Source: Stenomitos frigidus ULC18 (lineage in GTDB: Bacteria; Cyanobacteriota; Cyanobacteriia; Leptolyngbyales; Leptolyngbyaceae). From it: DNA of 64,000 bases. Location of the stretch: the NCBI RefSeq assembly GCF_003003795.1, contig NZ_PVWK01000159.1, positions 1-64,000 of the forward strand, in the 5' to 3' direction. Position 1 is the first letter of the stretch, and each line of letters begins with the position of its first letter. The position numbers were made by a program, and so were the translations under genes. Below, piece by piece: positions 1 through 64,000 of the stretch. The notes below the pieces were generated by a model that saw only the letters and a program-made list of their open reading frames with translations, was not told the origin of the DNA and made no database searches.

Positions 1-44
1 AGCGTGTTTGATTTGCTCTTTATCGCCTATTGCTGCTTCCTCTG

Positions 45-458
45 CTACTCTGCCCTATAAATTTGTCCAAAGTCCAAGCCCTTAAGGAACCCCACAAGGT
101 TCTGTAAGAACGATGGGCTAAAAGAGGTTGGGGTTGTACTGACCCTTTCTTCGCCCCCCAACATTGACATCTCAAGATTTGGCTCCTGGGTTAGCACCTC
201 TACCAGCAAGGGGACTTCCTCCACCAAACCCACAACCATCAACCAAAAGGCCACCTGTTGAATGTTGATGCTTGGTCATTGCAGTTGTTTAGCAATTTCC
301 TGAATAGGCGCATTACTATTGGCAAATCCCCAGACCTTTCCCTGTCAGACCAAGCTGTTCTACCACTTGCTTGCCGTAACTAAGACAGCAGAAATCAGGA
401 CGATCGCCGCTGCTTTTTAACCCAGGGCTTCTTCAATAGCATGAACTAAGGCTCTAAA
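45..458 (-). pseudogene. possible decayed coding stretch
   Basis: One reverse frame can be followed from about 458 to 45 with coding-like amino-acid composition but several in-frame stops; the open end piece (254 to 45) has 69 codons. I recognise no family. It ends next to a small inverted-repeat element at 471-645, so it could be the worn remains of a mobile-element gene. Chance is a real alternative, because the pieces between stops are short. No RBS or intact start was seen. Confidence 0.2.
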
Positions 459-470
459 ACAAAATAATGT

Positions 471-645
471 TGGCTCTATCGACCAAACTATGCGAAATCA
501 GACGAAATTACGAGGAAAAGCTTGCTAGATAAGAGTTTGAAGTCCTTTCCGATTAACAAGAATGTCTTTGTGGCTGAGATCCTTTACTGGCAAGGGTTTC
601 AAGCTAATTGAGACCTAAATCAGCACAATAGGAACGATAGAGCCA
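471..645. mobile_element. small inverted-repeat element (MITE-like)
   Basis: Perfect 11-bp terminal inverted repeats bound 175 bp: TGGCTCTATCG at 471-481 and CGATAGAGCCA at 635-645. The interior has no open frame of note. Ends of the form GGCTCTwtCGTT remind me of ISL3-type elements, so this may be a non-autonomous derivative or a relic. I could not see a clear target duplication. Confidence 0.45.
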
Positions 646-705
646 GCTAACGTCTAAGCTTATGTGCCGATCTGGCATCAAAGATGGTTTTGCCGACTGA
701 GAATA

Positions 706-777
<72 letters not shown>

Positions 778-900
778 GTAGGTTTAGAAGCTTGGTTTGT
801 AACCCTATCGTGTCAAACAAAGCAGACAAGCATTCTAGCAGATTCAATCCAGCTTTGGGCAGGGTGAGGAGTCACCCAGTTCTTTCTCCTCGCCATACTC

Positions 901-1710
901 TTATGCCTGGTTCATCTCCGTACCATCTGGCATCGTCGTGCGACAGAGTTTAGCCCCGTTTAGCTCAGCGCCCTGAAACTCAGCCCACCGGAGGTCAGCA
1001 TCCTGTAAATTGGCGTCCCATAGTTCAGCTCGCCATAATTCGGCTCCTCGCAGATTGGCCTTCTGCAAATTGGTGTCTCGCAGATTAGCTCCCGACAGGT
1101 CAGCATCGCGCAAATTCGCCTCTTGCAGATTGGCTGTTTTGAGGTTTGCCCCACGCAGGTTCGCCTTTTGCAGATTTGCCCCACATAGGTTTGCCTCAGA
1201 CAGATCGGCCTCTTGCAGATTCGCTTCTTGCAGGTTTGCTAGTTCAAGGTTCGCTTCTTGCAAATCAGCCTTAGGCAAGTCAATGCGGGCTAGATTTGCG
1301 CCTGGAGCATCTAAACCTCGTAGCGAAACGCTGTCTTTGTGGAGATCCTGAAGGGCGATGCGGCGTGCGTAACTGGTGGAGACGTTAGCTGCTGCTGCAC
1401 TGTCGATGACACGCCATGCTTCATAGTGCTTTTGCGCTCTACGATCGGGCGCTTCTTTGAGATAAAGAATAATCGCGACAACCACGGCAATGGATTGCAC
1501 CTGAGCAAAAACAGCCTTAATAGTTTCGCGAGAAATTAGATCTTGGAATGAATGGATTTGGATATCATCCTCAGCCCACAGCGCCAATACTGCCAGAAAG
1601 ACAACAGCCACCGCGATCGCCAACCAGGTTGGAATCGACTGGATAGCTTGTTCCAATTGACGTATGAACTGTGATGGCTTCCCTTTCGTCCGCCCGTTGC
1701 GTTCAGTCAT
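901..1710 (-). CDS. membrane-anchored pentapeptide-repeat protein
   Basis: The protein has 269 residues. Residues about 29-45 and 67-84 are hydrophobic and probably membrane-spanning. From about 131 to 262 it is an almost unbroken run of A(N/D)Lxx pentapeptides (ANLQE, ADLSE, ANLRG and similar), which in this family fold as a right-handed quadrilateral beta helix. Its start overlaps the stop of the ATPase gene by 4 bases (ATGA at 1707-1710), so the two are probably translationally coupled. The function is unknown. Inferred: the helix faces the cytoplasm and works with the ATPase. Confidence 0.85.
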   Translation of the reverse strand: MTERNGRTKGKPSQFIRQLEQAIQSIPTWLAIAVAVVFLAVLALWAEDDIQIHSFQDLISRETIKAVFAQVQSIAVVVAIILYLKEAPDRRAQKHYEAWRVIDSAAAANVSTSYARRIALQDLHKDSVSLRGLDAPGANLARIDLPKADLQEANLELANLQEANLQEADLSEANLCGANLQKANLRGANLKTANLQEANLRDADLSGANLRDTNLQKANLRGAELWRAELWDANLQDADLRWAEFQGAELNGAKLCRTTMPDGTEMNQA

Positions 1711-3161
1711 CCTTTTAAGCTTAAGAAAGTGGCAAAAGCAGGATGCACTCGAAACTTCTCGATGTTCTCTAGATTGACGGTGGGTAACTCATAGTGTCCC
1801 AAATAAGTTCCCTTGCTGGGTGCATCACCGGCTGCCTTTGGTATCCACGCCTTCAAAAAGCCAATTTGCCAGAGCAATTTTTTCAGTTCTAGATAATCCA
1901 TCTCGGAGACCCATTCTGTTGCGCGATCGACATCCACTTCACCACAGACGGTTGAGAGTAACAAATAATCCAAATCATCTTTTTCAAAGCAGCAGTTTCG
2001 TCCTCTGAACACTTCAAAAACATCTAATAGGTGAGCGTATTGAAAGCGATATTCTGAAGCCAAGTCTTTTGTTTTTTGCTCAGAATAAACTTCTTCGGCT
2101 GCCATGATGGCAGACTCGTCGATCTTCTTAGTGCCAGAATAGTATTCCCCACATAGTTTGCAGAACTGGAGTAGTTCTCTAGGGCGTAGTTGAGTTCTGC
2201 CAATAATATAATCCGCAGAATCCTCGAACTTAGAATCTAATTTTGAAGCAAACACTGATTTCCAGCGGTTCGTCGTATCAAGCTTAGAAGTTTCGGGGAA
2301 GGAATGGGCAATTCTTAACCCAATGAGTTCCAGTAATTCGTTTTTACCCCAACGGATAACTTCAACATCCTCTCTAATTTTTTGAGCATCATCGTAGATT
2401 TGAGGAATGTTATCAAACAGTTCCTGACGGATGGAAACGTATACTCGCAAATCAGGACTAATTAAGTTTATCTTTTGAGTCGCCTGAAACAAACCAGCAA
2501 TAAAGTATTTAGCGTCTTCAGAGTCATCCCAGCCCTTGTCCAGTTCATCAATCAAGACTTTCATTCTTGATTTTTCCAACACTTTCTTAAGACTGGGAAT
2601 GAGACTTTTGATCTCCTCTAAACTATAAAGTGATTGAAGATTTTTTGACTTAACTACACTTTCATGCGCATCTAACTTCACAGTTTCCAATTGTTTCAAG
2701 TAACTCACTAGCACGCCGATCGGGTTCAGACCTTTCATGCTGGAATTAGCATTGACATAGTTATAGATGTCTCGCTGAGGACCCAGTAACAAGCCACGCT
2801 TGTTCTCTACAATTTTATTAAAAATGAGGTTGTACAGAAGATATTGCCATGCGACGGAGTAAGAACTTTGCTTCCCCCAAGAGCCTTCGTTTTCACGCTT
2901 CAAATATTGTGCCAGTAATTCGTAAGAGTACTCTTCTGGAGACAGTTCTAAAACTAAATTCCCTTTCTTAGCCTCTGTTGATGCAATATATTTAAAGATT
3001 GCGCTCTTGCCAGCACCTCGATTACCAACCAGAATAGTCTTTTTGCTGTTCAGGAATTTTTGATAAGCCGAATTCTGATAGAAATATTCCGACAAACCGA
3101 CGGTGATATCTCTTTCTGCGGAATCTGAACCAAGGTTTAGCTTCTGAATGTCTACCAGCAT
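1707..3161 (-). CDS. P-loop ATPase, Sll1717-like family
   Basis: The protein has 484 residues. Walker A is GNRGAGKS at residues 46-53. Walker B is KVLIDELDKG at 201-210, with the Asp/Glu pair at 205-206. An Arg-containing segment (SIRQELF) follows, as in STAND/KAP-type ATPases. The C-terminal half is helical with no recognised catalytic domain. It resembles the cyanobacterial family NCBI names 'P-loop ATPase, Sll1717 family', whose role is not established to my knowledge. The gene looks more AT-rich than its neighbours, which fits horizontal transfer. It overlaps the pentapeptide gene downstream, so the two probably form one unit. Confidence 0.85.
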   Translation of the reverse strand: MLVDIQKLNLGSDSAERDITVGLSEYFYQNSAYQKFLNSKKTILVGNRGAGKSAIFKYIASTEAKKGNLVLELSPEEYSYELLAQYLKRENEGSWGKQSSYSVAWQYLLYNLIFNKIVENKRGLLLGPQRDIYNYVNANSSMKGLNPIGVLVSYLKQLETVKLDAHESVVKSKNLQSLYSLEEIKSLIPSLKKVLEKSRMKVLIDELDKGWDDSEDAKYFIAGLFQATQKINLISPDLRVYVSIRQELFDNIPQIYDDAQKIREDVEVIRWGKNELLELIGLRIAHSFPETSKLDTTNRWKSVFASKLDSKFEDSADYIIGRTQLRPRELLQFCKLCGEYYSGTKKIDESAIMAAEEVYSEQKTKDLASEYRFQYAHLLDVFEVFRGRNCCFEKDDLDYLLLSTVCGEVDVDRATEWVSEMDYLELKKLLWQIGFLKAWIPKAAGDAPSKGTYLGHYELPTVNLENIEKFRVHPAFATFLSLKG

Positions 3162-3244
3162 AGTTGATTCAGGATAATTGGCTATAGCTGAATCGTTTAA
3201 TTTTCACATGGAAAGAATTATGTGTCCAGTCGCGGATCAAGACA

Positions 3245-3976
3245 CTAATCTTCTTGGGGGCACTCGCTCCACAGACTGGTCGTTTGGCGCAGGCTCAAAA
3301 AATCGCCATTACCTAAAATGAGATGGTCGAGTAGAGGAATACCTAAAAACTCGGCACCTGCGAGCAATTGGCGTGTAAGGTTGATGTCTTCGTTACTGGG
3401 TTCGACATTGCCAGAGGGGTGATTGTGCGCCACGATTACCCGCGTCGCGCCATGCTTAAGGACGGCACGGAAGATGTCGCGGGGATGGGCGAGGGTTTCG
3501 GTAGCAGTGCCGATCGTAATCACCTGTGTACCGAGTAAGCGGTGTTTAACATCCAGCATTAAGACAGCAAAGCGTTCTTGAGGTTGCCACATCAGATCCT
3601 GGCTAAGGGCTGCGGCAGCGATCGACGGATCATCCACGATCGTGTGTTCGAGTGGACGCGATTGAAAGACACGCTTGCCCAGCTCGATCGCTGCTAAGAT
3701 AGTGGCGGCCTTTGCTTCACCCACTCCAGAGATATCCGTTAGCTCTGGGACGCTAACCTCTCGCAGTGCTGAAAGCGGGTCGTGCTGGTGCTTGCCAATA
3801 TGTTGCAGAATGTATTGTCCCAAGCCAACCGCAGAGAGTTTGCCCGCTCCCTGCCCAGTGCTGAGGAGGATAGCAAGCAGTTCAGCCGTTGCCAGATTTT
3901 TGGCTCCAGAGGCAACCAGGCGTTCCCGTGGGCGCTCGCTGGCTGGCATATCGGCTACTTTAAGGCAGTAGGTCAT
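3245..3976 (-). CDS. radC: RadC family JAB/MPN-domain protein
   Basis: The protein has 243 residues, full length for the family. A helix-hairpin-helix-like segment with GVGEAKA lies at residues 82-102. The JAMM metal motif HNHPSG(N)xxPSxxD spans 184-197 (H184, H186, D197). RadC proteins were once linked to DNA repair, but their biochemical role is unsettled, and relatives are common on mobile and defence loci. It lies 83 bp downstream of the ATPase start on the same strand, so it would be upstream in the direction of transcription. A shared transcript is possible but not shown. Confidence 0.93.
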
Positions 3977-4092
3977 GCACCAAGAGGTTGTTGAGCGAGG
4001 AGTACCTCTTAGTTATGCCCAACACTGAGTGCTGCCCAACACTCATCTGGAAATGAAAACAAGGGCTAACTGCTCTTTTCACAGCCAACGCG

Positions 4093-4371
4093 ATGCCATT
4101 AATTACCGTCATTGAAACGTTACTCAATCAACCGCCGATTCCCTTTAAGCCAGAGCAGCAGTCGCTCAAAGGATGGGTTATGTTCTGTTTACGCGATCGC
4201 GGCTTCAAGGTTATTTATGCCCAAAATGCTGATTTCGCGATCGAAACTCGGGAAGGCGACAAGGTGTACTTTAACGTTACCGAGGACGCAGTTGAGCCGG
4301 ACAGTAAGGCTGGCTGGATTGTGCGCGATCGTGACACTCATAAAGTCACCGTGCTGCCACCACACTCGTAG
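4093..4371 (+). CDS. conserved-looking small hypothetical protein
   Basis: The product has 92 residues: soluble, charged, no signal peptide or membrane segment. The sequence looks like a compact alpha/beta domain (helix-rich N-terminal half, then strands around GFKVIYAQNADFAIET and KVYFNVTE). I do not recognise a family with certainty. It is a lone plus-strand gene between the minus-strand radC and DUF2721 genes. A GATCG-rich reading frame and normal codon use support it being real. Confidence 0.65.
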   Translation: MPLITVIETLLNQPPIPFKPEQQSLKGWVMFCLRDRGFKVIYAQNADFAIETREGDKVYFNVTEDAVEPDSKAGWIVRDRDTHKVTVLPPHS

Positions 4372-4398
4372 ACGATAGGGATTAACCGATGTGCGCCT

Positions 4399-5004
4399 CT
4401 ATGAAACCCGCGCTTTGGAAGACGATCTCAAACTGGAAGCCTGCCCGCGCATGAACCGTTCAGCAACTTTAGACCGCTGCTGCCAATCGGTGCGCAGTTT
4501 GTCGTCTGATCGACCGGTCAGCAGGCTGGTGATTTCATCCCACAACGCGCGATCGGCAGTATGGAGGTCAAGGAGCATTAAGCCAACGCCTAGTAATAGC
4601 AGCGTGACACCGAACACAAAAAGCCCTAATGAGATGGGCACCAGCCATTCCAGGTTGATTACGGTTCTCAGCGCTAGAGCCAGAGTGCTGGCGATCGCAC
4701 ACATAAGGGCATAAGCATTGGCTAAGACGCCATACCGCACCACTTTGTAACGGTGTTGTAGCTGACGCAGATGTTTCTTCGCTTGCAGTACACGACTCGT
4801 GGAGCGATCGCCGGCATTGCTCTCATACCAACGTTCGCCCCCCAGGCTTAACAGCTCAAGATACTGACGGTTAGAGGCCTGCAAGCCTTCTTCAAGCGCA
4901 GTTTGACGAACACTGATGCGGCTCAACAGCAGCGCACACGCCACTATCATCAGCATCGAATTCAGAATTAGCTGGATTAACTGGGTCGTCTGCTCAACGC
5001 TCAT
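4399..5004 (-). CDS. DUF2721 domain membrane protein
   Basis: The protein has 201 residues. An N-terminal hydrophobic helix (about 9-30, LIQLILNSMLMIVACALLLSR) and two closely spaced helices near the middle (about 95-145) match the layout of DUF2721 proteins. A charged coiled segment lies between them. The role is unknown. It is separated from treY by about 150 bp and could be independently transcribed. Confidence 0.75.
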   Translation of the reverse strand: MSVEQTTQLIQLILNSMLMIVACALLLSRISVRQTALEEGLQASNRQYLELLSLGGERWYESNAGDRSTSRVLQAKKHLRQLQHRYKVVRYGVLANAYALMCAIASTLALALRTVINLEWLVPISLGLFVFGVTLLLLGVGLMLLDLHTADRALWDEITSLLTGRSDDKLRTDWQQRSKVAERFMRGQASSLRSSSKARVS

Positions 5005-5153
5005 TGGTTTTCCTCAGCCTCGCAGGCAATGTAGGCAAATAATACGGGTTGCTGGTCAACGAAGCAATCAATAGTCATCAATAGCAATTATTACTTTAGT
5101 ACAAACGAACTATTTTTACCAGTATAAACCCAGAGGCATTGCCAAATGACGTT

Positions 5154-7946
5154 TCAACTGCTGACGAGAAGTGCTACAGGAAAATGTTGTAGTGCATCAC
5201 CGACTGCGATCGTCTCTTTACTTTGCAGTGACTGAGCGGTAATCGCGTTTGTCCAGGTAGACGGAAGGCCTGACGGTAAACTGATCTGGGTGTCTTGCCA
5301 AACGGCTGTGCCCAACGGCCGATCGCCTGGTTGAACCAAACTGGTCAAAAAGCGCGGTGCGATCGCGATCGCCGTCTGCCCCTCAAAGCGTCGAGCAAAC
5401 GCAATGATGTGGTTTTGCAAGGCACCCTTCACCGCTAACGGTTCATAGTCGCCCTGTTGGAACAGTTCCACCCATTTCTTTCTGGCTTGCAGCAATTGAT
5501 AGGTTAAAAAGAGCTTGATGTTACCGTTTGCCCTGGTCGCAAAGAGGTCATCAATCAAAGCGATTGGATCATGGGATAGGGTTGCTTTGATTTGCTTCAG
5601 TGCAGTCAGGCGCTGTTCGTAAGCGACCGGGCGACGGTTGTCAGGATCGACAAAACTCAGGTTCCAAAACTCGTCACCCTGATACAAATCAAGTACACCC
5701 GGAGCAACATTTTTAATCAACACCTGTGACAGGGAGTTAAAGATGCCATACTCAGCAATTTTGGCTTGGAACGGTTTAAATTGACTGAGAAACTCATTCG
5801 ATTCCGGCGTTACTAGCAACCGTTCAACGAAGTCACTAAAGCCCTGTTCGTACACACTGTCAGGGCGCAACCAAGCAGTGTGTACCTTTGCTTCACGGAC
5901 AGCTTTGATCACATAATCCTTGACCCGATCGACGAACGCAGGAAACTCTTCCTCTGCAAAGGGGAATGATCCTACTAAGGTTTGATAGAGAAAATACTCG
6001 TCGTTGCGATCGGGAATTGTCCTGCCGCCCAGTCGCACTTTTTGCTTAAAGTTGATATCTGCCCAATGCTTGACATGCTCTGCCCACGCATCAGGAATTT
6101 CTGACAGTACATTAAGGCGTGCTCTCACATCTTCACCCCGTTTCGTATCGTGAGTCGAGGTAGTATTCATGGCATGCCGCCAATGCTGCGCTTTGTGCTC
6201 GTTGAACGTGTGAAATTGCTCTAGGGTAACGCCAAAGTGACTAGGATTTCCACCCACTTCATTGAGTGATAACAAACGGTTGTAAACATACAGCAAGGTG
6301 TCTTCAATGCCTTTTGCCATGAGCGGGCCAGTTAATTGCTGCATCCGCATCACAAAATGCAAGCGTTCCGCTTTTTGGTCGTCTGTTAAGTACTCTTCAT
6401 CGGTTCGCAGTAAGATCGCTTCAATGTATTCAAGCTCTCGTTGCAGTAGGGGTAATTGCTGTTTGGCAGCGGCGATCGTCGTGCGAACAATTTGCTGATC
6501 GGTTTCAGTCACCACATCTGACGCAGTGTAGGTTCTGTAGACTGGGAACAGTGCCAGCACTTCGCTTAACGCGCGTTTCAACCCATACGCTGTAAAGTCA
6601 CTGCCCGATCGTGTTTGGCCCGCAATGCGCTTCAAGCGCTGCGCCAGGTTCTCCACATCACCGGCCAGATTCTTATCAATAATGAGCCCTTTCTTCTCGG
6701 TAGCCAAGCGAGCATATTTCGCAGTCACGCCTGTCAGAATGGTGTAGAACCGATCAAACTTTTCTTCATTTTCAGTGTTGCAAAATAACCCATTAACATA
6801 GTTCAGGAACTCATAACCGCTGGTTCCTTGCACTGGCCAAGCAGTTGGCAGATCTTCTGTTAGCTCTAGAATCTTTTCGACTGTGATGTAGACATCGCCA
6901 ATTTTTTCGCGGAGTCGTTCTAAATAAGTAGCCGGATCATACAGACCATCAATGTGATCGATGCGAACGCCAGTAAAAATGCCCTCATCAACTAATTGAG
7001 AAATCAGGCCATGCGTTTTATAAAAGACCTTAATTTCTTCAACTTTGACTGAAATTAATTCATTGACTGTAAAGAAACGACGGTAATTAATTTCCTCTGC
7101 TCCCACTTTCCAGAAGGAGAGACGATAAAATTGCTCACTCAGTAAACTATCCAGTAGATTAAAGCTCTCTGGATGCCCTACTTCACCATTGAACGATTGC
7201 ACGTTTGAAGCAAACAGCTCTTTAACCGCATCATTTTGTTCGTGCAACTCCCAAAGTAACCCTTTCACAAAGACAACCTGATCGTACCGTTCGCGTCCCT
7301 TTGCCTCAGCCGGAATATTTTTAATCAAATAGAGAATGCCTAAAAGTTTGACAAAATCTGGATGGTGTCTGCCCAACGCTTTAGTCAACTGTCCCAGATT
7401 GTGGGTGATAAAGCGCGCGTATGACTCAATCCGCACAGGCAGTCGCAGACTAAAGTAGTTGACGCTTAAACCACTCTCGTCGTAAGCAAGCTGAATGTCA
7501 CCACGCTCCAAACAGTTGCCATAAAAATCACCGAGCAAGGGTGCCAAGACTCGTTCACGAATATCTTCAAGCCGATGATTCCAATCGATATCAAAGTAGT
7601 CGAAGCTATCGGAATCAGCACCATTTTCCAAAACATCCATGAGCCATAAATTCTGGCTGTCATACGCCATATGATTAGGCACAATATCTTGTAGCCAACC
7701 CATTTGCTGCTGGTGGATTGCACTCACCAACGCATCAAAGTCTTCACGAGTACCCAGTTCAGGATTCAGTTGAGTCGGATCTACCACGTCGTAGCCGTGA
7801 CTGCTTCCTGCTCTGGCTTTAAAGATAGGAGAAGCGTAAAGGTCAGAAATACCCAGCTCTGCAAGATATGGCACGATCGCCGTGGCAGCGGCAAAACCAT
7901 ATTCTTTACGAAACTGGATACGATACGTGGCAACTGGAATTCTCAT
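5154..7946 (-). CDS. treY: malto-oligosyltrehalose synthase TreY
   Basis: The enzyme turns the terminal alpha-1,4 bond of a maltodextrin into an alpha,alpha-1,1 bond, giving maltooligosyl trehalose. The 930 residues match the family's usual length. Near the N-terminus are YRIQF, the GSSHGYDVVDP segment and DIVPNHMAY. The GH13 catalytic core shows GVRIDHIDGLYDP, and TSTHDTKRGEDVRARL is typical of TreY. It lies 49 bp downstream of treZ on the same strand, so the two are probably co-transcribed and supply trehalose from glycogen-derived glucans under osmotic or desiccation stress. Confidence 0.96.
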   Translation of the reverse strand: MRIPVATYRIQFRKEYGFAAATAIVPYLAELGISDLYASPIFKARAGSSHGYDVVDPTQLNPELGTREDFDALVSAIHQQQMGWLQDIVPNHMAYDSQNLWLMDVLENGADSDSFDYFDIDWNHRLEDIRERVLAPLLGDFYGNCLERGDIQLAYDESGLSVNYFSLRLPVRIESYARFITHNLGQLTKALGRHHPDFVKLLGILYLIKNIPAEAKGRERYDQVVFVKGLLWELHEQNDAVKELFASNVQSFNGEVGHPESFNLLDSLLSEQFYRLSFWKVGAEEINYRRFFTVNELISVKVEEIKVFYKTHGLISQLVDEGIFTGVRIDHIDGLYDPATYLERLREKIGDVYITVEKILELTEDLPTAWPVQGTSGYEFLNYVNGLFCNTENEEKFDRFYTILTGVTAKYARLATEKKGLIIDKNLAGDVENLAQRLKRIAGQTRSGSDFTAYGLKRALSEVLALFPVYRTYTASDVVTETDQQIVRTTIAAAKQQLPLLQRELEYIEAILLRTDEEYLTDDQKAERLHFVMRMQQLTGPLMAKGIEDTLLYVYNRLLSLNEVGGNPSHFGVTLEQFHTFNEHKAQHWRHAMNTTSTHDTKRGEDVRARLNVLSEIPDAWAEHVKHWADINFKQKVRLGGRTIPDRNDEYFLYQTLVGSFPFAEEEFPAFVDRVKDYVIKAVREAKVHTAWLRPDSVYEQGFSDFVERLLVTPESNEFLSQFKPFQAKIAEYGIFNSLSQVLIKNVAPGVLDLYQGDEFWNLSFVDPDNRRPVAYEQRLTALKQIKATLSHDPIALIDDLFATRANGNIKLFLTYQLLQARKKWVELFQQGDYEPLAVKGALQNHIIAFARRFEGQTAIAIAPRFLTSLVQPGDRPLGTAVWQDTQISLPSGLPSTWTNAITAQSLQSKETIAVGDALQHFPVALLVSS

Positions 7947-7995
7947 AGCTCGTGATTCGTTAGTTGTCTCATCTAGCGGCTACATGCCGGATACA

Positions 7996-9816
7996 TCAAG
8001 TCTGGTAAAGTGCAAAGCTGCTTGCTGGAATGATAAGCGATTGACCAAAAACTAGTTCATTCGGTAATTTGGCACCAGTGCCTGCCCATGTTTCGTCAGC
8101 CGAATCAAGAATTTTTTTCCAGTTAGCAGTGGGAATTTTGGGTGTGCAACTAACAGGCTCTTGATTAAAGTTCATCAAGCAAAAGATTTGGCTTTCAGCA
8201 GACCATCGATGCAGCAACAGGAGTTTTTCATCCTCTAAGGTAGTGGCTTCTAAGTTTTGTTTATCGAGTTTTTTGAGGGCAGGCACCGTGCGACGAAGCT
8301 GGATTAACTGTTGATAAAGATCGTGCAAAAGCTTGTGTTTTCCTTCTTGACGCATTTCCCATCGTAGTTGCGATCGCTGAAAGGCTTCCTCACTCTGCGG
8401 GTCAATGTATTCTCCCTCTAAATGGAAATGAGCAAATTCCCGCTTTCTGCCTGCTCGCACCGCTTCGACAAGATTGGGATCAGTGTGGCTCACAAAGTAG
8501 AGAAAGGGCGCGTCTTCACCATATTCTTCGCCCATAAATAAAAGCGGCACGTTTGGCGACAATAGCAGGACTGCGGCACCCAGCTTGAGTGCGTCAAAGG
8601 AAACCAGATGGGTCAGACGATCGCCCAACATTCGGTTCCCAATCTGGTCGTGGTTCTGGATGCACACGACAAACTGTTGACCGGGCAAAGCGCTCGAATC
8701 ACTCCCATGCCAGCGATCGCGAAACGGCGAATACTCCCAGGAGTAGACAAACCCCTGCTTCATCGCTTTAGCTAGCTGCTCACACCTGCCATAATCCTGG
8801 TAGTAACCAATCTGTTCACCCGTTAGCAGCGTATGAGCGCAGTGATGGAAGCCGTCATTCCATTGCGCATCCATGCCATAGCCACCCTGCTCAATGCTCC
8901 GCAAGATCCGCACGTCATTCACATCATTTTCGGCGGCGAGATAAAACTTGCGCCCTTTCTGTTGGGAAAGTTCAGCAACCCGTTCCGCTAACTCTTGCAG
9001 AAAATGCTTGGCAGTCAGATCAACAATGTGGTCGGTGGCATCCAAACGCAGCATGTCGAAGTGGTAGGTCTCAAACCAATACAGCGCGTTTTGCAGAAAG
9101 TAATTGCGTATGGCATGGCTCTGAGCGCCATCAAAGTTCAGCGCACCGCCCCAGACCCCTTTATATTTTTCGGTGAAGTAAGGGCCGTAGTCGCTAAAGT
9201 AGCTACCTTCGGGGCCAAAGTGGTTATAAACCACATCCAGCACGATCGCCATCCCCTGTTGATGGCACGCATTGACGAGACGCTTCAAGCCTTCAGGGCC
9301 ACCGTAGGAGTTTTGGACAGCAAATGGGTAAGTACCGTCATAGCCCCAATTACGGCTACCGGGAAATTGGGCGATCGGCATGAGTTCGATCGCGTTCACA
9401 CCCAGCGCTTTTAGATCCGGCAAGCGAGGGATAATCGCTTCAAATGTCCCTTCTGGTGTGAACGTGCCTGTGTGAAGTTCGTAGATGATCAACTCATCCA
9501 GGGGAATTCCAGACCAGTTATTGTCGGTCCAGCTAAACGCAGCCTGATCGACCACTTGAGAAGGCCCGTGCACACCATCTGGCTGAAACTGCGAGGCCGG
9601 ATCAGGGCGCTCAAGCTGGTCATCCAACTGGTAGAAATATTGTGTCCCAGGGGCGATCGCGTCGGCTGTTAGCTGCCAATAGCCGAAACCGGCCTCCTGC
9701 ATGGGCAGTAGTCGCGCCTTAGGAGAAACAATGTTGACAGCAACCTGCTTGTGTAATGGTGCCCAAACCGTAAACTGGCAGCGATCGCCACCCAGATAGA
9801 ACGCGCCAGCATCCAT
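7996..9816 (-). CDS. treZ: malto-oligosyltrehalose trehalohydrolase TreZ
   Basis: The enzyme releases free trehalose from maltooligosyl trehalose made by TreY. The 606 residues are full length. The N-terminal E-set domain (about 1-100) has the FTVWAP and YxYQLD-type pattern of GH13 branching/TreZ enzymes. Catalytic barrel motifs are VLDVVYNHFGPEG, MLRLDATDHI, FYLAAENDVND and VVCIQNHDQIGN. It is first in the treZ-treY pair. The start is the only in-frame ATG that precedes the E-set strand. Confidence 0.96.
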   Translation of the reverse strand: MDAGAFYLGGDRCQFTVWAPLHKQVAVNIVSPKARLLPMQEAGFGYWQLTADAIAPGTQYFYQLDDQLERPDPASQFQPDGVHGPSQVVDQAAFSWTDNNWSGIPLDELIIYELHTGTFTPEGTFEAIIPRLPDLKALGVNAIELMPIAQFPGSRNWGYDGTYPFAVQNSYGGPEGLKRLVNACHQQGMAIVLDVVYNHFGPEGSYFSDYGPYFTEKYKGVWGGALNFDGAQSHAIRNYFLQNALYWFETYHFDMLRLDATDHIVDLTAKHFLQELAERVAELSQQKGRKFYLAAENDVNDVRILRSIEQGGYGMDAQWNDGFHHCAHTLLTGEQIGYYQDYGRCEQLAKAMKQGFVYSWEYSPFRDRWHGSDSSALPGQQFVVCIQNHDQIGNRMLGDRLTHLVSFDALKLGAAVLLLSPNVPLLFMGEEYGEDAPFLYFVSHTDPNLVEAVRAGRKREFAHFHLEGEYIDPQSEEAFQRSQLRWEMRQEGKHKLLHDLYQQLIQLRRTVPALKKLDKQNLEATTLEDEKLLLLHRWSAESQIFCLMNFNQEPVSCTPKIPTANWKKILDSADETWAGTGAKLPNELVFGQSLIIPASSFALYQT

Positions 9817-9946
9817 AGAAAACTGCCCTGTGTTTCAGTACCGTTCTAGGGCACTATATTTTTCTTCACCTGGCACTGAAACCTGCCCAAAAGGGGATTT
9901 TTGCGATCCTGACTCTAGAAATACGATGAAAGGAGCAGAGAGGGGC

Positions 9947-9989
9947 GGCTGCATCACTGACTGCTAAGTGTCAGTCAGTGGTTGCAGCC
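9947..9989. repeat. strong hairpin between treZ and the MOSC gene
   Basis: Arms of about 17 bp (9947-9963 and 9972-9989) pair with one bulge around a CTAAGTGT loop. No clear T run follows on either strand, so it may be an mRNA end or a stability element. The rest of 9817-10146 holds no gene. Confidence 0.55.
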
Positions 9990-10078
9990 CGCCCGGTGAG
10001 GCTTAGTCTAGTGCGTTGTTTTCACGCGGCACACTTCCTATACGCTCCTCACTGGAGTTTGGATTCACGTAGCAGGCA

Positions 10079-10146
10079 GAAATCGGGTTTCTTTTCAAAA
10101 CGACGCGGTTTGAACCTCCAGGGGCAGTGAAGAAACCCGGTTTTTC
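10079..10146. repeat. dispersed palindrome, AGAAACCCGGTTTCT type
   Basis: TCGGGTTTCTT (10083-10093) is the inverse of AAGAAACCCGG (10130-10140) with one mismatch. The same core recurs at 28177-28240. It lies directly after the MOSC gene stop and could end its transcript. Confidence 0.5.
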
Positions 10147-10767
10147 TCAAACCATCTGTGGCTGTAAGCGCGCGATCGGCTCCACCAAAATACGAAGGCT
10201 GTCACCTTGCACGATCGTTCCTGGACATTCAATCGAACAAACAATGCCACGCTGTTTTTTGGCGATCGACACAAAGCGCTTAATTAAATGAGGATGCGTC
10301 GGATGCAGTGCCTGAATGATTTTCCCTGGATGGCGACAGGGCGCATTTTCACCTTCACACACGAGACCACCGCCGCTCGGCAGTAGGAGCCTCGAACCTG
10401 GGGGTAGCTGCGTTAGGTGAGGAAAGCCTCGGAGCAACAGATTTGCACCTAGCCATTCAGGCAACACAGCGTCTAAACCCAACTGCTGTGCAAGCTGGTC
10501 ACACTCCTCGGCTGATACCACACTAAGCTGCCGTCGATTGCGAATTTCGGTGCCACGGGGGTACATGGGTTCCCGTCCTCCTGAGCGGCGGGTCAAGCCG
10601 TAATGGAGATCGCCCGGAATCCCTGCCATGTCTAGAGTGACTTGATCAACCCGACGTGTCACAAACGTACCGGGGGTGTCTGCAAGCAAAACCGATTCCA
10701 CTGTGGCAGCTAAAAATTTCATACTGTCTGGGGTTATAGAACGTGAGTCATCAACTGAGTCACTCAT
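10147..10767 (-). CDS. MOSC domain-containing protein
   Basis: The protein has 206 residues. MOSC domains occur in molybdenum-cofactor sulfurases and in related sulfur carriers or reductases. Visible features are GIPGDLHYG..R, RQLSVVSAEE, LGANLLLRG and the conserved Cys segment GENAPCRHPGK. A second ATG at residue 16 (MKFLAATVES, start 10722) would give a more typical N-terminus, because the first 15 residues are polar and Ser/Asp-rich. It is a single gene with no molybdopterin genes near it, so the substrate is unknown. Confidence 0.85.
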   Translation of the reverse strand: MSDSVDDSRSITPDSMKFLAATVESVLLADTPGTFVTRRVDQVTLDMAGIPGDLHYGLTRRSGGREPMYPRGTEIRNRRQLSVVSAEECDQLAQQLGLDAVLPEWLGANLLLRGFPHLTQLPPGSRLLLPSGGGLVCEGENAPCRHPGKIIQALHPTHPHLIKRFVSIAKKQRGIVCSIECPGTIVQGDSLRILVEPIARLQPQMV

Positions 10768-10887
10768 TCTCTCTCTAGACGCGGTTGCAAAGGGTCAAAT
10801 CTACTACCTGAGTAGATGAAGCAACCTTGCTAACCAGGCACGATCAGCGGGAGAACTCATCGAAAAGACTTTACACAACCGAGACTT

Positions 10888-11994
10888 ATGCAACGTAATC
10901 AAGTGACGCTAGCCAATTCAAATCTGGCGACCCTGCAAAATCAGTTTGCCCCTTCCAATGCGCCAAACTACGAAGAAGCGGAACGCCTTTTTGTTACACT
11001 GCTGCACACCGACAATTTAGACAAAAACCTGGCCCGACTCGCTCGGACCCGCAAAGCCTTCGAGAAAACAGTGGCTGCGGCGTTGATGGCAGCCTATAAC
11101 GATGCTTACAACTCCAGCGCGGCTCATCGCTTTTTACAGCGCGTTTTGTATCGCATCAATCGTCTGAAGTTCTTTTGGTACGACGAATTAAGCAACTACA
11201 CCAATGAGCGATCGCTCTACTTGCAAAATATCCGCAACCGCATTGAAACTGTGTGGCAAGACTGGGAACTGGCTCAACTGGATGTCGCGAGCTTACAAAA
11301 GCTGGATGTTGTAGAGGCCTTGCTTGATCGGGCGGCTGCCGATCTTGATCCTGAGCTGTCTGCTACGGGGCGCTACTTCCGAGATGAGATGACCGTCGCA
11401 GGCTATCGCGAAATGTTGGCGATCGCGTCGCTAGACGGGTTGGTGGAAGCTAGCCAGCTTTCTCGCACTCTGGGTGGTGTCGCCAACGAGATCCATAGCG
11501 TGATGACGCGTCTGCTGGTGGAAGAATACGGTGCTGGCAAACTAGCGCGGAAACACTCGACCTACTTTGCCACCATGCTCTCTGAATTGGGCATGAACAC
11601 CCAACCGGAAGCCTACCTTGACGCTGTGCCTTGGGAAGTGCTGGGAACCATCAACCACAGCTTTTTACTGTCTGAACGCAAGCGTGACTATCTACGCTAT
11701 GCAGGCGGACTGCTCTACACAGAAATTTCTGTTCCGGCTGCCTTTGATCCGTATCATGCCGCCGCCGAACGGCTGGGTTTGTCCAGCGATGCGATGAGCT
11801 ACTGGACGCTGCATATCAAAGTCGATAAACTTCACGGTCGCTGGATGCTCGATGAAGTCGCGTTACCGTTAGTCGAACGCTATCCCAACGAAGCCTGGGA
11901 ACTGGTGCTGGGATATGACCAACAGCGGTTGATGGGCGATCGCGCCGGAGAAGCCGTTGCTCGTGCAGCTCAGTTGGCAGATGTAGGCAAGTGA
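10888..11994 (+). CDS. haem-oxygenase-like iron-containing redox enzyme family protein
   Basis: The protein has 368 residues and is all helical. The C-terminal two thirds resemble the haem-oxygenase-like (TenA/HDO) fold: VEEYGAGK...HSTYF, then an E/H-rich pair in TINHSFLLSERK and HIKVDKLHGRW, the kinds of Glu/His ligands that bind a di-iron centre in this superfamily. The substrate cannot be told from sequence. It lies 132 bp upstream of sufU on the same strand, so a link with iron metabolism is possible but inferred. Confidence 0.75.
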   Translation: MQRNQVTLANSNLATLQNQFAPSNAPNYEEAERLFVTLLHTDNLDKNLARLARTRKAFEKTVAAALMAAYNDAYNSSAAHRFLQRVLYRINRLKFFWYDELSNYTNERSLYLQNIRNRIETVWQDWELAQLDVASLQKLDVVEALLDRAAADLDPELSATGRYFRDEMTVAGYREMLAIASLDGLVEASQLSRTLGGVANEIHSVMTRLLVEEYGAGKLARKHSTYFATMLSELGMNTQPEAYLDAVPWEVLGTINHSFLLSERKRDYLRYAGGLLYTEISVPAAFDPYHAAAERLGLSSDAMSYWTLHIKVDKLHGRWMLDEVALPLVERYPNEAWELVLGYDQQRLMGDRAGEAVARAAQLADVGK

Positions 11995-12126
11995 GGGGAG
12001 AGGGGGAGAGTTTTGAGTTAAGTCTGCCTCCTGCCTCATGGCTTCTCCAGGCCCTTCCTTCTGCCCCACCAGCAAAACTCCCTGATAGGATGAAGAAGAA
12101 TGAACAATACGTAACAAATCTGACTC

Positions 12127-12609
12127 ATGTCTTCTCTTGGCAATTTGCGTGATCTTTACCAGCAGGTCATTCTGGAACGCTACAAAAAGCCTCGACATCG
12201 TGGCAAAACTGATCCAGTCGATCGGCATCAGCGCGGGCACAATCCGTCCTGTGGAGACACGATCGAACTCACGGTGCAGTTGAGTCCGACCGGCGATCGT
12301 ATTGAAGATGTCAAGTTTGAAGGCGAAGGGTGCGCGATCGCAATGGCGTCTGCCGATCTTATGGCTGAAGCAATGCGGGGTCGCACAGTCGAAGAAGCAT
12401 TCCAAATGGTGCAACGTTTTCAAACCATGATGCAAGGCAAAGACGAGTTTCCGTCAGAGTTGCGGAAGCTAAATGTTATGCAAGGCGTATCGCAGTTTCC
12501 TGTCCGCATTAAGTGTGCAACACTCACTTGGCACACGCTTAAAGCCGCACTAGAAGCGTCCCCCGACAGTCAGATGAAAGGTTTTGTTAGTAATGAAGAG
12601 AATGGTTAG
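12127..12609 (+). CDS. sufU: SufU-type Fe-S cluster scaffold / sulfur-transfer protein
   Basis: The protein has 160 residues. The three conserved cysteines are present: C42 in NPSCGD (with D44), C69 in GEGCAIA and C130 in RIKCATLTW. The insertion between the second and third cysteine region, and the absence of the IscU Lys/His motif, place it with SufU rather than IscU. SufU accepts persulfide from SufS and feeds Fe-S assembly. It is followed by a strong terminator at 12674-12703. Confidence 0.93.
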   Translation: MSSLGNLRDLYQQVILERYKKPRHRGKTDPVDRHQRGHNPSCGDTIELTVQLSPTGDRIEDVKFEGEGCAIAMASADLMAEAMRGRTVEEAFQMVQRFQTMMQGKDEFPSELRKLNVMQGVSQFPVRIKCATLTWHTLKAALEASPDSQMKGFVSNEENG

Positions 12610-12673
12610 TAAGGCTTAGGTGATCTCAGCCATTAGCAATAAGCGGGTTCTACGGTTTGAACCACAACAACGC

Positions 12674-12703
12674 AAAGGCACAGAATGTTTAGTCTGTGCC
12701 TTT
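12674..12703 (+). terminator. rho-independent-type terminator after sufU
   Basis: Perfect 11-bp stem AAAGGCACAGA / TCTGTGCCTTT with an 8-nt loop. The A and T tracts inside the stem would let it act on either strand. Confidence 0.8.
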
Positions 12704-13121
12704 GTCGTAAATGCTTGTTTGCCAATTTAGAAACGCAGCTTGGAAACACAAATCTAAAGCAATGTGTCAAACCAATAATGCCCGTCGCACCTCTAAAAGG
12801 CGCGGTTAAACCCCGTATGATTCAAGCACTTAAATTAGAAACTTTGTTAAAAAGAATTAAGTAGTGACCTGCTGAGGCTAATCCTGGTCTGGGCTAGCTG
12901 CAATCGTTACAGTTTTTTGCAAACTTAGCACTCAGAAACACTGCTTTCCGGGGATAAAACCTGCCAGTAATTTATTCATCGTTATATTTGCCTACATAAC
13001 GTAATGAGCAGTCTAATAATCCAGTGGTAGTATGTAATCACTTGGATAGGTAGAGTCATTAGCTCTTCATAAAATGTGTTCTTTCAAGGCGCGTGTTTTC
13101 ACGGCTAAGGAGTTGGGAATT
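12704..13121. other. intergenic region, no gene seen
   Basis: AT-rich spacer between the sufU terminator and a small gene. It presumably carries the promoter of the 13122 gene. I see no RNA gene or repeat family in it. Confidence 0.5.
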
Positions 13122-13337
13122 ATGATTTTTGATGATTTTAATAACATCGAAGTTAAGCCAGATACTCGCAACCACAGAGGCTGTTTTGTTCAGGAAACAT
13201 CCTATAAATTGGTGAACATCGATCGCGCAGGCTGGGCTTTTATCTGTATGAATGATGCTGTTTGTTACTATGTCGATCCTGACAACTTGCAGCAGGCTGC
13301 AGCAATAGAAATCGATCAAGATCTAGTGCAGATTTAG
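13122..13337 (+). CDS. small hypothetical protein (71 aa)
   Basis: The frame is open from 13074, but the ATG at 13122 has a good RBS (AAGGAG at 13107-13112, 9 nt away), so that start is preferred. The protein is acidic and soluble: MIFDDFNN at the start, then a beta-rich middle with one CFVQE and one FICMNDAVCYYVD segment. I do not recognise the family. Its own upstream spacer and a strong terminator at 13372 show it is an independent transcription unit, which supports it being a real gene. Confidence 0.65.
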   Translation: MIFDDFNNIEVKPDTRNHRGCFVQETSYKLVNIDRAGWAFICMNDAVCYYVDPDNLQQAAAIEIDQDLVQI

Positions 13338-13371
13338 AATGATTAGAGGACTAACAATGAATAGGCGTGTT

Positions 13372-13410
13372 AGATGGCTGGTTTTGAACCTAAACTAGCC
13401 ATCTTTTTTG
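13372..13410 (+). terminator. rho-independent terminator
   Basis: A 13-bp stem (AGATGGCTGGTTT against AAACTAGCCATCT, one G-T pair) is followed by a run of six T. Confidence 0.85.
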
Positions 13411-13559
13411 TTACTATTAAACGCGAGACTAAAACGCTTTCCAGTGTCTGATGCTCAGTCGTTGCAGTGTTTAAGAACTCATTCGCCAGTTCAACGTCTC
13501 AACTCTGTTGTCAAATTTAGTCTCGATCAAATCTGCGTACTCTATTCAATGCTGAATCT

Positions 13560-13817
13560 ATGAGAGAGCGATTGCTTCAATGGCTAAACGTAGCCTTAAT
13601 GGTGGATTTATTCCTTGTGTTATTCAGCTTTGTATGGCTAGCAGTCGCCGTTACGGGTCGAGCGGCCAACGTACCACTCGGTCTCGACCTTTGGTATAAA
13701 CTCTGGGAGCCTGTTTTCACGCCCGCGCTCGGCATCTTGATGGGTGGCGCGTTGTTGAGTGGCGCAATTAGCTGGGTTGCCAAACGCTGGCAGGAACGAT
13801 CAACTGGCAATACTTAG
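13560..13817 (+). CDS. small two-helix membrane protein
   Basis: The product has 85 residues. Hydrophobic helices lie at about 10-33 and 52-72, joined by a loop with PLGLDLWYKLWEPVF. The type is known from cyanobacteria, but I cannot name a function. The stop codon TAG (13815-13817) lies in the left edge of a MITE copy, whose TTA target begins at 13814. The present C-terminus (...RSTGNT) was therefore probably set by that insertion, and the ancestral protein may have been longer or different at its end. Confidence 0.6.
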   Translation: MRERLLQWLNVALMVDLFLVLFSFVWLAVAVTGRAANVPLGLDLWYKLWEPVFTPALGILMGGALLSGAISWVAKRWQERSTGNT

Positions 13818-13939
13818 GAGATTTCAAGAACAAAATAACCGTAGGGGCAGGTTTGACCACAAGATTAACGGTTAGAGGACAAGACTCTGGCAAAACCTAC
13901 CCGTACCCAACGGTAAATTTGTTCTCGGAAATCTCCTTA
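13814..13939. mobile_element. MITE copy A (about 120 bp)
   Basis: Terminal inverted repeats are GGAGATTTCAAGAACAAA on the left (from 13817) and the near-perfect inverse ending GGAAATCTCC on the right (to 13936). They are flanked by TTA on both sides (13814-13816 and 13937-13939). The interior has a second inverted pair around the GTAGGGGCAGGTTTG / CAAAACCTACCCGTAC segments and no gene. It matches copies at 16149-16276 and 23939-24062. TA-containing target duplication suggests mobilisation by an IS630/Tc1-type transposase (inference). Confidence 0.75.
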
Positions 13940-14021
13940 AACAAGCGAAACAAGCGGCTCTTAGTGCCTGATAAATGCCTACAATCATTAATTCCACTTT
14001 GGGTGCGGGTTTGGCAGCTAA

Positions 14022-14132
14022 CCTAGTGCAGAGCCACAGTTTAATTTTAGGGTGACTTACTTTGAGAAAGCTTGCTAGGTAGGGATTTCAGAGATTGCCA
14101 ACCCTAATTTTTAGTCTTGACGCTGCACTAGG
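14022..14132. mobile_element. second MITE-like inverted-repeat element
   Basis: The ends CCTAGTGCAG (14022-14031) and CTGCACTAGG (14123-14132) are perfect inverses. Similarity continues inward, imperfectly, for about 35 bp. The 111-bp unit contains no gene. It differs in sequence from the 13814 element and lies 83 bp from it. Confidence 0.5.
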
Positions 14133-14195
14133 CTGATCTGAACAGAAACGTACTAGAACCCGCCCTTGAGAAAGCTTGACCAGTCAACCAGCCAT

Positions 14196-15116
14196 CTACT
14201 TCAAGATTTCGGCTAAAGCCTGCGCGATCGTTGGGTAGTGATATTGAAAACCACTTGCCTGAGTGCGTTTTGGTAGCACCTGCTGACCTTCAAGCACAAC
14301 CTTTGCGCCATCGCCTAGCAGCGCTTCGAGGGCAAAGCCTGGCACGGGTAGCCAGGAGGGGCGCTTCAGTCGTTCTCCTAGTGCATGGGCAAGGTCAGTC
14401 ATGCGAACCGGGTTGGGTGCGGTTGCATTGTAGACGCCTTCAAAAGCGCTATTGGTCAGGGCTTGTAGAATTAAGCTCACGAGGTCTTCGCGATGAATCC
14501 AGGAAAACCATTGCTTGCCTGTACCGATCGGCCCACCAGCAAAGAGCTTAAACGGGGGAATCATTTTGGCGAGCGCGCCACCATCCCCCAGCACAATGCC
14601 AAGACGCACAATAACCAGTCGCAGTCCGGCTTGCTTCACCTTTTGCGCTTCGGTTTCCCAGGTTTGACAAATCTCTGCAAGGAAATCATCACCGGCAGGG
14701 CTAGTTTCATCAAATGTGGCGGTTTCACTGGTGCCGTAATAGCCGATCGCCGATGCATTGACGAGCACCGTTGGTTTGGGCGTTGCTTGAGCGATCGCCT
14801 CGACTACTTTTTGCGTACCCAGCTTGCGGCTATCGAGAATCATCTGCTTGCGCTCTGCTGTCCAACGGTTCTCAGCGATCGGCTCTCCCGCTAGATTGAC
14901 CACGCCATCACAGCCTGAAAACACCTGCTGCCAGTCACCGGACTCCATTGGTGCATAACCAACAGGCTCGACGTTCGGAAACGCTGCTGCGGGAAAGAGT
15001 TGTAAGGCTCGTTCTGGGTTACGGGTCAGGGCAATGACCGTGTGACCATCTGCTTGCAGGCGCTCGACCAAGCGACGACCAACAAAGCCTGTTGCACCCG
15101 TAATAGCGACTTTCAT
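14196..15116 (-). CDS. TIGR01777-type NAD(P)-binding oxidoreductase (SDR/epimerase, DUF1731)
   Basis: The protein has 306 residues. The N-terminal Rossmann motif GATGFVG is at 7-13. NASAIGYYG carries the catalytic-type Tyr, and [10 protein letters not shown] and [18 protein letters not shown] are typical of this family. The C-terminal DUF1731 segment contains [19 protein letters not shown] and ends with a Phe-rich tail. In plants and cyanobacteria this family includes thylakoid- or cell-division-associated epimerases, but the substrate is unknown. It is a single gene, upstream of which lies a short spacer shared with the divergent 15382 gene. Confidence 0.9.
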
Positions 15117-15381
15117 GCAAAACCTCGTGCGCGATCGTACTGATTGAAAAGTGAGGATTTAAGAGTGAGAAGCGAATTTCAAGCCACGGTTGAGTGGGCT
15201 ATTAGTTGTGCAATCGTTGACCGAACCGTCAGCAACCGTAAGCGGCACTTTTCAGTATATCGGAGTTGGTAGGACCTGACGGTAGTTTGGAAGCGAGCAG
15301 AATTGCCTTCTGTGTACGATCGCACCCTGATTTCCACTACAGTGAAGGCAGGTAAATCTATTCACAACACTGATTGCTGCG

Positions 15382-16086
15382 ATGACCGCGCCGCTCTCGT
15401 TTTCTACTCTGCCACCGCTCTGGCTGCAAATTGCGATCACTGGAGCCTGGATTGGCATGCTTGGTTTACTAGCAGAATGGCTGCATCGCTATACTTCTGT
15501 GGGCTCAGAGGTGGTTCGCAAGGTCGTTCACATTGGGGCTGGCAATGTTATTTTGCTGGCATGGTGGTTGCAGGTGCCCGTTTGGTTAGGCATTGGAGCC
15601 TCTGTAGTCTTCAGCACGATCGCGTTTCTGTCCTATCGTTTACCCATTCTGCCGGGCATCAATGGCGTTGGGCGCAACAGTTTGGGTACCTTTTTTTACG
15701 CGGTCAGCATTGGTCTTCTGGTTGCGTGGTTTTGGACGATTCAGCAACCTCATTACGCAGCGATCGGTGTGCTGGTCATGACGTGGGGCGATGGTCTAGC
15801 CGCGCTCGTCGGGCAGCGCTTTGGTAAGCATCCCTACAAGCTCTGGGATATGCAGAAAAGCTGGGAAGGGTCACTTACGATGGCGATCGTCAGCGGTGTG
15901 GTGAGTCTCTTAATTTTGCTAGCAGTGCGGGGAAATATCTGGCAAACCTGGGTGGTGGCGTTGGCAGTGGCGATTGTCGCGACTGGATTAGAAGCTTTTT
16001 CAAAATTTGGGATTGATAATTTGACCGTTCCACTCGGCAGCGCAACGCTCTGTTTTATCCTGTGCGAGCTGCTGCTGCCAGGATAA
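15382..16086 (+). CDS. phytol/dolichol kinase-like (CDP-archaeol synthase type) membrane kinase
   Basis: The protein has 234 residues and about six membrane helices. The family motifs are EVVRKVVHIGAGN at about 46-58, GDGLAALVGQRFGKH with DMQKSWEGSL, and a C-terminal FSKFGIDNLTVPL. Relatives include VTE5/VTE6 phytol kinases, which recycle phytol from chlorophyll for tocopherol and phylloquinone, and CTP-dependent polyprenol kinases. Phytol kinase is the likely role in a cyanobacterium, but this is inferred. ATG 15382 is the only start that keeps the first membrane helix intact. Confidence 0.85.
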   Translation: MTAPLSFSTLPPLWLQIAITGAWIGMLGLLAEWLHRYTSVGSEVVRKVVHIGAGNVILLAWWLQVPVWLGIGASVVFSTIAFLSYRLPILPGINGVGRNSLGTFFYAVSIGLLVAWFWTIQQPHYAAIGVLVMTWGDGLAALVGQRFGKHPYKLWDMQKSWEGSLTMAIVSGVVSLLILLAVRGNIWQTWVVALAVAIVATGLEAFSKFGIDNLTVPLGSATLCFILCELLLPG

Positions 16087-16148
16087 TGGAAGGGGTTGTG
16101 CGATCGGAATGTGCGATCAGGCGTCAGTTATGATGGCATCGCTAATCG

Positions 16149-16276
16149 TTAGGTGATCTCCGAGAAAAAAGGTACCGCTTGTAGAGGGCCGGTTTTGCCA
16201 GCGTCTTTGCCTTCAGCCGATCACTTGGGTGTCAAACCTGCCTCCACGGGTATTTTGTTTGTTAGAAAGCTCCTTA
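16149..16276. mobile_element. MITE copy C
   Basis: The element GGTGATCTCCGAG...AAAGCTCC (16152-16273) is flanked by TTA at 16149-16151 and 16274-16276. It aligns with the reverse complement of copy A along its whole length but is more diverged. The rest of 16087-16562 holds nothing that I can identify. Confidence 0.65.
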
Positions 16277-16562
16277 GCTTATTCAAAGCCGTGCCTTTAC
16301 CTGGAACAAGCGTTTAGTCATGTCTGACAGCGTGTCCTAATCGGCGATCGGCTTAACAGCGATGTTTTGCAGAAAACAGGGGGTGCCCACCGTCACCATT
16401 CGGCTTATTTTTGATCCTCCAGGGTGAGGGCAAATACCTATGCACATGCCAAGATCAGTGGGCTCTCCAACAACGGAAACATCCTGATCAGTTTTCTAGT
16501 CGTCCTGTTTCAAGGCACGTAACCATTACGTCAATCCTGGTTGTGTTTTCCATCATAAAGCT
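16277..16562. other. intergenic region, no gene seen
   Basis: The spacer lies between MITE copy C and the DUF3038 gene. It presumably holds the promoter of the DUF3038-DUF4335 pair. No hairpin, RNA or repeat stood out. Confidence 0.4.
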
Positions 16563-17177
16563 ATGCCATCTCCAGTCAAATTGCCCGCACCCACCGCTGT
16601 CGAAACGCTACCGCTTCTGAATCAGCCTGATCCCTCTCAGCTGGATAACATTAAGGCTCAATTAGATCTGGTCTTGTTAGCGTTAGAAGCATTGGCTGGG
16701 ATCGGCTCTGAAGCAATGCTTCAAGCAGCGAGTGAGCTAAAGCTGGAGTCACTGGTTGCCGATCGCGTGGCACTTTGGCGGTTGCGTCAATCCAGCCCGC
16801 TGCGTCGGGGTCAAGGTGGGCGTAAAAAGTTGGACGTGGAGGAGGCACGCGCACTCGTACTCATTAGCTGCTATCTTGCCAAGCAGCAAGCTGAAAAGAT
16901 CCGGCGTGCGGTGGCGCTCTTAGAGCAGATGGCTGAGCAACAGCGCGAACCACATCAAACGGCCTTATTGGGCGACTACCTTGATACGTTTAACAATACC
17001 TATCAGGAGCGGATGGAAGATGGAGACAGCGTTTCGCCTGGGGTGCTAACCAATCTCGCGTTGAAGCTTCTCATTGATCTATTGTTTTACAGCGCTGCCA
17101 ACGGTTCCCGACGACTGTGGTTGGCGCTCATGGATCGATCGAACGGCAGCAGCCAGTCGATCGTCAGTGGTCATTAG
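16563..17177 (+). CDS. DUF3038 domain-containing protein
   Basis: The protein has 204 residues, soluble and helical. The stretch LDNIKAQLDLVLLALEAL and the block ALVLISCYLAKQQAEKIRRAVALLEQM match the cyanobacterial DUF3038 family as I know it. It lies just upstream of a DUF4335 gene, an arrangement I have seen repeatedly in cyanobacteria. This suggests the two proteins work together, but no function is known to me. No strong RBS precedes the ATG. Confidence 0.8.
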   Translation: MPSPVKLPAPTAVETLPLLNQPDPSQLDNIKAQLDLVLLALEALAGIGSEAMLQAASELKLESLVADRVALWRLRQSSPLRRGQGGRKKLDVEEARALVLISCYLAKQQAEKIRRAVALLEQMAEQQREPHQTALLGDYLDTFNNTYQERMEDGDSVSPGVLTNLALKLLIDLLFYSAANGSRRLWLALMDRSNGSSQSIVSGH

Positions 17178-17285
17178 TCATGAAGCGTACCCCAGACCCA
17201 GTACTCGACCTTCGTCAGCTCTACACCTCATTCGGATATAGTTCTCCTCTTTGCCTCATCGACACACCCACTTAATGTTTGTTGC

Positions 17286-18692
17286 ATGTCCCATTCCATT
17301 CTGCGGCGATACACCCCTCCAACCTGCACGCTAGAGATTACGGCAAAGCATTCGCCGTTGTCTCGTTGGGCGGGTCAGCCTGTGGTGAAGCAGCTCCGGT
17401 TCCAGCTCAGTTTGGATGATCCGAAGCTACCAAAAGAACAGTGGGTGACACTTCGGGGCGATCGCGCTCAGCTCGACCATCTCCATGCAGTCGTTTCAAG
17501 CTATGTGCAGTCGTTTCTTGAGCAGACGCATAGCCTTGGGCAACCGTCCAGACACGCTAATGGAGCTATGCCGTCGTCATCAGAAACGGCGATCGCTGTG
17601 CTGCCTTCAAATCCAGCCCTTGCAACGGCGTCCTCTGCTCCGGGCGATCTTTCCCTACAGCCTAGAGGTCTCCTGACGCATGACCTGTTTCTGGGAACGT
17701 TAGCTGCACCAGAAACAGACACTGTTGTACCGTTGAGCGCTCTACAACTGTTTGACTTAGCCAATGCGCTGGATGATTATGCAGGCGATCTGGTGGCGTT
17801 ACCAGAGCTACAGCGATCGCGCCAGTCAAATCCCGCCACGTTGCGCTGGGGTCAGCTTGCTGCAATCAGTCTGGTTGTTGTGGGGCTCTCTGCCTCGGTT
17901 GCCAAGCTAATCGACAATAACCTCAAAACGGCGTCTCCTACTGCCAGCCAGGGAGCTAGCAGTAGCGATCAACAAATCGCCACTCAAGTTCCTCCATCAG
18001 CAACTCAGAGCCCCTACCCAGCCGCCGCATCCGGTCAGAAATTGCCACCACCGCCACCATTGGGCTCTACACTTCCGGTCAGTCCGGGGCTACCGACTGT
18101 TTCACTACCATCACCTGCTATCAATAGCCCTAAAACGGGCAACCCTTCAGGTCAAACAAGCACGTCTACTAGCCCTGCCAGCCCTGGTAGAGCGCGCCAG
18201 GATGCTGGGAACCAAATTGCCCTGAGGCCTCAAAGCGGCATGCCCTCAGCGGCAACGCGATCGCAAGCAGCTAAACCTGTGCCCAATCCTCTTTCTCTGA
18301 AGCGAGAGTTTGCCAACGCACCACCGAGTCAGTCGAGCAGTGCAGGGATGCGATCGTCGGCTAGCGATCGTAGTGCTCAAGCAGAACAAACTGGCACAGC
18401 CTTCGATACCATCCCGCAAGTAGCAGAAGCCAGACGGTATTTTCAGCAGCGCTGGAATCCGCCCCAGGGGCTAACGCAAACCCTGGAGTATACGCTTCTC
18501 GTGGGTGCAAATGGCTCCATTCAACGCACTGTGCCGTTAGGACAGGCAGCAGGCGATTACGTCGATCGCGCGGGTATACCACTGACAGGGGAACCCTTCG
18601 TTTCAGCGTTGAATCGTGGACAAAACGCCAAAATTCGGCTCGTACTCAGCCCTGATGGAAGCGTGAAGACCTTTTTAGAAGGGTCTTACTAA
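17286..18692 (+). CDS. DUF4335 domain-containing protein
   Basis: The protein has 468 residues. The first ~85 residues (RRYTPPTCTLEITAK, KQLRFQLSLDDP, VTLRGDRAQLDHLHAVVSSYVQ) are the DUF4335 signature. One hydrophobic segment at about 198-212 is a likely membrane anchor. It is followed by a long Pro/Ser/Thr/Gln-rich linker to about 375, and then a conserved C-terminal domain (ARRYFQQRWNPPQGLTQTLEYTLLV). This layout suggests a cytoplasmic sensor domain and an external domain (inference). It is probably co-transcribed with the DUF3038 gene 108 bp upstream. Confidence 0.8.
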   Translation: MSHSILRRYTPPTCTLEITAKHSPLSRWAGQPVVKQLRFQLSLDDPKLPKEQWVTLRGDRAQLDHLHAVVSSYVQSFLEQTHSLGQPSRHANGAMPSSSETAIAVLPSNPALATASSAPGDLSLQPRGLLTHDLFLGTLAAPETDTVVPLSALQLFDLANALDDYAGDLVALPELQRSRQSNPATLRWGQLAAISLVVVGLSASVAKLIDNNLKTASPTASQGASSSDQQIATQVPPSATQSPYPAAASGQKLPPPPPLGSTLPVSPGLPTVSLPSPAINSPKTGNPSGQTSTSTSPASPGRARQDAGNQIALRPQSGMPSAATRSQAAKPVPNPLSLKREFANAPPSQSSSAGMRSSASDRSAQAEQTGTAFDTIPQVAEARRYFQQRWNPPQGLTQTLEYTLLVGANGSIQRTVPLGQAAGDYVDRAGIPLTGEPFVSALNRGQNAKIRLVLSPDGSVKTFLEGSY

Positions 18693-18881
18693 GATTGACT
18701 GCATTGCCTTGGGCACGAAAGGCCTAGCAAAGCATCGCCGCAGTAAAAAGGATGCGCGCAGCCCCAGCCCACGCCATTTCAAACAGAAGTTAGAGCGTAA
18801 TGGACAGGAACCGGGGCTCTCGTCAACTTAGACATTTAAGGGCCTTAAATTGAGGAAGCAATCCGTTTTCTAGAGACCTGC

Positions 18882-19373
18882 TTAAGACTCATGACGGCGC
18901 GCTTTGAGCTTTTGGCGACGGCGACTGGTGGCAACAACAGCCGTATCAACGGGAAAACCAACCAGCGGAATGACCTGGTACAGACGCTCTTCTTCCAACC
19001 GCTTCAGCTCGGTGTAGTCAACCCAGTGGATACAATCAACCGGACAGGTATCGATCGCTTCCTGAAGCAAGTCCTCGGAATCGCCATTCTGCCTGATAAC
19101 CCGCGATCGTCCGTAATCGGGCTCAATGTAGAACGTGTTGCGAGCCACGTGAGCGCAATGCTTGCAGCCAATGCAAGTCATCTCGTCCACGTAAACGCCT
19201 TTTTGCCTCAAGGCACCACCCAGCTCGGGCTCCAAGCCCGATCGCTCTAGCTCATCGCGCAAAAAACCACCCAACTCAGGCTCAAGACCCGTTTGAAGCT
19301 GGACGTTCGCTGGCTCAGAGGTTGAAGCATTCGAACGATCTTCTGCACTCGACGAAGCAAGGTCAGCCATCAC
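18882..19373 (-). CDS. ferredoxin-like Fe-S protein with duplicated N-terminal motif
   Basis: The protein has 163 residues. The CIGCKHC cluster and a later CPVDCIHW give the four cysteines of a 4Fe-4S centre. The flanking block HVARNTFYIEPDYGRSRV is typical of plant-like cyanobacterial ferredoxins of this class. Residues about 30-60 contain GLEPELGG twice, 16 residues apart. The C-terminus is basic (RRRQKLKARRHES). Its start overlaps the ycf35 stop by 4 bases, so it is the last gene of the DUF2997-ycf35-ferredoxin operon. The electron-transfer partner is unknown. Confidence 0.88.
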   Translation of the reverse strand: MMADLASSSAEDRSNASTSEPANVQLQTGLEPELGGFLRDELERSGLEPELGGALRQKGVYVDEMTCIGCKHCAHVARNTFYIEPDYGRSRVIRQNGDSEDLLQEAIDTCPVDCIHWVDYTELKRLEEERLYQVIPLVGFPVDTAVVATSRRRQKLKARRHES

Positions 19374-19756
19374 GCACTCCAGCGTTGCAGCACAAGACGA
19401 ATCGAACCGTCTTTATTCTGTTGTTGCTCAGTTACCTGGAAACCTTTTTGAGTCGTCTCATGCAGCACCGTATGATATGCATAGCGTTGCGTGACACGAC
19501 CAAGGAACCGATCAACCGTCAATTCCTGCTGCCAAAATTGTAGATCTGCGACCAGCTCATACTCACTACCGTTCCACCGAAAGCCAATGTCATAGCCATT
19601 GGCTTGCTCGATCGCGATCTCAGCCGTTTGAGTTTTCCCACGGTAGCCCCGGATTGGTTCAGAACCAGCTTTCCAGGAAACACCCAAATCGGTTAAAGCA
19701 GCTTGCAGAGAAGGCAAATTACGAAGTTGAGTCTTAATTTGGCTGAAGTGTGACAT
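19370..19756 (-). CDS. ycf35: Ycf35 / DUF1257 protein
   Basis: The protein has 128 residues, full length. MSHFSQIKTQLRN opens the family, followed by YRGKTQTAEIAIEQANGYDIGFRW, DLQFWQQE and the closing QRYAYHTV...GF. It is encoded in some algal plastids and most cyanobacteria, and the function is unknown. It lies between a DUF2997 gene and a ferredoxin gene with which it overlaps, suggesting a redox-linked role (inference). Confidence 0.95.
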   Translation of the reverse strand: MSHFSQIKTQLRNLPSLQAALTDLGVSWKAGSEPIRGYRGKTQTAEIAIEQANGYDIGFRWNGSEYELVADLQFWQQELTVDRFLGRVTQRYAYHTVLHETTQKGFQVTEQQQNKDGSIRLVLQRWSA

Positions 19757-19824
19757 GGTGAGTTTTAATGGATAAGGCTAATAAGGGATAGGGCTAAACG
19801 AACGAGAAGATTGACTGACAACAA

Positions 19825-20034
19825 TTACCACTCGCTGAACGTTGCTTGATTCGTCGCTGCAAGAGGCTGTGTATCAGTTTGGGCAAAATATTCTGAGGTT
19901 TGCTCCTGGCTGACAACCTGACCCAGTTGAGCCTCGATCGCTGCCGTCACCTCGGCACATGAAGAACCCACGATTCCGGTCACCTTCTCTTGTACGCGAC
20001 CATCAGGATAAATAATAAACTCAAGCGTTTCCAT
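19825..20034 (-). CDS. DUF2997 protein
   Basis: The product has 69 residues. It starts METLEFIIYPDGRVQEKVTG, has a conserved GSSC motif (EVTAAIEAQLG follows), and ends in a variable tail. This is the family usually found next to ycf35. The single Cys in GSSC is the notable residue. It is probably the first gene of this three-gene operon, 68 bp upstream of ycf35. Confidence 0.85.
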   Translation of the reverse strand: METLEFIIYPDGRVQEKVTGIVGSSCAEVTAAIEAQLGQVVSQEQTSEYFAQTDTQPLAATNQATFSEW

Positions 20035-20591
20035 ATGTTTGGTGAGGAATTGAGCGGCTCGCTCAGTAGTTGTGAAGCTTAAACTAAGTCAATATTCGAA
20101 CCAGTGTAGAGTAAGCGTTAATTCTCCGACTAAAAATTTTTCAAGCCTTCAACAGTCGGTGTTAACGAATGACACACTCTTAATGCATAGATTGTGCAAC
20201 ACTTAACAAAAATTAAAATCTATCTAAAGCGGTGACTCGGATATCTGATAGTTTCGCTTAACTTCCCATTGCAGTCAAGCTGAAAAGGGAAGGGAAATCT
20301 GTTTAAATTCAGTGGCTAGTAACCAGTGTTGAAATCCGTTGGTTGACGCAAGATGCTTGCAAAACAAGCGTTCGCAAAACGTTGCTGTGGCTTGGACTCA
20401 GCTGCTTTTGCAAAGCAAGCTAGTCGATCCAATCCAGGCGTAGAGTAAGGTCGTCAGCAGGGCCGCAGGCTTACCTTTGCATCTCTCCCTGAGGGGTGAG
20501 GCACCGTAGGAAGAATCTGACGTCACACGCCACAATGACGACAATAGGGAACTTGTCCCCCTTTGTGATTTAGCTCTCAACACGACAAAAC
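20035..20591. other. intergenic region between divergent units
   Basis: It should hold the promoter of the DUF2997-ycf35-ferredoxin operon and that of the kinase gene. Short related words (GCAAAACAAGC, GCAAAGCAAGC) recur near 20350-20420. I see no gene or clear RNA. Confidence 0.4.
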
Positions 20592-22547
20592 ATGGTGCCC
20601 CCTCTTCCATCCGGAACGGTGCTGCGCCAGCGGTACCTAATTCAGCAGGTTCTTGGTCAAGGCGGCTTCGGTCGCACATATCTGGCTTTAGACCAGGAGC
20701 GCTTCAACGAACCCTGCGTCCTCAAAGAATTTATTGTTCCGTATCACGACGGAACGCTGATCGAAAAGTCGAAAATTCTGTTTCACCGCGAAGCCAGCAC
20801 ACTTTATCAAATTCAGCATCCCCAAATTCCGCGTTTTTGGGCGGCCTTTGAGGATGAGCAGCGCTTCTTTCTGGTGCAGGACTTTGTGGATGGGCAAACC
20901 TACCGCCAGCTGTTGAGCGATCGCAAGCAAAAAGGGCAGGCTTTCTCAGAAGCTGAAGTGCTGCACTTCTTGAACCATCTGTTGCCTGTCCTTGACTGCA
21001 TTCACAAACAGGGCATTATCCATCGGGATATTTCACCAGAAAACGTGATTTTGCAAACGCAGGCAGCGACACAGCTAGAGCCCGTTCACCTCTCTGAAGC
21101 TGGGTTGCCGGTGCTAATTGATTTTGGTGCGGTGAAAGAGGCGACTAGCCACTGGCCTCTGATTTCAACCCCGACACGAGTTGGCAAAGTGGGCTACGCT
21201 CCGCCTGAGCAATTACAAACAGGCAAGGTGTACCCCAATAGTGATTTGTATGCGCTAGCAGCATCAGCGCTAGTGTTGCTGACCGGTCGAGAGCCGCAAA
21301 CATTGCTTGACAGCCGCACACTCACTTGGAACTGGGAACCATACGCCAAGGTTGGTGATGAACTGGCAATGGTACTCCGGCGGATGCTGGCGGTGTATCC
21401 AGGCGATCGATACCAGTTAGCGAGCGAGGTTCTGCAAGATCTCCAATCGTTTGGCGCGGTACCGCTAGAAAGCACACTGTTGCAAGCGCCATCATCGTCA
21501 TCACCATACGTGTTGGACTATGTGCCGGAAGCCAGCAGACAGCCAGCGATTGTAAATTTTCTACAAACTCCGCCCGATCGCTCATCGCAGTCAAACAACC
21601 CTGTTCCGCCCACCGCTACGTATACGTCATCGACCCAGTCAGCTAGAGACACTCACGACTCAAGCAGTGCGTGGAAACCGGGGACAATGCTGGGAGGACG
21701 GTTACGTGCTGGTATTGCTGCAACCGTGCTGGCAGGTTTGGGGGTGGCGCTGCCGATCGTGTGGCACGTTTTGATGAAAGCACCCGATAGCAGCGGCGAA
21801 GTTTGGGTCTCTGGCGCCAAGCTACCGCAATCGGAAGCCTCTCGTATTATTGATTCTCCGATTACCAATGGCTCCAGTCTAGCCATTAAGCCTCCATCGG
21901 AGTCTCCAGAGCCCGATAGCAATCCGTCGACCAAAACCAGTAAACCACCGCAACGGATTCAATTTGTTCGTGGTAAAGCGATGACCCAAATGCAGGGAAC
22001 GTTGCAGGCGACTGAGATGCAACCCTATGTGCTGCAAGCCTCGCAAGGACAAATCATGACAGTCACGCTTCAGGGTTCTGATGCTGCCATGAATTTGTTG
22101 CGATCGAACCAGGACGCGATCGATGCGGCAGCGTATCAGACCAGAAGTTGGACGGGGCAATTGCCTGCTGACGATCGCTATACGATCCAAGTTTCTGGTG
22201 CTGGTGCTTATACCTTGGAGGTGGCGATCACGTCACTAGTGCGCTCGAAGCAAGAACAAATTCAACGAGTCGCTTTTGCAGCGGGTAAGACGGGTACCAC
22301 GGTCACAGGACAACTGGAACCAAACCAGATCCAACGCTATTTGTTACAGGCAAAGCGAGGCCAAACGCTAGGCGTGAAAGTGTTACAAGGTGGCGTGAGT
22401 TTTAGCGCAATCGCTCCGAACGGTCAGCGCGTTAGCACAACGAGCACAAAGATTTGGCAGGGACGTTTGCCCCAAGAAGGCGACTACATTATTGAAGTGT
22501 CTACCAGCCATACCGGAAGCTATGCGATCGCGCTTGAGGTTTTTTAA
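20592..22547 (+). CDS. Ser/Thr protein kinase with C-terminal PPC-like domains
   Basis: The protein has 651 residues. The N-terminal kinase domain has the Gly loop GQGGFG (22-27), Lys45 in VLKEF, HRDISPEN (144-151, Ser at the usual Lys position, as in many cyanobacterial SpkB-like kinases), and DFG at 177-179. A membrane helix lies at about 379-395. The rest, outside the membrane, contains two repeats of a PPC-like beta domain (each with a VLQASQGQ or LLQAKRGQ type start, TVTLQG and YTIQVSGAG). Sensing of envelope signals is plausible but inferred. Confidence 0.9.
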   Translation: MVPPLPSGTVLRQRYLIQQVLGQGGFGRTYLALDQERFNEPCVLKEFIVPYHDGTLIEKSKILFHREASTLYQIQHPQIPRFWAAFEDEQRFFLVQDFVDGQTYRQLLSDRKQKGQAFSEAEVLHFLNHLLPVLDCIHKQGIIHRDISPENVILQTQAATQLEPVHLSEAGLPVLIDFGAVKEATSHWPLISTPTRVGKVGYAPPEQLQTGKVYPNSDLYALAASALVLLTGREPQTLLDSRTLTWNWEPYAKVGDELAMVLRRMLAVYPGDRYQLASEVLQDLQSFGAVPLESTLLQAPSSSSPYVLDYVPEASRQPAIVNFLQTPPDRSSQSNNPVPPTATYTSSTQSARDTHDSSSAWKPGTMLGGRLRAGIAATVLAGLGVALPIVWHVLMKAPDSSGEVWVSGAKLPQSEASRIIDSPITNGSSLAIKPPSESPEPDSNPSTKTSKPPQRIQFVRGKAMTQMQGTLQATEMQPYVLQASQGQIMTVTLQGSDAAMNLLRSNQDAIDAAAYQTRSWTGQLPADDRYTIQVSGAGAYTLEVAITSLVRSKQEQIQRVAFAAGKTGTTVTGQLEPNQIQRYLLQAKRGQTLGVKVLQGGVSFSAIAPNGQRVSTTSTKIWQGRLPQEGDYIIEVSTSHTGSYAIALEVF

Positions 22548-22579
22548 TTCGACGTTACATTCAAGCGTAACGTGCTGAT

Positions 22580-23902
22580 CTACTCGTCTTCTCGCAGCGC
22601 TTCTACCACTAATTGCGCCAATTTTGAGGCTGCACCTGCTTGCCCGCGAGCTTGACGGAGTGCGATCTGCATTTGCTGCAGCTTTTTGGGATGATCAAGC
22701 AAGTCTTGCACGATCGCTGCGATCGCCTTTGGCTGCAGAGCACCAGCCAGTTCAGGCACGATTTCAGCATTCGCCCAAATGTTAGGCCATGCCAGCCGTC
22801 CTAATCGTTTTAACGCGAGATGAGTCATGAGTTTGGCGACGCGACCGCCAATGACGGGTAGGTTTGCCAAGAGCCCTGGTATGCCGTCCCACGTCTTGAT
22901 GAGATCGATCTGCTGGAGCGGTATGAGCACGAGCATCGGCACTGCCAGTGCGCCCAATTCAGCAGTATTGGCGCCCACTGTGGTCAAACAAAGGCTGCAT
23001 TGAGAGAGCAGGTCATAAGCAGGAGCCTCCGTCCACAGGTCAACCCGCAGCCCAGACCGAGTTTTGAGCCATGGTCGCTCGTCGGGTGCTGCTGGCAAAA
23101 CCAAGATGGCACTCGTCCAGCCCAGTTGTTCGATCGCTGGATTCGTCGCAGGGTCGGCAAATGTCGCGAGTTTTGTCACCGCCAAACCTGGGGCCACCGG
23201 AATCACAAAACGCGTGGCTGGATTAACCGCATACACCTGCTCCGCGATCGCGAGGCATAGCGGTACACCCAGGGAGAGTTTTGTGGGCTTAGAGCCAGGG
23301 AGAAGACCGATAAGGGGGTGAGGCGGTAAGGAGTGAGGAGTGAGGAGTGAGGGAATCTCTTTGCCCTCTGCTGCCTCTGCTCCCCATTCCCTCCTCTCTT
23401 CACTTCTCCAGCGTCCGGCTTCTGCCATCAAATCACCAACGACAGTGAATTTGTGGACGTACGGTTGAGGGATACGGGTCATGATGTTTTCGTTCATGAC
23501 ACCAAAGCGATCGATCCAGCGGTGCCAGCGAGCTTCCCATTCGGCATAGATCACAGTGCGGTAGCCCAACCGTTTGCCGATGACGATCGGGAAAAATTGG
23601 TCGCCACCCAGAAAGAGCACCACACCGTGCGATCGCCAATCCCACTGGGCAGCGGTTTTGCCCCACAGCAGAAAGGGGAAGAAGTGCTCAGCGCCCTGTA
23701 CGCGATCGACCTCTGGATAACTACGGGCGATCGCGGCTTCTTGTCCACTGGCATTCGCGCAAGGTGAGAGGACAACCGAAAGCCTTACCTGGTTTCGATC
23801 GTCGCCCATTTGCTGGCGCAGCGCTTGCACTACAGGCTTAACCCAGGTTGCCAGTTCACCGGGGCCATTGGACAAAATCAAAATATCGATCGCAGGCTGC
23901 AC
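22580..23902 (-). CDS. lipid-A-disaccharide synthase-related protein
   Basis: The family resembles LpxB and is found in cyanobacteria, but the reaction is unproven. An ATG at 23980 lies inside a MITE copy, so I prefer the GTG at 23902, which has GAGAGG just upstream and gives the expected beginning (VQPAIDILILSNGPGELATWV). The length is then 440 residues. Typical segments are LSNGPGELATWV, LFLGGDQFFP, GDLMAEAG, IGLLPGSKPTK and CLTTVGANTAELGALAVPMLVLIPLQ. About 25 residues before IGLLPGSK are low complexity (EERREWGAEAAEGKE...) and come from heptamer repeats, see 23331-23351. Confidence 0.8.
   Translation of the reverse strand: MQPAIDILILSNGPGELATWVKPVVQALRQQMGDDRNQVRLSVVLSPCANASGQEAAIARSYPEVDRVQGAEHFFPFLLWGKTAAQWDWRSHGVVLFLGGDQFFPIVIGKRLGYRTVIYAEWEARWHRWIDRFGVMNENIMTRIPQPYVHKFTVVGDLMAEAGRWRSEERREWGAEAAEGKEIPSLLTPHSLPPHPLIGLLPGSKPTKLSLGVPLCLAIAEQVYAVNPATRFVIPVAPGLAVTKLATFADPATNPAIEQLGWTSAILVLPAAPDERPWLKTRSGLRVDLWTEAPAYDLLSQCSLCLTTVGANTAELGALAVPMLVLIPLQQIDLIKTWDGIPGLLANLPVIGGRVAKLMTHLALKRLGRLAWPNIWANAEIVPELAGALQPKAIAAIVQDLLDHPKKLQQMQIALRQARGQAGAASKLAQLVVEALREDE
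23331..23351. repeat. heptamer repeat inside a gene
   Basis: Three perfect copies of GAGTGAG in a row. The purine- and pyrimidine-rich surroundings reach from about 23310 to 23410. The reading frame is kept, so the repeat adds low-complexity residues to the LpxB-related protein. Confidence 0.7.
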
Positions 23903-23938
23903 GTGCCTTTCCTCTCTTCGGTTGCAATGGACAAGTGA

Positions 23939-24062
23939 GGGAGATTTCCAAGAAAAAAATTTACCGCCAGGTAGGAGCAAGTTTGATTATAAGGTTAACG
24001 GTTAGAGGCCAAGACTCTGGCAAAACCTGCCCCTACAGGTCTTTTGTTGACTAGAAATATCC
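23939..24062. mobile_element. MITE copy B
   Basis: Ends GGAGATTTCC and GAAATATCC, with an interior nearly identical to copy A (the GGTTAACGGTTAGAGGCCAA segment and AAAACCTGCCCCTAC). No TTA is seen on either side, so the edges have probably changed since insertion. It lies directly upstream of the LpxB-related gene. Confidence 0.7.
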
Positions 24063-24451
24063 AGGTCGGGGGATATTGCCAGTAAGCCAAATGGCAAGTG
24101 ATACAAAGCGATTGACATACTTGGAGTGTTAGACCTCGCTTCCATGGGCAAGACTAAGGCTTATCGTAGGACGATTCCGTTCCAGGTCGTTGTGTAGTCT
24201 CACGACTGCAGCAGAATGCCGATGCTAAACGGACATCAGGCTAGAACAAAGGGATAAAAATTGGACGATCGCGCCTCTGTCGAAAATGAGACGATATAGT
24301 GAGTTTAATCCCCGTATGATGGGAGCGTATCCAGTTCAAACCGGATCAGAGGCCAGTTAAAGCCCTTTTGATTACGATGAAGTGATGCCCCATCAGCGAG
24401 ACCGCCAGTTGTTGGGGTCTGCCCCCGCATCAACGAGTAGAGTTAACCTCG
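24063..24451. other. intergenic region, no gene seen
   Basis: The spacer lies between MITE copy B and the histidine kinase gene and presumably holds the kinase promoter. I see no repeat or RNA. Confidence 0.4.
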
Positions 24452-26479
24452 ATGAGCAACTCCACTTCCATCCTGGAAGACCTGCTGCAAGCCCTGCCCG
24501 AACTCAGAACCCAGCTTTACTTCAAGTCTTCCTTGACTGCCCTGTCTCATGCCATGGAAGATCAGGTTCTTGCCGGAGTTGGTAGCTCGTTGGTGATTGC
24601 AAGTTTTCAGCGCGAGCGCTTCTACCGCCAGGAAGCCCATCGCTACTTACGCATTTCAGAACGAGCAGAACAGGTCTATGTGCTGGCAGCGCCAGAGACT
24701 GATTTTGCCAATCGGTTTGATCATTACGAAACGATCGCCTTTGCGCCAACCGATGCACTCGCTCAAGAGTGGCATTTGGTGGTGATTGGTGCTCGGTATG
24801 CCGCGTGTCTGATTTGCAGAGAGAAGCCGATGCCTGTTTCGACGGCTGATTCGACCATGCAGCTTGCCACTGATCAGGCGCGCCGCTTTGAAGGCATTTG
24901 GACATTTGATCGACAGACAGTTTGCACAGCAGCAGAGTTATTGCTAGACAGAATTCTCGTGTATCGCCCAGAGTTGACCACAAAGGTTGCCCAAGCGAAA
25001 AAGCAGTTGCAGTTGGCACGCCGCATTGGTGCCAACAATGCCGATCCTGAACCGTTTGCGGAGCGTCTGGTCACGTACCTGCAAGCGGGACAGTACAAGT
25101 TACTCAAAGCGTATCGCTCGATCGCAGCCAAAGAGCGCAAAGAGCGACTGGTGAACTCCATCACTGCTGCGATTCGGCGATCGCTAGACCCAGAAGAAAT
25201 CTTCACAGTGGCCGTACGGGAGTTAGGGCAGGCGCTGCGTGGCTGTCGTTGTTTGATCTACCGCTGCAAAGTGACCGATGACGACGTTACAATCCAGCAT
25301 GAGTTTCTCGGAGCCGCCGTCGCTTCTCTCGTAGGGCAAAAGTGGCTGCTGCGGGAAAACCCCTTATTTCAAGCCGTAGTGGAGCAGCAGGAACGAGTCT
25401 ATCTTGCTGACGCGCAGGCAGATCCCTGGGTGCTGGAAGATGGGCGCACCGTTTTACCACCACGATTGGCGTCGGCGCAGCCCGAACCCTTGGTGCAGCG
25501 CTGGACGATCGCGTCCTGGTTGATGGTGCCTGTGATGCATCAAAATCGACTCCTGGGCATGGTCGAGCTCCATACCTGTGGTGGCACCCTACACGAGTGG
25601 ACAGAAGCCGAACTGGGTCTGGTAGACGCGATCGCGGCTCAAATTGGGGTTGCCCTTATTCAAGCCGAGGCGTATGCGAACCTTGAAGACTTGAATCAAC
25701 AGCTTGCCGCGCTCGACGTCACCCGCAGTAACTTAATTGCCATCACCGGACACGAATTACGCACACCCCTCTCAACCATCCAGGTTTGTTTAGAGAGCCT
25801 CTCCAGCGAACCCGATATGCCTCCAGAATTGCGCCAGATTATGCTCCAATCGGCCCTTTCTGACACGGAACGGATGCGAAAACTGGTTCAGGACTTTCTT
25901 ACCCTGTCACAGCTGGAAAGTGGACGGGTGCGGTGGCATCTAGAAGCACTACCGCTGCAGGAATGTGTCGATCTCGCCCTCAGCAGCATCCGCACCCGCC
26001 AAAACCAAAGTGACTTGCCCGAAATTACGGCTCACGTGCCACCAGAATTGCCCCTTGTACAGACAGACGGGGAATGGTTGGTCGAAGTACTCTCAAAACT
26101 GCTAGACAACGCCTGCAAGTTCACTGATCCAAACGGTCGCATCATGATTCAGGCACATTCCAACGGTGGACCAATGCTTGAAGTGACCGTAGCGGATACG
26201 GGACGCGGCATTGAACCGAATCGTCTGGAAACCGTGTTCGATCGCTTTTACCAGGAAGAAGGAGCCCTCCGCCGTACTGCCGGTGGTACGGGGCTAGGGC
26301 TTGCTATTTGCCGCCAGATTGTGACCGGGCTGGGCGGACGCATCTGGGCAGAATCGGCTGGTAAAGACCAGGGCAGCAAATTTCACTTTACCGTGCCGAT
26401 CGTCCGCGGGAAGCCAGACGAGAAACTGCCTAAAAATAGGACAGAGAAAGGCAAGGTTTCGCGTGCCAGAAGTCGATGA
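24452..26479 (+). CDS. DICT-GAF hybrid sensor histidine kinase
   Basis: The protein has 675 residues and no membrane segment, so it is a cytoplasmic sensor. Domains: DICT at about 1-190 (YFKSSLTALSHAMEDQ, FQRERFYRQEA), GAF at about 235-405, HisKA with phospho-acceptor His434 in AITGHELRTPLS, then HATPase_c with the N box LLDNACKFTD, VADTGRGIEP and GGTGLGLAICRQI. DICT domains are joined to two-component and diguanylate cyclase proteins, often with a link to light signals. The partner response regulator is not next to it. ATG 24452 follows AACCTCG without a strong RBS. Confidence 0.92.
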   Translation: MSNSTSILEDLLQALPELRTQLYFKSSLTALSHAMEDQVLAGVGSSLVIASFQRERFYRQEAHRYLRISERAEQVYVLAAPETDFANRFDHYETIAFAPTDALAQEWHLVVIGARYAACLICREKPMPVSTADSTMQLATDQARRFEGIWTFDRQTVCTAAELLLDRILVYRPELTTKVAQAKKQLQLARRIGANNADPEPFAERLVTYLQAGQYKLLKAYRSIAAKERKERLVNSITAAIRRSLDPEEIFTVAVRELGQALRGCRCLIYRCKVTDDDVTIQHEFLGAAVASLVGQKWLLRENPLFQAVVEQQERVYLADAQADPWVLEDGRTVLPPRLASAQPEPLVQRWTIASWLMVPVMHQNRLLGMVELHTCGGTLHEWTEAELGLVDAIAAQIGVALIQAEAYANLEDLNQQLAALDVTRSNLIAITGHELRTPLSTIQVCLESLSSEPDMPPELRQIMLQSALSDTERMRKLVQDFLTLSQLESGRVRWHLEALPLQECVDLALSSIRTRQNQSDLPEITAHVPPELPLVQTDGEWLVEVLSKLLDNACKFTDPNGRIMIQAHSNGGPMLEVTVADTGRGIEPNRLETVFDRFYQEEGALRRTAGGTGLGLAICRQIVTGLGGRIWAESAGKDQGSKFHFTVPIVRGKPDEKLPKNRTEKGKVSRARSR

Positions 26480-26590
26480 GTGTTACCCATGACGTGTCGA
26501 TTGCTAACAACTGTTACAGATCCCACTCGACTTTAGCGATGGTGACAGACTCAGTGATAGGATTTCTTCAAACATCGAGAGAGAAATCCA

Positions 26591-27016
26591 ATGGCAGAAA
26601 CTCTTTCTGGACAAGCACCTTTATTTGGCGGTAGTACCGGTGGTCTACTAACCAAAGCCCTTGTTGAAGAAAAATATGCGATCACGTGGACAAGCCCTAA
26701 AGAGCAAGTCTTTGAAATGCCAACAGGCGGTGCAGCCGTGATGCGGCAAGGTGAAAACTTGCTGTATCTAGCTCGCAAGGAGCAGTGTATTGCCCTTGGT
26801 GGCCAGCAACTGCGTTCAAAATTTAAGATCACGGACTACAAAATCTACCGCGTTTACCCTGGTGGTGACGTTGAGTATCTGCATCCTAAAGATGGCGTCT
26901 TCCCCGAAAAGGTCAACGCCGGTCGCCCACAGGTCAATACCGTCGCACGTAACATCGGCAGCAACCCTGAGCCTGCTAAGTTGAAGTTTAGCGGGACACC
27001 GACTTACGAAGCCTAG
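26591..27016 (+). CDS. psaD: photosystem I subunit II PsaD
   Basis: The protein has 141 residues, full length. It opens with [17 protein letters not shown], then the block [36 protein letters not shown], and ends with [21 protein letters not shown]. PsaD sits on the stromal face of photosystem I and docks ferredoxin. It is a single gene with its own RBS (GAGAGAAA) and terminator at 27055-27088. Confidence 0.98.
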
Positions 27017-27054
27017 TTCGTTAAACCCTGGTTATCTGGTCTAACAACTCAACG

Positions 27055-27088
27055 ATCGCCTCAAAGATGAACCTTGAGGCGATTTTTT
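27055..27088 (+). terminator. psaD terminator
   Basis: ATCGCCTCAA pairs with TTGAGGCGAT around a 9-nt loop and is followed by a T run. Confidence 0.85.
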
Positions 27089-27229
27089 GTTGCGAATTGA
27101 GACCCAATTGAATTGTGATTGCAAGTAGAGATGGGTTTTGCTTTTTAGCCATCGCGAAACTGATGACTAGCGTTCAAACCCACCCCTAGAACTGGCTAAG
27201 GTCGCCGTGAAAACCCGTTTAAACCCGTA

Positions 27230-28078
27230 TTACAACAATTCATCCATCAGCGTCATAACATTGATAGCGCCTGCGGATAAAGCTGGCGGTGTCGTGTGCT
27301 GTAACTGCTCTTCTAGTAAACCTTTGAGTGCAATGAGCTTGAGGCTGTTTTCTGCTTGAGTTTGGGCGATCGCCGCTGCTGCCGGGAGATACCCGATCGC
27401 CCCCAAATCAGCCAAAACCGTCCGTCGTAGTTGCAACGAGGGACTCTTAAGCGCCTGCACTAGCTGTTCGCCATAGGCTGCTTCGTGGGTCAACTGATAC
27501 ATCGCCCGAATCGCGGCATATTGAATCCGCTCGGTAGGATGCTCCAGAAACGGTTTGACATGCGAAATGGCATGAGCAGCCCGTAAAGCACCCACTGCCT
27601 CCAGAATGGCATCGTAGGGCTGAGAGAGATCGGGCTGATTCGGCACTAACTGCTCGCCCTGCAAGCCAGTAGCCAACAAGTTAAGTAAAGCAGGCACACA
27701 GGCTGAGTCACCCAAAGCCTGTAGTGACTGAGCTGCGGCTTCCCGTACGTAGTGATCGGAACAGCTCAAGGATTGAATCAATACGGGTACAGCCCGTCGA
27801 TCGCCCAATTTACCCAACGCTCTAGCAGCATTGCGCCTCAAAGGATAGCCGCCCGCTTCAGTCTGATCCGCTTCGTCTTCCAACGCGGCAATGAGCGCTT
27901 GGATGGCAGCCTCGTCTCGGACTCGAAACCGACCTAGCCACCAGGCTGCATAAAACCTCAGACCCAGATCCGCCCCTTGAAGATTGGCGATCGCCTGTTC
28001 GGCTGTTAACGCTTCTGCCTCATCAGAGCCGACTCCGGGCGGTGAAGACTCCATGCTTTCAAACGTAGATTCTTGCAT
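27230..28078 (-). CDS. cpcE: phycocyanin alpha-subunit phycocyanobilin lyase subunit CpcE
   Basis: CpcE works with CpcF to attach phycocyanobilin to Cys84 of CpcA. The product has 282 residues made of HEAT-like repeats. Family hallmarks are LTAEQAIANLQGADLGLRFYAAWWLGRFRV, DQTEAGGYPLRRNAARALGKLGDRRAVPVLI and the DHYVREAAAQSLQALGD repeat. It is the last gene of the cpc operon here. The partner cpcF is not in the window, so it must lie elsewhere or be replaced. A dispersed palindrome lies in the spacer before it. Confidence 0.92.
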   Translation of the reverse strand: MQESTFESMESSPPGVGSDEAEALTAEQAIANLQGADLGLRFYAAWWLGRFRVRDEAAIQALIAALEDEADQTEAGGYPLRRNAARALGKLGDRRAVPVLIQSLSCSDHYVREAAAQSLQALGDSACVPALLNLLATGLQGEQLVPNQPDLSQPYDAILEAVGALRAAHAISHVKPFLEHPTERIQYAAIRAMYQLTHEAAYGEQLVQALKSPSLQLRRTVLADLGAIGYLPAAAAIAQTQAENSLKLIALKGLLEEQLQHTTPPALSAGAINVMTLMDELL

Positions 28079-28176
28079 AAGAAACTGGATTTTAAAACGC
28101 GTCCGTCGACGGGAAAGAAACTGACAGCTAACGAAACTGGATACCGTTACTGGAGACTGCTACGCATGCGTCACAA

Positions 28177-28240
28177 AAACCCGGTTTCTAGTTGCCACCG
28201 TCCTGGTTTTTACCAGTAGGGTGCATTAGAAACCGGGTTT
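28177..28240. repeat. dispersed palindrome, AAACCCGGTTTCTA type
   Basis: Perfect 14-bp inverted arms (28177-28190 and 28227-28240) with a 36-bp centre. The core AGAAACCCGG is shared with the element at 10079-10146. It sits between the cpcC2 and cpcE genes. Confidence 0.6.
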
Positions 28241-28281
28241 CCCCAACTATTGTATCGATGTTCTAAAGGGTTATCGATGGT

Positions 28282-29154
28282 TTAGAGGGGAGTGATGCTA
28301 GCAATTTTGCCACCCTGACGTTGGACTCTCTGCATGTGCGGAGTCAGCTCTTCGTAGGGAATAATGACAGATTTATTCACACGGCGCACCTTGGGGTAGC
28401 CCGGTCCGCTAATGCCAGCCACTTCAACACGGAAGAGCCGACCAGAGCCGAACGCCTTTGACCCACCAAACGCACTGACGGCATCATCCCCTTTGGCCGC
28501 TGGCAAGAAGGCATAGCCTCCTGCACCGCTACCAGACGGAGGCACGATCGTCGAAGCGGCATTACGTGCTAAATCCTTCACCAATCGAGGTGCATTGCCC
28601 GTTAGCTGAGCCAGATCGCTGTTGGAAGCGCCACGATAGAGTTGGAACAAACGCGTAAAGCCAACCGATTTCTGACCGATCCCTGTTGTGACCAGATCGC
28701 GGTAGTAAGGCACGATCGTTTCACCAAAGTAGGTTTGATACTCTGACGAATCGATGTAGGAATCGATGTCGGCTTCGTAACCTTTGTCCTGGTAAATGTT
28801 CATGTGGTCAGTGATTTCGGACTGATCGTAGGGAACCCGTCCCAGGAGGTGCTTATAGTTAAGCTCGATCGTCCGACTTTGGAAGCTGCTGTGGAAAAAC
28901 TTCTGCTTGTACAGGTCTGATTTAGCCACTTGACGGACAAATTCCTGCACTGTGATCTTGCCATCCCGTAAAAGCGACTCAGCGATCACCAGACGTTCAG
29001 ATGTGAGTAGGTGAGGATTGCCTAATACCTGCCGATAAACGGCCAGAATAACCGCTTCAATCTCTCCTTTGGTTGCGTTTGGACGCAATTCGATGGGAGC
29101 GGCATCACTAAACGCAGATGTTCCGAGGCGAGAGGCTGCTGTTGTAATAGCCAC
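28282..29154 (-). CDS. cpcC2: phycobilisome rod linker CpcC (second copy)
   Basis: The protein has 290 residues. The linker domain at about 20-180 has [39 protein letters not shown] and [13 protein letters not shown] Gly/Ala-rich linker of about 40 residues follows, and a CpcD-like C-terminal domain ([10 protein letters not shown]...[22 protein letters not shown]) caps it. It joins phycocyanin hexamers within a rod. It lies 145 bp downstream of the first linker and is a clear paralogue of it. Confidence 0.93.
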
Positions 29155-29299
29155 CTGAAATTCTCCTTCAATAATTTAGCAATGAAAAAGTGGATTAAGA
29201 AGAATCAATCGACTTCACAGCCCTCATCTCCCTACGAAAGAGGGCGCAGGAGGATGAGGGCTATGAAACATCTAATCTTAGCTTTAATGCTCCACTCGC

Positions 29300-30130
29300 T
29301 TAGACCGCTGTAACACTGATGACCTTATTGCCTGCGCGATTCAGCTGTTGCAACTTAGTCGTCAGCTGATCGTAAGCAACCACCACTTCTGTGACACTGC
29401 GCCGCACAACGGTTGCGTTGGGAGTCGCCGACTTCAGCACCCTGATCCGATAGACATCGCCTCGGCTACCGCCAACCGCACCCGCTAACGAGCTAGTAGT
29501 AGGGGCATTGATTGGGGTTGCCGCATTTCTGGCCACTTCCCAGGTAAGTTTGGGTTGCTTTTGCCCCTGCGACCGATCGCTATTGGCATAACCACGATAG
29601 AGATGCAACAGGCGGCTAAAGCCGATCGATCGCTGTCCAGGGTGATCCACTTGAAAGTCCCGATGGTAGGGCACAACATGATCGCCGAAGCTTTGTTGAT
29701 ATTCCCATGAGTCAAGATAGGACGCAATCTCGGCTTCATACCCCTGGGACGTATACAAATCCAAATGGTAGGAAATCTCAGACTGATCGTAGGGGGCTCG
29801 CCCTAACAGATGTTTATAGTTCAACTCAATAAAGCGAACATGGAAATTGGGATACAAAAACTTTTCCCGGTAAAGCTCTGACTGAGCGATCGCCCGAACA
29901 AAATCTCGTACTGTAATACTTCCGTTCAGCAAGAGTGATTCTGGACCCACTAACCGTTCACTCTGCATCAAATACTCATTACCCAGTACCTGACGATACG
30001 CTGACCGGATAACAGCTTTGGCATCATCTTGAGTCCAGTGCGGACGCAATTCAACGGGTTCCGTCTCCTCGAAGGGGCTAATCCCCAGTTTTCCTGCTTC
30101 TTTTAAACCAGCCATCGTTGTTTTCCCCAA
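29300..30130 (-). CDS. cpcC1: phycobilisome rod linker CpcC (first copy)
   Basis: The protein has 276 residues with the same domain plan as its downstream neighbour: a rod-linker domain ([50 protein letters not shown]) and a C-terminal CpcD-like domain ([12 protein letters not shown]...[21 protein letters not shown]). The spacer is shorter than in the downstream copy. The two linkers would fill different positions along the rod. It is separated from cpcA by a structured 227-nt gap. Confidence 0.93.
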
Positions 30131-30197
30131 TCAACTCAATAAAATAGTCAACTCTTTGCAGTGAGTCTTACAGCTGTTTTTCAAGTGAATAAATTAT

Positions 30198-30245
30198 GGG
30201 GATGCCAGAGCGGTGCTCCTGCGTGAGAGTTTGACTCTCGTCCCC
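30198..30245 (-). promoter_or_regulatory. structured intercistronic RNA, distal stem
   Basis: GGGGA and TCCCC close a structure that contains a tight GAGAGT-TTG-ACTCTC hairpin (30225-30239). It lies between cpcA and cpcC1 and may protect or process the cpcBA transcript (inference). Confidence 0.45.
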
Positions 30246-30290
30246 TTACCAAGGCCAATGAAATTGTCTGTAAGGACTGTTCATAAAAGG

Positions 30291-30346
30291 GCCCGGAGCG
30301 GTCAACAACCAGTCGTCAAGCGATAGAGCTGTTTACTGTTCCGGGC
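30291..30346 (-). terminator. intercistronic hairpin after cpcA
   Basis: GCCCGGAG (30291-30298) pairs with TTCCGGGC (30339-30346, one mismatch) across a 40-nt loop. On the minus strand it is followed by CTTTTATG. Such partial terminators after cpcBA keep linker mRNA lower than phycocyanin mRNA. Confidence 0.55.
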
Positions 30347-30357
30347 AAACGCCGCAG

Positions 30358-30846
30358 TTAGCTCAGAGCGTTGATCATGTAGTCGATGTAGGAGTTGGCC
30401 TCAAGCGCAGGATCACCCGAGAGACCGTGGTTAGCCTTGATATACTTGAGTGCTTCAACATACCAGCTAGGCGATAGCTCAAAGGTGCTGTGCATTTCAG
30501 CTAGACCAGCCAGCAGATAATCATCAGCAGGCCCTGTACCACCGGCGATCAGGCAGTATTGAATCATGCGCACATAATAGCCAATGTCGCGGGAGCACTT
30601 AGCTTTACCGCGAGCATCAGAGGCATAATTGTTGCCAGACATGCTGGTGGTGTAGGGAAACTTTTGGTAGACCGCATTCGCAGCACCTTCAGTCAACTGA
30701 TTGGCTTTAGCACCCAGCGCCTTAGCAGCTTCCAGGTCAGCAGTTGCCAAACGAAGGCGACCGAAAGCAACTTGGAGTTCGGTGTTGCTCAGGAAACGAC
30801 CTTGGGAATCAGCACTAGCAACGGCTTCAGTCAATTGCGTTTTCAT
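30358..30846 (-). CDS. cpcA: C-phycocyanin alpha subunit
   Basis: The protein has 162 residues, full length. Cys84 in [17 protein letters not shown] carries the phycocyanobilin, attached by CpcE/CpcF. It ends [16 protein letters not shown] as in other CpcA. It follows cpcB by 93 bp, the usual spacing of this co-transcribed pair. Confidence 0.99.
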
Positions 30847-30939
30847 TCGTATTAGAGCTCCTCTAATGGTTTACAAAGTGTTGGTTGGAATACGTTCGTA
30901 TCGACAGGGTAGAGACTTAAGGCAGATACCCAATCGGGG

Positions 30940-31458
30940 TTAGCCTACAGCCGAAGCAGCCCGATCGAAATAGCCAGCCAATTCAGCCATCAAGCTGCTG
31001 CAATCGCCAGGAGTCACACCGTTGCGATCGTTCGCGATGGCGATCGCCGCATCTTTCATCTTGGTGATGCTGGTTGCCATTGAGGAACCAGGCACGCCCA
31101 AAGCCAAATAGGTTTCGCGCAGACCATTCAGGCAGCGATCGTCTAACACGCTAGCGTCACCGGTGAAGACGGCATAGGTGACATAGCGCAAAATAATGTC
31201 CATATCACGCACACAAGCAGAAACCCGACGGTTGGTGTAAGCATTACCACCAGGAGCAATGAGCTGGGGTTGCTCAGCAAACAAAGCCCGTGCCGCACCA
31301 GACACGATCGTGGACGCATTGCTAGTAATGCGGTTCACAACGTCATAGCGCTTGGAACCATCTTTGACCATAGACATCAGCGCATCGATTTGAGCAGTAT
31401 TCACTAGCTCACCCCGTGTATCAGCCTGGGCAACCACTTTAGTAAACGCGTCTAGCAT
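30940..31458 (-). CDS. cpcB: C-phycocyanin beta subunit
   Basis: The protein has 172 residues, full length. Cys82 ([20 protein letters not shown]) and Cys153 ([13 protein letters not shown]) are the two bilin sites, and Asn72 in GGNAYTNRR is the methylated position. It is the first gene of the operon. The RBS TTAGGAGA lies just before ATG. The untranslated leader is about 200 nt long, counting from the promoter at 31666-31694. Confidence 0.99.
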
Positions 31459-31665
31459 TGATTCAATCTCCTAAATTTGCTCAATTGAGTATTTATGAAC
31501 TTGTTTCGAAACTGAAATAGATTCAGTTTGAATTTCAACTGCCAAAGCAGCCCAAGACGGGTACACCAAAACCCACCTTCATGTTCCATCAACCCCTCAT
31601 CATCATGAAGCAGATAAGTTTCACAAAGCGCCAGCTCTCCGCAAGAGAAAGCCAACACTTAGGCT

Positions 31666-31694
31666 TATATAGACTCAGACATTGCCTGTGTCAA
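31666..31694 (-). promoter_or_regulatory. sigma-70-type promoter of the cpc operon
   Basis: On the minus strand, TTGACA (31694-31689) and TATATA (31671-31666) are separated by exactly 17 bp, near-consensus for the housekeeping sigma factor. Transcription would start near 31659 and give a 200-nt leader before cpcB. Confidence 0.75.
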
Positions 31695-31730
31695 TGCATC
31701 AGAAAAGGTAGGGAATCGAAACGCTTGATC

Positions 31731-31755
31731 GTTGTAGCGACCTGATCGTTACAAC
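31731..31755. promoter_or_regulatory. palindromic operator candidate upstream of cpc promoter
   Basis: GTTGTA-N-CGA-N5-TCG-N-TACAAC is an imperfect 25-bp dyad (GTTGTA/TACAAC and CGA/TCG pair) centred about 85 bp upstream of the presumed start. The word TGATCGTT also occurs twice there. The position suits an activator or repressor site. Confidence 0.4.
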
Positions 31756-32194
31756 TAGGAGCCTGGTTTGTTTCTGGAATAACCCTGATTAAAACAATCT
31801 ACTTGTGCAAGATTTGTGCAATTAAAAAACATTAGAAGAAGAGGCGAGTTTCAAAGACCAATAAAGGCTAGATCCCTCTCTGAACAAGCTTTTTAGTGTT
31901 GCAGCTCAAATATTCACTTGTAAATTATTCTTAACATTAAGGTGTTTCTTAACAAACCTGGGGACTTCTAAAAACGGCTCTAATTGTTGGTCAAAAGGAA
32001 ACTAGCGCCCTTTGGGGCAGCGTTTTTTCCCTAAGTTCAATCCTTTACTTAAATTCAATCATTCACTATAGTTGCCCAGCTTAGTATTAAAGTATGTAAC
32101 GTTTTGTCAGACTGGCGCAGCGTGCAATCACCTCTCCGCTTTATGATGATCGGGATACTCTTGGAAGTTTAGTAAGATAGGAGCCTATTTAAGC
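31756..32194. other. divergent cpcB/cpcG promoter region, upstream part
   Basis: AT-rich spacer (TTTTTTAATTG, TAAATTATTCTTAAC and similar). It should contain the cpcG promoter. No gene or repeat is seen. Confidence 0.4.
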
Positions 32195-32947
32195 GTGGCA
32201 ATTCCTCTATTAACGTATTCTCCTTCCGCTCCAAACCAGCGCGTAGCCCCGCTAGGTGCAAGAGATGACGAAGCCATTATTTATTCAAGCGATGATCTAT
32301 ACTCCCCAACAGACGTAGGCAACCTGATTAATGCTGCCTATCGCCAGATCTTCTTCCATGCGTTTAAGTGGGATCGTGAAGTTGCCCTTGAATCACAGCT
32401 TCGCAACAGGCAAATTACAGTCCGTGATTTTATCCGGGGGCTGTTACTTTCTAAAACCTTCATCGATAGCTTTTACGACAAAAACAGTAATTACCGCTTT
32501 GTCGAACACTGTGTCGAAAAAGTTCTAGGACGTCGAGTTTACAACCAGCGGGAAAAGATTGCCTGGTCAGCCATCGTGATGACCAAAGGCGTTAAAGGGT
32601 TTGTTGATGATCTGCTCAACAGCGACGAGTATATTGAAAACTTTGGGGAGAACACAGTTCCCTATCACCGTCGTCGCACTTTACCGAGTCGCGCCATCGG
32701 TGAAACCCCCTTCAACATTACGTCTCCTCGCTACGATGCCTACTACCGTTCTCAATTGGGCTTCCCCCAAACAATCTGGCAAGAGGTTGTTCGCAACTAC
32801 CGCTCTTACGACAAGCAACCCAAAACAGGCGATCCTGCTTTATTCCTCAATATGGCCAGAAGCATCAGCCCGGCACCCGCTACACCGAGCAGAACATCGG
32901 TCTACAACATTGACATTGACAAGACTGTCCCTTATCGCTCTCGCTAA
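32195..32947 (+). CDS. cpcG: phycobilisome rod-core linker CpcG
   Basis: The protein has 250 residues. The linker domain at about 30-180 shows [62 protein letters not shown] and the C-terminal-half motif [15 protein letters not shown]. CpcG joins peripheral rods to the allophycocyanin core. The start is GTG at 32195 (product begins MAIPLLTY), preceded by TAGGAG at about 12 nt. It is divergent from cpcB. Confidence 0.94.
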
Positions 32948-33034
32948 AGGATGGGGCTTGAATTTAGCTTAGTCAGGCTTTGAGTGCGCATTCAAGCAGT
33001 CCTGACGAGGTAGCGCAGATCCTTATTTATAAGG

Positions 33035-33066
33035 AACCGATCGCTCTGCTCCGATCGCGCGGTTCT
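33035..33066 (+). terminator. hairpin after cpcG
   Basis: GAACCGATCG pairs with CGATCG-CG-CGGTTC with a two-base bulge. There is no T run, so it is only a possible transcript end. The 33067-33286 stretch holds no gene that I can see. Confidence 0.4.
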
Positions 33067-33286
33067 GTCTAGCAGTGGCGCTAAGCTGAGGGCGATCGTC
33101 GCTAAGCATTTGTTAAAAAATAACTGCATACTTTTGGATTGGCGATCAGCGATTAGCGTTTCTCTGATGGCTGACCGCTACAGTCCACGACATTGTTTCT
33201 TTACAGTCTCTAAGCGCATCAATTCAGGTTTCGTTGGCCCGCCTCAACACGGTGGGTTCTTTTTTTACTCAAAAAGTCTTAAGAGG

Positions 33287-34225
33287 CTAACGAGTTTCTG
33301 GCTTGTAGTCTCGTAGCATCAGCGCTTCTACCGCGGCCTGAGGAGTAATATCCCCCCTGAGCAGACGATCGACCTGATGCGAAATGGGGACAGCAATCTG
33401 CTGCTGGGTAGCCAGTTTCATCAAGACCTGAGTGGTATTGACGCCTTCTGCCGTGCCCTGAAGTTGTGCGAGGACTACAGACAATGATTGCCCTTGAGCC
33501 AGTCCATAGCCAACTTGATAGTTGCGACTGAGCGCACTGTTACAGGTTGCCAGCAAATCGCCTAGCCCAGACAAGCCGTAGAAGGTCTCCGGTTTTGCGC
33601 CCCAATAAGTGCCGACACGAATAATTTCAGCAAGACCACGAGTGACTAAAGCAGCTTTAGCGTTCGTTCCTAGCTGCAGACCATCGCAGGCTCCAACGGC
33701 GATCGCAATGACGTTTTTCAGCGCCCCTCCCAATTCAACGCCCACCACATCGGAGTTGGTATAAACCCGAAATGCATTGGACGATAGCGCCGCTTGTACG
33801 GTTTGTGCTGCTGCTAAATCCTGGCTGGCAACAACCGTAGCCGCAGGCAACCCCTGCTGAATTTCTTTGGAGAGGTTGGGCCCCGATAAAACCACAACTG
33901 CATGCGATGGCAAAGCCGCCTGCCAGATTTGGGAGGGTAGTAACGGCTTGGTTGCTACGCTAGCTTCGGCTGCCAACCCTTTGGTTGCCGTCACAAAAAC
34001 GGTATGAGCCGCGATCGCAGCCGGTTGAATCTGCTCAACAACGGCGCTTACACCCTTCATAGAGACGGCTGAAAGCACAAGATCAGCACCATCAATCACG
34101 GTTTGCAAGTGCTCGTGACTTTGCCGTGACCACACCTTGACGGTGTGACCCTTTGCCTTTGCTAGTGTGGCTAATGTTGTTCCCCAGGCTCCAGCACCGA
34201 GAATCGCGATCGTACGTTGTTGCAT
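33287..34225 (-). CDS. gpsA: glycerol-3-phosphate dehydrogenase [NAD(P)+]
   Basis: Makes sn-glycerol 3-phosphate from dihydroxyacetone phosphate, the start of membrane lipid synthesis. It has 312 residues. The NAD motif ILGAGAWGTTLA is at 8-19. VVLSGPNLSKEI, VGVELGGALKNVIAIAVG (with active-site Lys) and GLSGLGDLLATCNS.LSRN follow. It lies 38 bp downstream of lipA on the same strand, so the two are probably one operon. Confidence 0.97.
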   Translation of the reverse strand: MQQRTIAILGAGAWGTTLATLAKAKGHTVKVWSRQSHEHLQTVIDGADLVLSAVSMKGVSAVVEQIQPAAIAAHTVFVTATKGLAAEASVATKPLLPSQIWQAALPSHAVVVLSGPNLSKEIQQGLPAATVVASQDLAAAQTVQAALSSNAFRVYTNSDVVGVELGGALKNVIAIAVGACDGLQLGTNAKAALVTRGLAEIIRVGTYWGAKPETFYGLSGLGDLLATCNSALSRNYQVGYGLAQGQSLSVVLAQLQGTAEGVNTTQVLMKLATQQQIAVPISHQVDRLLRGDITPQAAVEALMLRDYKPETR

Positions 34226-34262
34226 GGAATTAAACTAGCAGCTTTCAGCGATCAGCTTTCAG

Positions 34263-35186
34263 CTAATAACTGACTTCTGACTCCTGACGCTTGACCGCTT
34301 CAAGCTGATTGCCTCTTTCTCGTGGATGCCGTTCCATCAGTGACCTTACCTGTTCGGCGTGATAGGAACTGCGCGTCAAGGGTGACGCCACTACTTGTAA
34401 GAAACCCAGCGATTCGCCATAGGCTCTCCAGGCATCGAACTGCTCTGGGCGCACAAAATCAACGACTCCTAAATGTTTTTGACTCGGCTGGAGATATTGC
34501 CCGATCGTCAAAATGTCACAATCCACTGCTCGCAGATCGCGCATGACCTGTTTGATCTCCTCATCGGTTTCACTCAATCCCACCATTACACCTGTTTTGG
34601 TATAAACCCAGGGAGCCAGGTCACGGGTGCGCTGCAATAACTCCAGAGATCGGGCATAGCTCCCTTGCGGACGGACATGACGATACAGGCGGGAAATCGT
34701 TTCGATGTTGTGATTCAGTACTTCTGGTGCGGCTTTCAGAATAGTCGCCAAGGCATCCCAATTGCCGCAAAGGTCAGGAATCAAGACCTCGATCGTGGTG
34801 CCTGGCGAAGCCGCACGAATAGCATGGATGCAGCGATCGAACTGAGTAGCCCCCCCATCGGGTAAGTCATCCCGATTGACTGAGGTCACAACGACATGAT
34901 TCAGCTGCATCCGGCGTACTGCTTCTGCCAGCCGCTCCGGCTCTGCTGAATCAAGCGGCTGAGGCTTTTTCTCAAAGTCAATATCGCAGTAGGGACAGGC
35001 GCGCGTGCAGGCGGGGCCCATAATCAAAAAGGTAGCCGTACCGTTGTTAAAGCACTCGCCAATATTTGGGCAGGAGGCCTCTTCACAGACTGTGTTCAGC
35101 CCCAAATCCCGCAATATGTCTTTAACGCTTCCGACCCGCTCCCACTGCGGCGCTTTGACCCGCAACCACTCTGGTTTAACGACCAC
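34263..35186 (-). CDS. lipA: lipoyl synthase
   Basis: Radical SAM enzyme that inserts two sulfurs into octanoyl chains to make lipoyl groups. It has 307 residues. The auxiliary cluster cysteines are C34, C39 and C45 ([12 protein letters not shown]), and the radical SAM cysteines are C60, C64 and C67 (CTRACPYC). [10 protein letters not shown] and GLSETDEEI also match. The C-terminal RSSYHAEQ motif is present. It is followed by gpsA and preceded on the same strand by the HTH protein gene. Confidence 0.97.
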
Positions 35187-35286
35187 GCTTCATCCTGAGT
35201 TAAACAACGTCTTGTCCATCCTATCAGGCGTAGGCTGGAAGGTAGAAGCTCTGCCAGAGAGGAACGGAGTGTAGCAACCAAAAGCA

Positions 35287-36387
35287 CTAAAGCGGGCTGT
35301 TTTCGGGTGGTGAGATCGCCCCTGGGGTCGTCGTGCCTTGCTTCACGTTTAGCGCTGCCGCACCTTTGGGGCTTACCTTAGCGTTGGCTGGCTGAGCCGG
35401 CGCTTGCGGCAACGGCGCGACTGTGGCTGGTGCAGGAGCAGGTGCTGCCCCTGTCTGATGCGGGATAGATTGGTGAGAAACCCAGGCAATACCGCCAGCC
35501 ATCAACGCGGCATAGCCCAAATAGACGTGCATTGAGTTGAGTTGCAAACCGGAGCGTACTTTTGGCTGCTGCCACGACGGCAAGACAGCGGTGGCTGAAT
35601 CGATCGCTGGCAATGACGCAGCCATTTGATTTCCATCCAACCCCAACGTATTAGCGGCTTGTCGAATAAAGCCTCGCAGGTAAATATCCTCAGGCAAGCG
35701 GTCAATGCGCCCAGACTCCAGAGCTTCTAGCTGGTGCATCGGAATCTGGGTCTTGATGTGCAAATGGTAAGGCGACCAGGACCTTTCTTGTCGCGCCTGA
35801 CGAATCGTCTGCCCCAGGGCTTGTAGGCACGTCTCTCGTGCTTCAAGCGCTGCCTGTAGTGCCAGTTCTCGTTTACTGAGCTTTTTGCGCGGGTTGGCGA
35901 GTCGCTTGGCGATGTGGGATGGCGGCGGTGGATAAAGCATGACGCGCTCTCGTGGTAAGGGAGGCGCTTGACTATTGACAGGGAGGACGGCTACCGTAGC
36001 GGGACGGTTGTGATCAGCGGCGATCGGTTCTCGATCCGGTGGGCTAACTGGCTGCTGGGGTGCTAGTTGCAGTGTCTTGGGTGCCGCTATTGCTAAGGCA
36101 GGGTTGGCAAACTCCTGTTTGGCTGGTTGCTCGATCGCGGGCTTCTTGCGCACCATTTTGCGTAGCGCCAGTCGAATGGCTTCTCTGCCGACTGCTCGTA
36201 CCATACACTGCACTTGTCTATGCAAATCATCTGGCAATGCTGCCAGGCTAGAGAGCATCTGCCCATAAATCTCGCTTTGATAAAGCTCAGCCTCTACCTG
36301 TCCCAAGATCGCCCTTAGTCCATTCAGGGAAACTTCAGCGTTCCCTCCAGGAACCGCCACGCAGTAAGTAGACTCATGTGCCAGCAT
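35287..36387 (-). CDS. RodZ-like HTH membrane protein
   Basis: The protein has 366 residues. A Pro/Ala-rich variable N-terminal half is followed by an HTH_25-type domain at about 195-270 (LGQTIRQARQERSWSPYHLHIKTQIPMHQLEALESGRIDRLPEDIYLRGFIRQAANTLGLDG, split here into its helices). One membrane helix lies near residue 305 (GYAALMAGGIAWV), and a Pro-rich tail follows. In RodZ this HTH binds MreB, but the N-terminal extension makes this an unusual relative. Membership of the lipA-gpsA operon is possible, since the gap is 100 bp. Confidence 0.8.
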   Translation of the reverse strand: MLAHESTYCVAVPGGNAEVSLNGLRAILGQVEAELYQSEIYGQMLSSLAALPDDLHRQVQCMVRAVGREAIRLALRKMVRKKPAIEQPAKQEFANPALAIAAPKTLQLAPQQPVSPPDREPIAADHNRPATVAVLPVNSQAPPLPRERVMLYPPPPSHIAKRLANPRKKLSKRELALQAALEARETCLQALGQTIRQARQERSWSPYHLHIKTQIPMHQLEALESGRIDRLPEDIYLRGFIRQAANTLGLDGNQMAASLPAIDSATAVLPSWQQPKVRSGLQLNSMHVYLGYAALMAGGIAWVSHQSIPHQTGAAPAPAPATVAPLPQAPAQPANAKVSPKGAAALNVKQGTTTPGAISPPENSPL

Positions 36388-36581
36388 GCATTGCCTCCCC
36401 TATCTAAAAAACCAGCATTAAACAGCTTGCACTGACTACAAACAGCGGTTAACTGGGCGGCGACAAAACCAGCACACAACCTTCGTTTAAAGTAAATAAT
36501 CAACCTGTCTTCATAACTTCATTCGAAGGGGTTTTGCATTCTTCCGGACGGATATGTTGCAATTCAGAACAAACCGACAAA

Positions 36582-36605
36582 ACGGCAGAGCATGAGCCCT
36601 GCCGT
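36582..36605 (-). terminator. terminator after the small 36634 gene
   Basis: ACGGCAG / CTGCCGT 7-bp stem (36582-36588, 36599-36605) with a 10-nt loop. On the minus strand it is followed by TTTTGTCGG. Together with the RBS-like GGA upstream it supports a real gene at 36634-36825. Confidence 0.6.
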
Positions 36606-36633
36606 CAGCAGCTTTAACAATTTTTTGCCATCT

Positions 36634-36825
36634 CTAATCGCGACGACTATCGTTAGAAGCGCACTCTTTGGATAGACAACGCTCAAGTAGGGAAACTTGA
36701 TGCAAGCGCCAAAAGCGGCTTGGCTGTAGAATGACTTTAAAACTGGGGTCGAAAATTGGCTGGCTCAGAAACTGCCAGATTGGGAAGGTAAGCTTGGTGT
36801 AGTGTGAAGGCAACATAGGAATCAT
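36634..36825 (-). CDS. small hypothetical protein (63 aa)
   Basis: Starting at ATG 36825 (or 36816), the product has 60-63 residues: SHYTKLTFPIWQFLSQPIFD then FKVILQPSRFWRLHQVSLLERCL, an aromatic- and Leu-rich helical sequence. A longer reading to 36951 exists but its added part looks non-coding. No family is recognised. The terminator directly downstream favours a gene. The 36388-36581 and 36826-37153 flanks hold nothing that I can support. Confidence 0.45.
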   Translation of the reverse strand: MIPMLPSHYTKLTFPIWQFLSQPIFDPSFKVILQPSRFWRLHQVSLLERCLSKECASNDSRRD

Positions 36826-37153
36826 TCCAGGTAACAGGGGTGGGCAACACCGATCGCAGGCGCTCATGCACTGATCAGTCTTCCACCTACAACCATGCCA
36901 AAATCTAGAGCAAATCCCCTTGTAAGGATTGCGGAATCTTTCTCTGCCCATGCTTTAAATGTCTGTATTTCTATGGAGGCGATCGTCCCTTTTTTCGCAT
37001 CAGGTTGGCTGTTCAGTCGATCGCTCGTTCAGTGCCTCAGGGCTTACAGGCATCAAGGGGCAATGTTAAGCAGTAATGCTATGCAAGATCGTTGATTGAC
37101 AAGGAACGGTTTGCGCTTCAGCCTTGCCGAAAACGCCATCCACTATCATTGAG

Positions 37154-38098
37154 CTACCCTTGGCTGAGCTTAGCGATCGCGTGAGTCAGCAGCTGGTAAA
37201 ATGCGTCAGCTTTGATCGTTTCGACTACATTTGTATTCGTTAGCGGCTCGGTAAGGTGCCACCAATCAACCACGGTGCGCCCCATCGTAAGTTCACTGCT
37301 GGTTTCGATCGCCACATGAGCGCGGCGACTAGTGAACAGGTCAGGCTGTAAAAGATAGGCAATTACACAGGGATCATGGAGCGGTGGGCCAGAGAACCCA
37401 TAGCGCTGCATATCCCGAGCACCGTAGTAAGCAAGTAAACCAAGCATCGCAGCGCTGATGGGCGAGTGAATCGCACGAATGGCACTGAGGCGCTCTGGTG
37501 TGGCAATCGCCTGATGTGTGACATCCAACCCCATCATTGTCAGTGGGATTCCGGCTGTGGCAACGACATGGGCGGCGTGCGGATCAACGTAAAGATTAAA
37601 TTCTGCCGAGGGTGTAATGTTACCCTGCGTCAAAGCCCCACCCATCATCACTATTTCTTTGATGTGTTGGCAAATCGCCGGTTCCTTGACGATCGCCACA
37701 GCAATGTTGGTCAGTGGCCCCAGTGTCGCAAGCGTGATGGGTTCCGTTGCTTGCAAGAGCGTCTCGATCAAAAAATCAACCGCGTGTTGCGCTTGCAGCG
37801 GCATCTGTGGTTCTGGCAGACTGATGCCGTCTAGTCCTGTTCTACCATGTATGTCTTCAGCCGTGATCAGCGGGCGTAGCAATGGGCGAGAACAGCCTGC
37901 GTAGATTGGTAACTCGCTTCTGCCAGCAAGTTCGCAGAGGCAACGAGCATTCTTTTGTGTCAAATTCAGCGGCACGTTGCCAGCGACCGTCGTCACGCCC
38001 AAAACGTTGAGCTGCTCTGGAAAGGCCAGCGCCAGAAAGAGTGCGATCGCGTCATCGGCTCCCGGATCGCAATCAATGATAATAGGCTTAGCGACCAT
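37154..38098 (-). CDS. inosine-uridine preferring nucleoside hydrolase
   Basis: Hydrolyses nucleosides to base and ribose. ATG 38098 starts MVAKPIIIDCDPGADDAIAL, the family's calcium-binding Asp motif. An upstream start (38161) would add 21 residues that do not match the family. The protein then has 314 residues. Other motifs: VTTVAGNVPLNLTQKNA, LATLGPLTNIA, MMGGAL, AEFNLYVDPHAA and LDVTHQA. It overlaps the end of the preceding gene by 11 bp, so the two are probably co-transcribed. Confidence 0.92.
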   Translation of the reverse strand: MVAKPIIIDCDPGADDAIALFLALAFPEQLNVLGVTTVAGNVPLNLTQKNARCLCELAGRSELPIYAGCSRPLLRPLITAEDIHGRTGLDGISLPEPQMPLQAQHAVDFLIETLLQATEPITLATLGPLTNIAVAIVKEPAICQHIKEIVMMGGALTQGNITPSAEFNLYVDPHAAHVVATAGIPLTMMGLDVTHQAIATPERLSAIRAIHSPISAAMLGLLAYYGARDMQRYGFSGPPLHDPCVIAYLLQPDLFTSRRAHVAIETSSELTMGRTVVDWWHLTEPLTNTNVVETIKADAFYQLLTHAIAKLSQG

Positions 38099-38675
38099 GC
38101 AAACACGTTTGGCTGGTAACGACTGGAACGGCTTGAAGCCGTTTGGTGATGGATTGCCCAAAGGCGATCGTTGCAGTGAGAGGCAACGCGTCTGAACGGA
38201 AGCCGGTTGCGATCGGGTGGAGCGTCAGAAAGGAAATGCTCCACCCCGACTGTTGCAGCGTCCAGGCAGGCAGGCCACTCTCTTGATCGAGGCTGGGATA
38301 AATCACCTGTGGCAGGTAGGTGACGCCGATCGCGTCAAAATCTGCACCGGCTTCGTAAAGCTTACGCCGAATCGCGCCCCAGTTGTGAGTGGGTGTTTGA
38401 ACCGAAGGCTCAGTGTGGTTGGATGCAGTACTACTGGCAAGTGTCGCGCCCATGAAGTCTGTGAGCTTGGCGCAAATATCCTCAAGGCGGGCGCGATCGC
38501 CGCGCAAGAGCATCGCTTCTTCAGGTAAAAGTGTTCCGTTCGCTGTGGGCATCCACAGTTCAAAGCAAGTATAGGCATCGATTGGAATTGTCGTTAGTTT
38601 GAGGTTAGACGGCAAACCCAGAGGGTTTGGCGCAACCGCAAATGCCACTGGAATGAAGGAGTCAAGCATACGCAT
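38088..38675 (-). CDS. hypothetical protein
   Basis: The protein has 195 residues, mixed alpha/beta, no signal peptide or membrane helix. DAYTCFELWMPTANG and EEAMLLRGDRARLEDICAKLTDFMG resemble the RGDRAxLxxI pattern of DUF4335 proteins, so a distant relation to the gene at 17286 is possible. The C-terminal half (GVTYLPQVIYPSL, WTLQQSGWSISFLTLHP) looks like a beta domain. I know no function. It overlaps the nucleoside hydrolase gene by 11 bp. Confidence 0.7.
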   Translation of the reverse strand: MRMLDSFIPVAFAVAPNPLGLPSNLKLTTIPIDAYTCFELWMPTANGTLLPEEAMLLRGDRARLEDICAKLTDFMGATLASSTASNHTEPSVQTPTHNWGAIRRKLYEAGADFDAIGVTYLPQVIYPSLDQESGLPAWTLQQSGWSISFLTLHPIATGFRSDALPLTATIAFGQSITKRLQAVPVVTSQTCLHGR

Positions 38676-39165
38676 AAAGTTCCTTCAGAAGGCTTGAAGG
38701 GGTTAAAGGAGACTACAGCAAATTGACATAGCTTGTAGACACCAGCAAGTGGCTTAAACCCCTTACTGGGTGTGAATCATGTCTTGCTTGAGGTCTGCTT
38801 GACTGCGACACAGAAGCAAGATCAGTGTTTTAAGCATTAACACCAGCAGTATGGGTACAAGCAGCCCGATGTCTCTTACAGGCAGAATCAACGTGCTGAA
38901 ATCGTCCTTCTTAAGATGGCTCGTGCTGAGTGAGTTTGTGTACTGCAACGGTAAAAAGACTGTAAAGCAGAGAAGAAGTCTTCAGGCGCTATTACGTAGA
39001 AACGCGGTTTCGCCACGAGAAAAGGCTGTTTGAGCATTTGTAGGGCACCCAAACACGCAATTTCTTTAAGAGGCTGTTTGAAACGTCTAGAAAGCTTCTT
39101 CAAACCGACCACTTCAAGACCACTTAAGATAAGAGGAAAGTCGTCCAGATTACAATTCGCACTTG
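38676..39165. other. intergenic region, no gene supported
   Basis: Short open frames on both strands (38763-38948, 38851-39033) overlap each other without RBS and are not supported. The words GGCTGTTTGA occur near 39024 and 39071. No known element is seen. Confidence 0.4.
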
Positions 39166-39558
39166 ATGTACACCATGAACCAGGCTATTGCAGAGGCTGC
39201 TGCAATTGATCAAAAGCTATCCAAACGTCCTATTAATCTCGATCCCGGTGGCTACATCATCATCTACCTCGATCATGAGCAAGGGCTCATTTGTGCCAAA
39301 CATTTTACAAATTTTATCGACGATCGTGGTTTGGCTTGCGATCCAGCGACAGGTAAACCCATCCCCACGCGCAGCAAAGTAGAACGGTTGCCCACTCGTC
39401 TGTATAGCGGTAGAACGGCCAAGGAAATCTGCGTCCAGCTTTTTGAGGCGCATGCCCCTTGCCCGATTACGATGATTGACCATGCTTCTTACCTGGGGCG
39501 AGAGTTTCAGCGGGCAGAAGCCGCCTTACTCAGTGGGCAAGAGTATGTACAGGACTGA
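39166..39558 (+). CDS. DUF4346 domain-containing protein
   Basis: The protein has 130 residues. It starts at ATG 39166 (a TTG at 39163 and an ATG at 39175 are alternatives). LDPGGYIIIYLDHEQGLICAKHFTNFIDDRGLACDPATGKPIP, GRTAKEICVQLFE and IDHASYLGREFQRAE are family hallmarks. The family is found in cyanobacteria and plastids and is sometimes fused to dihydropteroate-synthase-like proteins. The function is unknown. The product is soluble. Confidence 0.85.
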   Translation: MYTMNQAIAEAAAIDQKLSKRPINLDPGGYIIIYLDHEQGLICAKHFTNFIDDRGLACDPATGKPIPTRSKVERLPTRLYSGRTAKEICVQLFEAHAPCPITMIDHASYLGREFQRAEAALLSGQEYVQD

Positions 39559-39564
39559 CGACAA

Positions 39565-39620
39565 TGGTTAGTGGTTAGAAGTAAAGTCTTCTCTAACGAC
39601 CAACCACCAACCACTAAAAA
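39565..39620. terminator. hairpin between convergent genes
   Basis: GTTAGAAG and CTTCTCTAAC, with TGGTTAG and CCAACCACTAA further out, pair over the 66-bp gap between two convergent genes. It probably ends both transcripts. Confidence 0.5.
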
Positions 39621-39624
39621 CGTG

Positions 39625-40353
39625 CTAGCCTTCTCGGGCTTGCAGGTACAGATAGAAATAATAAGTTGCCATCGGTACAACGGTCGCCACAACAAGGAAA
39701 CCGATGACCCAGATGGTAGCGTTGCTTTCTTTTGTTTGTTCGGGTGTGGCAAAGGTACCTTCAACCTGGACGTTATCGATGAGTGCTGGCGGACCTGGAT
39801 CAGGGCGACCAGAGAGTACTGCAACGAGGCGATCGCTAGCACCGAGTAGCGCTTGATTGTACTTGTTCCCTTCCTTCAGCGGAATCAGCACCGTTTCTTG
39901 TGTGACGCTTTCAGCAAGCTCGTCAGACAGCTTTGTTTTCACTGCATCACCAGCACTCAGCGCCACATTGTTAGTAAGGTTATCTAACACCAGCAGCGTC
40001 TGGTTAGCACTCGCCTCTTGCGTCGGGAACCACAGGTCAAAGAGCTTATTAGTAAAGGTTTCGATCGTTTCGCCGTAATCCAACCGATGAATGGTGACAA
40101 AGTGAACTTCGCTACCCGTTTGCTTTGCCAGATCTCCTAGAGCGGTTGCAATTTTGCCTTCATTCGAGCGACTGAGAATTTCGGCCTGGTCAAGCACCCA
40201 AGTGCCTACTTTTGGCTTAGGCACTTCGCCGGCACCGGTCGCGTTTGCAGGTGTGGCAAAGAGCTGTGTCGCCAGAATCAAGACCGCTACGGAAAGCAGC
40301 AGTTTTTGGCCGACGCACTTCCAGTTGCAGAGGTGGTTAAGGAGGCGTTGCAT
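39625..40353 (-). CDS. psb32: Psb32-like TPM domain protein
   Basis: The protein has 242 residues. It has a cleavable signal peptide (hydrophobic segment about 17-33, then ATPANATG), a TPM domain with VGTWVLDQAEILSRSNEGKIATAL and HFVTIHRLDYGE...FDLWFPT, and a C-terminal membrane helix (WVIGFLVVATVVPMATYYFYLYL). Psb32/TLP18.3 proteins of the lumen protect photosystem II from photodamage and speed its repair. It is a single gene with heptamer repeats upstream. Confidence 0.9.
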   Translation of the reverse strand: MQRLLNHLCNWKCVGQKLLLSVAVLILATQLFATPANATGAGEVPKPKVGTWVLDQAEILSRSNEGKIATALGDLAKQTGSEVHFVTIHRLDYGETIETFTNKLFDLWFPTQEASANQTLLVLDNLTNNVALSAGDAVKTKLSDELAESVTQETVLIPLKEGNKYNQALLGASDRLVAVLSGRPDPGPPALIDNVQVEGTFATPEQTKESNATIWVIGFLVVATVVPMATYYFYLYLQAREG

Positions 40354-40456
40354 GATACCGCTCTAGAAAAATGTATCTCTCCAAAATACTACGCTTATAG
40401 CGAAGATGGACAGGGGGAGGGGAAGTAAGGAGTGAGGAGGAGGCAGGAGGGAGAAA

Positions 40457-40491
40457 GTTTTGAGTTTTGAGTTTTGAGTTTGAGTTTTGAG
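40457..40491. repeat. TTTTGAG heptamer repeat
   Basis: Three perfect TTTTGAG units, one six-base unit and a fourth heptamer in a row. It is adjacent to the next heptamer tract, in the gdhA-psb32 spacer. Confidence 0.7.
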
Positions 40492-40522
40492 TTCGTGCTG
40501 ACTCCTGAATCTAGATTTGAGG

Positions 40523-40585
40523 TTCATCCTTCATCCTTCATCCTTCATCCTTCATCCTTCATCCTTCATCCTTCATCCTTCATCA
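40523..40585. repeat. TTCATCC heptamer repeat, eight perfect units
   Basis: Eight exact TTCATCC units (40523-40578) plus a partial ninth. Short tandem heptamers of this sort (STRRs) are known from filamentous cyanobacteria. It lies just downstream of gdhA. Copy number is likely to vary between strains. Confidence 0.9.
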
Positions 40586-40617
40586 TCTTTCCCCACTCCC
40601 CACGCCCTCATTCCTCA

Positions 40618-41910
40618 TTAATGACCATTCAGATAATAGTCTCGCGTGCCTTTGGCGCTGATGGCTTCGCCGAGGCGGGTAAGGGCGTGAACGTAGGCGG
40701 CAGTGCGGAGATCGATCGACAGGTCACGGGCAATTAACCAGATGGCCTCTGATTCTTCGACGATGCGCTGCTTCAGCCGTTGATTGATTTCGTCTAACGT
40801 CCAGTACAAACCACTGCGGTTTTGTACCCATTCAAAGTAGCTGACGGTCACGCCACCTGCGTTCACCAGGATATCTGGAAACACGTAGATGCCCTTCTCG
40901 TTCAGGATGCGATCGGCAGCAGAGGTAATGGGGCCATTTGCCACTTCGTACACCAACCTGGCTCGGATGGTGTCGACGTTGGCTTCAGTAATTTGATTTT
41001 CGAGTGCGGCAGGCACCAAAATATCCACATCCAGAGCCAACAATTCAGCGTTAGTGAGGACCTCTTCGGCAGCGGTATGACAAACGGTGTCGTCACAGTA
41101 GAACGCTTTGACACCACGGCTAGCATCTTTGAACTGTCGAAGGCTGGGGATGTCGAGTCCGTTTTTGGCATAGACACCACCCTGTGAGTCGCTGACGGCA
41201 ACAACCTTGTAACCAGCATGAAAAAGCAGTTCTGCGAGGATGGCTCCAGCGTTGCCAAAGCCTTGCACAGCAACCGTTGTCGTACTGGGATGACGATCGA
41301 ATTTCGGCAACGTGGATTCAATCACAAAAAAGGCACCCATTGCCGTTGCGGCTTCGCGTCCTAAACTGCCGCCCATGCTGACGGGTTTACCGGTAACGAC
41401 AGCGGGGCAGATCTGGCGCTTAATGATGTTGTATTGATCCATCATCCAACCCATGATCATGGCGTTGGTGTAGACGTCTGGTGCCAGAATGTCAACGTCA
41501 GGGCCAATAAAGTCGGCGATCGCGTTAATGTAGCCACGGCTTAACCGCTCTAGCTCCATCCGGGACAATTCTTTGGGATTGACGGTAATACCGCCCTTCG
41601 CACCGCCGAAGGGCAGTCTTAACGCAGCACACTTAAACGTCATCCAAAACGCCAGTGATTGCACTTCGTCCAGGGAAACGTCTGGATGATAGCGCACACC
41701 GCCTTTACCGGGGCCTCGGGTGTCGTCATAACGCACGCGATAGCCCTGAAAAATTTTGAGCGAGCCGTCATCCATGCGGACGGGAATCGAAACGGTCAGA
41801 CTGGTTTGAGGAAACTTCAACGTTTCAACGGCATCATCTGAAATGGATGTATATTTCAGTGCTTGTTCTAAGCGTTGACTGGCATCTGCTAATAGTGAGC
41901 CGGGGGTCAT
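40618..41910 (-). CDS. gdhA: glutamate dehydrogenase (Glu/Leu/Phe/Val family)
   Basis: Interconverts glutamate and 2-oxoglutarate plus ammonia. ATG 41910 (MTPGSLLADASQRLEQAL) has GGAAG 9 nt upstream; an upstream start at 41937 adds only nine residues. The protein then has 430 residues. RYHPDVSLDEVQSLAFWMTFKCA and PFGGAKGGI (substrate-binding Lys) lead into the dinucleotide domain with VAVQGFGNAG. It is a single gene; no NtcA-type GTAN8TAC site was seen in the short upstream spacer. Confidence 0.95.
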   Translation of the reverse strand: MTPGSLLADASQRLEQALKYTSISDDAVETLKFPQTSLTVSIPVRMDDGSLKIFQGYRVRYDDTRGPGKGGVRYHPDVSLDEVQSLAFWMTFKCAALRLPFGGAKGGITVNPKELSRMELERLSRGYINAIADFIGPDVDILAPDVYTNAMIMGWMMDQYNIIKRQICPAVVTGKPVSMGGSLGREAATAMGAFFVIESTLPKFDRHPSTTTVAVQGFGNAGAILAELLFHAGYKVVAVSDSQGGVYAKNGLDIPSLRQFKDASRGVKAFYCDDTVCHTAAEEVLTNAELLALDVDILVPAALENQITEANVDTIRARLVYEVANGPITSAADRILNEKGIYVFPDILVNAGGVTVSYFEWVQNRSGLYWTLDEINQRLKQRIVEESEAIWLIARDLSIDLRTAAYVHALTRLGEAISAKGTRDYYLNGH

Positions 41911-42288
41911 AAATACTCTTCCTTTCAGTAAAGTCACGATCGCAACGATCGCAAAAAACGACAGGTGTTTCTAAAGACACGAGTGCTTTCTTCAGCAAAC
42001 CTGCCAATGGGTTTAACCAATAGAGAAACTCTTCGCTTTTCTCTATACTGCCCAAACACCAAACGCCTTGGATACAGTGATCCCCCTTTTAGAGACGAAA
42101 CGTGACTGTTCTTAAGGCAACGACTGAAAGCGTTTTTATTTCCTTTGTGAGCATTTATGATGTAGCGATCGCACGATCCATAAGAGACAGGCGCAGAAAT
42201 AACGTACCAGCCAACCACGAATTCTGGTCGGTGCATGGCACTGCCATACACCGACGCTGGGATACTATCTGTTTACAAGTCCCTAAAG
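41911..42288. other. spacer between gdhA and the cheA-type gene
   Basis: It contains a tandem CGATCGCAA repeat near 41938-41955 and the gdhA leader. No gene or RNA is seen. It must also hold the end of the chemotaxis operon. Confidence 0.4.
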
Positions 42289-45200
42289 TTACCGCATCGT
42301 TTTCTCAGGTTCTCTTGAAGGCACGGCAAGGTTGAGCAACGTGTTAACTTTTTTCAGTAACTCAACCGTGGAGAACCCTTTGGTTAAATAATCGTTGGCC
42401 CCTAAACGTCGAGCCTCATCAAACCATTCTTCTGATAAGCGTGATGAAACAACCAGAATGGGAACATCGATAGCGGCTTGACGACAGCGATCGACCAATG
42501 TAAACCCGTCCATATTTGGCATTTCAATATCAGTGATCACCAGATTGGGATGAGGGTTTGCCTGGAGCCAGTTCCAGGCTTCTTGTCCATCAGCACAGGT
42601 ATGGGTGACATAGCCACAACTATGCAGGCTTGCCTCCAGTCTGCGACGCATCAACGCGGCATCATCCACAATCAGAATCGATTGAGTCTGGTAGTCAGGG
42701 TTCCAATCATTTGGCTCAGACGGTGCGATCGGGTCGGTTGTAGTCTTGGGCTCTGGAACCGTTAATAGCTGTTCGATTACTGTCCGTGCTTCTAAAACCG
42801 GGACTAAAGCCCCGTTTGGCTGTAGGCTTACACCAATCAAACCGTTGGGTGTTGTCAGCGGCAGCGGTATAGGGTTGATGATTAATTCCGCCTGTTCTAA
42901 GAGTTCGTCAGCCATTAGCCAAACGCCTTGCTGGCTACCTTCCACCGCAATGTAGAGGCAAACAGTTGTATCAGCTAACGTCCGATCGATCGATCGTGAC
43001 TGCCAGTATTTGAGCAAATCTAGCGCTGGCAGTGATCCGGCTTCATTGTGAATGGTCCAGGCGTAGGCGTGGTTTGCATCCTCGACCGGCGATACGCTCA
43101 AGTCACTTAATAACGTAATGTTGCGGATGTCATCTTCTGGAATCGCGACGATCTGATCACCTGCTTGCAGCAAGACGCAGGGAACCAATAACCGTGGTAC
43201 TGGGAATTGGAGCTGAAACGTCGTGCCGCTACCAGGCTCAGTACTGAGGCTGAGCCGTCCACCTAAGCGAGCCACCTGGGCGGCAACCACATCCATCCCA
43301 ACCCCGCGTCCAGAGATTTCACTCACCTGGTTTTGAGCGCTGAAGCCCGGTTGGCAAAGGACAGCCAGGAGATCCGCTGGCGTTTGAGCCTTGCACAACG
43401 GTAGGTGTAAAGCCTGGGCTCTGGCTTGAATGGCATGAGCATCGATCCCACGGCCGTCATCATGAATCTCAAACTGAAAGCGATTGCCCTGCCGCTGGAG
43501 GGATAGCGTAATCGTGCCCTGCTCCGGTTTACCCTTGGCAGCCCGTTCATCGGGAGATTCCAACCCATGATCGTAAGCATTACGAATGAGATGGAGTAAG
43601 GCTGGTTCCAGATTGCGAGCGATCGTAACATCCAGTTCCGTTTTCTCTCCCTGCACCAGCAGTTGAGCAGGCTTGTTATAGCGAGTGGTGAGGTCACGCA
43701 AGATCGCTTTGGCGCGGAAGCTCAAGTTTTGGAAGGGCACCAGTCGACTATCTTCGATCGTGCTTTGCAGCCTGAGCACGTTACGATCCACGTTTTGTAG
43801 ATAGTCAGAGATTTGTTGCGTCGTTTTCCCGGTTTCTGCCCCAATCTCCGACAGACGAAGGCTCGTCTCAAGCAACCGATTGATGACTGTGTATCCTTGC
43901 CGATAGCGTTCAGGCGTTGGCCCGGCGTTAGCCTGTGTACTATGACTCAGTTCCTCAAGCAGGGTATAGTCATCTTGAATCTGGCGAAGATGCGTAATGT
44001 ATTGTGTCCCTTCCTGGGCAAGCGCCATAATCTGTGTGATCTGGCTCTGTAACGCTTGATAAAAGCCTTGCGTAGTGCGCAAGGCTAGCAGAGTCTCTAC
44101 AAGATGCTGAGCGGATTGATCCAGCGTCTCTAGGGGGACTGGAATTTGCACTTTTCCCAGTGTATCGTTCGCGCGATCGGCCCTCGGCGGCAGATTTTTG
44201 TTCGCAACCGAGGCGGGGTGTAGCGATTGGGCTCCATTAACAGCCTCACTTTGCCCCTGCATAGACGACGAGGAAGCAACCGAACCATTGCTCGGGATCG
44301 TCGGATCGAGCCAATCCTGTACTTGCTCAGCATCCAGCGGATAAAGCGTTCGAGGTTTTGGCTCAGGGGGTGGCTCAAGCTCCCCGTGCTTGTCTGCCAG
44401 ACTGTTATCATCCAGTCGTTGGTCGTTGCCTGCAAAAAAGGTTGAGTCATCTAGGGAGAAGGAGTTGTCTAGAAAATCAACGACCTGTGGTACTGGCGTG
44501 GCTTCAAACGGCGTCAAGACATCGAGAAACGTACTCACAAGCCAATCTTGATCGGGTTCGGCGGCTGTTTGTTCTGCCTCGTTGTTTGGCGGAAGGACTG
44601 CATCAAGAGCCTGATGATCGTCTATATGGTCGTCTATAAGGCTGCTTTCCTTAGGGCTGCTTTCATTGATCGGTCGATCGTCGTCTAATTGTGGATCAAC
44701 GCTTGCCTGCAGAACTCCATCATTAAGAACTCCATCATCAAGGGAAGGCTCAACGAGCCACTCAACCGCTTCTGTCGCCGTAGTCTCCGCCACAGGAAAC
44801 GTATCGAGAAACGTATCAAAGTTAGCAATGGCGTCCGTTGGTTCAAAGTAATCGAGTAATGTCTCCGTCCCTTGCAGGTCAGAGTGCGCGAAGGCTTGAG
44901 TATCCAGTGCTGCCGATGCCTCGCCCCAATCATGGTGCGCATTCGCATCGAAAGCAACAGTCTGAGGGTTGGAGAGCTGAGCCTCGGCAAGCTGAATCTT
45001 GGCGGGCTGAGCATTGGTAGGCTCAAAGCTGGCAAACTCAGACGGTACCGACTTGCCGCCTTGTTTTGCACAGGTCTTGAGTGCTTGAAAGAGCAGCGCC
45101 CACTGCGATCGCCAAACAGCACTGTCTCGACAGTCCAACAATGGTTGTGCGTGCTGCAAGAGCTCCGACCAACCAGCCGCAAGTTGCAACTCTTCACCAA

Positions 45201-45807
45201 TTTGGGCCAGTTGTTTCAGAATCTGCTGCGCCGTGTGAAACGTGCCGTCAGGAATCGATCCTTGCTCTGGCAGGCGCTCTAAGGCAATATCCAGTTCCAG
45301 CACCACCAGATCCAGCCCTTCTTCCGCAAACTCCTGATGGAGCTGACTGATCTCATCCCACTGTGGCAGATAGCGCCTGCGAATGTCCTGGTGTAGCACC
45401 TGGATGCGGCGGAGAATAGGCTCCTGGTTCTCGGCTTGCTGGGGCTCCAGAGAGCCCGTCAGCAGCTCTCCGGCCTCGATCAAGGCTTGGCTCAGATGGT
45501 CATCGGCTAAGCTGGGTGCTTGTTCAAGATAGCGTAAATCGGCTAGTACATCTTCTAGGGCAGTCGCAACATACAAAACCGCTTCTGCCCCGATCGTCAC
45601 AGCGCCACCTTTAATGGTATGCACACAACGATAGAGTTCCTGGATATCCGATCGCCACGATGGAGCCTGGAGTGATTGAGCAATCTGGCTATATCGCTGC
45701 AGATAATTTTGCGTATCAACGGCGAAAAGACCGCGAAGTTCCTGCTGTAGCTGCTCTTCAGCAAGCGCTTCAAAGCTTTGGGAAAAATCAATCTCTGGAA
45801 TCGACAT
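42289..45807 (-). CDS. CheA-type hybrid histidine kinase with REC (PilL/PixL/HmpE-like)
   Basis: The protein has 1172 residues. Hpt: His63 in CVHTIKGGAVTIG. An acidic, low-complexity linker follows to about 560. The dimer and ATPase part has FQNLSFRAKAILRDL, HLIRNAYDHGLESPDERAAKGKP and SGRGVGMDVVAAQVARLGG. A CheW-like domain follows, and a receiver domain (ILIVDDAALMRRRLE...VITDIEMPNMDG) ends the protein. It phosphorylates CheY-like proteins to control type IV pili. It is the last gene of the operon. Confidence 0.93.
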   Translation of the reverse strand: MSIPEIDFSQSFEALAEEQLQQELRGLFAVDTQNYLQRYSQIAQSLQAPSWRSDIQELYRCVHTIKGGAVTIGAEAVLYVATALEDVLADLRYLEQAPSLADDHLSQALIEAGELLTGSLEPQQAENQEPILRRIQVLHQDIRRRYLPQWDEISQLHQEFAEEGLDLVVLELDIALERLPEQGSIPDGTFHTAQQILKQLAQIGEELQLAAGWSELLQHAQPLLDCRDSAVWRSQWALLFQALKTCAKQGGKSVPSEFASFEPTNAQPAKIQLAEAQLSNPQTVAFDANAHHDWGEASAALDTQAFAHSDLQGTETLLDYFEPTDAIANFDTFLDTFPVAETTATEAVEWLVEPSLDDGVLNDGVLQASVDPQLDDDRPINESSPKESSLIDDHIDDHQALDAVLPPNNEAEQTAAEPDQDWLVSTFLDVLTPFEATPVPQVVDFLDNSFSLDDSTFFAGNDQRLDDNSLADKHGELEPPPEPKPRTLYPLDAEQVQDWLDPTIPSNGSVASSSSMQGQSEAVNGAQSLHPASVANKNLPPRADRANDTLGKVQIPVPLETLDQSAQHLVETLLALRTTQGFYQALQSQITQIMALAQEGTQYITHLRQIQDDYTLLEELSHSTQANAGPTPERYRQGYTVINRLLETSLRLSEIGAETGKTTQQISDYLQNVDRNVLRLQSTIEDSRLVPFQNLSFRAKAILRDLTTRYNKPAQLLVQGEKTELDVTIARNLEPALLHLIRNAYDHGLESPDERAAKGKPEQGTITLSLQRQGNRFQFEIHDDGRGIDAHAIQARAQALHLPLCKAQTPADLLAVLCQPGFSAQNQVSEISGRGVGMDVVAAQVARLGGRLSLSTEPGSGTTFQLQFPVPRLLVPCVLLQAGDQIVAIPEDDIRNITLLSDLSVSPVEDANHAYAWTIHNEAGSLPALDLLKYWQSRSIDRTLADTTVCLYIAVEGSQQGVWLMADELLEQAELIINPIPLPLTTPNGLIGVSLQPNGALVPVLEARTVIEQLLTVPEPKTTTDPIAPSEPNDWNPDYQTQSILIVDDAALMRRRLEASLHSCGYVTHTCADGQEAWNWLQANPHPNLVITDIEMPNMDGFTLVDRCRQAAIDVPILVVSSRLSEEWFDEARRLGANDYLTKGFSTVELLKKVNTLLNLAVPSREPEKTMR

Positions 45808-45986
45808 AATGCATCATTAAAGGAAAAGATTCAGAGAACATACAGCCGTTGGCAGCAAAAGGAAGCGGCCATCTCAGCCTGAAAGGCAGAGTTGTAGACT
45901 TTTTTACCACTGAACTACTGCTGTTTTAAGTTAAGCGTTTAATTGTCAACCACAGATTTAGCAATTGGTAACCGCATGACTAATGG

Positions 45987-48539
45987 TCACGCTGGATTGG
46001 GAGCCGCGCTAGCAGCTGTTCCATTCTGAGCAAACGTATCTGGTGCGATCGTTAACGTTACTGGCTTCACGTCATGCGACGGGCGTTGTTCTGGATGCAA
46101 TTGGAAAAATTCCACACTGTGTAGCAACGACTGTGCTAGCTGCTCCATTTGTTCAGCTTGTTCTTTGGTCACATCAGCCCGCTGCAATGATTCAGCTGAA
46201 CTATTAGCAATATCGCGTACCGATTGCAGGGTGGTTTGAGCCGCACCCGCGATCGCCTGGCTGGATTGCGTCACTTGCTGACCCATCTGAGCCACACGTT
46301 CACTTACAGTGCGAATAGTATTGAAGGCCTGCTGAGATTGTTCAACACCCACGGTGAAATAGCCCACCTGTTGGCTGATTCCCTGCACGTCATAGTTGAG
46401 CCCTGACACCACTGTTTGAATTTGATCGGTGCGTTGTTGCAGCAACACCAAACTCTGATTCGTTTGAGCTGCAAGTTGATTCACCTGCACAGCGATCGTC
46501 TCAAATTCGCGTGTAATAACCGCCATTTGTTCGGGATCTTGTTGTACCGTTGCCCGGTTGGACAACATTGATGCATTCACCGCCAGAATTCGGGTCATGG
46601 CTGCAATGCGTTTCTGATCTTTCACAAACTGCGTTGCCAACTCAACATAATTGGTCAGCGTTTGAGTCCGTTTGACGATTTGCTCTGTCTCTTGCTGCAG
46701 CCCCTGAATCCCCTGAGTCATGGCTGTAATTTCATGTTGACCATCGTCAATAGCAGTCTGGGTAAGTTGAACAGCATCACCTGTTGCCATCGCCTGCAGT
46801 GCGGCTTCTTGGGCTTGGTCGTTAACTTCTTCCATCAACGATTGCACTTGGGCAACCGATTGAAATTGTTGCTGGGCGTTATCTGCCACTGCTACCGCCA
46901 GTTGTTCTAAATATTCCGTTCCGTAGGTCACTCGTTCAGCGGCACCGAGCACCTCTGCCATCACTTGCCCCAACCGCATAATCAGACGGTTCAAGGTATC
47001 GCCCACCAAGCCAGTCAGACGTGCACTAACTTCTGCTTCGACCGTCAAATCGCCATCCTCCACCGCAGACACAACGTCCAGCAAGTGCTCAACCTCATGC
47101 TGCAGCGCTTGACCTTCTTCATACAGAGTAGCGGTTCGTTCTGCAACGCGCTGTTCCAGGTCTTTGTTGGCGGTTTCCAACTCGGTAAACGACTCTCGCA
47201 ACTGCTGCGCCATCTGGTTAAACGATTGGGACAGCACGCGTAATTCGCCAAACCCCTCAACTTTAACGGTCTGATCCAGATCGCCACTCGCGATCGCCTG
47301 GGAAGCCTGACTTAAGCGCACGACTGGATTGGTCAACCAACGTGATGCCAAAAGACCCAAAAAGGTTGCAACTAAAAGCGCTGCACCAGACAGCAGGATC
47401 GTATTGCGCGTATTAACATTGATCTGCGCCGTAAAGTCAGACTCTGATGTCACGACGACAATCCGCCAGTCTAAGCCCCATTGATCTTTCCACGGCGTTA
47501 CCTGCACAAAATGCCGTTGCCCCTGAAAATCAAAGCTGGTGAGTTGACTGTTCTTAATATTTCCAGGTGTGCCAAACGACGTTTTTAAGTATTGGGCGGT
47601 GGCACTAATGAGTGGATCAGCACTCTTTTCGGCTGCTACTCGCTGCGGCTTACTCTCCTTCACTGTGTATGCTAGCTCTTTACCTGAATTTGCCACAATG
47701 AGGCCGTTTTGCTCAACAATGAACACTTTGGCAGACGGGCTCACATTCAGCGTGTTGAGAAAAGTACTAATCTGGGTCAGGATTAAGTCAACCCCAATCA
47801 CACCAACTAAATTTCCACCATTGGCATACACCGGAAAGCTGGATGAAATCGACATGATTTCGGGTTTGTCTTCCCATTGATAAATCTGCGTCCAGAGTGG
47901 ACGACCGGCTCTTACGGCATCGGCATACCAGGCTTCTTCACGAGGATCGTAGGTTTTGCTTGACTCTAGTTTTGTGCGATCGCCCTTCTGATCGGTTTCA
48001 TAAACATTAAGCTTGCCCTGAGTCGAGGCCTGCGACACTTCGTTAATCAACAAATTGCCATTGTCTAGACGCTCTACGCCAATAAACTCACCATTTTTAT
48101 TGGCAAAGTTGCTGTAGCCAATATTGAAGACTTTCATTTGTCTCCAAAAGTATTTTCCCAGCTTGTTGAATTCTTGCAGATTAACCATGCCCAATTCAAC
48201 GGCATCCAGGTTGATCTGGTTAATTTGATGCGGCACGCTCAAGTAAGCATCAAGGTGGGTTGAGACGCGCTTACCGGCTTCTGTTTGCAACCGCCCAGCT
48301 AGTTCGTTAACCGCCCGTTGACCATTCCGAATGGATAGCCAGCCGGTGAGACCAACAGCTGTAACAATGGGTACGACAAACGCAGTCACAATCAGGACGC
48401 GAATACTAAGATTATCCCGAAACCCAAACACCGATGCTCTGGACACCTTTGATGGCGGTGTCGATGCATGCATTAACGTTGAAATAGGAGGTGTTGGGGG
48501 GATTTTAGAGACAGTCGAGTCCGTTTGAAGGGTCGTCAT
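45987..48539 (-). CDS. methyl-accepting chemotaxis protein 2 (PilJ-like)
   Basis: From ATG 48539, which has GGAAA upstream (an earlier ATG at 48629 overlaps the previous gene by 17 bp), the protein has 850 residues. Residues about 35-60 form a first membrane helix, a periplasmic dCache-type sensor follows (PSAKVFIVEQNGLIVANS), then the second helix and a HAMP domain. A further HAMP-like block (HLLDVVSAVEDGDLTVEAEV) leads to the MCP signalling helices. No bilin-binding GAF is seen, so this is not a PixJ-type photoreceptor. Confidence 0.9.
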   Translation of the reverse strand: MTTLQTDSTVSKIPPTPPISTLMHASTPPSKVSRASVFGFRDNLSIRVLIVTAFVVPIVTAVGLTGWLSIRNGQRAVNELAGRLQTEAGKRVSTHLDAYLSVPHQINQINLDAVELGMVNLQEFNKLGKYFWRQMKVFNIGYSNFANKNGEFIGVERLDNGNLLINEVSQASTQGKLNVYETDQKGDRTKLESSKTYDPREEAWYADAVRAGRPLWTQIYQWEDKPEIMSISSSFPVYANGGNLVGVIGVDLILTQISTFLNTLNVSPSAKVFIVEQNGLIVANSGKELAYTVKESKPQRVAAEKSADPLISATAQYLKTSFGTPGNIKNSQLTSFDFQGQRHFVQVTPWKDQWGLDWRIVVVTSESDFTAQINVNTRNTILLSGAALLVATFLGLLASRWLTNPVVRLSQASQAIASGDLDQTVKVEGFGELRVLSQSFNQMAQQLRESFTELETANKDLEQRVAERTATLYEEGQALQHEVEHLLDVVSAVEDGDLTVEAEVSARLTGLVGDTLNRLIMRLGQVMAEVLGAAERVTYGTEYLEQLAVAVADNAQQQFQSVAQVQSLMEEVNDQAQEAALQAMATGDAVQLTQTAIDDGQHEITAMTQGIQGLQQETEQIVKRTQTLTNYVELATQFVKDQKRIAAMTRILAVNASMLSNRATVQQDPEQMAVITREFETIAVQVNQLAAQTNQSLVLLQQRTDQIQTVVSGLNYDVQGISQQVGYFTVGVEQSQQAFNTIRTVSERVAQMGQQVTQSSQAIAGAAQTTLQSVRDIANSSAESLQRADVTKEQAEQMEQLAQSLLHSVEFFQLHPEQRPSHDVKPVTLTIAPDTFAQNGTAASAAPNPA

Positions 48540-48612
48540 AGGGTATTTCCGAAATGAGTGCCGTTGAATGGTGAGAGGCCGCGCCCTGGTCAGAAAGCGA
48601 GCCAGAGATGCG

Positions 48613-51507
48613 TTAGGCCTGGAGGACATGATTAGAAGAAATGGGTTCAGTCGGAACGGTCACAGTGTGATCACCGAGCCGGGACTGACCGTTTTTGGCT
48701 GGTACACTGCTGTCTTCAAGGGCAATGGGTAGCTGGAAGAATTGCACCGTCTGCAGCAGTTGCGCTGCTAACGAATCCATTTGATCCGATCGCTCACGGG
48801 TCACCTGCGTTAAGGCAGCGGTTTGTTCAGCCAGCCCAGTAATATCTCGCATGACATGTGCTGTTGCCTGCGCTGCTTCCACAATTTGTCCGCTGAACTG
48901 ATTCACCGCTTCACCTGCCTGTACGGCGTCACCCGTGATGGTCTGCACCGTTTGAAAGACTTGATTTGACTGTTCAACACCGGCCGTAAATTGCCTCACC
49001 AGTTCACCCATATTTTGCACATCACCGTCGACCGCTGAAACGGCACTGTGAATTTGGGCACTTCGTTGTTCAAGGTTGGTTAAGCCTTCACTCGTTTGTT
49101 GAGCCAGTTTATTCACCTGATCGGCAATGGAATCAAATTCACGGGCGACGACGACAAACTGTCTAGGGTCACGTTGTTCTGACGCTCTGGCTGCCACCAA
49201 GGAGGCATTGAGTGACAGAGTTTGCGTCACAAACGCAATCTGGCTTTGGTTTTGCACAAATTGATCGGCTAACCCAACAAATTCTCCAAGTGTTTTCATC
49301 CGCTGGACAATGCGGTTGGTTCCTTCCTGTAAAACAGTGATGCCTTGAGTCAAGGCGTCGATTGCCTCTTGCCCCAGCACCAAGGTGCTCGATACCGTTT
49401 GCAGCGATTCGTTCGAGATCTTGACCCGGTCTGCGGAACCCTGAGCTGCCTGTTCTACTTGCTCTGTCAGCTGCAATACCTGATTCACTGCCTGAGCCTG
49501 CTCATCCGCATTGTTGGCAACGGTTACAACCAGTTCTTTTTGCTGGTTAGCTGACTCTGATACCTGGTGCGCTGCGACTAAAACCTGATTCAGCACATAG
49601 GCAAAGCGCTCGATCAAGCGATTGAAGGTATCTGCGACCAACCCTGTTGCCCGATCGCTCACTTGCGCCTGGGTCGTTAAATTCCCTTCTTCCACATCCG
49701 AAACGACATCCAATAAATGGCTCACTTCCTGCTGCAAAAATTCACTTTCAATCACGATGGAAACCAGGTTGGCAACCCCAGAAACGAACGTTTGTTCGGG
49801 GGCTTGCCAGGTGCGGGGACCCTGTACATGCTCACATTGGATGAATCCAGCCATCCGGTTTGCCACATAGATAGGTAAATTCAACAGCGCTCGTGTCTCT
49901 GATAGCAGTAGCCCATCAGGTAGTAGCTGGTTGACTGCGGCATTGGCGCGGACGTTATTGACTGCAAGAAAATGCTCAGACTCCAGAAAATCCACATAGT
50001 TTTGTGCATCGGCGACGTCAAGTAGATCGCCATCAGAGTGTTGTTGCAGGCCTCGATCGTAGCGATCGAGACACGTCAAGTTGCTTCGATCGGTGTTGTA
50101 GAGCCAAATGCTCACGCGCTCCAACTTCAACGTTTTGGTGATTGCTTCGGTAAAGCTAGCCACCGCGACCTTCACATTGCCTTGCACCAGAGCTTCATGC
50201 CGAGCCAGATCCGATAGCACATTGTTTTGGGTTTTAAGTTGTTCAGCATTTTGCTGCATGGTTTGTAGCAAATCCTGAATTTGGTCAGCCATCTGGTTGA
50301 TATTAGAGCCCAAGGCTGCTAATTCATCCTCACCCCGTACAGCAATACGCGCGTCTAAATGACCTTGACCAATTTTTTCCACGACCTGGGCAGACTCCAG
50401 AAGTGGGCGAATCGCTCGATTGATCAAGTAAATCGACACGACAAGCACAACAAGTAACGTCAACCCAATTCCAATCAACAGAACCTGCAGCTGTTGTTTT
50501 TGTGCCGCAAAAGCAATTTCGGAATCAGTTGCTAACACTACGCTCCATTTGAGATCGGGTAACCCTTCTAAGGTTTTAGGAGGAACATAGGTAACGAACG
50601 CCGGCACCTTCGTCATTGGATGGACGGCAAAGATGCTGCCGCCTTTTTGAGTGGCTCTGAAGGCTCCAAGATCTGGAAAAAGGTCTTCGATTCGCTTCTC
50701 TTTAAAGGCTTTTTCGCCAACGTCACCCTTTCTCCCACTCGAATTCTCCTGGATGATATACTTCCCCTCTGGGCCGGAGAACACACTTCCAGCATCATTA
50801 ATGAGGTAGTAGGCACTACCCTTTTGAGGCTTCAACGCTTGGACCAAATCGCTAAATTTAGAGACGGGTATCCGAGCCCGGATCGTGCCGATGATTTCAC
50901 CCGTATCACGATCCTTGATGGGAGCCGCTGCGTAAACGCTAAAAAGCCCTGAACTGGTTGAGATGCTCGGTTGACTTAAAATGGGGCCTTTCGTTCGCAA
51001 CGCCTGCTGAATATAGGGGCGGTTGCTATGGTTCCCTAGCGGCTTTCCTTGCGTTTGAGCGATCGGATCGCCCTGGAGGTTAAACGCAGCAATGCTGTCA
51101 TAAACGGGATACGCTTTGATAAACTGCTCCAATGCTGCAGATTTTTCTGCTGTTGTTGTTGTTAGCCGATCTTTAGCGTCAGCCAAAAGATCAAGATCGG
51201 CCATGATCTTAATGTCACCAAGCCGCTCCCACATGTATTGGTTGATATGGCTTTGCACTCCGCTCGCAAGGTTCTGCTTATTTGCATCAACACTTGCTCG
51301 GTTGGACTCTTTCACTTGCATGTAGGTGGCTCCCCCCACAACAGTGATAGGGACGGTACTAACTGCAACCGCTAGCAGCGTCGCTTTCAAGCGCAGGCTC
51401 AAGCCTTTCCAGGATACAAGCCGCTTCTTTTGAGCCTTGGCATTCACTTTCACATTGACCTCTTGCGTATGTGCATAAACTGATGATTGGATGGTGGACT
51501 GTGACAT
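48613..51507 (-). CDS. methyl-accepting chemotaxis protein 1 with Cache and GAF domains
   Basis: The protein has 964 residues. Its order is N-terminal tail, membrane helix (LRLKATLLAVAVSTVPITVV), dCache sensor (NLQGDPIAQTQGKPLGNHSNRPYIQQ), second helix, HAMP (ARIAVRGEDELAALGSNIN), GAF (residues about 460-640; RVSIWLYNTDRSNL, RALLNLPIYV), a HAMP-like block (VVSDVEEGNLTTQAQVSDRATGLVAD) and the signalling domain. The GAF lacks an obvious bilin Cys. It is the first of two tandem MCP genes. Confidence 0.9.
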   Translation of the reverse strand: MSQSTIQSSVYAHTQEVNVKVNAKAQKKRLVSWKGLSLRLKATLLAVAVSTVPITVVGGATYMQVKESNRASVDANKQNLASGVQSHINQYMWERLGDIKIMADLDLLADAKDRLTTTTAEKSAALEQFIKAYPVYDSIAAFNLQGDPIAQTQGKPLGNHSNRPYIQQALRTKGPILSQPSISTSSGLFSVYAAAPIKDRDTGEIIGTIRARIPVSKFSDLVQALKPQKGSAYYLINDAGSVFSGPEGKYIIQENSSGRKGDVGEKAFKEKRIEDLFPDLGAFRATQKGGSIFAVHPMTKVPAFVTYVPPKTLEGLPDLKWSVVLATDSEIAFAAQKQQLQVLLIGIGLTLLVVLVVSIYLINRAIRPLLESAQVVEKIGQGHLDARIAVRGEDELAALGSNINQMADQIQDLLQTMQQNAEQLKTQNNVLSDLARHEALVQGNVKVAVASFTEAITKTLKLERVSIWLYNTDRSNLTCLDRYDRGLQQHSDGDLLDVADAQNYVDFLESEHFLAVNNVRANAAVNQLLPDGLLLSETRALLNLPIYVANRMAGFIQCEHVQGPRTWQAPEQTFVSGVANLVSIVIESEFLQQEVSHLLDVVSDVEEGNLTTQAQVSDRATGLVADTFNRLIERFAYVLNQVLVAAHQVSESANQQKELVVTVANNADEQAQAVNQVLQLTEQVEQAAQGSADRVKISNESLQTVSSTLVLGQEAIDALTQGITVLQEGTNRIVQRMKTLGEFVGLADQFVQNQSQIAFVTQTLSLNASLVAARASEQRDPRQFVVVAREFDSIADQVNKLAQQTSEGLTNLEQRSAQIHSAVSAVDGDVQNMGELVRQFTAGVEQSNQVFQTVQTITGDAVQAGEAVNQFSGQIVEAAQATAHVMRDITGLAEQTAALTQVTRERSDQMDSLAAQLLQTVQFFQLPIALEDSSVPAKNGQSRLGDHTVTVPTEPISSNHVLQA

Positions 51508-51576
51508 GAAGATCCTTCGCGTGGCGTTGCTCGATCGATCATTGCCTCGGTTGTTCTACTGCTGACTCACCGAGGC

Positions 51577-52038
51577 TTACCAACGCGGTTGCCAGAGTTG
51601 ACTCGGTAGATCTGAGAGTTGAAAGAGGCGCTGCTTGGCTATCTGTTCTGCTGTCAGACTGCCCACAACCTGATCAACCACAATGCCAACACTGGCTAGT
51701 CCATCAATCGTGGGGCTTAAGCGCACCACCGTGAGTGTTTCTTTCATGGCTCGTAAGCGCCCATCCTGTTTTGATGTTTCTAGTAGCAAAAGATGAGCAG
51801 CAAGCAGCGGCACAATACTGCCATTGTGGTGAACAAGACCCAGCAGTACGCGGTCATAAAAGGGCAGATGCAGAATCTGCGATCGCTCTATCAGCAGAAT
51901 CTCACCGACCCAGTGTGATGGGAACACTAGCTGTTGCTGCCCCACCTGTGTGAGCATGTAGCGATTTTGCAATGATGGCAAAGAGTGTTCAAGCGTTTCA
52001 GTGGCGTCAGAAACGCTCACATCGATATCTGTATCCAT
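51577..52038 (-). CDS. CheW-like adaptor (PixI/PilI type)
   Basis: The protein has 153 residues. A CheW beta-barrel is visible from QQLVFPSHWVGEILLI through RVLLGLVHHNGSIVPLLAAHLLL to GIVVDQVVGSLT. It couples receptors to the kinase. It lies between the CheY-like gene and the first MCP gene, with short gaps (23 and 69 bp). Confidence 0.9.
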   Translation of the reverse strand: MDTDIDVSVSDATETLEHSLPSLQNRYMLTQVGQQQLVFPSHWVGEILLIERSQILHLPFYDRVLLGLVHHNGSIVPLLAAHLLLLETSKQDGRLRAMKETLTVVRLSPTIDGLASVGIVVDQVVGSLTAEQIAKQRLFQLSDLPSQLWQPRW

Positions 52039-52061
52039 AGAAATTACATGCTTGTGAAATA

Positions 52062-52418
52062 TTAGATCTTGCGCAAGGCTTGTTCAAGCCGCTCACGTGT
52101 AGTCGGTTTGGTCAAATAGGCGTTTGCCCCTGCACGCTTGAGACCATAGTTAATTTCTACCGATGTTGACTTACTGGAATAAAAGATGACGTGCTGATTC
52201 ACGGTGCGTTGATTGAGGCGGACTTCTCGTAAAAATTTATAGCCATCTTTTTTAGGCATAACGATGTCCAAAAAGAGCGCGCCATATCTGCCGGTCGAGA
52301 GCTTATCGACAAGGCCATCTGTCGTGTCATACGCCTCCACTTCATGTCCCATTGTTTCGAGTAGGGAGGTCAAAAAATGGCGATCGACAGCACTATCATC
52401 AACGATCAGAAATCGCAT
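52062..52418 (-). CDS. CheY-like response regulator (PixH/PilH type)
   Basis: The protein has 118 residues and is a single receiver domain. Acidic pair D7/D8, phosphoacceptor D51 (LFLDIVMPKKDG), Ser81-Ser82 in place of the usual Thr region, and Lys104 in LTKP are all present. It has no output domain. It lies 38 bp from the PatA-like gene. Confidence 0.95.
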   Translation of the reverse strand: MRFLIVDDSAVDRHFLTSLLETMGHEVEAYDTTDGLVDKLSTGRYGALFLDIVMPKKDGYKFLREVRLNQRTVNQHVIFYSSKSTSVEINYGLKRAGANAYLTKPTTRERLEQALRKI

Positions 52419-52456
52419 ACGTTCTCTCTAGTCTCCTAAATAAATGATTGCTCTTG

Positions 52457-53686
52457 CTAGTAGCTGGTTTCCATTTGAAACTCTGAGCGTCTGCCACTAA
52501 ACTGAGTGGGCTGCTGTAAAGGTGCCAGTTCTGTCAGTAGCGTACGTAGCTCCAGACGGAAGGTTGGTATCTCACTAGAGGTAAGCGGCTTACTCATAAA
52601 CTGGCAACCGCTCCACCGCGCTCGCCAATTATTGGAAAGCGATTTCTCAGCTGTTAACATAATCAACGGTATGCTCTCCAATCCGGGTAGACGACGAATT
52701 TGTTTAACTAGATCAAAGCCTGTTACCTCCGGCATATTGATATCAAGAAAAATTACAGCAGGATTGGCCTCAGTGAGTGCCTCCAAAGCCAGCATCGGTT
52801 CATAAAACGATCGCACGCAGTAGCCCCAGCTTCTCACCAGGCTTTCAAATTGCTTCAGCAATATTGGTGAATCATCAACAACAAAGATTTCAACACCCTT
52901 AGTGGTAGGCGATGAGCGCAGTTTGATTAAACCTTCGCTCATGAGCTTGGCAAAAAATTTCGCGATTTCCAATGGATCTTGAGCCAGTAAGACGGCAATT
53001 TCGCTCAGGGTTTTGTTATCTGCTACTAATGCCTCTAAGCGCTGTTTTCGTTCCGCATTGAGCTGTGACAGCTTAGCGGCTGCGGCATTCAGAGTCGGCA
53101 CATGCTCCATGGATGGGATCAGCGTTTTCAGTTTTTGCCAGAGAACCCGCCGTTCCTTTGCCTGAGACACTAACGCGTCCATCTCAAAGCCTACGATCGG
53201 CAGCGGAGCGTCGCTAGAAGAAGAGGGTAAAAATTTAGCCTGTCCCGCATACTCGAAGACATAGGTATCAAAATCAGACAGCATCTTCAACCGCAAGGAG
53301 GCGCGAACTTCCTCAAGATTGAGTAAATTCAACTCATTTAATTCATGCAATAGATCCAGCAGTGCTGACGCTTGCCTGTCTGGATGAGTCAGCATCAGTT
53401 GCTGCTCTAACCTCAAAATTGCATGTTTGGCATCACCGTTGCGCAAACGAGCCGTATAACGCTGCAACGTTTCAAAGAGAACGCTCCAGCAGCAATGTTG
53501 GTTTCCCGAAAAGACCACTTGCCCTTTTGATAAACCGAGATACCATTGGTTCGCGACGTTTGTTCCAGCTAAACCAGGAAACTCAAACAGCCAATAGCCC
53601 GTCAATGGTTGTTGGGATAGCTGGCTTAGCTTCTGAGGTAACTCCTGTGCCTGAAACTGAAAACTGTAGGGTGCTGATGTTTTCAT
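52457..53686 (-). CDS. PatA/PixG-like response regulator
   Basis: ATG 53686 (MKTSAPYSFQFQAQELPQKL) fits the family better than an upstream start at 53872, which adds 62 non-matching residues. The protein then has 409 residues. An N-terminal PATAN domain (LTGYWLFEFPG, WYLGLSKGQVVFSG) leads to a C-terminal receiver domain (IFVVDDSPILLKQFESL, VIFLDINMPEVTG, LTAEK). Such proteins regulate type IV pilus activity. It is the first gene of the chemotaxis operon. Confidence 0.9.
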   Translation of the reverse strand: MKTSAPYSFQFQAQELPQKLSQLSQQPLTGYWLFEFPGLAGTNVANQWYLGLSKGQVVFSGNQHCCWSVLFETLQRYTARLRNGDAKHAILRLEQQLMLTHPDRQASALLDLLHELNELNLLNLEEVRASLRLKMLSDFDTYVFEYAGQAKFLPSSSSDAPLPIVGFEMDALVSQAKERRVLWQKLKTLIPSMEHVPTLNAAAAKLSQLNAERKQRLEALVADNKTLSEIAVLLAQDPLEIAKFFAKLMSEGLIKLRSSPTTKGVEIFVVDDSPILLKQFESLVRSWGYCVRSFYEPMLALEALTEANPAVIFLDINMPEVTGFDLVKQIRRLPGLESIPLIMLTAEKSLSNNWRARWSGCQFMSKPLTSSEIPTFRLELRTLLTELAPLQQPTQFSGRRSEFQMETSY

Positions 53687-53975
53687 AAGTAAAGCAATCA
53701 ATATGAAAGAGCTCAAGCTCACCTGAAAATTACACTCACAAACGCCAAAGCAATGTCTAAGGGAATCCTGCTGCTGGGCAGACAAACAGCCGTTTGCCGT
53801 ACCAAGATTCGCCCATTGCTGGATCATTCCGGTTCTGAAACGCTTCAAAAGCCTTATGTTTAGAGTGCGCAAACGTTAGAGTCATGCAATTGAGACTCCG
53901 ACTTCGCTATCGCTTATGGTTTTCTGATACCATCTCAAGACAGCACCTTGAAAGCCACAAAAAATCGCTTTTAAG

Positions 53976-54215
53976 TTGCACACCAAGCAACTCAAACGCC
54001 ATACTTCTAAAAAGTTGGTCACTCTAAAGCAAGCAGAGAAGAACGAGCAATCCGATGATGCGTGGGTAGAAGATACGCCGACAATCGATCCAGCCCTTTC
54101 AATTGCCCTGCAAGCACAAGTACATGCGGTACTGTCATGCAGGCAAACAAGGAGCTATCTGATTCAGTGTGGTAAGACTCACGTTTTTTTGGTAGAGCGC
54201 AGATTCTCAATTTAA
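53976..54215 (+). CDS. small hypothetical protein, weakly supported
   Basis: The product has 79 residues. The N-terminal third is very basic (HTKQLKRHTSKKLVTLKQAEK), the middle acidic (DDAWVEDTPTIDP). A minus-strand open frame overlaps it, but its composition is worse. No RBS is clear and I know no family. Either strand or neither could be coding. Confidence 0.3.
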   Translation: MHTKQLKRHTSKKLVTLKQAEKNEQSDDAWVEDTPTIDPALSIALQAQVHAVLSCRQTRSYLIQCGKTHVFLVERRFSI

Positions 54216-55146
54216 GGATGAGAATAGCGCTAGCGTTTGCCACCCAAGTAGAAAAATCATATCGATCATGCCTTTACTACTGACGCAGCTAGTACATGGC
54301 ATGGTATTGGTGATGCGTGCGTTGAGTGAGAGTGGTAGACGCGTTTCTTAGCTATTCGTAAGACTGGTATGACAACCCGTTTTCAAAGACTACAACGACA
54401 GAATAATGATTCGCTATACTGTTGTACTGCCTTTACAAAATCTTTACTAGGGGGAGAGAAATTTATGAAGCACGGTTACTTTCAGAGTCGACGTTGATGT
54501 TCCAGAAAGGCCTTCAAGTAACACAGACGACCTGAACCCTTGCATTTTGGCGGGGAATGGGTCGGGTACAAGCAGCTCTCATGCTCCCAAAGTCTGTTAT
54601 AGCAAGACCCTAGATGAAAGCAAACACTGCGAAAATGCATCCCTGTGCTTAACGTATCGTCTCAGGAGGCGTGAATCCTTCAGCCAAATGACTGAATCAG
54701 GATTCCTCTCTCACCGTAGAGGCAAGGCCAAGGCATGAGTAAAAACAAGGCTTGTAAGGGGGTACAGTTCACAACCTGGAAAGCAAGCTTCAAGCAACAT
54801 GAGACGCAGGCCTCTCGCTTTTAGTCGGTTGGCGGCACCGTTCCTTCACGTAAGTGCTGATTCAACGATTCAGTTTCCAGCGATTCAAGCCAGAAGCGAT
54901 TCAAGCCAGAACTGAAAGTATACGGATCACGTGAATTATTTCTGCATTATTTATGCAGGATTTACCCGCGATGGTAGTAGATTTACGGGATTTTTACCGA
55001 TCGCTGGTTAGCATCTTGTGGAGGTGCAACCATTTCTAGCTTTAACCCTACACACATTCACTGCAGTCTCCCATTGTCCGAATGGGCAGTCCCCCCCTGC
55101 CCGAGTAGTTCAAGATCCTAAGTTCAATTTACTGAAGGAACCTTCT
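54216..55146. other. intergenic region with tandem repeat and unexplained structure
   Basis: It contains a perfect 16-bp tandem repeat AGCGATTCAAGCCAGA at 54879-54894 and 54895-54910. At 54465 there is a very short frame (MKHGYFQSRR) behind a GGGGGAGAG site. Several GC-rich paired words lie at 54650-54740 (GAATCCTTCAG / CTGAATCAGGATTC). I could not assign an RNA family. The end carries the leader of the PEP-CTERM gene. Confidence 0.4.
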
Positions 55147-55971
55147 ATGAAATTACTCGGCACTACCCAAACACTTTTTCTGGCTATTTTTCCGATCGTT
55201 GCAGCATCTGTAACAGCTTTACCCGGTCAAGCGGCAACCTTTGCACTGTCAGAAGCAAACGCCACGTTTTCTAACTTTAACCTTCTGCCTGATTCAACAT
55301 CGACCGATGCCGTCACTAGTGCTATTGCCCTTTCCTTTGGGGGCAATGTCGCTAGTGCTGCGGATGCCAACGCCCTTTTTCAGGTAAACCCACCTGAAGC
55401 ATCGAATCTTTCAGTGAGCCAGGCATCTGGTCAATTCGGTAGTTATTTAGGGCTGGCAGATAGTCAGGCCACAGTTATTGGTCGGTTTCTGGTCAGTGAT
55501 TTATTTCAGTTTATTTTCCAGACAAACTTAAACCTTATCGTTGCGGCTGATCATCCAACGCTTGAAAATGCGAACGCCTCTGGTGCCTTACTGGTTTCTG
55601 TGTTTAACAGCACTGATCCAAACAAGTTGAGCCCACTGGATTTCTTCACAATTGCTGGAAGGTTAGACACATCAAGCCAACTTGACTTCCTTCAAGGAGA
55701 ATCTAGCAATCACTTTACCTTTACACCAACACCGGTACTGAACACCTTGTTTGGGGAGACCACAAAATCCGCTCAAGCTTCAGCTGCAGGCTCCTATCAA
55801 CGAGTCTTTGAGACGCCGACCTACATTACCCTGGTAGAAAGTAAGGTCAATCATGCCGAAGTTCAAGCAGTGCCTGAACCATCAGGTTTTCTAGGGTTAT
55901 GTTTGGGTGGTGCGGTACTCGTCTATCGGTCACGCCGTCAAGCGGCCAAAAGGGATGGTATTAAAAATTGA
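55147..55971 (+). CDS. PEP-CTERM secreted protein
   Basis: The frame is open from 55018, but ATG 55147 has GAAGGAACC just before it and begins a typical signal peptide (MKLLGTTQTLFLAIFPIVAASVTALPGQAA). The protein then has 274 residues. The mature part is Ala/Ser/Asn-rich and beta-prone. The C-terminus has VPEPSGFLGLCLGGAVLVYRSRRQ, a PEP-CTERM sorting signal: the PEP box, a hydrophobic helix and basic residues. Exosortase would be encoded elsewhere. The function of the mature protein is unknown. Confidence 0.9.
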   Translation: MKLLGTTQTLFLAIFPIVAASVTALPGQAATFALSEANATFSNFNLLPDSTSTDAVTSAIALSFGGNVASAADANALFQVNPPEASNLSVSQASGQFGSYLGLADSQATVIGRFLVSDLFQFIFQTNLNLIVAADHPTLENANASGALLVSVFNSTDPNKLSPLDFFTIAGRLDTSSQLDFLQGESSNHFTFTPTPVLNTLFGETTKSAQASAAGSYQRVFETPTYITLVESKVNHAEVQAVPEPSGFLGLCLGGAVLVYRSRRQAAKRDGIKN

Positions 55972-56046
55972 AGCGATCGCCCATCCATCGTGTGCTTGTA
56001 GCACCAAATAAATTAACCCTGAGACCCTAAGCGACTGAGGTTAATG

Positions 56047-56259
56047 TCAAGTTAGTTCGGTAGTTGCTCCAGCCGATGAGGCACTGCTGGAGCAACTACT
56101 GACGCTTCGCACCGTTCCTGCAGCAGAGAGCGTCACCACGATCGATTGTTGCGAGACTGCTTGGGCATTGTCGGAGGTGATGACTTCACTTCTGGCCTCT
56201 GCGATCGAGCGGCCATCGGCAGACACGATTCGTTGAAACAAAACCTTGTGCTGATTCAT
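56047..56259 (-). CDS. small Ser-rich-tailed protein
   Basis: The product has 70 residues. MNQHKVLFQRIVSADGRSIAEARSEVITS is a conserved-looking N-terminal half; the tail is Ser/Ala/Thr-rich (VSSCSSSASSAG). I know such proteins from cyanobacteria without a name. It overlaps the isomerase gene by 4 bases (ATGA at 56256-56259), so both are translated together. This points to a role in secretion or as cargo (inference). Confidence 0.65.
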   Translation of the reverse strand: MNQHKVLFQRIVSADGRSIAEARSEVITSDNAQAVSQQSIVVTLSAAGTVRSVSSCSSSASSAGATTELT

Positions 56260-57026
56260 AATCCAGTAGCCTCATCTTCAATAATCGAGGGGGGTTGATT
56301 GTGCAGAAAATGATTGAATTCGGCGTCCAGCCACTCCTTGAATAATTTCTGGAGAATCTCCTGATGAAGCTCAGGGGTCAACTCGGCAGAGAGAAATTCT
56401 TCAACCATCAACAGATGGTATCCCTGTTCTGTTTGAACCGGAGCAATGACTTTTTTAGGGTCAGCCCCAAAGACCAGTGCAGAGATATCTGGCTTCAGAC
56501 TCCAGCGATACAGTTCGCCCTCATAGCCACAGCCGTAGCGGCGTTTGGGGTCAACGTCATAGAGATGGGCGGCTTCGTAAAAACTAATCTCTTCTTCTTC
56601 AATTTCGTAAAAAATTTCTTGAGCAAGCTGCGCATAGGGAACAATGATTTGATAGACGAGTGCCCGCTCAAAATCCAGACGATTTTGAGCGAAGAAGCTT
56701 TCAACATTCTGGTTAAAGAGACATTCAGTCAGCTTTTGCAAGAGTAGCCGATCGCGAATGCCCGCTTCCCAGTCTTCCATTGTAACCAGTTGTTCCTCCA
56801 GCCATGCCAGAGTATCTGAAGCTTTTTGGAGGTGATATTCATGCCGCAAGCGATCGGCTTCCACTTGAATATCCTCAGGGGTAATGGTGATATTTCGGGC
56901 TTGAGCCGCCTCATCAACAATGTGCTGTCGAAGGATTTTGTGGCAGACATCCTTCAACAGTATTTCTTTTTTCAAAGAAAGTACTATCTCATCAATTTCA
57001 ATGACAATCCCTGATACATCAATCAT
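56256..57026 (-). CDS. PpiC/SurA-type peptidylprolyl isomerase
   Basis: ATG 57026 is preferred (a GTG at 57044 is open too), giving 256 residues. An N-terminal helical SurA-like region (CHKILRQHIVDEAAQARNITITPEDIQVEADRLRHEY, split by linkers) leads to a C-terminal rotamase domain (VYQIIVPYAQLAQEIFYEIEEEEISFYEAA, YGCGYEGELYRWSLKPDISALVFG, APVQTEQGYHLLMVEEFL). It has no signal peptide. Such cytoplasmic isomerases accompany HlyB/HlyD-type secretion genes in cyanobacteria. It is first in the pair with the Ser-rich gene. Confidence 0.85.
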   Translation of the reverse strand: MIDVSGIVIEIDEIVLSLKKEILLKDVCHKILRQHIVDEAAQARNITITPEDIQVEADRLRHEYHLQKASDTLAWLEEQLVTMEDWEAGIRDRLLLQKLTECLFNQNVESFFAQNRLDFERALVYQIIVPYAQLAQEIFYEIEEEEISFYEAAHLYDVDPKRRYGCGYEGELYRWSLKPDISALVFGADPKKVIAPVQTEQGYHLLMVEEFLSAELTPELHQEILQKLFKEWLDAEFNHFLHNQPPSIIEDEATGL

Positions 57027-57077
57027 CGGAAAAACGTACACCACGTCAATCGTTTTCAGTTGAACTAACTAACGATT

Positions 57078-57097
57078 GGACATTGTATAAAATGTCC
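57078..57097. promoter_or_regulatory. dyad upstream of the isomerase gene
   Basis: GGACAT-N8-ATGTCC, a perfect 6-bp dyad centred about 60 bp upstream of the isomerase ATG. It is a candidate regulatory site; the binding protein is unknown. Confidence 0.35.
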
Positions 57098-57530
57098 GTC
57101 ACTAGTAAAAGTAGATACAGAATGAAATTTTAACTCAAAAAGAATCTGAATATTGCTTCCAACGCGTCAACAAACAAATATTAACTTTTGGCGACCTGGT
57201 GCTTGAAAAGCGTCACACGAACGTTCAGAGTTTAAGCTCTTAATCAAGATGGTGCTTTGGGGCACTCATTTGCTAGGAACTAGGAAGGCCGCAAGCTTGA
57301 AAAGATCCGTCTAGTGATGCTTATAGCGCTATAGGTGAAGACATCAACTTGTGCACTGCTGACATAGTACAGCACTACAGACTAAGCATCAGAGAGTGTG
57401 ATGGAATGTCCCAGTAGTCATTTGATGCAAACAATGACGTAAGTACAAGAGTCTAGAGCACAACCAAACGTACTGTTGGATGCAGCTTCCTCATCATGAT
57501 CTACTCTTGAAAGATGTTTCTGCCATCTTG

Positions 57531-57543
57531 GCAAGTTTTCGAT
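57531..57543. promoter_or_regulatory. TGCCA-N3-TGGCA site, copy 1
   Basis: TGCCATCTTGGCA, in the divergent region between the isomerase gene and the DUF4347 gene, 318 bp before the latter's ATG. It has the same dyad and spacing as the three sites at 60332-60348, 60894-60906 and 61679-61691. The remainder of 57045-57860 shows no gene. Confidence 0.5.
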
Positions 57544-57860
57544 CTTAGGATGAGTTACTAGTGGTAATGAAGCTGCAGCATAAATTTCTTTAGTGCTTTT
57601 AGTAAATGGGTATGGCTATCTTCTCTGGAGAAAAAAGGTAAGCCCTGATTAATTGTCGCCGTCACAAGCCTTGGCAGGGATACATCGTTTTCTACCGAAA
57701 AGGTGACATTTACTTCAGAGAATATCTCAGATCAGGGCGTTACAAACTGAACGAAACACCCCCTTCTTGTGCTTTAAATTTTTCAAGCTTCTGACACTCA
57801 ACCCAAATAACTGCGCACATTGCATTCTCGACATGCGCTTTGATATTAGGAGTTAATCGA

Positions 57861-59738
57861 ATGGATCTATTACAATTGCCTACCACTTCTGGAACGGGTT
57901 TCCCCACGGCTGATTCACTACTTCCTTCTCTTTATAACGCTAGTGTGACGGTTCTATCTCCTCTTCAAGCTGCAGGAGCATCGCTTACGACCGCCAGCAG
58001 TCAAGCTGTTGCGGTGATTGATGCTGGAGGGCAAGGTTCTGTCTATAGCAGTAACGCTGCCAGTATCGTGACAACGGCACAACCCTCGACGATCGCTAAC
58101 CACTCGATCGCCTTCATCAGCGCTGATGTTTTAGATTCTGATATTTTGTTAAAGGGGCTGCAGCCTGGTGTAGAAATTCATGTTCTTCAGTCATCAGAGC
58201 TAAGCCAGGCGATTCAGCAAATTACGGCAACGCTAACAGGGCGAAGTGGCCTTACCAGTCTACAGATCTTCTCCCATGGCAGTGACGGTAATCTTCAGCT
58301 TGGTAACGGTAATCTAAATGCAAGCAATTTAGCGACGTATAGCAGCGAGATTCACTCTTGGGCTAGCGCTCTAGTTCCAGGTTCAGACATTTTGTTGTAC
58401 GGCTGTGACGTGGCTGCCAGTAATAGTGGCAAAGCGTTTGTGCAACAAATCAGTCAGCTAACCGGGGCTGATGTAGCGGCTTCTATTGATCTCACGGGGA
58501 ACACAGTGTTAGGCGGTAACTGGACGCTGGAATTCCATACGGGAGCGATAGAAACCCCTGATCTCCTCCAACCCTGGGCACAGGCGGCATACAGTCACAT
58601 CCTAGCGACATTTACTGTAACAAATACAAGCGATAGTGGCACTGGTTCCTTGCGGCAAGCGATTCAAGATGCGAATGCGGCGGCTGGTGATGACATCATC
58701 GTATTTAGTGGCGGTTCGTTTGGCGATCAAACACCAGATACTATTACTCTAACCAGCGGGCAACTACAAATCGGCGGCAATCTTACCATTGCTGGAACCG
58801 GCGCTGGTTTATTAAGTATTAGTGGCAACAATGCCAGCCGAGTGTTTCAAATTGATCCAACGATCAACGCAACCATTGCAGACGTGACGATTACAAATGG
58901 TCGAGCGAATGATGGTGCAGGAGTTTTCAATAACGGTGGCTCTGTTGCACTACTCCGAACAACGTTCAATAATAATGTTGCCACAAATGTAGGCGGCGGT
59001 ATTCTCAATGCTGGCGGCTTATTGGTCAATGGCGGCACTTTCAACAGTAATCGGGCTGCAGCAGGGGCAGGGCTCTACAATGCGGGTGGTTTGGAGGTGC
59101 GAAACAGCAACTTCAATACCAACCAGGCCAGCCTGAATGGCGGCGGCATCTACAATAACTCAGGCGCATCCCTCACCGTAGACAATGATTACCTCTCAAG
59201 AAATACTGCAGGAAACGATGGTGGTGGTATCTATAACAGAAGTGGTAGTACGTTAAGCCTGCTAACTAGTGTGATTGTGGATGGTACGGCGGGTCGCTTA
59301 GGCGGTGGTATTGCTAATTTTGGCACCATTACATCCATAGACAATTCTCTGATTCGAGGTAATCGTTCCACAGGCGGGAGTGGTGCGGCGGGTGGTGTTT
59401 TTAATGGCGGCACTGCCAACATCACAAACACCAGCATCCTCGGCAACACGGCTGCAGGGCCGGGTGGTGGTCTTTACAATAATGCTGGAGCGACCCTGAC
59501 CCTGAGAGCGAACAGTCTTGTCTCTGGCAACCGGGGAGCTAGAGGTGGCGGTATCTATAATGAAGGTTCTGCTACGGTTGGGGAAAGCAGCATTATTTCA
59601 AACCGCACGAATGCCCTCAACGGTGTTGGTCCTGATGTTTCTGGAGCCTTCATCAGCGAAGGCTTTAACACCATCTATAGCGCCTCCGGGAGTACTGGCT
59701 TTAGTCCCACACTCGGAGACACCATTATCTTTGGTTGA
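57861..59738 (+). CDS. DUF4347 protein with right-handed beta-helix repeats
   Basis: ATG 57861 (MDLLQLP) has TAGGAG 9 nt upstream, preferred to a start at 57840. The protein then has 625 residues. No signal peptide is present, as is usual for type I secretion cargo. DUF4347 (about 80-235): HVLQSSELSQAIQQI, LQIFSHGSDGNLQLGNG, ILLYGCDVA. Then about 240-620: beta-helix repeats of the GGGIYN/GAGLYNAGG type with FTVTNTSDSGTGSLRQAIQDAN at their start. It ends near a shared terminator at 59790. Confidence 0.88.
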   Translation: MDLLQLPTTSGTGFPTADSLLPSLYNASVTVLSPLQAAGASLTTASSQAVAVIDAGGQGSVYSSNAASIVTTAQPSTIANHSIAFISADVLDSDILLKGLQPGVEIHVLQSSELSQAIQQITATLTGRSGLTSLQIFSHGSDGNLQLGNGNLNASNLATYSSEIHSWASALVPGSDILLYGCDVAASNSGKAFVQQISQLTGADVAASIDLTGNTVLGGNWTLEFHTGAIETPDLLQPWAQAAYSHILATFTVTNTSDSGTGSLRQAIQDANAAAGDDIIVFSGGSFGDQTPDTITLTSGQLQIGGNLTIAGTGAGLLSISGNNASRVFQIDPTINATIADVTITNGRANDGAGVFNNGGSVALLRTTFNNNVATNVGGGILNAGGLLVNGGTFNSNRAAAGAGLYNAGGLEVRNSNFNTNQASLNGGGIYNNSGASLTVDNDYLSRNTAGNDGGGIYNRSGSTLSLLTSVIVDGTAGRLGGGIANFGTITSIDNSLIRGNRSTGGSGAAGGVFNGGTANITNTSILGNTAAGPGGGLYNNAGATLTLRANSLVSGNRGARGGGIYNEGSATVGESSIISNRTNALNGVGPDVSGAFISEGFNTIYSASGSTGFSPTLGDTIIFG

Positions 59739-59789
59739 ATAGCACTAAAATAACAATTCAAATTATCCCCAGTTCCCAAGAAAGTAAGA

Positions 59790-59829
59790 CTAAAAGCCCC
59801 GATTTCTCTAGAGAAGTCGGGGCTTTTAG
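59790..59829. terminator. bidirectional terminator between convergent genes
   Basis: A 20-bp stem, CTAAAAGCCCCGATTTCTCT against its inverse with one mismatch, and T-rich sequence on both sides. Confidence 0.9.
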
Positions 59830-59860
59830 TTTAAGTAGTTTAAGCAAAGAAGGGACAAAA

Positions 59861-60250
59861 TTACCAAGTTCGATAGGTGGAGTACGTAACAGATGAGTTG
59901 ATGGTAGTTGAGTTGCCATTAAAGCTGGTGTTATTTGAAGAGCCATAGAAGCCTACACCTGCGTAAGCGTAAGGGCTAATGCCAAGGGCTCTGCCAGATG
60001 CAGTGGCATTAGACGTGGTGTAGTAAGGGTATAGGGAGGTTGTTGCCAACGTATTGGTCGTGCCAAACGTTTGCTGCCCAGAGGCCGAAGCAAGGACACC
60101 AGCAGCGGCATAACCAGTCCCGGCAGTGGTATAACCGGTCACGAAGGCGCTGGCAGCAGCCCCTGTGATGAAGCATTCTTCTGGTAATGCTTCACCATAT
60201 TCTGAGGACTCAGTCGTCGCTTCTAAATAATCTAGATCAGTGATTAGCAT
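59861..60250 (-). CDS. small secreted-type protein with DLDYLE leader box (3)
   Basis: The protein has 129 residues. It begins MLITDLDYLEATTESSEYGE. The leader has a possible Gly-Ala processing point (EECFITGAAAS, residues about 25-35). The rest is Gly/Ala/Ser/Thr/Tyr/Asn-rich with repeated TTS/GY-type words and no Lys after the leader. RBS GGAGCGAC precedes ATG. The operator at 60332-60348 lies about 90 bp upstream. The function is unknown. It is likely cargo of the nearby HlyD export system (inference). Confidence 0.75.
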   Translation of the reverse strand: MLITDLDYLEATTESSEYGEALPEECFITGAAASAFVTGYTTAGTGYAAAGVLASASGQQTFGTTNTLATTSLYPYYTTSNATASGRALGISPYAYAGVGFYGSSNNTSFNGNSTTINSSVTYSTYRTW

Positions 60251-60331
60251 TGTCGCTCCTTAATCAAATCCGTACTAACACAAAATCAACATATTGCTAT
60301 CTCCGAGCATAGGGAGATTAATCGATTAGGA

Positions 60332-60348
60332 GTTGCCATTATGGCAAC
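60332..60348. promoter_or_regulatory. TGCCA-N3-TGGCA site, copy 2
   Basis: GTTGCCAT-T-ATGGCAAC, a perfect 17-bp palindrome, about 90 bp upstream of the 59861-60250 gene. It is part of the four-site family. Confidence 0.6.
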
Positions 60349-60405
60349 CTTTATTCAAGGTTTAACGAAAACACTCGAGCTAATAGCTAAAATTTTTTAC
60401 TATAA

Positions 60406-60438
60406 AACCTGCCTAATTCGAAAAGAGTTAGGCAGGTT
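60406..60438 (-). terminator. terminator of the 60509 gene
   Basis: AACCTGCCTAA / TTAGGCAGGTT, an 11-bp perfect stem with an 11-nt loop. On the minus strand it is followed by TTATAGTAAAAAATTTT. Confidence 0.85.
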
Positions 60439-60508
60439 CAAGATTCCTAAACATTATTTGATTTAGATTCTAAACAGTAAGCTTAGATTCTAAACCGAAT
60501 AACTAACC

Positions 60509-60808
60509 TTAGTGGAAGACAGAGTTAATGACAGCAACAGATGTGCTAGCCGAGAAAGAGCCACCACCAAAGTCAGCTACAGCAAGGGTGTCAGCTTTGG
60601 TGAAGGAGTAGGTGGGGTAGTAGGTGTAGTTGTTGGCAACACCCTTAGCACCAGCAGCAGCGCTGTTGCTATAGGTCTTGGGGCTATTGACGCTGGTGTA
60701 GAAGCTGTTGTTGGTGTTGAAGTTAATCGAAACCGTGTCAGTTTCGTTGAACCCACCTTCAATGCTAGCATCAACAATTTCAAGATAATTCAGGTCAGAA
60801 ATAATCAT
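60509..60808 (-). CDS. small secreted-type protein with DLNYLE leader and GG site (2)
   Basis: From ATG 60808 (MIISDLNYLEIVDASIEGG; RBS ACGGAGAAA) the product has 99 residues. The leader ends in a Gly-Gly pair (residues 18-19) of the kind cut by C39-type peptidase exporters. The mature part is Asn/Ser/Thr/Tyr/Phe-rich (DTVSINFNTNN, YTYYPTYSFTKADTLAVADFGGG). A start six codons upstream is less likely. Own terminator at 60406 and operator at 60894. Confidence 0.75.
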   Translation of the reverse strand: MIISDLNYLEIVDASIEGGFNETDTVSINFNTNNSFYTSVNSPKTYSNSAAAGAKGVANNYTYYPTYSFTKADTLAVADFGGGSFSASTSVAVINSVFH

Positions 60809-60893
60809 TGTTTTTCTCCGTGTCAATTATTGCTTTGCTCAACTCTCAATTTGAGTTGTTATTAATAAGATAGAATATCTAATTTTTATAGGT

Positions 60894-60906
60894 TGCCATT
60901 TTGGCA
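60894..60906. promoter_or_regulatory. TGCCA-N3-TGGCA site, copy 3
   Basis: TGCCATTTTGGCA, about 92 bp upstream of the 60509-60808 gene. It is part of the four-site family. The 60827-61122 spacer around it also holds a worn piece of a dispersed repeat (GGTTGGGTTAAGG...GTGAAACCCG...TGGGTTTCG at about 60997-61060) and no gene. Confidence 0.6.
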
Positions 60907-61122
60907 GAATTTGAAAGTTAAATTGCCGATGATAATCGATTGAAATTAATACGAAGTTAACTACTTTTCGTTTGTTTAATGCTGACTCTTCAGACGCAGG
61001 TTGGGTTAAGGGGTGAAACCCGATATTTGCATGGGTTTCGCTATCGCTAGCTCATCCTACGAATAACGGTGCCTCCCTACTTAATACTGATTTTTTGGCA
61101 AAGATAAAGGGTGAGAACAGCA

Positions 61123-61157
61123 GACTATTAATCAGACTTAAAGTCTGATTAATAGTC
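61123..61157 (-). terminator. 35-bp perfect palindrome downstream of the 61288 gene
   Basis: Two 17-bp arms (GACTATTAATCAGACTT and inverse) about a single central A. It is probably an mRNA-end hairpin of the gene at 61288-61623. Confidence 0.65.
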
Positions 61158-61185
61158 TCATTTCAACCAATCTTTAGACAGATTA

Positions 61186-61219
61186 AACCGTCTAGATTAA
61201 CTAAATAAGCTAGACGGTT
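61186..61219 (-). terminator. second hairpin, downstream of the 61288 gene
   Basis: AACCGTCTAG (61186-61195) and CTAGACGGTT (61210-61219) are perfect inverses with a 14-nt loop. It lies in tandem with the 61123 palindrome. Confidence 0.6.
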
Positions 61220-61287
61220 CTCGCTCATAATCGATGACGCTCTTATGAGGAGGGCACAGTTATTTATAAGATGATTAAAAATGACGT

Positions 61288-61623
61288 TCAGCTACTCAAG
61301 ACTGACGATGATGAACTGAGAAAGACAGAAACCTGATCACCGCCCTGTATGCCCTGGCCTGCAAACGAAGTGAATGAGGTTTTAATTCTACCATCAGGAC
61401 TTTGGGCACTATTTGAAGTAATTGTCCCCGGAAGATTCTGAACTGAGACAGTAAACGGTAGTGCAACTGGGAATGAAGCACGATAAATTTCCTGCTCGTA
61501 ATTTCTAATCGACAAGATGCGATTAGCCAGGTCGATCGAAAAAACGCCAAAGGAACTCTCTCGACCTTTTAAGGTGTGTAGTTTATCGAGGGTTTCTAGA
61601 TGTTCTAAGTTACGAAGTAACAT
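61288..61623 (-). CDS. small protein with NLEHLE leader box (1)
   Basis: The protein has 111 residues. It starts MLLRNLEHLETLDKLHTLKGRESSFGVFSIDL, a divergent version of the DLNYLE box. The middle looks like a beta domain (RNYEQEIYRASFPVALPFTV), and the tail is Ser-rich (VSVFLSSSSSVLSS). RBS GTGGAGAGC precedes ATG. The operator lies about 60 bp upstream. No Gly-Gly pair is seen in the leader, so it may be only distantly related to the other two. Confidence 0.65.
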   Translation of the reverse strand: MLLRNLEHLETLDKLHTLKGRESSFGVFSIDLANRILSIRNYEQEIYRASFPVALPFTVSVQNLPGTITSNSAQSPDGRIKTSFTSFAGQGIQGGDQVSVFLSSSSSVLSS

Positions 61624-61678
61624 CGCAAGCTCTCCACATTACTAACTAACAACGGTAGCAGAAGCAGCTATTACAGCC

Positions 61679-61691
61679 TGCCAAAACGGCA
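61679..61691. promoter_or_regulatory. TGCCA-N3-CGGCA site, copy 4
   Basis: TGCCAAAACGGCA, the same dyad with one arm changed by one base, about 60 bp upstream of the 61288-61623 gene. Confidence 0.5.
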
Positions 61692-61810
61692 GTTTTATAG
61701 TTCCTTTTTGGCTTGTGTTCAAGCGCTAGAGGCGATCGCTATGCAATATTCTGTAGCAACTAAGGCAACCGTCCTTCGGAGCATGAGCATGAGCATGGGG
61801 AAGGCTAGAT

Positions 61811-62278
61811 TTACCATTCACGTGGCAATACATTGATCTGCTCTTGATAACCCTTCAAAGAAACTTTGAAGGGCAAGTGCCCACCCAGCTTATAATCTAA
61901 CCATTGTGTCAAGCCACCTAGTCCCCCCGCTCGCATTTGTCCGGCTTGGCTACCAATAGCTTCGACATAATTCAAATCGTTAATCTTGCTTGCGCTTTGT
62001 TGAGGCAATAAGCGATTTGCATGGATGACTGGGCTATTGGCATCTGTGCTCATACCGACTTGTTTAGAGCGATGCCTGGTCTGGCAGTTATCTTTAGTCA
62101 ACCGATTGTAGGTGCGGTAGGGAATGTAATGGAGGGGGTTATAGCCAGCAAACCGTAGGATGAGCACACATGCCCAGGAATACTTTCCTTCCAGTATGGC
62201 TTCTACGATTTGATTAAATTGTTCGGGTGTCATGACCCTGTCTAGCTTTGGGTTTGAGAAAGGGATTTGCTGATTCAT
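61811..62278 (-). CDS. HetP-family protein with DLNYVE box in its tail
   Basis: From ATG 62278 ([20 protein letters not shown]) the protein has 155 residues; an upstream start at 62341 adds 21 residues. The HetP core at about 15-65 is clear: [42 protein letters not shown]. HetP-like proteins affect heterocyst commitment in Nostoc, but relatives exist elsewhere. The tail contains [22 protein letters not shown], the box seen in the neighbouring small proteins, with a Gly pair 12 residues on. It is located between HlyD and the small genes. Confidence 0.85.
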
Positions 62279-62460
62279 CTCTATATGCTTTTTAGAATGA
62301 AAGGACTGTACTTTACAGCTGTTGTCAAATGGTTCAGCCACTGTGCGTTCGCGGAGCGAGTGCTTGCACTTACATCTTGTTCGCGGGTGTGAGCGTCTCG
62401 TTCACAGTAGGTTAATATGACTTATTCAAACGAAAATCGCTGTAAGTGATTTGATGGCTT

Positions 62461-64000
62461 CTACAAGTTGATGCCGCCTTTTTGTAGCTTGCGGATAGGG
62501 TCCAGAAGGATGTCGATGATATGCCGATCGCGAATGACGATTTCGGCGGTCGCGGTTTGCCCAGGCTTGAACTTAATCATTTGCTGTGGGGTGCTGACGT
62601 AGTCCCGATCCAGAGCGACTTCAATACGGTATACCTCCCCTAGATTCTTGTCGGACTTTGAATCGGGGGAGGTTGAAACCACCCGACCAGAAATAATGCC
62701 GTAGTCTTGGTAGGGATAGGCATCAACTTTCACTTGCACAGACATGCCTGGTTTCACAAAACCAGCTTCCTGGTTCGGTAGGCTTGCTTGCAGAACCAGA
62801 GGAGCATGCTGCGGCCCAATCTCTGCAATGGTTTGACCGATCTGCACGACTTCGCCAGTACGTTTGATATTCAGGGATGAGACAATGCCATCGACTGGAG
62901 CATAGAAGGAATATTGCTTGAGCCTAGATTGGGCACTACTTAAAGATGTCTGAGTATCAGCAATTTTGGTGTTCAGATCGGTGATTTGAGCTTCTAGCTC
63001 GTGGCCTTGCTGTTGGCTTGCGAGTTGATCCTTACGCCCTTCAGCGTGTTTTTGCGTGAGTCCTGCTTGAAGTCGTTCTGCTTCAGCAAGGTTCTGCTGG
63101 AGATCGCCACGGCTTTTGATGGTGGTGCTTTGGCGATCGCGCAGGCTTTGCTCCACTTCAAACAATTGCTCCCTAGAGATTGCTCCTGCTGTCACCATGG
63201 GACCGAAACGCTGTAGGCGTTCTTGATACTCAACAATATCCTGTTGATATTGCGTGACTAGCTCGGAAGCAGTCTTCGCGTTTGCGTTTGCTTGGGCGAT
63301 CGAGACCTCCTGCGCCTGAATGTTGGCGGCGGCAATAGCAGCACGAGTCTTTGCTTCCAGGCGAATTTTTTCAAGCAGAGTCTGCTTTTGGGATACTTCT
63401 ACTCGATATCCTGCCAGTACTTGCTCTAGACGTTCTACATCATTGGCAGCAATTTGACCGTCCAGAGCAACCAATAGCTGTCCAGCTTTGACGTTCTGCC
63501 CTTCATTGACAGCTAGCTGCGTGACTTTGCCTTCTATAAGGGGGTTAATTTTATAGGCTTCGCCCTGGGGTACCAATTTCCCGCGCGCGTGCCCCACTTC
63601 GTTCATTTGCCCCAACCAGGCCCAAGCGCCAAAGGCCAGACAGAACACCACTCCCCCTAGAATGAAGCGCTGAGGAAGAGATGAAGGCGGCTGATCCAAC
63701 ACCGTTTGGAGAGTGGAAGACCAGTTTACGGGAGGAGTCGTCGCTACAGTTGAATGAACGGCTGAAGGAACCGCAGGAGGATGTTGTGTTTCAACACTAG
63801 TGTTTTCTGATACTGAATTGGGGGCATTGGCTGTGCCACCATAAATCCGAGCTCCAATTGATGAATCAAGTGTTTCAAGGAATGGTTTATCTGGAGAGAG
63901 CCTGTTCTGGTTAACAACTGGCTGTAAATCATTAAGGGAGAATGGTAAGGAATGGCTCTGCTGATTTACTGAATTTAAGTGACCTTTGGGAGTAGAACGA
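62461..64000 (-). CDS. HlyD-family type I secretion adaptor, 5' end outside window
   Basis: Periplasmic adaptor that links an ABC exporter to TolC. The recognised part has RFILGGVVFCLAFGAWAWLG (membrane helix), the first lipoyl half (IEGKVTQLAVNEGQNVKAGQLLVALD), a coiled coil of about 150 residues, the second half (YSFYAPVDGIVSSLNIKRTGEVVQIGQTI), and the C-terminal barrel. The frame stays open from 63702 to the window end with no ATG, reading a Pro/Ser/Thr-rich cytoplasmic extension (LNDLQPVVNQNRLSPDKPFLETLDS), so the gene is incomplete here. The ABC transporter probably lies further upstream. Confidence 0.9.
   Translation of the reverse strand, partial: RSTPKGHLNSVNQQSHSLPFSLNDLQPVVNQNRLSPDKPFLETLDSSIGARIYGGTANAPNSVSENTSVETQHPPAVPSAVHSTVATTPPVNWSSTLQTVLDQPPSSLPQRFILGGVVFCLAFGAWAWLGQMNEVGHARGKLVPQGEAYKINPLIEGKVTQLAVNEGQNVKAGQLLVALDGQIAANDVERLEQVLAGYRVEVSQKQTLLEKIRLEAKTRAAIAAANIQAQEVSIAQANANAKTASELVTQYQQDIVEYQERLQRFGPMVTAGAISREQLFEVEQSLRDRQSTTIKSRGDLQQNLAEAERLQAGLTQKHAEGRKDQLASQQQGHELEAQITDLNTKIADTQTSLSSAQSRLKQYSFYAPVDGIVSSLNIKRTGEVVQIGQTIAEIGPQHAPLVLQASLPNQEAGFVKPGMSVQVKVDAYPYQDYGIISGRVVSTSPDSKSDKNLGEVYRIEVALDRDYVSTPQQMIKFKPGQTATAEIVIRDRHIIDILLDPIRKLQKGGINL

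Follow-up and report, generated by a model that had tools for sequence, protein, structure and literature searches.

HetP and a family of small proteins share a leader-like tag at a probable peptidase-type secretion locus of non-heterocystous cyanobacteria

The window examined here is a stretch of 64,000 nucleotides (C143:1-64000) from a genome of 6.98 Mb, and the genes at its right-hand end are predicted to encode parts of a secretion system. In minus-strand order, starting from the right, these are the genes for an exporter, an HlyD-family adaptor, a HetP-family protein, three small proteins, a PpiC-type isomerase, and a 70-aa protein, with a DUF4347 gene between the small genes and the isomerase gene. 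The gene for the HlyD-family periplasmic adaptor (62461..64053, minus strand; TIGR01843, 229 bits) runs past the window end. The initial annotation proposed looking for a C39-type ABC exporter to the right of 64000, and an intact gene for one adjoins the HlyD gene on the same strand, outside the window at contig position 64420-67671 (minus strand). The encoded protein is 1083 aa long and combines a cNMP domain, a C39 peptidase domain, and the membrane and ATPase domains of an ABC transporter in a single chain. With its catalytic Cys and His, it has the make-up of a peptidase-containing ABC exporter (PCAT). Judging from the features of the leaders described below, this exporter may cleave and export substrates with Gly-Gly leaders.

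To the left of the HlyD gene is a gene for a HetP-family protein (61811..62341, minus strand) that scores well above the NF037966 cut-off (118.8 bits versus 45). Beyond the small genes, a PpiC-type (SurA-like) isomerase is encoded at 56256..57044 on the minus strand (PF00639 Rotamase, 30.1 bits; weak TIGR04500). Its stop codon is overlapped by the start of the gene for the 70-aa protein (56047..56259, minus strand), which has a Ser-rich tail and no box and is kept in related loci. The DUF4347 gene (57840-59738, 185 bits) is on the strand opposite to the rest of the locus and has no homologue in any of 160 related loci. We therefore ruled it out as a member of the system; a local insertion is the best explanation for its presence. 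The HlyD, HetP-like, small, DUF4347, and PpiC-like genes all lie where the initial annotation had placed them.

The same annotation described three small minus-strand genes whose products begin with a box of the form [I/L]x[D/N]Lx[Y/H]LE, and this was borne out, with one of the three boxes being divergent. The protein encoded at 60509..60808 has a canonical leader, MIISDLNYLEIVDASIEGG, with the site SIEGG, and is the only one of the three with a canonical cleavage site. The protein encoded at 59861..60250 has the leader MLITDLDYLE with G-E at the usual spacing after the box; the Gly-Ala previously suggested as its site is 19 residues past the box, compared with mostly 6-12 in the family. The divergent box, LLRNLEHLE, belongs to the protein encoded at 61288..61623 and is followed at the usual spacing by G-R. 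Close relatives of the 60509..60808 protein occur in two other loci, with 67% identity in L181 and 58% in L057.

Across the 64 kb, no other small ORF beginning with ATG has a box at its N-terminus, and the three all fall within 59.0-62.5 kb; the mean number expected by chance in 64 kb was 0.025 (200 Markov simulations). A leader profile, built from family sequences that included the window genes starting at 60808 and 60250, matched only those two genes in the whole 7-Mb genome at E<=10; at the same threshold it missed the box LLRNLEHLE of the third gene. Given these counts and the confinement of the profile matches to the locus, we ruled out chance as the source of the boxes. A scan of 67 kb, made up of the right flank of the exporter gene and the surroundings of three further C39 exporters in this genome, gave no box ORFs. 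Thus, these three were rejected as partners of the small genes; the genome has one more such exporter on contig C125.

The case for the family is stronger than the case for any single window gene. Of 292 cyanobacterial genomes sampled, 51 contain HetP. The HetP loci compared were 60 in a family taken as heterocystous from its several HetP copies and named members (f7) and 20 outside it. HlyD is a neighbor in every one of the 20 and PpiC in 19; an exporter accompanies 18, and in the other two a contig end interrupts the locus. Clusters of the non-heterocystous relatives contain between one and seven box-bearing small genes with GG, GA or GS sites. Strictly defined box ORFs numbered 37 in 356 kb of the loci outside f7 versus none in 1161 kb of f7 loci. 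At E<=1e-5 the leader profile matched 27 of the 292 genomes, all of which bear HetP (27/51 versus 0/241 without HetP). Non-heterocystous genomes accounted for 36 matches, of which 34 lay within about 10 kb of HetP. Because the profile was built from such loci, matches there are expected and it is the absence of matches elsewhere that is informative. The non-random placement of box genes near HlyD, as proposed from the window, therefore extends to other genomes.

We collected 75 distinct small proteins, of which 71 have a G[GAS] site. Their leaders are mostly 19-26 residues long with a mean charge of -3, and position -4 is hydrophobic in 96% of them and in 98% of HetP leaders. A hydrophobic residue at -4 is likewise typical of known C39 substrates. 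In the mature parts, Ser, Ala, Thr, Gly, Tyr, and Asn are abundant and Cys makes up 0.1%. The Gly/Ser/Thr/Asn/Tyr-rich and non-bacteriocin-like character first noticed in the window holds across the whole family. In these mature parts the same residue recurs at a distance of two positions far more often than expected (lag-2 z 17.4) and shows no such excess at three, an alternation that suggests beta strands. No family in Pfam or NCBIfam covered any of the cargo proteins tested, and AlphaFold models of cargo were uninformative (pLDDT 46). The adjacent exporter and the clustering of box genes support the proposal that the small proteins are exported products, and from these features we consider their export very probable.

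The window contains a fourth box, absent from the initial list, near the C-terminus of HetP. It reads KINDLNYVE, lies some 40 residues after the conserved domain, and is followed by 11 residues and then GG (M-R-A-G-G); most relatives have the canonical form KIxDLxYLEx10GG. Two alignments, of 13 and 32 HetP proteins, show a freely variable linker followed by a nearly invariant box and Gly-Gly. Several non-heterocystous HetP proteins have only 6-12, often aromatic, residues past Gly-Gly (FRYFWW, AKNWWYF). AlphaFold modelled the helical N-terminal domain of HetP with confidence and the box and tail with low confidence, and a Foldseek search of HetP against the PDB gave no significant match. Tagged HetP accompanies the exporter and dispersed HetP copies are without the tag. 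In the 60 loci of f7 there are about 38 HetP copies without a box, only one of which (L073) is beside a cNMP-type exporter. Besides L073, the exporter is present and the HetP box absent in two non-heterocystous loci, L055 and L058.

In a FastTree exporter tree, HetC of heterocystous cyanobacteria and the exporters of this locus type formed one clade (support 99); separate from this clade was another type of exporter, which occurs near hetP in Nostocales. No nifH above cut-off was found in the window genome, which is rated 100% complete, suggesting that HetP works outside nitrogen fixation in this genome. Functional heterocysts require HetC, which was shown in 2024 to be a peptidase-type exporter; the authors of that study reported no gene with a leader in the vicinity of hetC. 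Near its tail HetP bears the tag of the small proteins, and this puts it first among the candidates for the substrate of HetC.

The distribution of the Gly-Gly in HetP is consistent with this. Among 109 box-bearing HetP proteins (Gly-Ala counted with Gly-Gly), the site is retained by 66 of the 70 that adjoin an intact exporter versus 17 of the 39 that do not, where adjacency of the exporter to hetP stands in for its presence in the genome and some exporter breaks may be assembly errors. On a tree of the HetP domain, which is a short sequence for this purpose, a model of dependent loss was strongly preferred over independence (LR 47.9, p 4.5e-12), and LR rose to 53.9 once six uncertain loci were left out. 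A strict independent-pairs test on the same tree gave about 3 to 0, which is underpowered and not significant. In L113 the C39 residues are changed to Ser and Asp and HetP reads GSG, and Nodularia spumigena has been reported to be without hetC, in line with L083. In heterocystous-type HetP, the stretch that follows the box measures 7-22 residues in 16 of the 37 proteins without HetC and is never shorter than 30 residues in those with HetC.

Based on these results, we favor the explanation that the locus corresponds, in a non-heterocystous setting, to hetC-hetP and encodes a peptidase-type ABC secretion system that exports tagged proteins and probably cuts HetP too. The C39 domain would recognize the I-x-D-L-x-[YH]-[LIV]-E box together with the hydrophobic -4 residue and would cut after Gly-Gly (or Gly-Ala, Gly-Ser). 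The mature part would then leave via HlyD and an outer-membrane channel encoded elsewhere, with the PpiC-like protein probably helping in folding or maturation. The main products would be small, Cys-poor, beta-type proteins, most likely surface or biofilm-matrix material; we put this role forward tentatively, as somewhat less than an even prospect. In HetP the same signal is placed behind the regulatory domain, and cutting there would leave a cytoplasmic HetP domain and free a short C-terminal peptide. Whether such exporters cut HetP is, on the sequence evidence, evenly balanced. Cutting of HetP as the leading hypothesis matches the 2024 working model for HetC and the genetics of hetP, over-expression of which compensates for a peptidase-deleted hetC. 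Several observations count against the favored explanation: one window leader alone has a canonical GG, 17 HetP proteins retain Gly-Gly with no intact HetC next to them, and the exporter of L055, L058, and L073 stands beside a HetP that has no box. A broader reading, which we offer as plausible and a little short of even, is that HetP is a substrate of HetC-type exporters that is split into a cytoplasmic regulator and an exported peptide, and that an ancestral locus for secreting surface proteins, in cyanobacteria without heterocysts, was later co-opted for heterocyst development.

The tag on HetP could have another use. It may serve for docking or sensing only, with HetP binding the C39 domain and reporting its occupancy or competing with cargo while being neither cut nor exported. 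In several HetP proteins the box is kept and the Gly-Gly is gone where HetC has been lost, and the M-R-A-G-G site of the window HetP also favors this use of the tag. HetP with a C-terminal GFP is both functional and cytoplasmic in Anabaena, and thus cutting is not essential to HetP activity. Yet mere docking would have no need of the Gly-Gly, and this site persists where an intact exporter is adjacent and disappears once HetC has been lost. The -4 position of HetP obeys the C39 rule and the part past the box is shortened in many HetC-less lineages, which also argue against docking alone, and we regard it as unlikely, if the alternative of most substance for HetP. It would be far more surprising if HetP were cut by another protease such as the M16 peptidase proposed for its motif in 2011 by Wang et al. 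(PMC3140520). There is no match to an M16 peptidase on the contig of the locus, several such genes being elsewhere in the genome, and the box is common to HetP and the small proteins of a C39 exporter cluster, with Gly-Gly being lost along with HetC.

The small proteins have a different rival reading. This type of cluster and the HetP motif were published in 2011 (Wang, Fewer, Sivonen, PMC3140520) and described again in 2015, both times as bacteriocin precursors, and the name bacteriocin cluster has been applied to clusters of this type (PMC3140520). In other systems, microcins are secreted by C39 exporters with HlyD. The mature parts found here are, however, long, alternating, repetitive, and nearly free of Cys, and their poverty in Cys argues against lanthionine or disulphide types of bacteriocin. 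No modification enzyme was recognized in the part of the locus within the window, and EbfG, the one characterized cyanobacterial parallel, acts in biofilm. We consider it improbable that these proteins are bacteriocins and doubt this reading of the published clusters; their mature parts appear more like matrix proteins such as EbfG.

Relative to the open-licence literature, what is new here is that one tag is found on both HetP and a defined set of small proteins, that Gly-Gly and HetC are lost together, that this locus is linked to HetC, and that HetP is the prime candidate for a HetC substrate. For the question of what HetC exports, the comparison points to the neighboring gene hetP and supplies a specific site for mutation. 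A second outcome is a leader family, widespread and outside Pfam and NCBIfam, for small and probably secreted proteins in cyanobacteria that form no heterocysts. The results further suggest an origin of a developmental regulator within a secretion locus. If HetP is indeed split by HetC-type exporters, one cut would couple this cell-fate regulator to an outgoing signal.

Three published systems resemble the locus. Groups I and II of Wang et al. (PMC3140520) have a long C39 exporter with a nucleotide-binding domain, HlyD, a SurA-like rotamase, HetP bearing the motif, and short precursors, and the exporter, HlyD, and rotamase features are all found here. The window locus differs in that its small proteins belong to one defined leader family with the box of HetP. 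It also has no gene for an M16 peptidase, which is noted for group II; because there is none on the contig, the locus comes closer to a group I cluster with a HetP gene than to group II. In Synechococcus elongatus, the C39 Cys of PteB is needed for secretion of EbfG, and EbfG1-3 form amyloid in the biofilm matrix (PMC4997328, PMC9981879). By description, PteB and EbfG1-4 are alike in combining a C39 exporter with several small GG/GA-leader proteins, an arrangement that the present family shares, whereas the mature parts of EbfG are reported to be without homologues in other cyanobacteria and HetP is not reported there. HetC and HetP of Nostoc/Anabaena PCC 7120 (PMC10986499, PMC4133259) resemble the window system in exporter clade, in HetP family, and in the same box with Gly-Gly in heterocystous HetP. 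At heterocystous hetC loci, HlyD, PpiC, and cargo genes are mostly not nearby; by contrast, the window locus has all three.

The protein with a PEP-CTERM motif encoded on the plus strand at 55018-55971 has relatives, at 25-43% identity, in approximately 17 loci that encode HetP and an exporter. Because of this recurrence, the protein is a conserved neighbor of HetP-exporter loci and may be part of the secretion system.

A 70-aa protein with a Ser-rich tail is encoded on the minus strand at 56047-56259, its start lying on the stop codon of the PpiC-type isomerase gene. At least 12 related loci encode relatives, in many cases immediately 3' of PpiC, and neither the window protein nor these relatives contain the leader box. 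The 70-aa protein contains the motif [IV]S.DGK..AEAKS.

Some of the small proteins show a second leader form, approximately MSQLxIxDLxFCE (loci L046, L048, L052, L053, L178, and L192), alongside the MIISDLNYLE type.

No recognizable HetC, an exporter of heterocyst-forming strains, was found beside HetP in several heterocystous lineages (L061, L065, L070, L075, L079, L106, and others), and HetP in these loci has lost the Gly-Gly but retained the box. Many Nostocales have a second type of C39 exporter, with HlyD and PpiC, no more than 5 kb from hetP (L103, L113, L118, L137, L155, and others).

Follow-up and report, generated by a model that had tools for sequence, protein, structure and literature searches.

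The window, a stretch of 64,000 nucleotides from Stenomitos frigidus ULC18 (contig NZ_PVWK01000159.1, positions 1 to 64,000), codes close to its end for a member of the HetP family, which controls the formation of nitrogen-fixing cells (heterocysts). The gene stands in a row read on one strand in the order HetC-HlyD-HetP-cargo, with small leader-bearing proteins downstream of HetP, an HlyD gene running past the end of the window and a HetC-type exporter lying beyond it on the same contig (Table 1). The product is matched by the NCBIfam model NF037966 (HetP_family) over residues 3-64 with an E-value of 4.6e-35 and a score above the model's cutoff, and in the ORF listing a GTG-started form extends to 62341. 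AlphaFold2 predicts with confidence only a small helical bundle for this core, with helices at residues 18-29, 33-43, 48-51 and 54-70, the tail being modelled at low confidence (mean pLDDT for the protein 64.5), and a Foldseek search of the PDB with the core fold returned no match at E <= 0.001. None of six other genomes of the genus yields a HetP match; therefore the gene appears patchy in the genus.

Table 1. Features of the HetP locus; positions are those of the window unless the contig is named
Feature	Position	Strand	Basis and remarks
HetP-family protein	61811..62278	-	155 aa + stop, ATG start; NF037966, 119 bits (cutoff 45)
HetP core, residues 3-64	62087..62272	-	NF037966 match and predicted helical bundle
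Leader box of the tail, residues 99-108	61955..61984	-	leader profile, 16.5 bits; family conservation
Double-glycine site(s), residues 117-118 and 120-121 (AGG-LGG); putative cleavage position	61916..61930	-	G117/G118 at least 90% conserved
C-terminal peptide after the first GG, 37 aa (34 aa from the second GG); putative released cargo	61814..61924	-	sequence
HlyD-type membrane fusion protein	62461..64000, continuing past the window to contig 64053	-	TIGR01843, 230 bits; full ORF in L004
HetC-type exporter, cNMP-C39-ABC, 1083 aa	contig 64420-67671, beyond the window	same strand	domain search
Small protein, N-terminal leader MIISDLNYLEIVDASIEGG	60509..60808	-	ORF listing and leader profile
Small protein, N-terminal leader MLITDLDYLEATTESSE, Gly-Ala further on	59861..60250	-	ORF listing
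Small protein, degenerate leader MLLRNLEHLETLDKLHTLKGRES, GR replacing GG	61288..61623	-	ORF listing; possibly decaying cargo

The tail of the protein reads KINDLNYVE, with V replacing L before the E, followed by 10 residues and GG (residues 98-118). In family, in motif (KIXDLXYLEX10GG) and in its setting beside a long-type C39 cluster it is thus of a kind with the HetP-type GG precursors described by Wang, Fewer & Sivonen (2011; PMC3140520). The leader segment and the GG match those of cognate substrates of C39 exporters; because the segment (residues 99-118) comes after a folded core and is not the N-terminal leader of a small protein, we file HetP as a leader-like rather than a classical member of this class. 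Two further genes lie on the far side of the small proteins. An ORF on the opposite strand adjoining the cargo genes (57840-59738, +) codes for a protein with a DUF4347 domain (185 bits) at its N-terminus and glycine-rich repeats after it, and another (56256-57026, -) for a PpiC-type rotamase related to the TIGR04500 peptide maturation proteins, rotamases of this kind having been reported in long-type exporter clusters.

The leader box of HetP tails and the HetC-clade exporter

Fifty-five N-terminal leaders of small ORFs, none of them from HetP, served to build a profile. At 4 bits or more it matched 95 of 157 unique HetP tails as against 3 of 3140 shuffled ones, and at 8 bits or more 61 of 157 as against none of 3140. 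Across 81,915 ORFs (2.8 Mb), the 151 matches of at least 10 bits comprised 113 start-proximal ones in small ORFs, 34 in HetP tails and 4 that were neither. The occurrence of the leader box in HetP tails is not due to chance. The initial annotation had described a HetP core with, in its tail, a Gly pair and the very box that opens the neighbouring small proteins; the family model and the profile confirm both parts of this description. In a 44-row alignment, whose rows were picked mainly among tail-bearing HetP, residues D101, L102, Y104, E106, G117 and G118 are conserved in at least 90% of the rows, comparable to much of the core. The peptide after the GG is not conserved outside Nostocales. 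A conserved W had been considered as its signature and takes the form QWL in Nostocales, but it was dropped since elsewhere 21 cases were observed where shuffled peptides give 18.2 on average.

The exporter next to the window's HetP combines cNMP, C39, ABC membrane and ABC ATPase domains, the architecture expected of a HetC-clade PCAT. In a quick tree, computed without a mixture model from 75 long-type exporters, it falls within a starred clade of 28 rows that includes the HetC of Nostocales; a second type of cNMP-C39 exporter forms a separate group, with a long branch flagged among its members. In most HetP loci outside Nostocales HetC, HlyD and HetP follow one another on one strand. The initial annotation had named two outcomes that would speak against it, namely absence of the box from other HetP tails and its equally frequent occurrence in HetP genes far from secretion genes, and neither was found: where HetP has a HetC-type exporter no more than 6 kb away, 80 of 94 genes carry the box, versus 26 of 62 where it has none (Fisher P 2e-8, uncorrected for kinship). 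The rule used to call the tail box was broadened stepwise as the sequence set grew, and these counts, like those for heterocyst-type genomes given below, each come from a later version of it. Many of the 26 box-bearing HetP that lack a nearby exporter are orthologs in which the GG eroded after the loss of HetC. Since the box tracks the exporter and many of the exceptions have this explanation, the suggestion that the exporter processes or binds the tail is well supported by the comparison of sequences.

The tail is absent in some HetP that lie beside both HetC and HlyD (L029, L074, L086, L088, L098 and L154), and the short HetP paralogs of heterocyst formers are mostly without it. Some heterocyst formers carry a second HetC-HetP pair (L181 in genome G381, and L086/L088 in Calothrix), the second HetP of Calothrix having no tail box. 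In Fischerella and its relatives, short and weakly matching HlyD-like ORFs (915-1305 nt, 108-197 bits) are seen between HetC and HetP (L054, L061, L065, L070, L075 and L078), which are perhaps decayed membrane fusion proteins. Among 21 HetC loci of Nostocales a single one has another leader-bearing small ORF within about 8 kb, versus 36 of 57 elsewhere, so that in Nostocales HetP is nearly the sole leader carrier near hetC.

The window's locus resembles hetC-hetP of Nostoc PCC 7120 (alr2817-alr2818) in its HetP core and its adjacent HetC-clade exporter (cNMP, C39, ABC), a likeness that covers core and exporter. In the window the pair is still accompanied by HlyD and by several small proteins with leaders, whereas PCC 7120 reportedly lacks a membrane fusion protein near hetC. 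It had been suggested that the locus would give HetP relatives a function outside heterocyst formation, a suggestion that holds only in part. Most box-bearing HetP outside heterocyst formers do lie beside HetC/HlyD; however, because the exporter is a relative of HetC, the locus appears to preserve the ancestral context of hetC and hetP and not to form a system of its own.

Loss of the double glycine and of HetC in heterocyst-type genomes

In a family of 205 genomes that includes heterocyst formers (that of genome G094), HetC orthologs (threshold E <= 1e-260) were found in 85 and were absent genome-wide from 120, while HetP was present in 203. The absence of HetC in Nodularia spumigena CCY9414 (G329) is consistent with the published genome. 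HetC remnants are sometimes seen beside hetP in the HetC-less genomes (e.g. L233, L234). In PCC 7120, by comparison, heterocysts cannot form without HetC. Tails were read in 133 genomes, hand-picked from the search output over many genera with and without HetC, and GG or GA is retained in 59 of the 65 that have HetC versus 14 of the 68 that lack it. In the HetC-less tails the GG is replaced by RGS, RNS, RAN, RAG or RSG, or the tail is truncated by stop codons. There is an exception in genus g99, where HetC is intact yet RGRG stands at the GG position.

As related genomes are not independent, the GG losses were mapped on a tree of HetP DNA built without the tail box. Nine of 10 losses fall on HetC-less branches as against 3.8 expected (P 0.0005, the same under either of two rootings), with HetC genes containing internal stops and genome G438, whose HetC lies elsewhere, excluded, exclusions that were chosen after the tails had been seen; with all genomes retained it is 8 of 11 (P 0.0075). 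Very large clades were barred in this branch-placement test, which was run once under three settings, all of them given here. A stricter test on independent pairs points in the same direction without reaching significance, with about 4 pairs for, 0 against and 6 tied under the exclusions (median P 0.125) and 3.3 for, 0.5 against and 7.2 tied with all genomes (median P 0.375), its power being low with so few pairs.

Selection on the ten-residue box differs likewise between the two sets of genomes. With genera weighted and resampled for the intervals, and doubtful HetC genes left out, its dN/dS is 0.055 (0.021-0.087) with HetC and 0.154 (0.085-0.190) without, as compared with 0.105 and 0.122, respectively, for the HetP core; an earlier estimate from pooled within-genus pairs gave 0.05 versus 0.20 for the box and 0.11 versus 0.11 for the core. 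Thus, where HetC is present the box is held more tightly by selection than the core, and by these sequence comparisons selection on it is relaxed where HetC is absent, with hardly any change in the core. The stretch after the box also differs, having a median of 47 residues with HetC and 19 without. The box nevertheless outlasts the GG in many HetC-less genomes at a dN/dS well below 1, indicating that it either is slow to decay or does something for which HetC is not needed.

HetP as a candidate substrate of HetC

The motif in the HetP tail is already in the literature. As a 'putative cleavage motif KIXDLXYLEX10GG' it was described by Wang, Fewer & Sivonen (2011) for HetP encoded next to bacteriocin clusters, and PMC4558948 repeats the description for Subsection V strains. 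HetC, in turn, has been shown by Rachedi et al. (2024; PMC10986499) to be an active C39 peptidase-type exporter; heterocyst formation requires it, and differentiation depends on its catalytic residues. According to that paper its substrate is not known and no leader-bearing gene had been found near hetC, and the authors raised the question of whether peptides derived from HetP are exported. The searched passages of PMC10986499, PMC4133259, PMC3140520 and PMC4558948 do not join the literature on the HetP motif with that on the HetC substrate, and HetC has no occurrence in the searched main text of PMC3140520. What the present comparison adds is the link to the HetC clade, the loss of the motif together with HetC and the tests of selection.

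In light of the conservation of box and GG, the linkage to the HetC clade, the loss of GG on HetC-less branches and the relaxed selection on the box, we propose, as a reading that we consider somewhat probable, that the HetP tail is a site of recognition and cleavage by HetC and that the resulting peptide is exported. The C39 peptidase domain of the HetC-type exporter would recognize the DLxYLE segment of HetP as it would in the small leader proteins and would cut HetP after the GG; this would separate the core, which would stay inside the cell, from the C-terminal peptide, which would be handed to the exporter, together with HlyD where the latter is present. If the tail is indeed recognized and cut by HetC, HetP becomes the leading candidate for the HetC substrate in heterocyst formers. 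More tentatively, and as a proposal that we regard as rather doubtful in its full form, HetC might cut HetP after the GG while the cell commits to becoming a heterocyst, the core being freed to act in that cell and the peptide exported as a signal to neighbours, with the pair inherited from an exporter-cargo cluster such as that of the window. The published bypass of a hetC peptidase mutant by over-expression of hetP (PMC4133259) fits a shared pathway. The localisation of a C-terminal HetP-GFP fusion, alike in the wild type and the HetC peptidase mutant (PMC4133259), does not argue for cutting by HetC.

Part of this evidence could also be accounted for if the tail were a docking or decoy element that binds the HetC peptidase domain in the manner of a leader but stays uncut, and whose role is to tether HetP or to gate the exporter. 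The box being more constrained than the core where HetC is present and outlasting the GG where it is not, the poor conservation of the post-GG peptide outside Nostocales and the location of both HetC and HetP fusions near the heterocyst poles (PMC4133259) are all in keeping with this. However, the GG, which docking alone would not need, is conserved and lost mainly where HetC is gone, and the dependence of differentiation on the catalytic residues of HetC (PMC10986499) also speaks against it; we therefore consider docking alone unlikely, if worth bearing in mind. According to a proposal of 2011 (PMC3140520), HetP could instead be the precursor of a bacteriocin, with an M16 peptidase as its possible processing enzyme; the core would then be no more than a large leader, and the toxin or natural product would be the C-terminal peptide. 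In its favour are the motif, reported for HetP next to group II bacteriocin clusters (PMC3140520; repeated in PMC4558948), and the small leader-bearing proteins that adjoin HetP outside Nostocales. As no peptide equals the HetP core in conservation, as heterocyst development depends on the core (PMC4133259), as the loss of GG follows HetC, and as an unsystematic look noticed no M16 peptidase near the window's cluster, we hold this to be very improbable. The persistence of the box at a dN/dS of about 0.15 without HetC, along with the report that HetP homologs act via protein contacts (PMC9045159), could alternatively mean that the tail has another role, for instance in contacts with HetR or HetP paralogs, and declines only indirectly with HetC, in lineages with rewired heterocyst control that lost both. 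This is the least probable of all in our estimate, as the tail matches exporter leaders and the box-bearing HetP outside heterocyst formers lie mostly beside HetC/HlyD.

Under recognition and cleavage by HetC, the candidate substrate adjoins hetC itself, with its signal in the HetP tail and not at the start of a protein, and the comparisons suggest that HetP may be the long-sought client of the exporter. If HetC does cut HetP, the origin of a developmental switch would lie in a cluster for peptide export, and a long-open question about the pair would be reducible to a one-tube assay.

Similar arrangements are known in which a protein domain precedes the GG cleavage site for a C39 exporter, namely in the NHLP and Nif11-type (N11P) precursors. 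Unlike in these, the domain in HetP comes from a family that is unrelated to theirs, highly conserved and involved in development, and the leader segment is DLxYLE as in the short-leader proteins; no nitrile hydratase-like or Nif11-like leader model is among its NCBIfam or Pfam matches. In Synechococcus elongatus the EbfG proteins also bear GG leaders and are secreted by a cyanobacterial C39 exporter, PteB (PMC4997328), which HetC resembles according to the same authors; the EbfG leaders, unlike the box of HetP, are N-terminal and belong to short secreted proteins without a regulatory domain.
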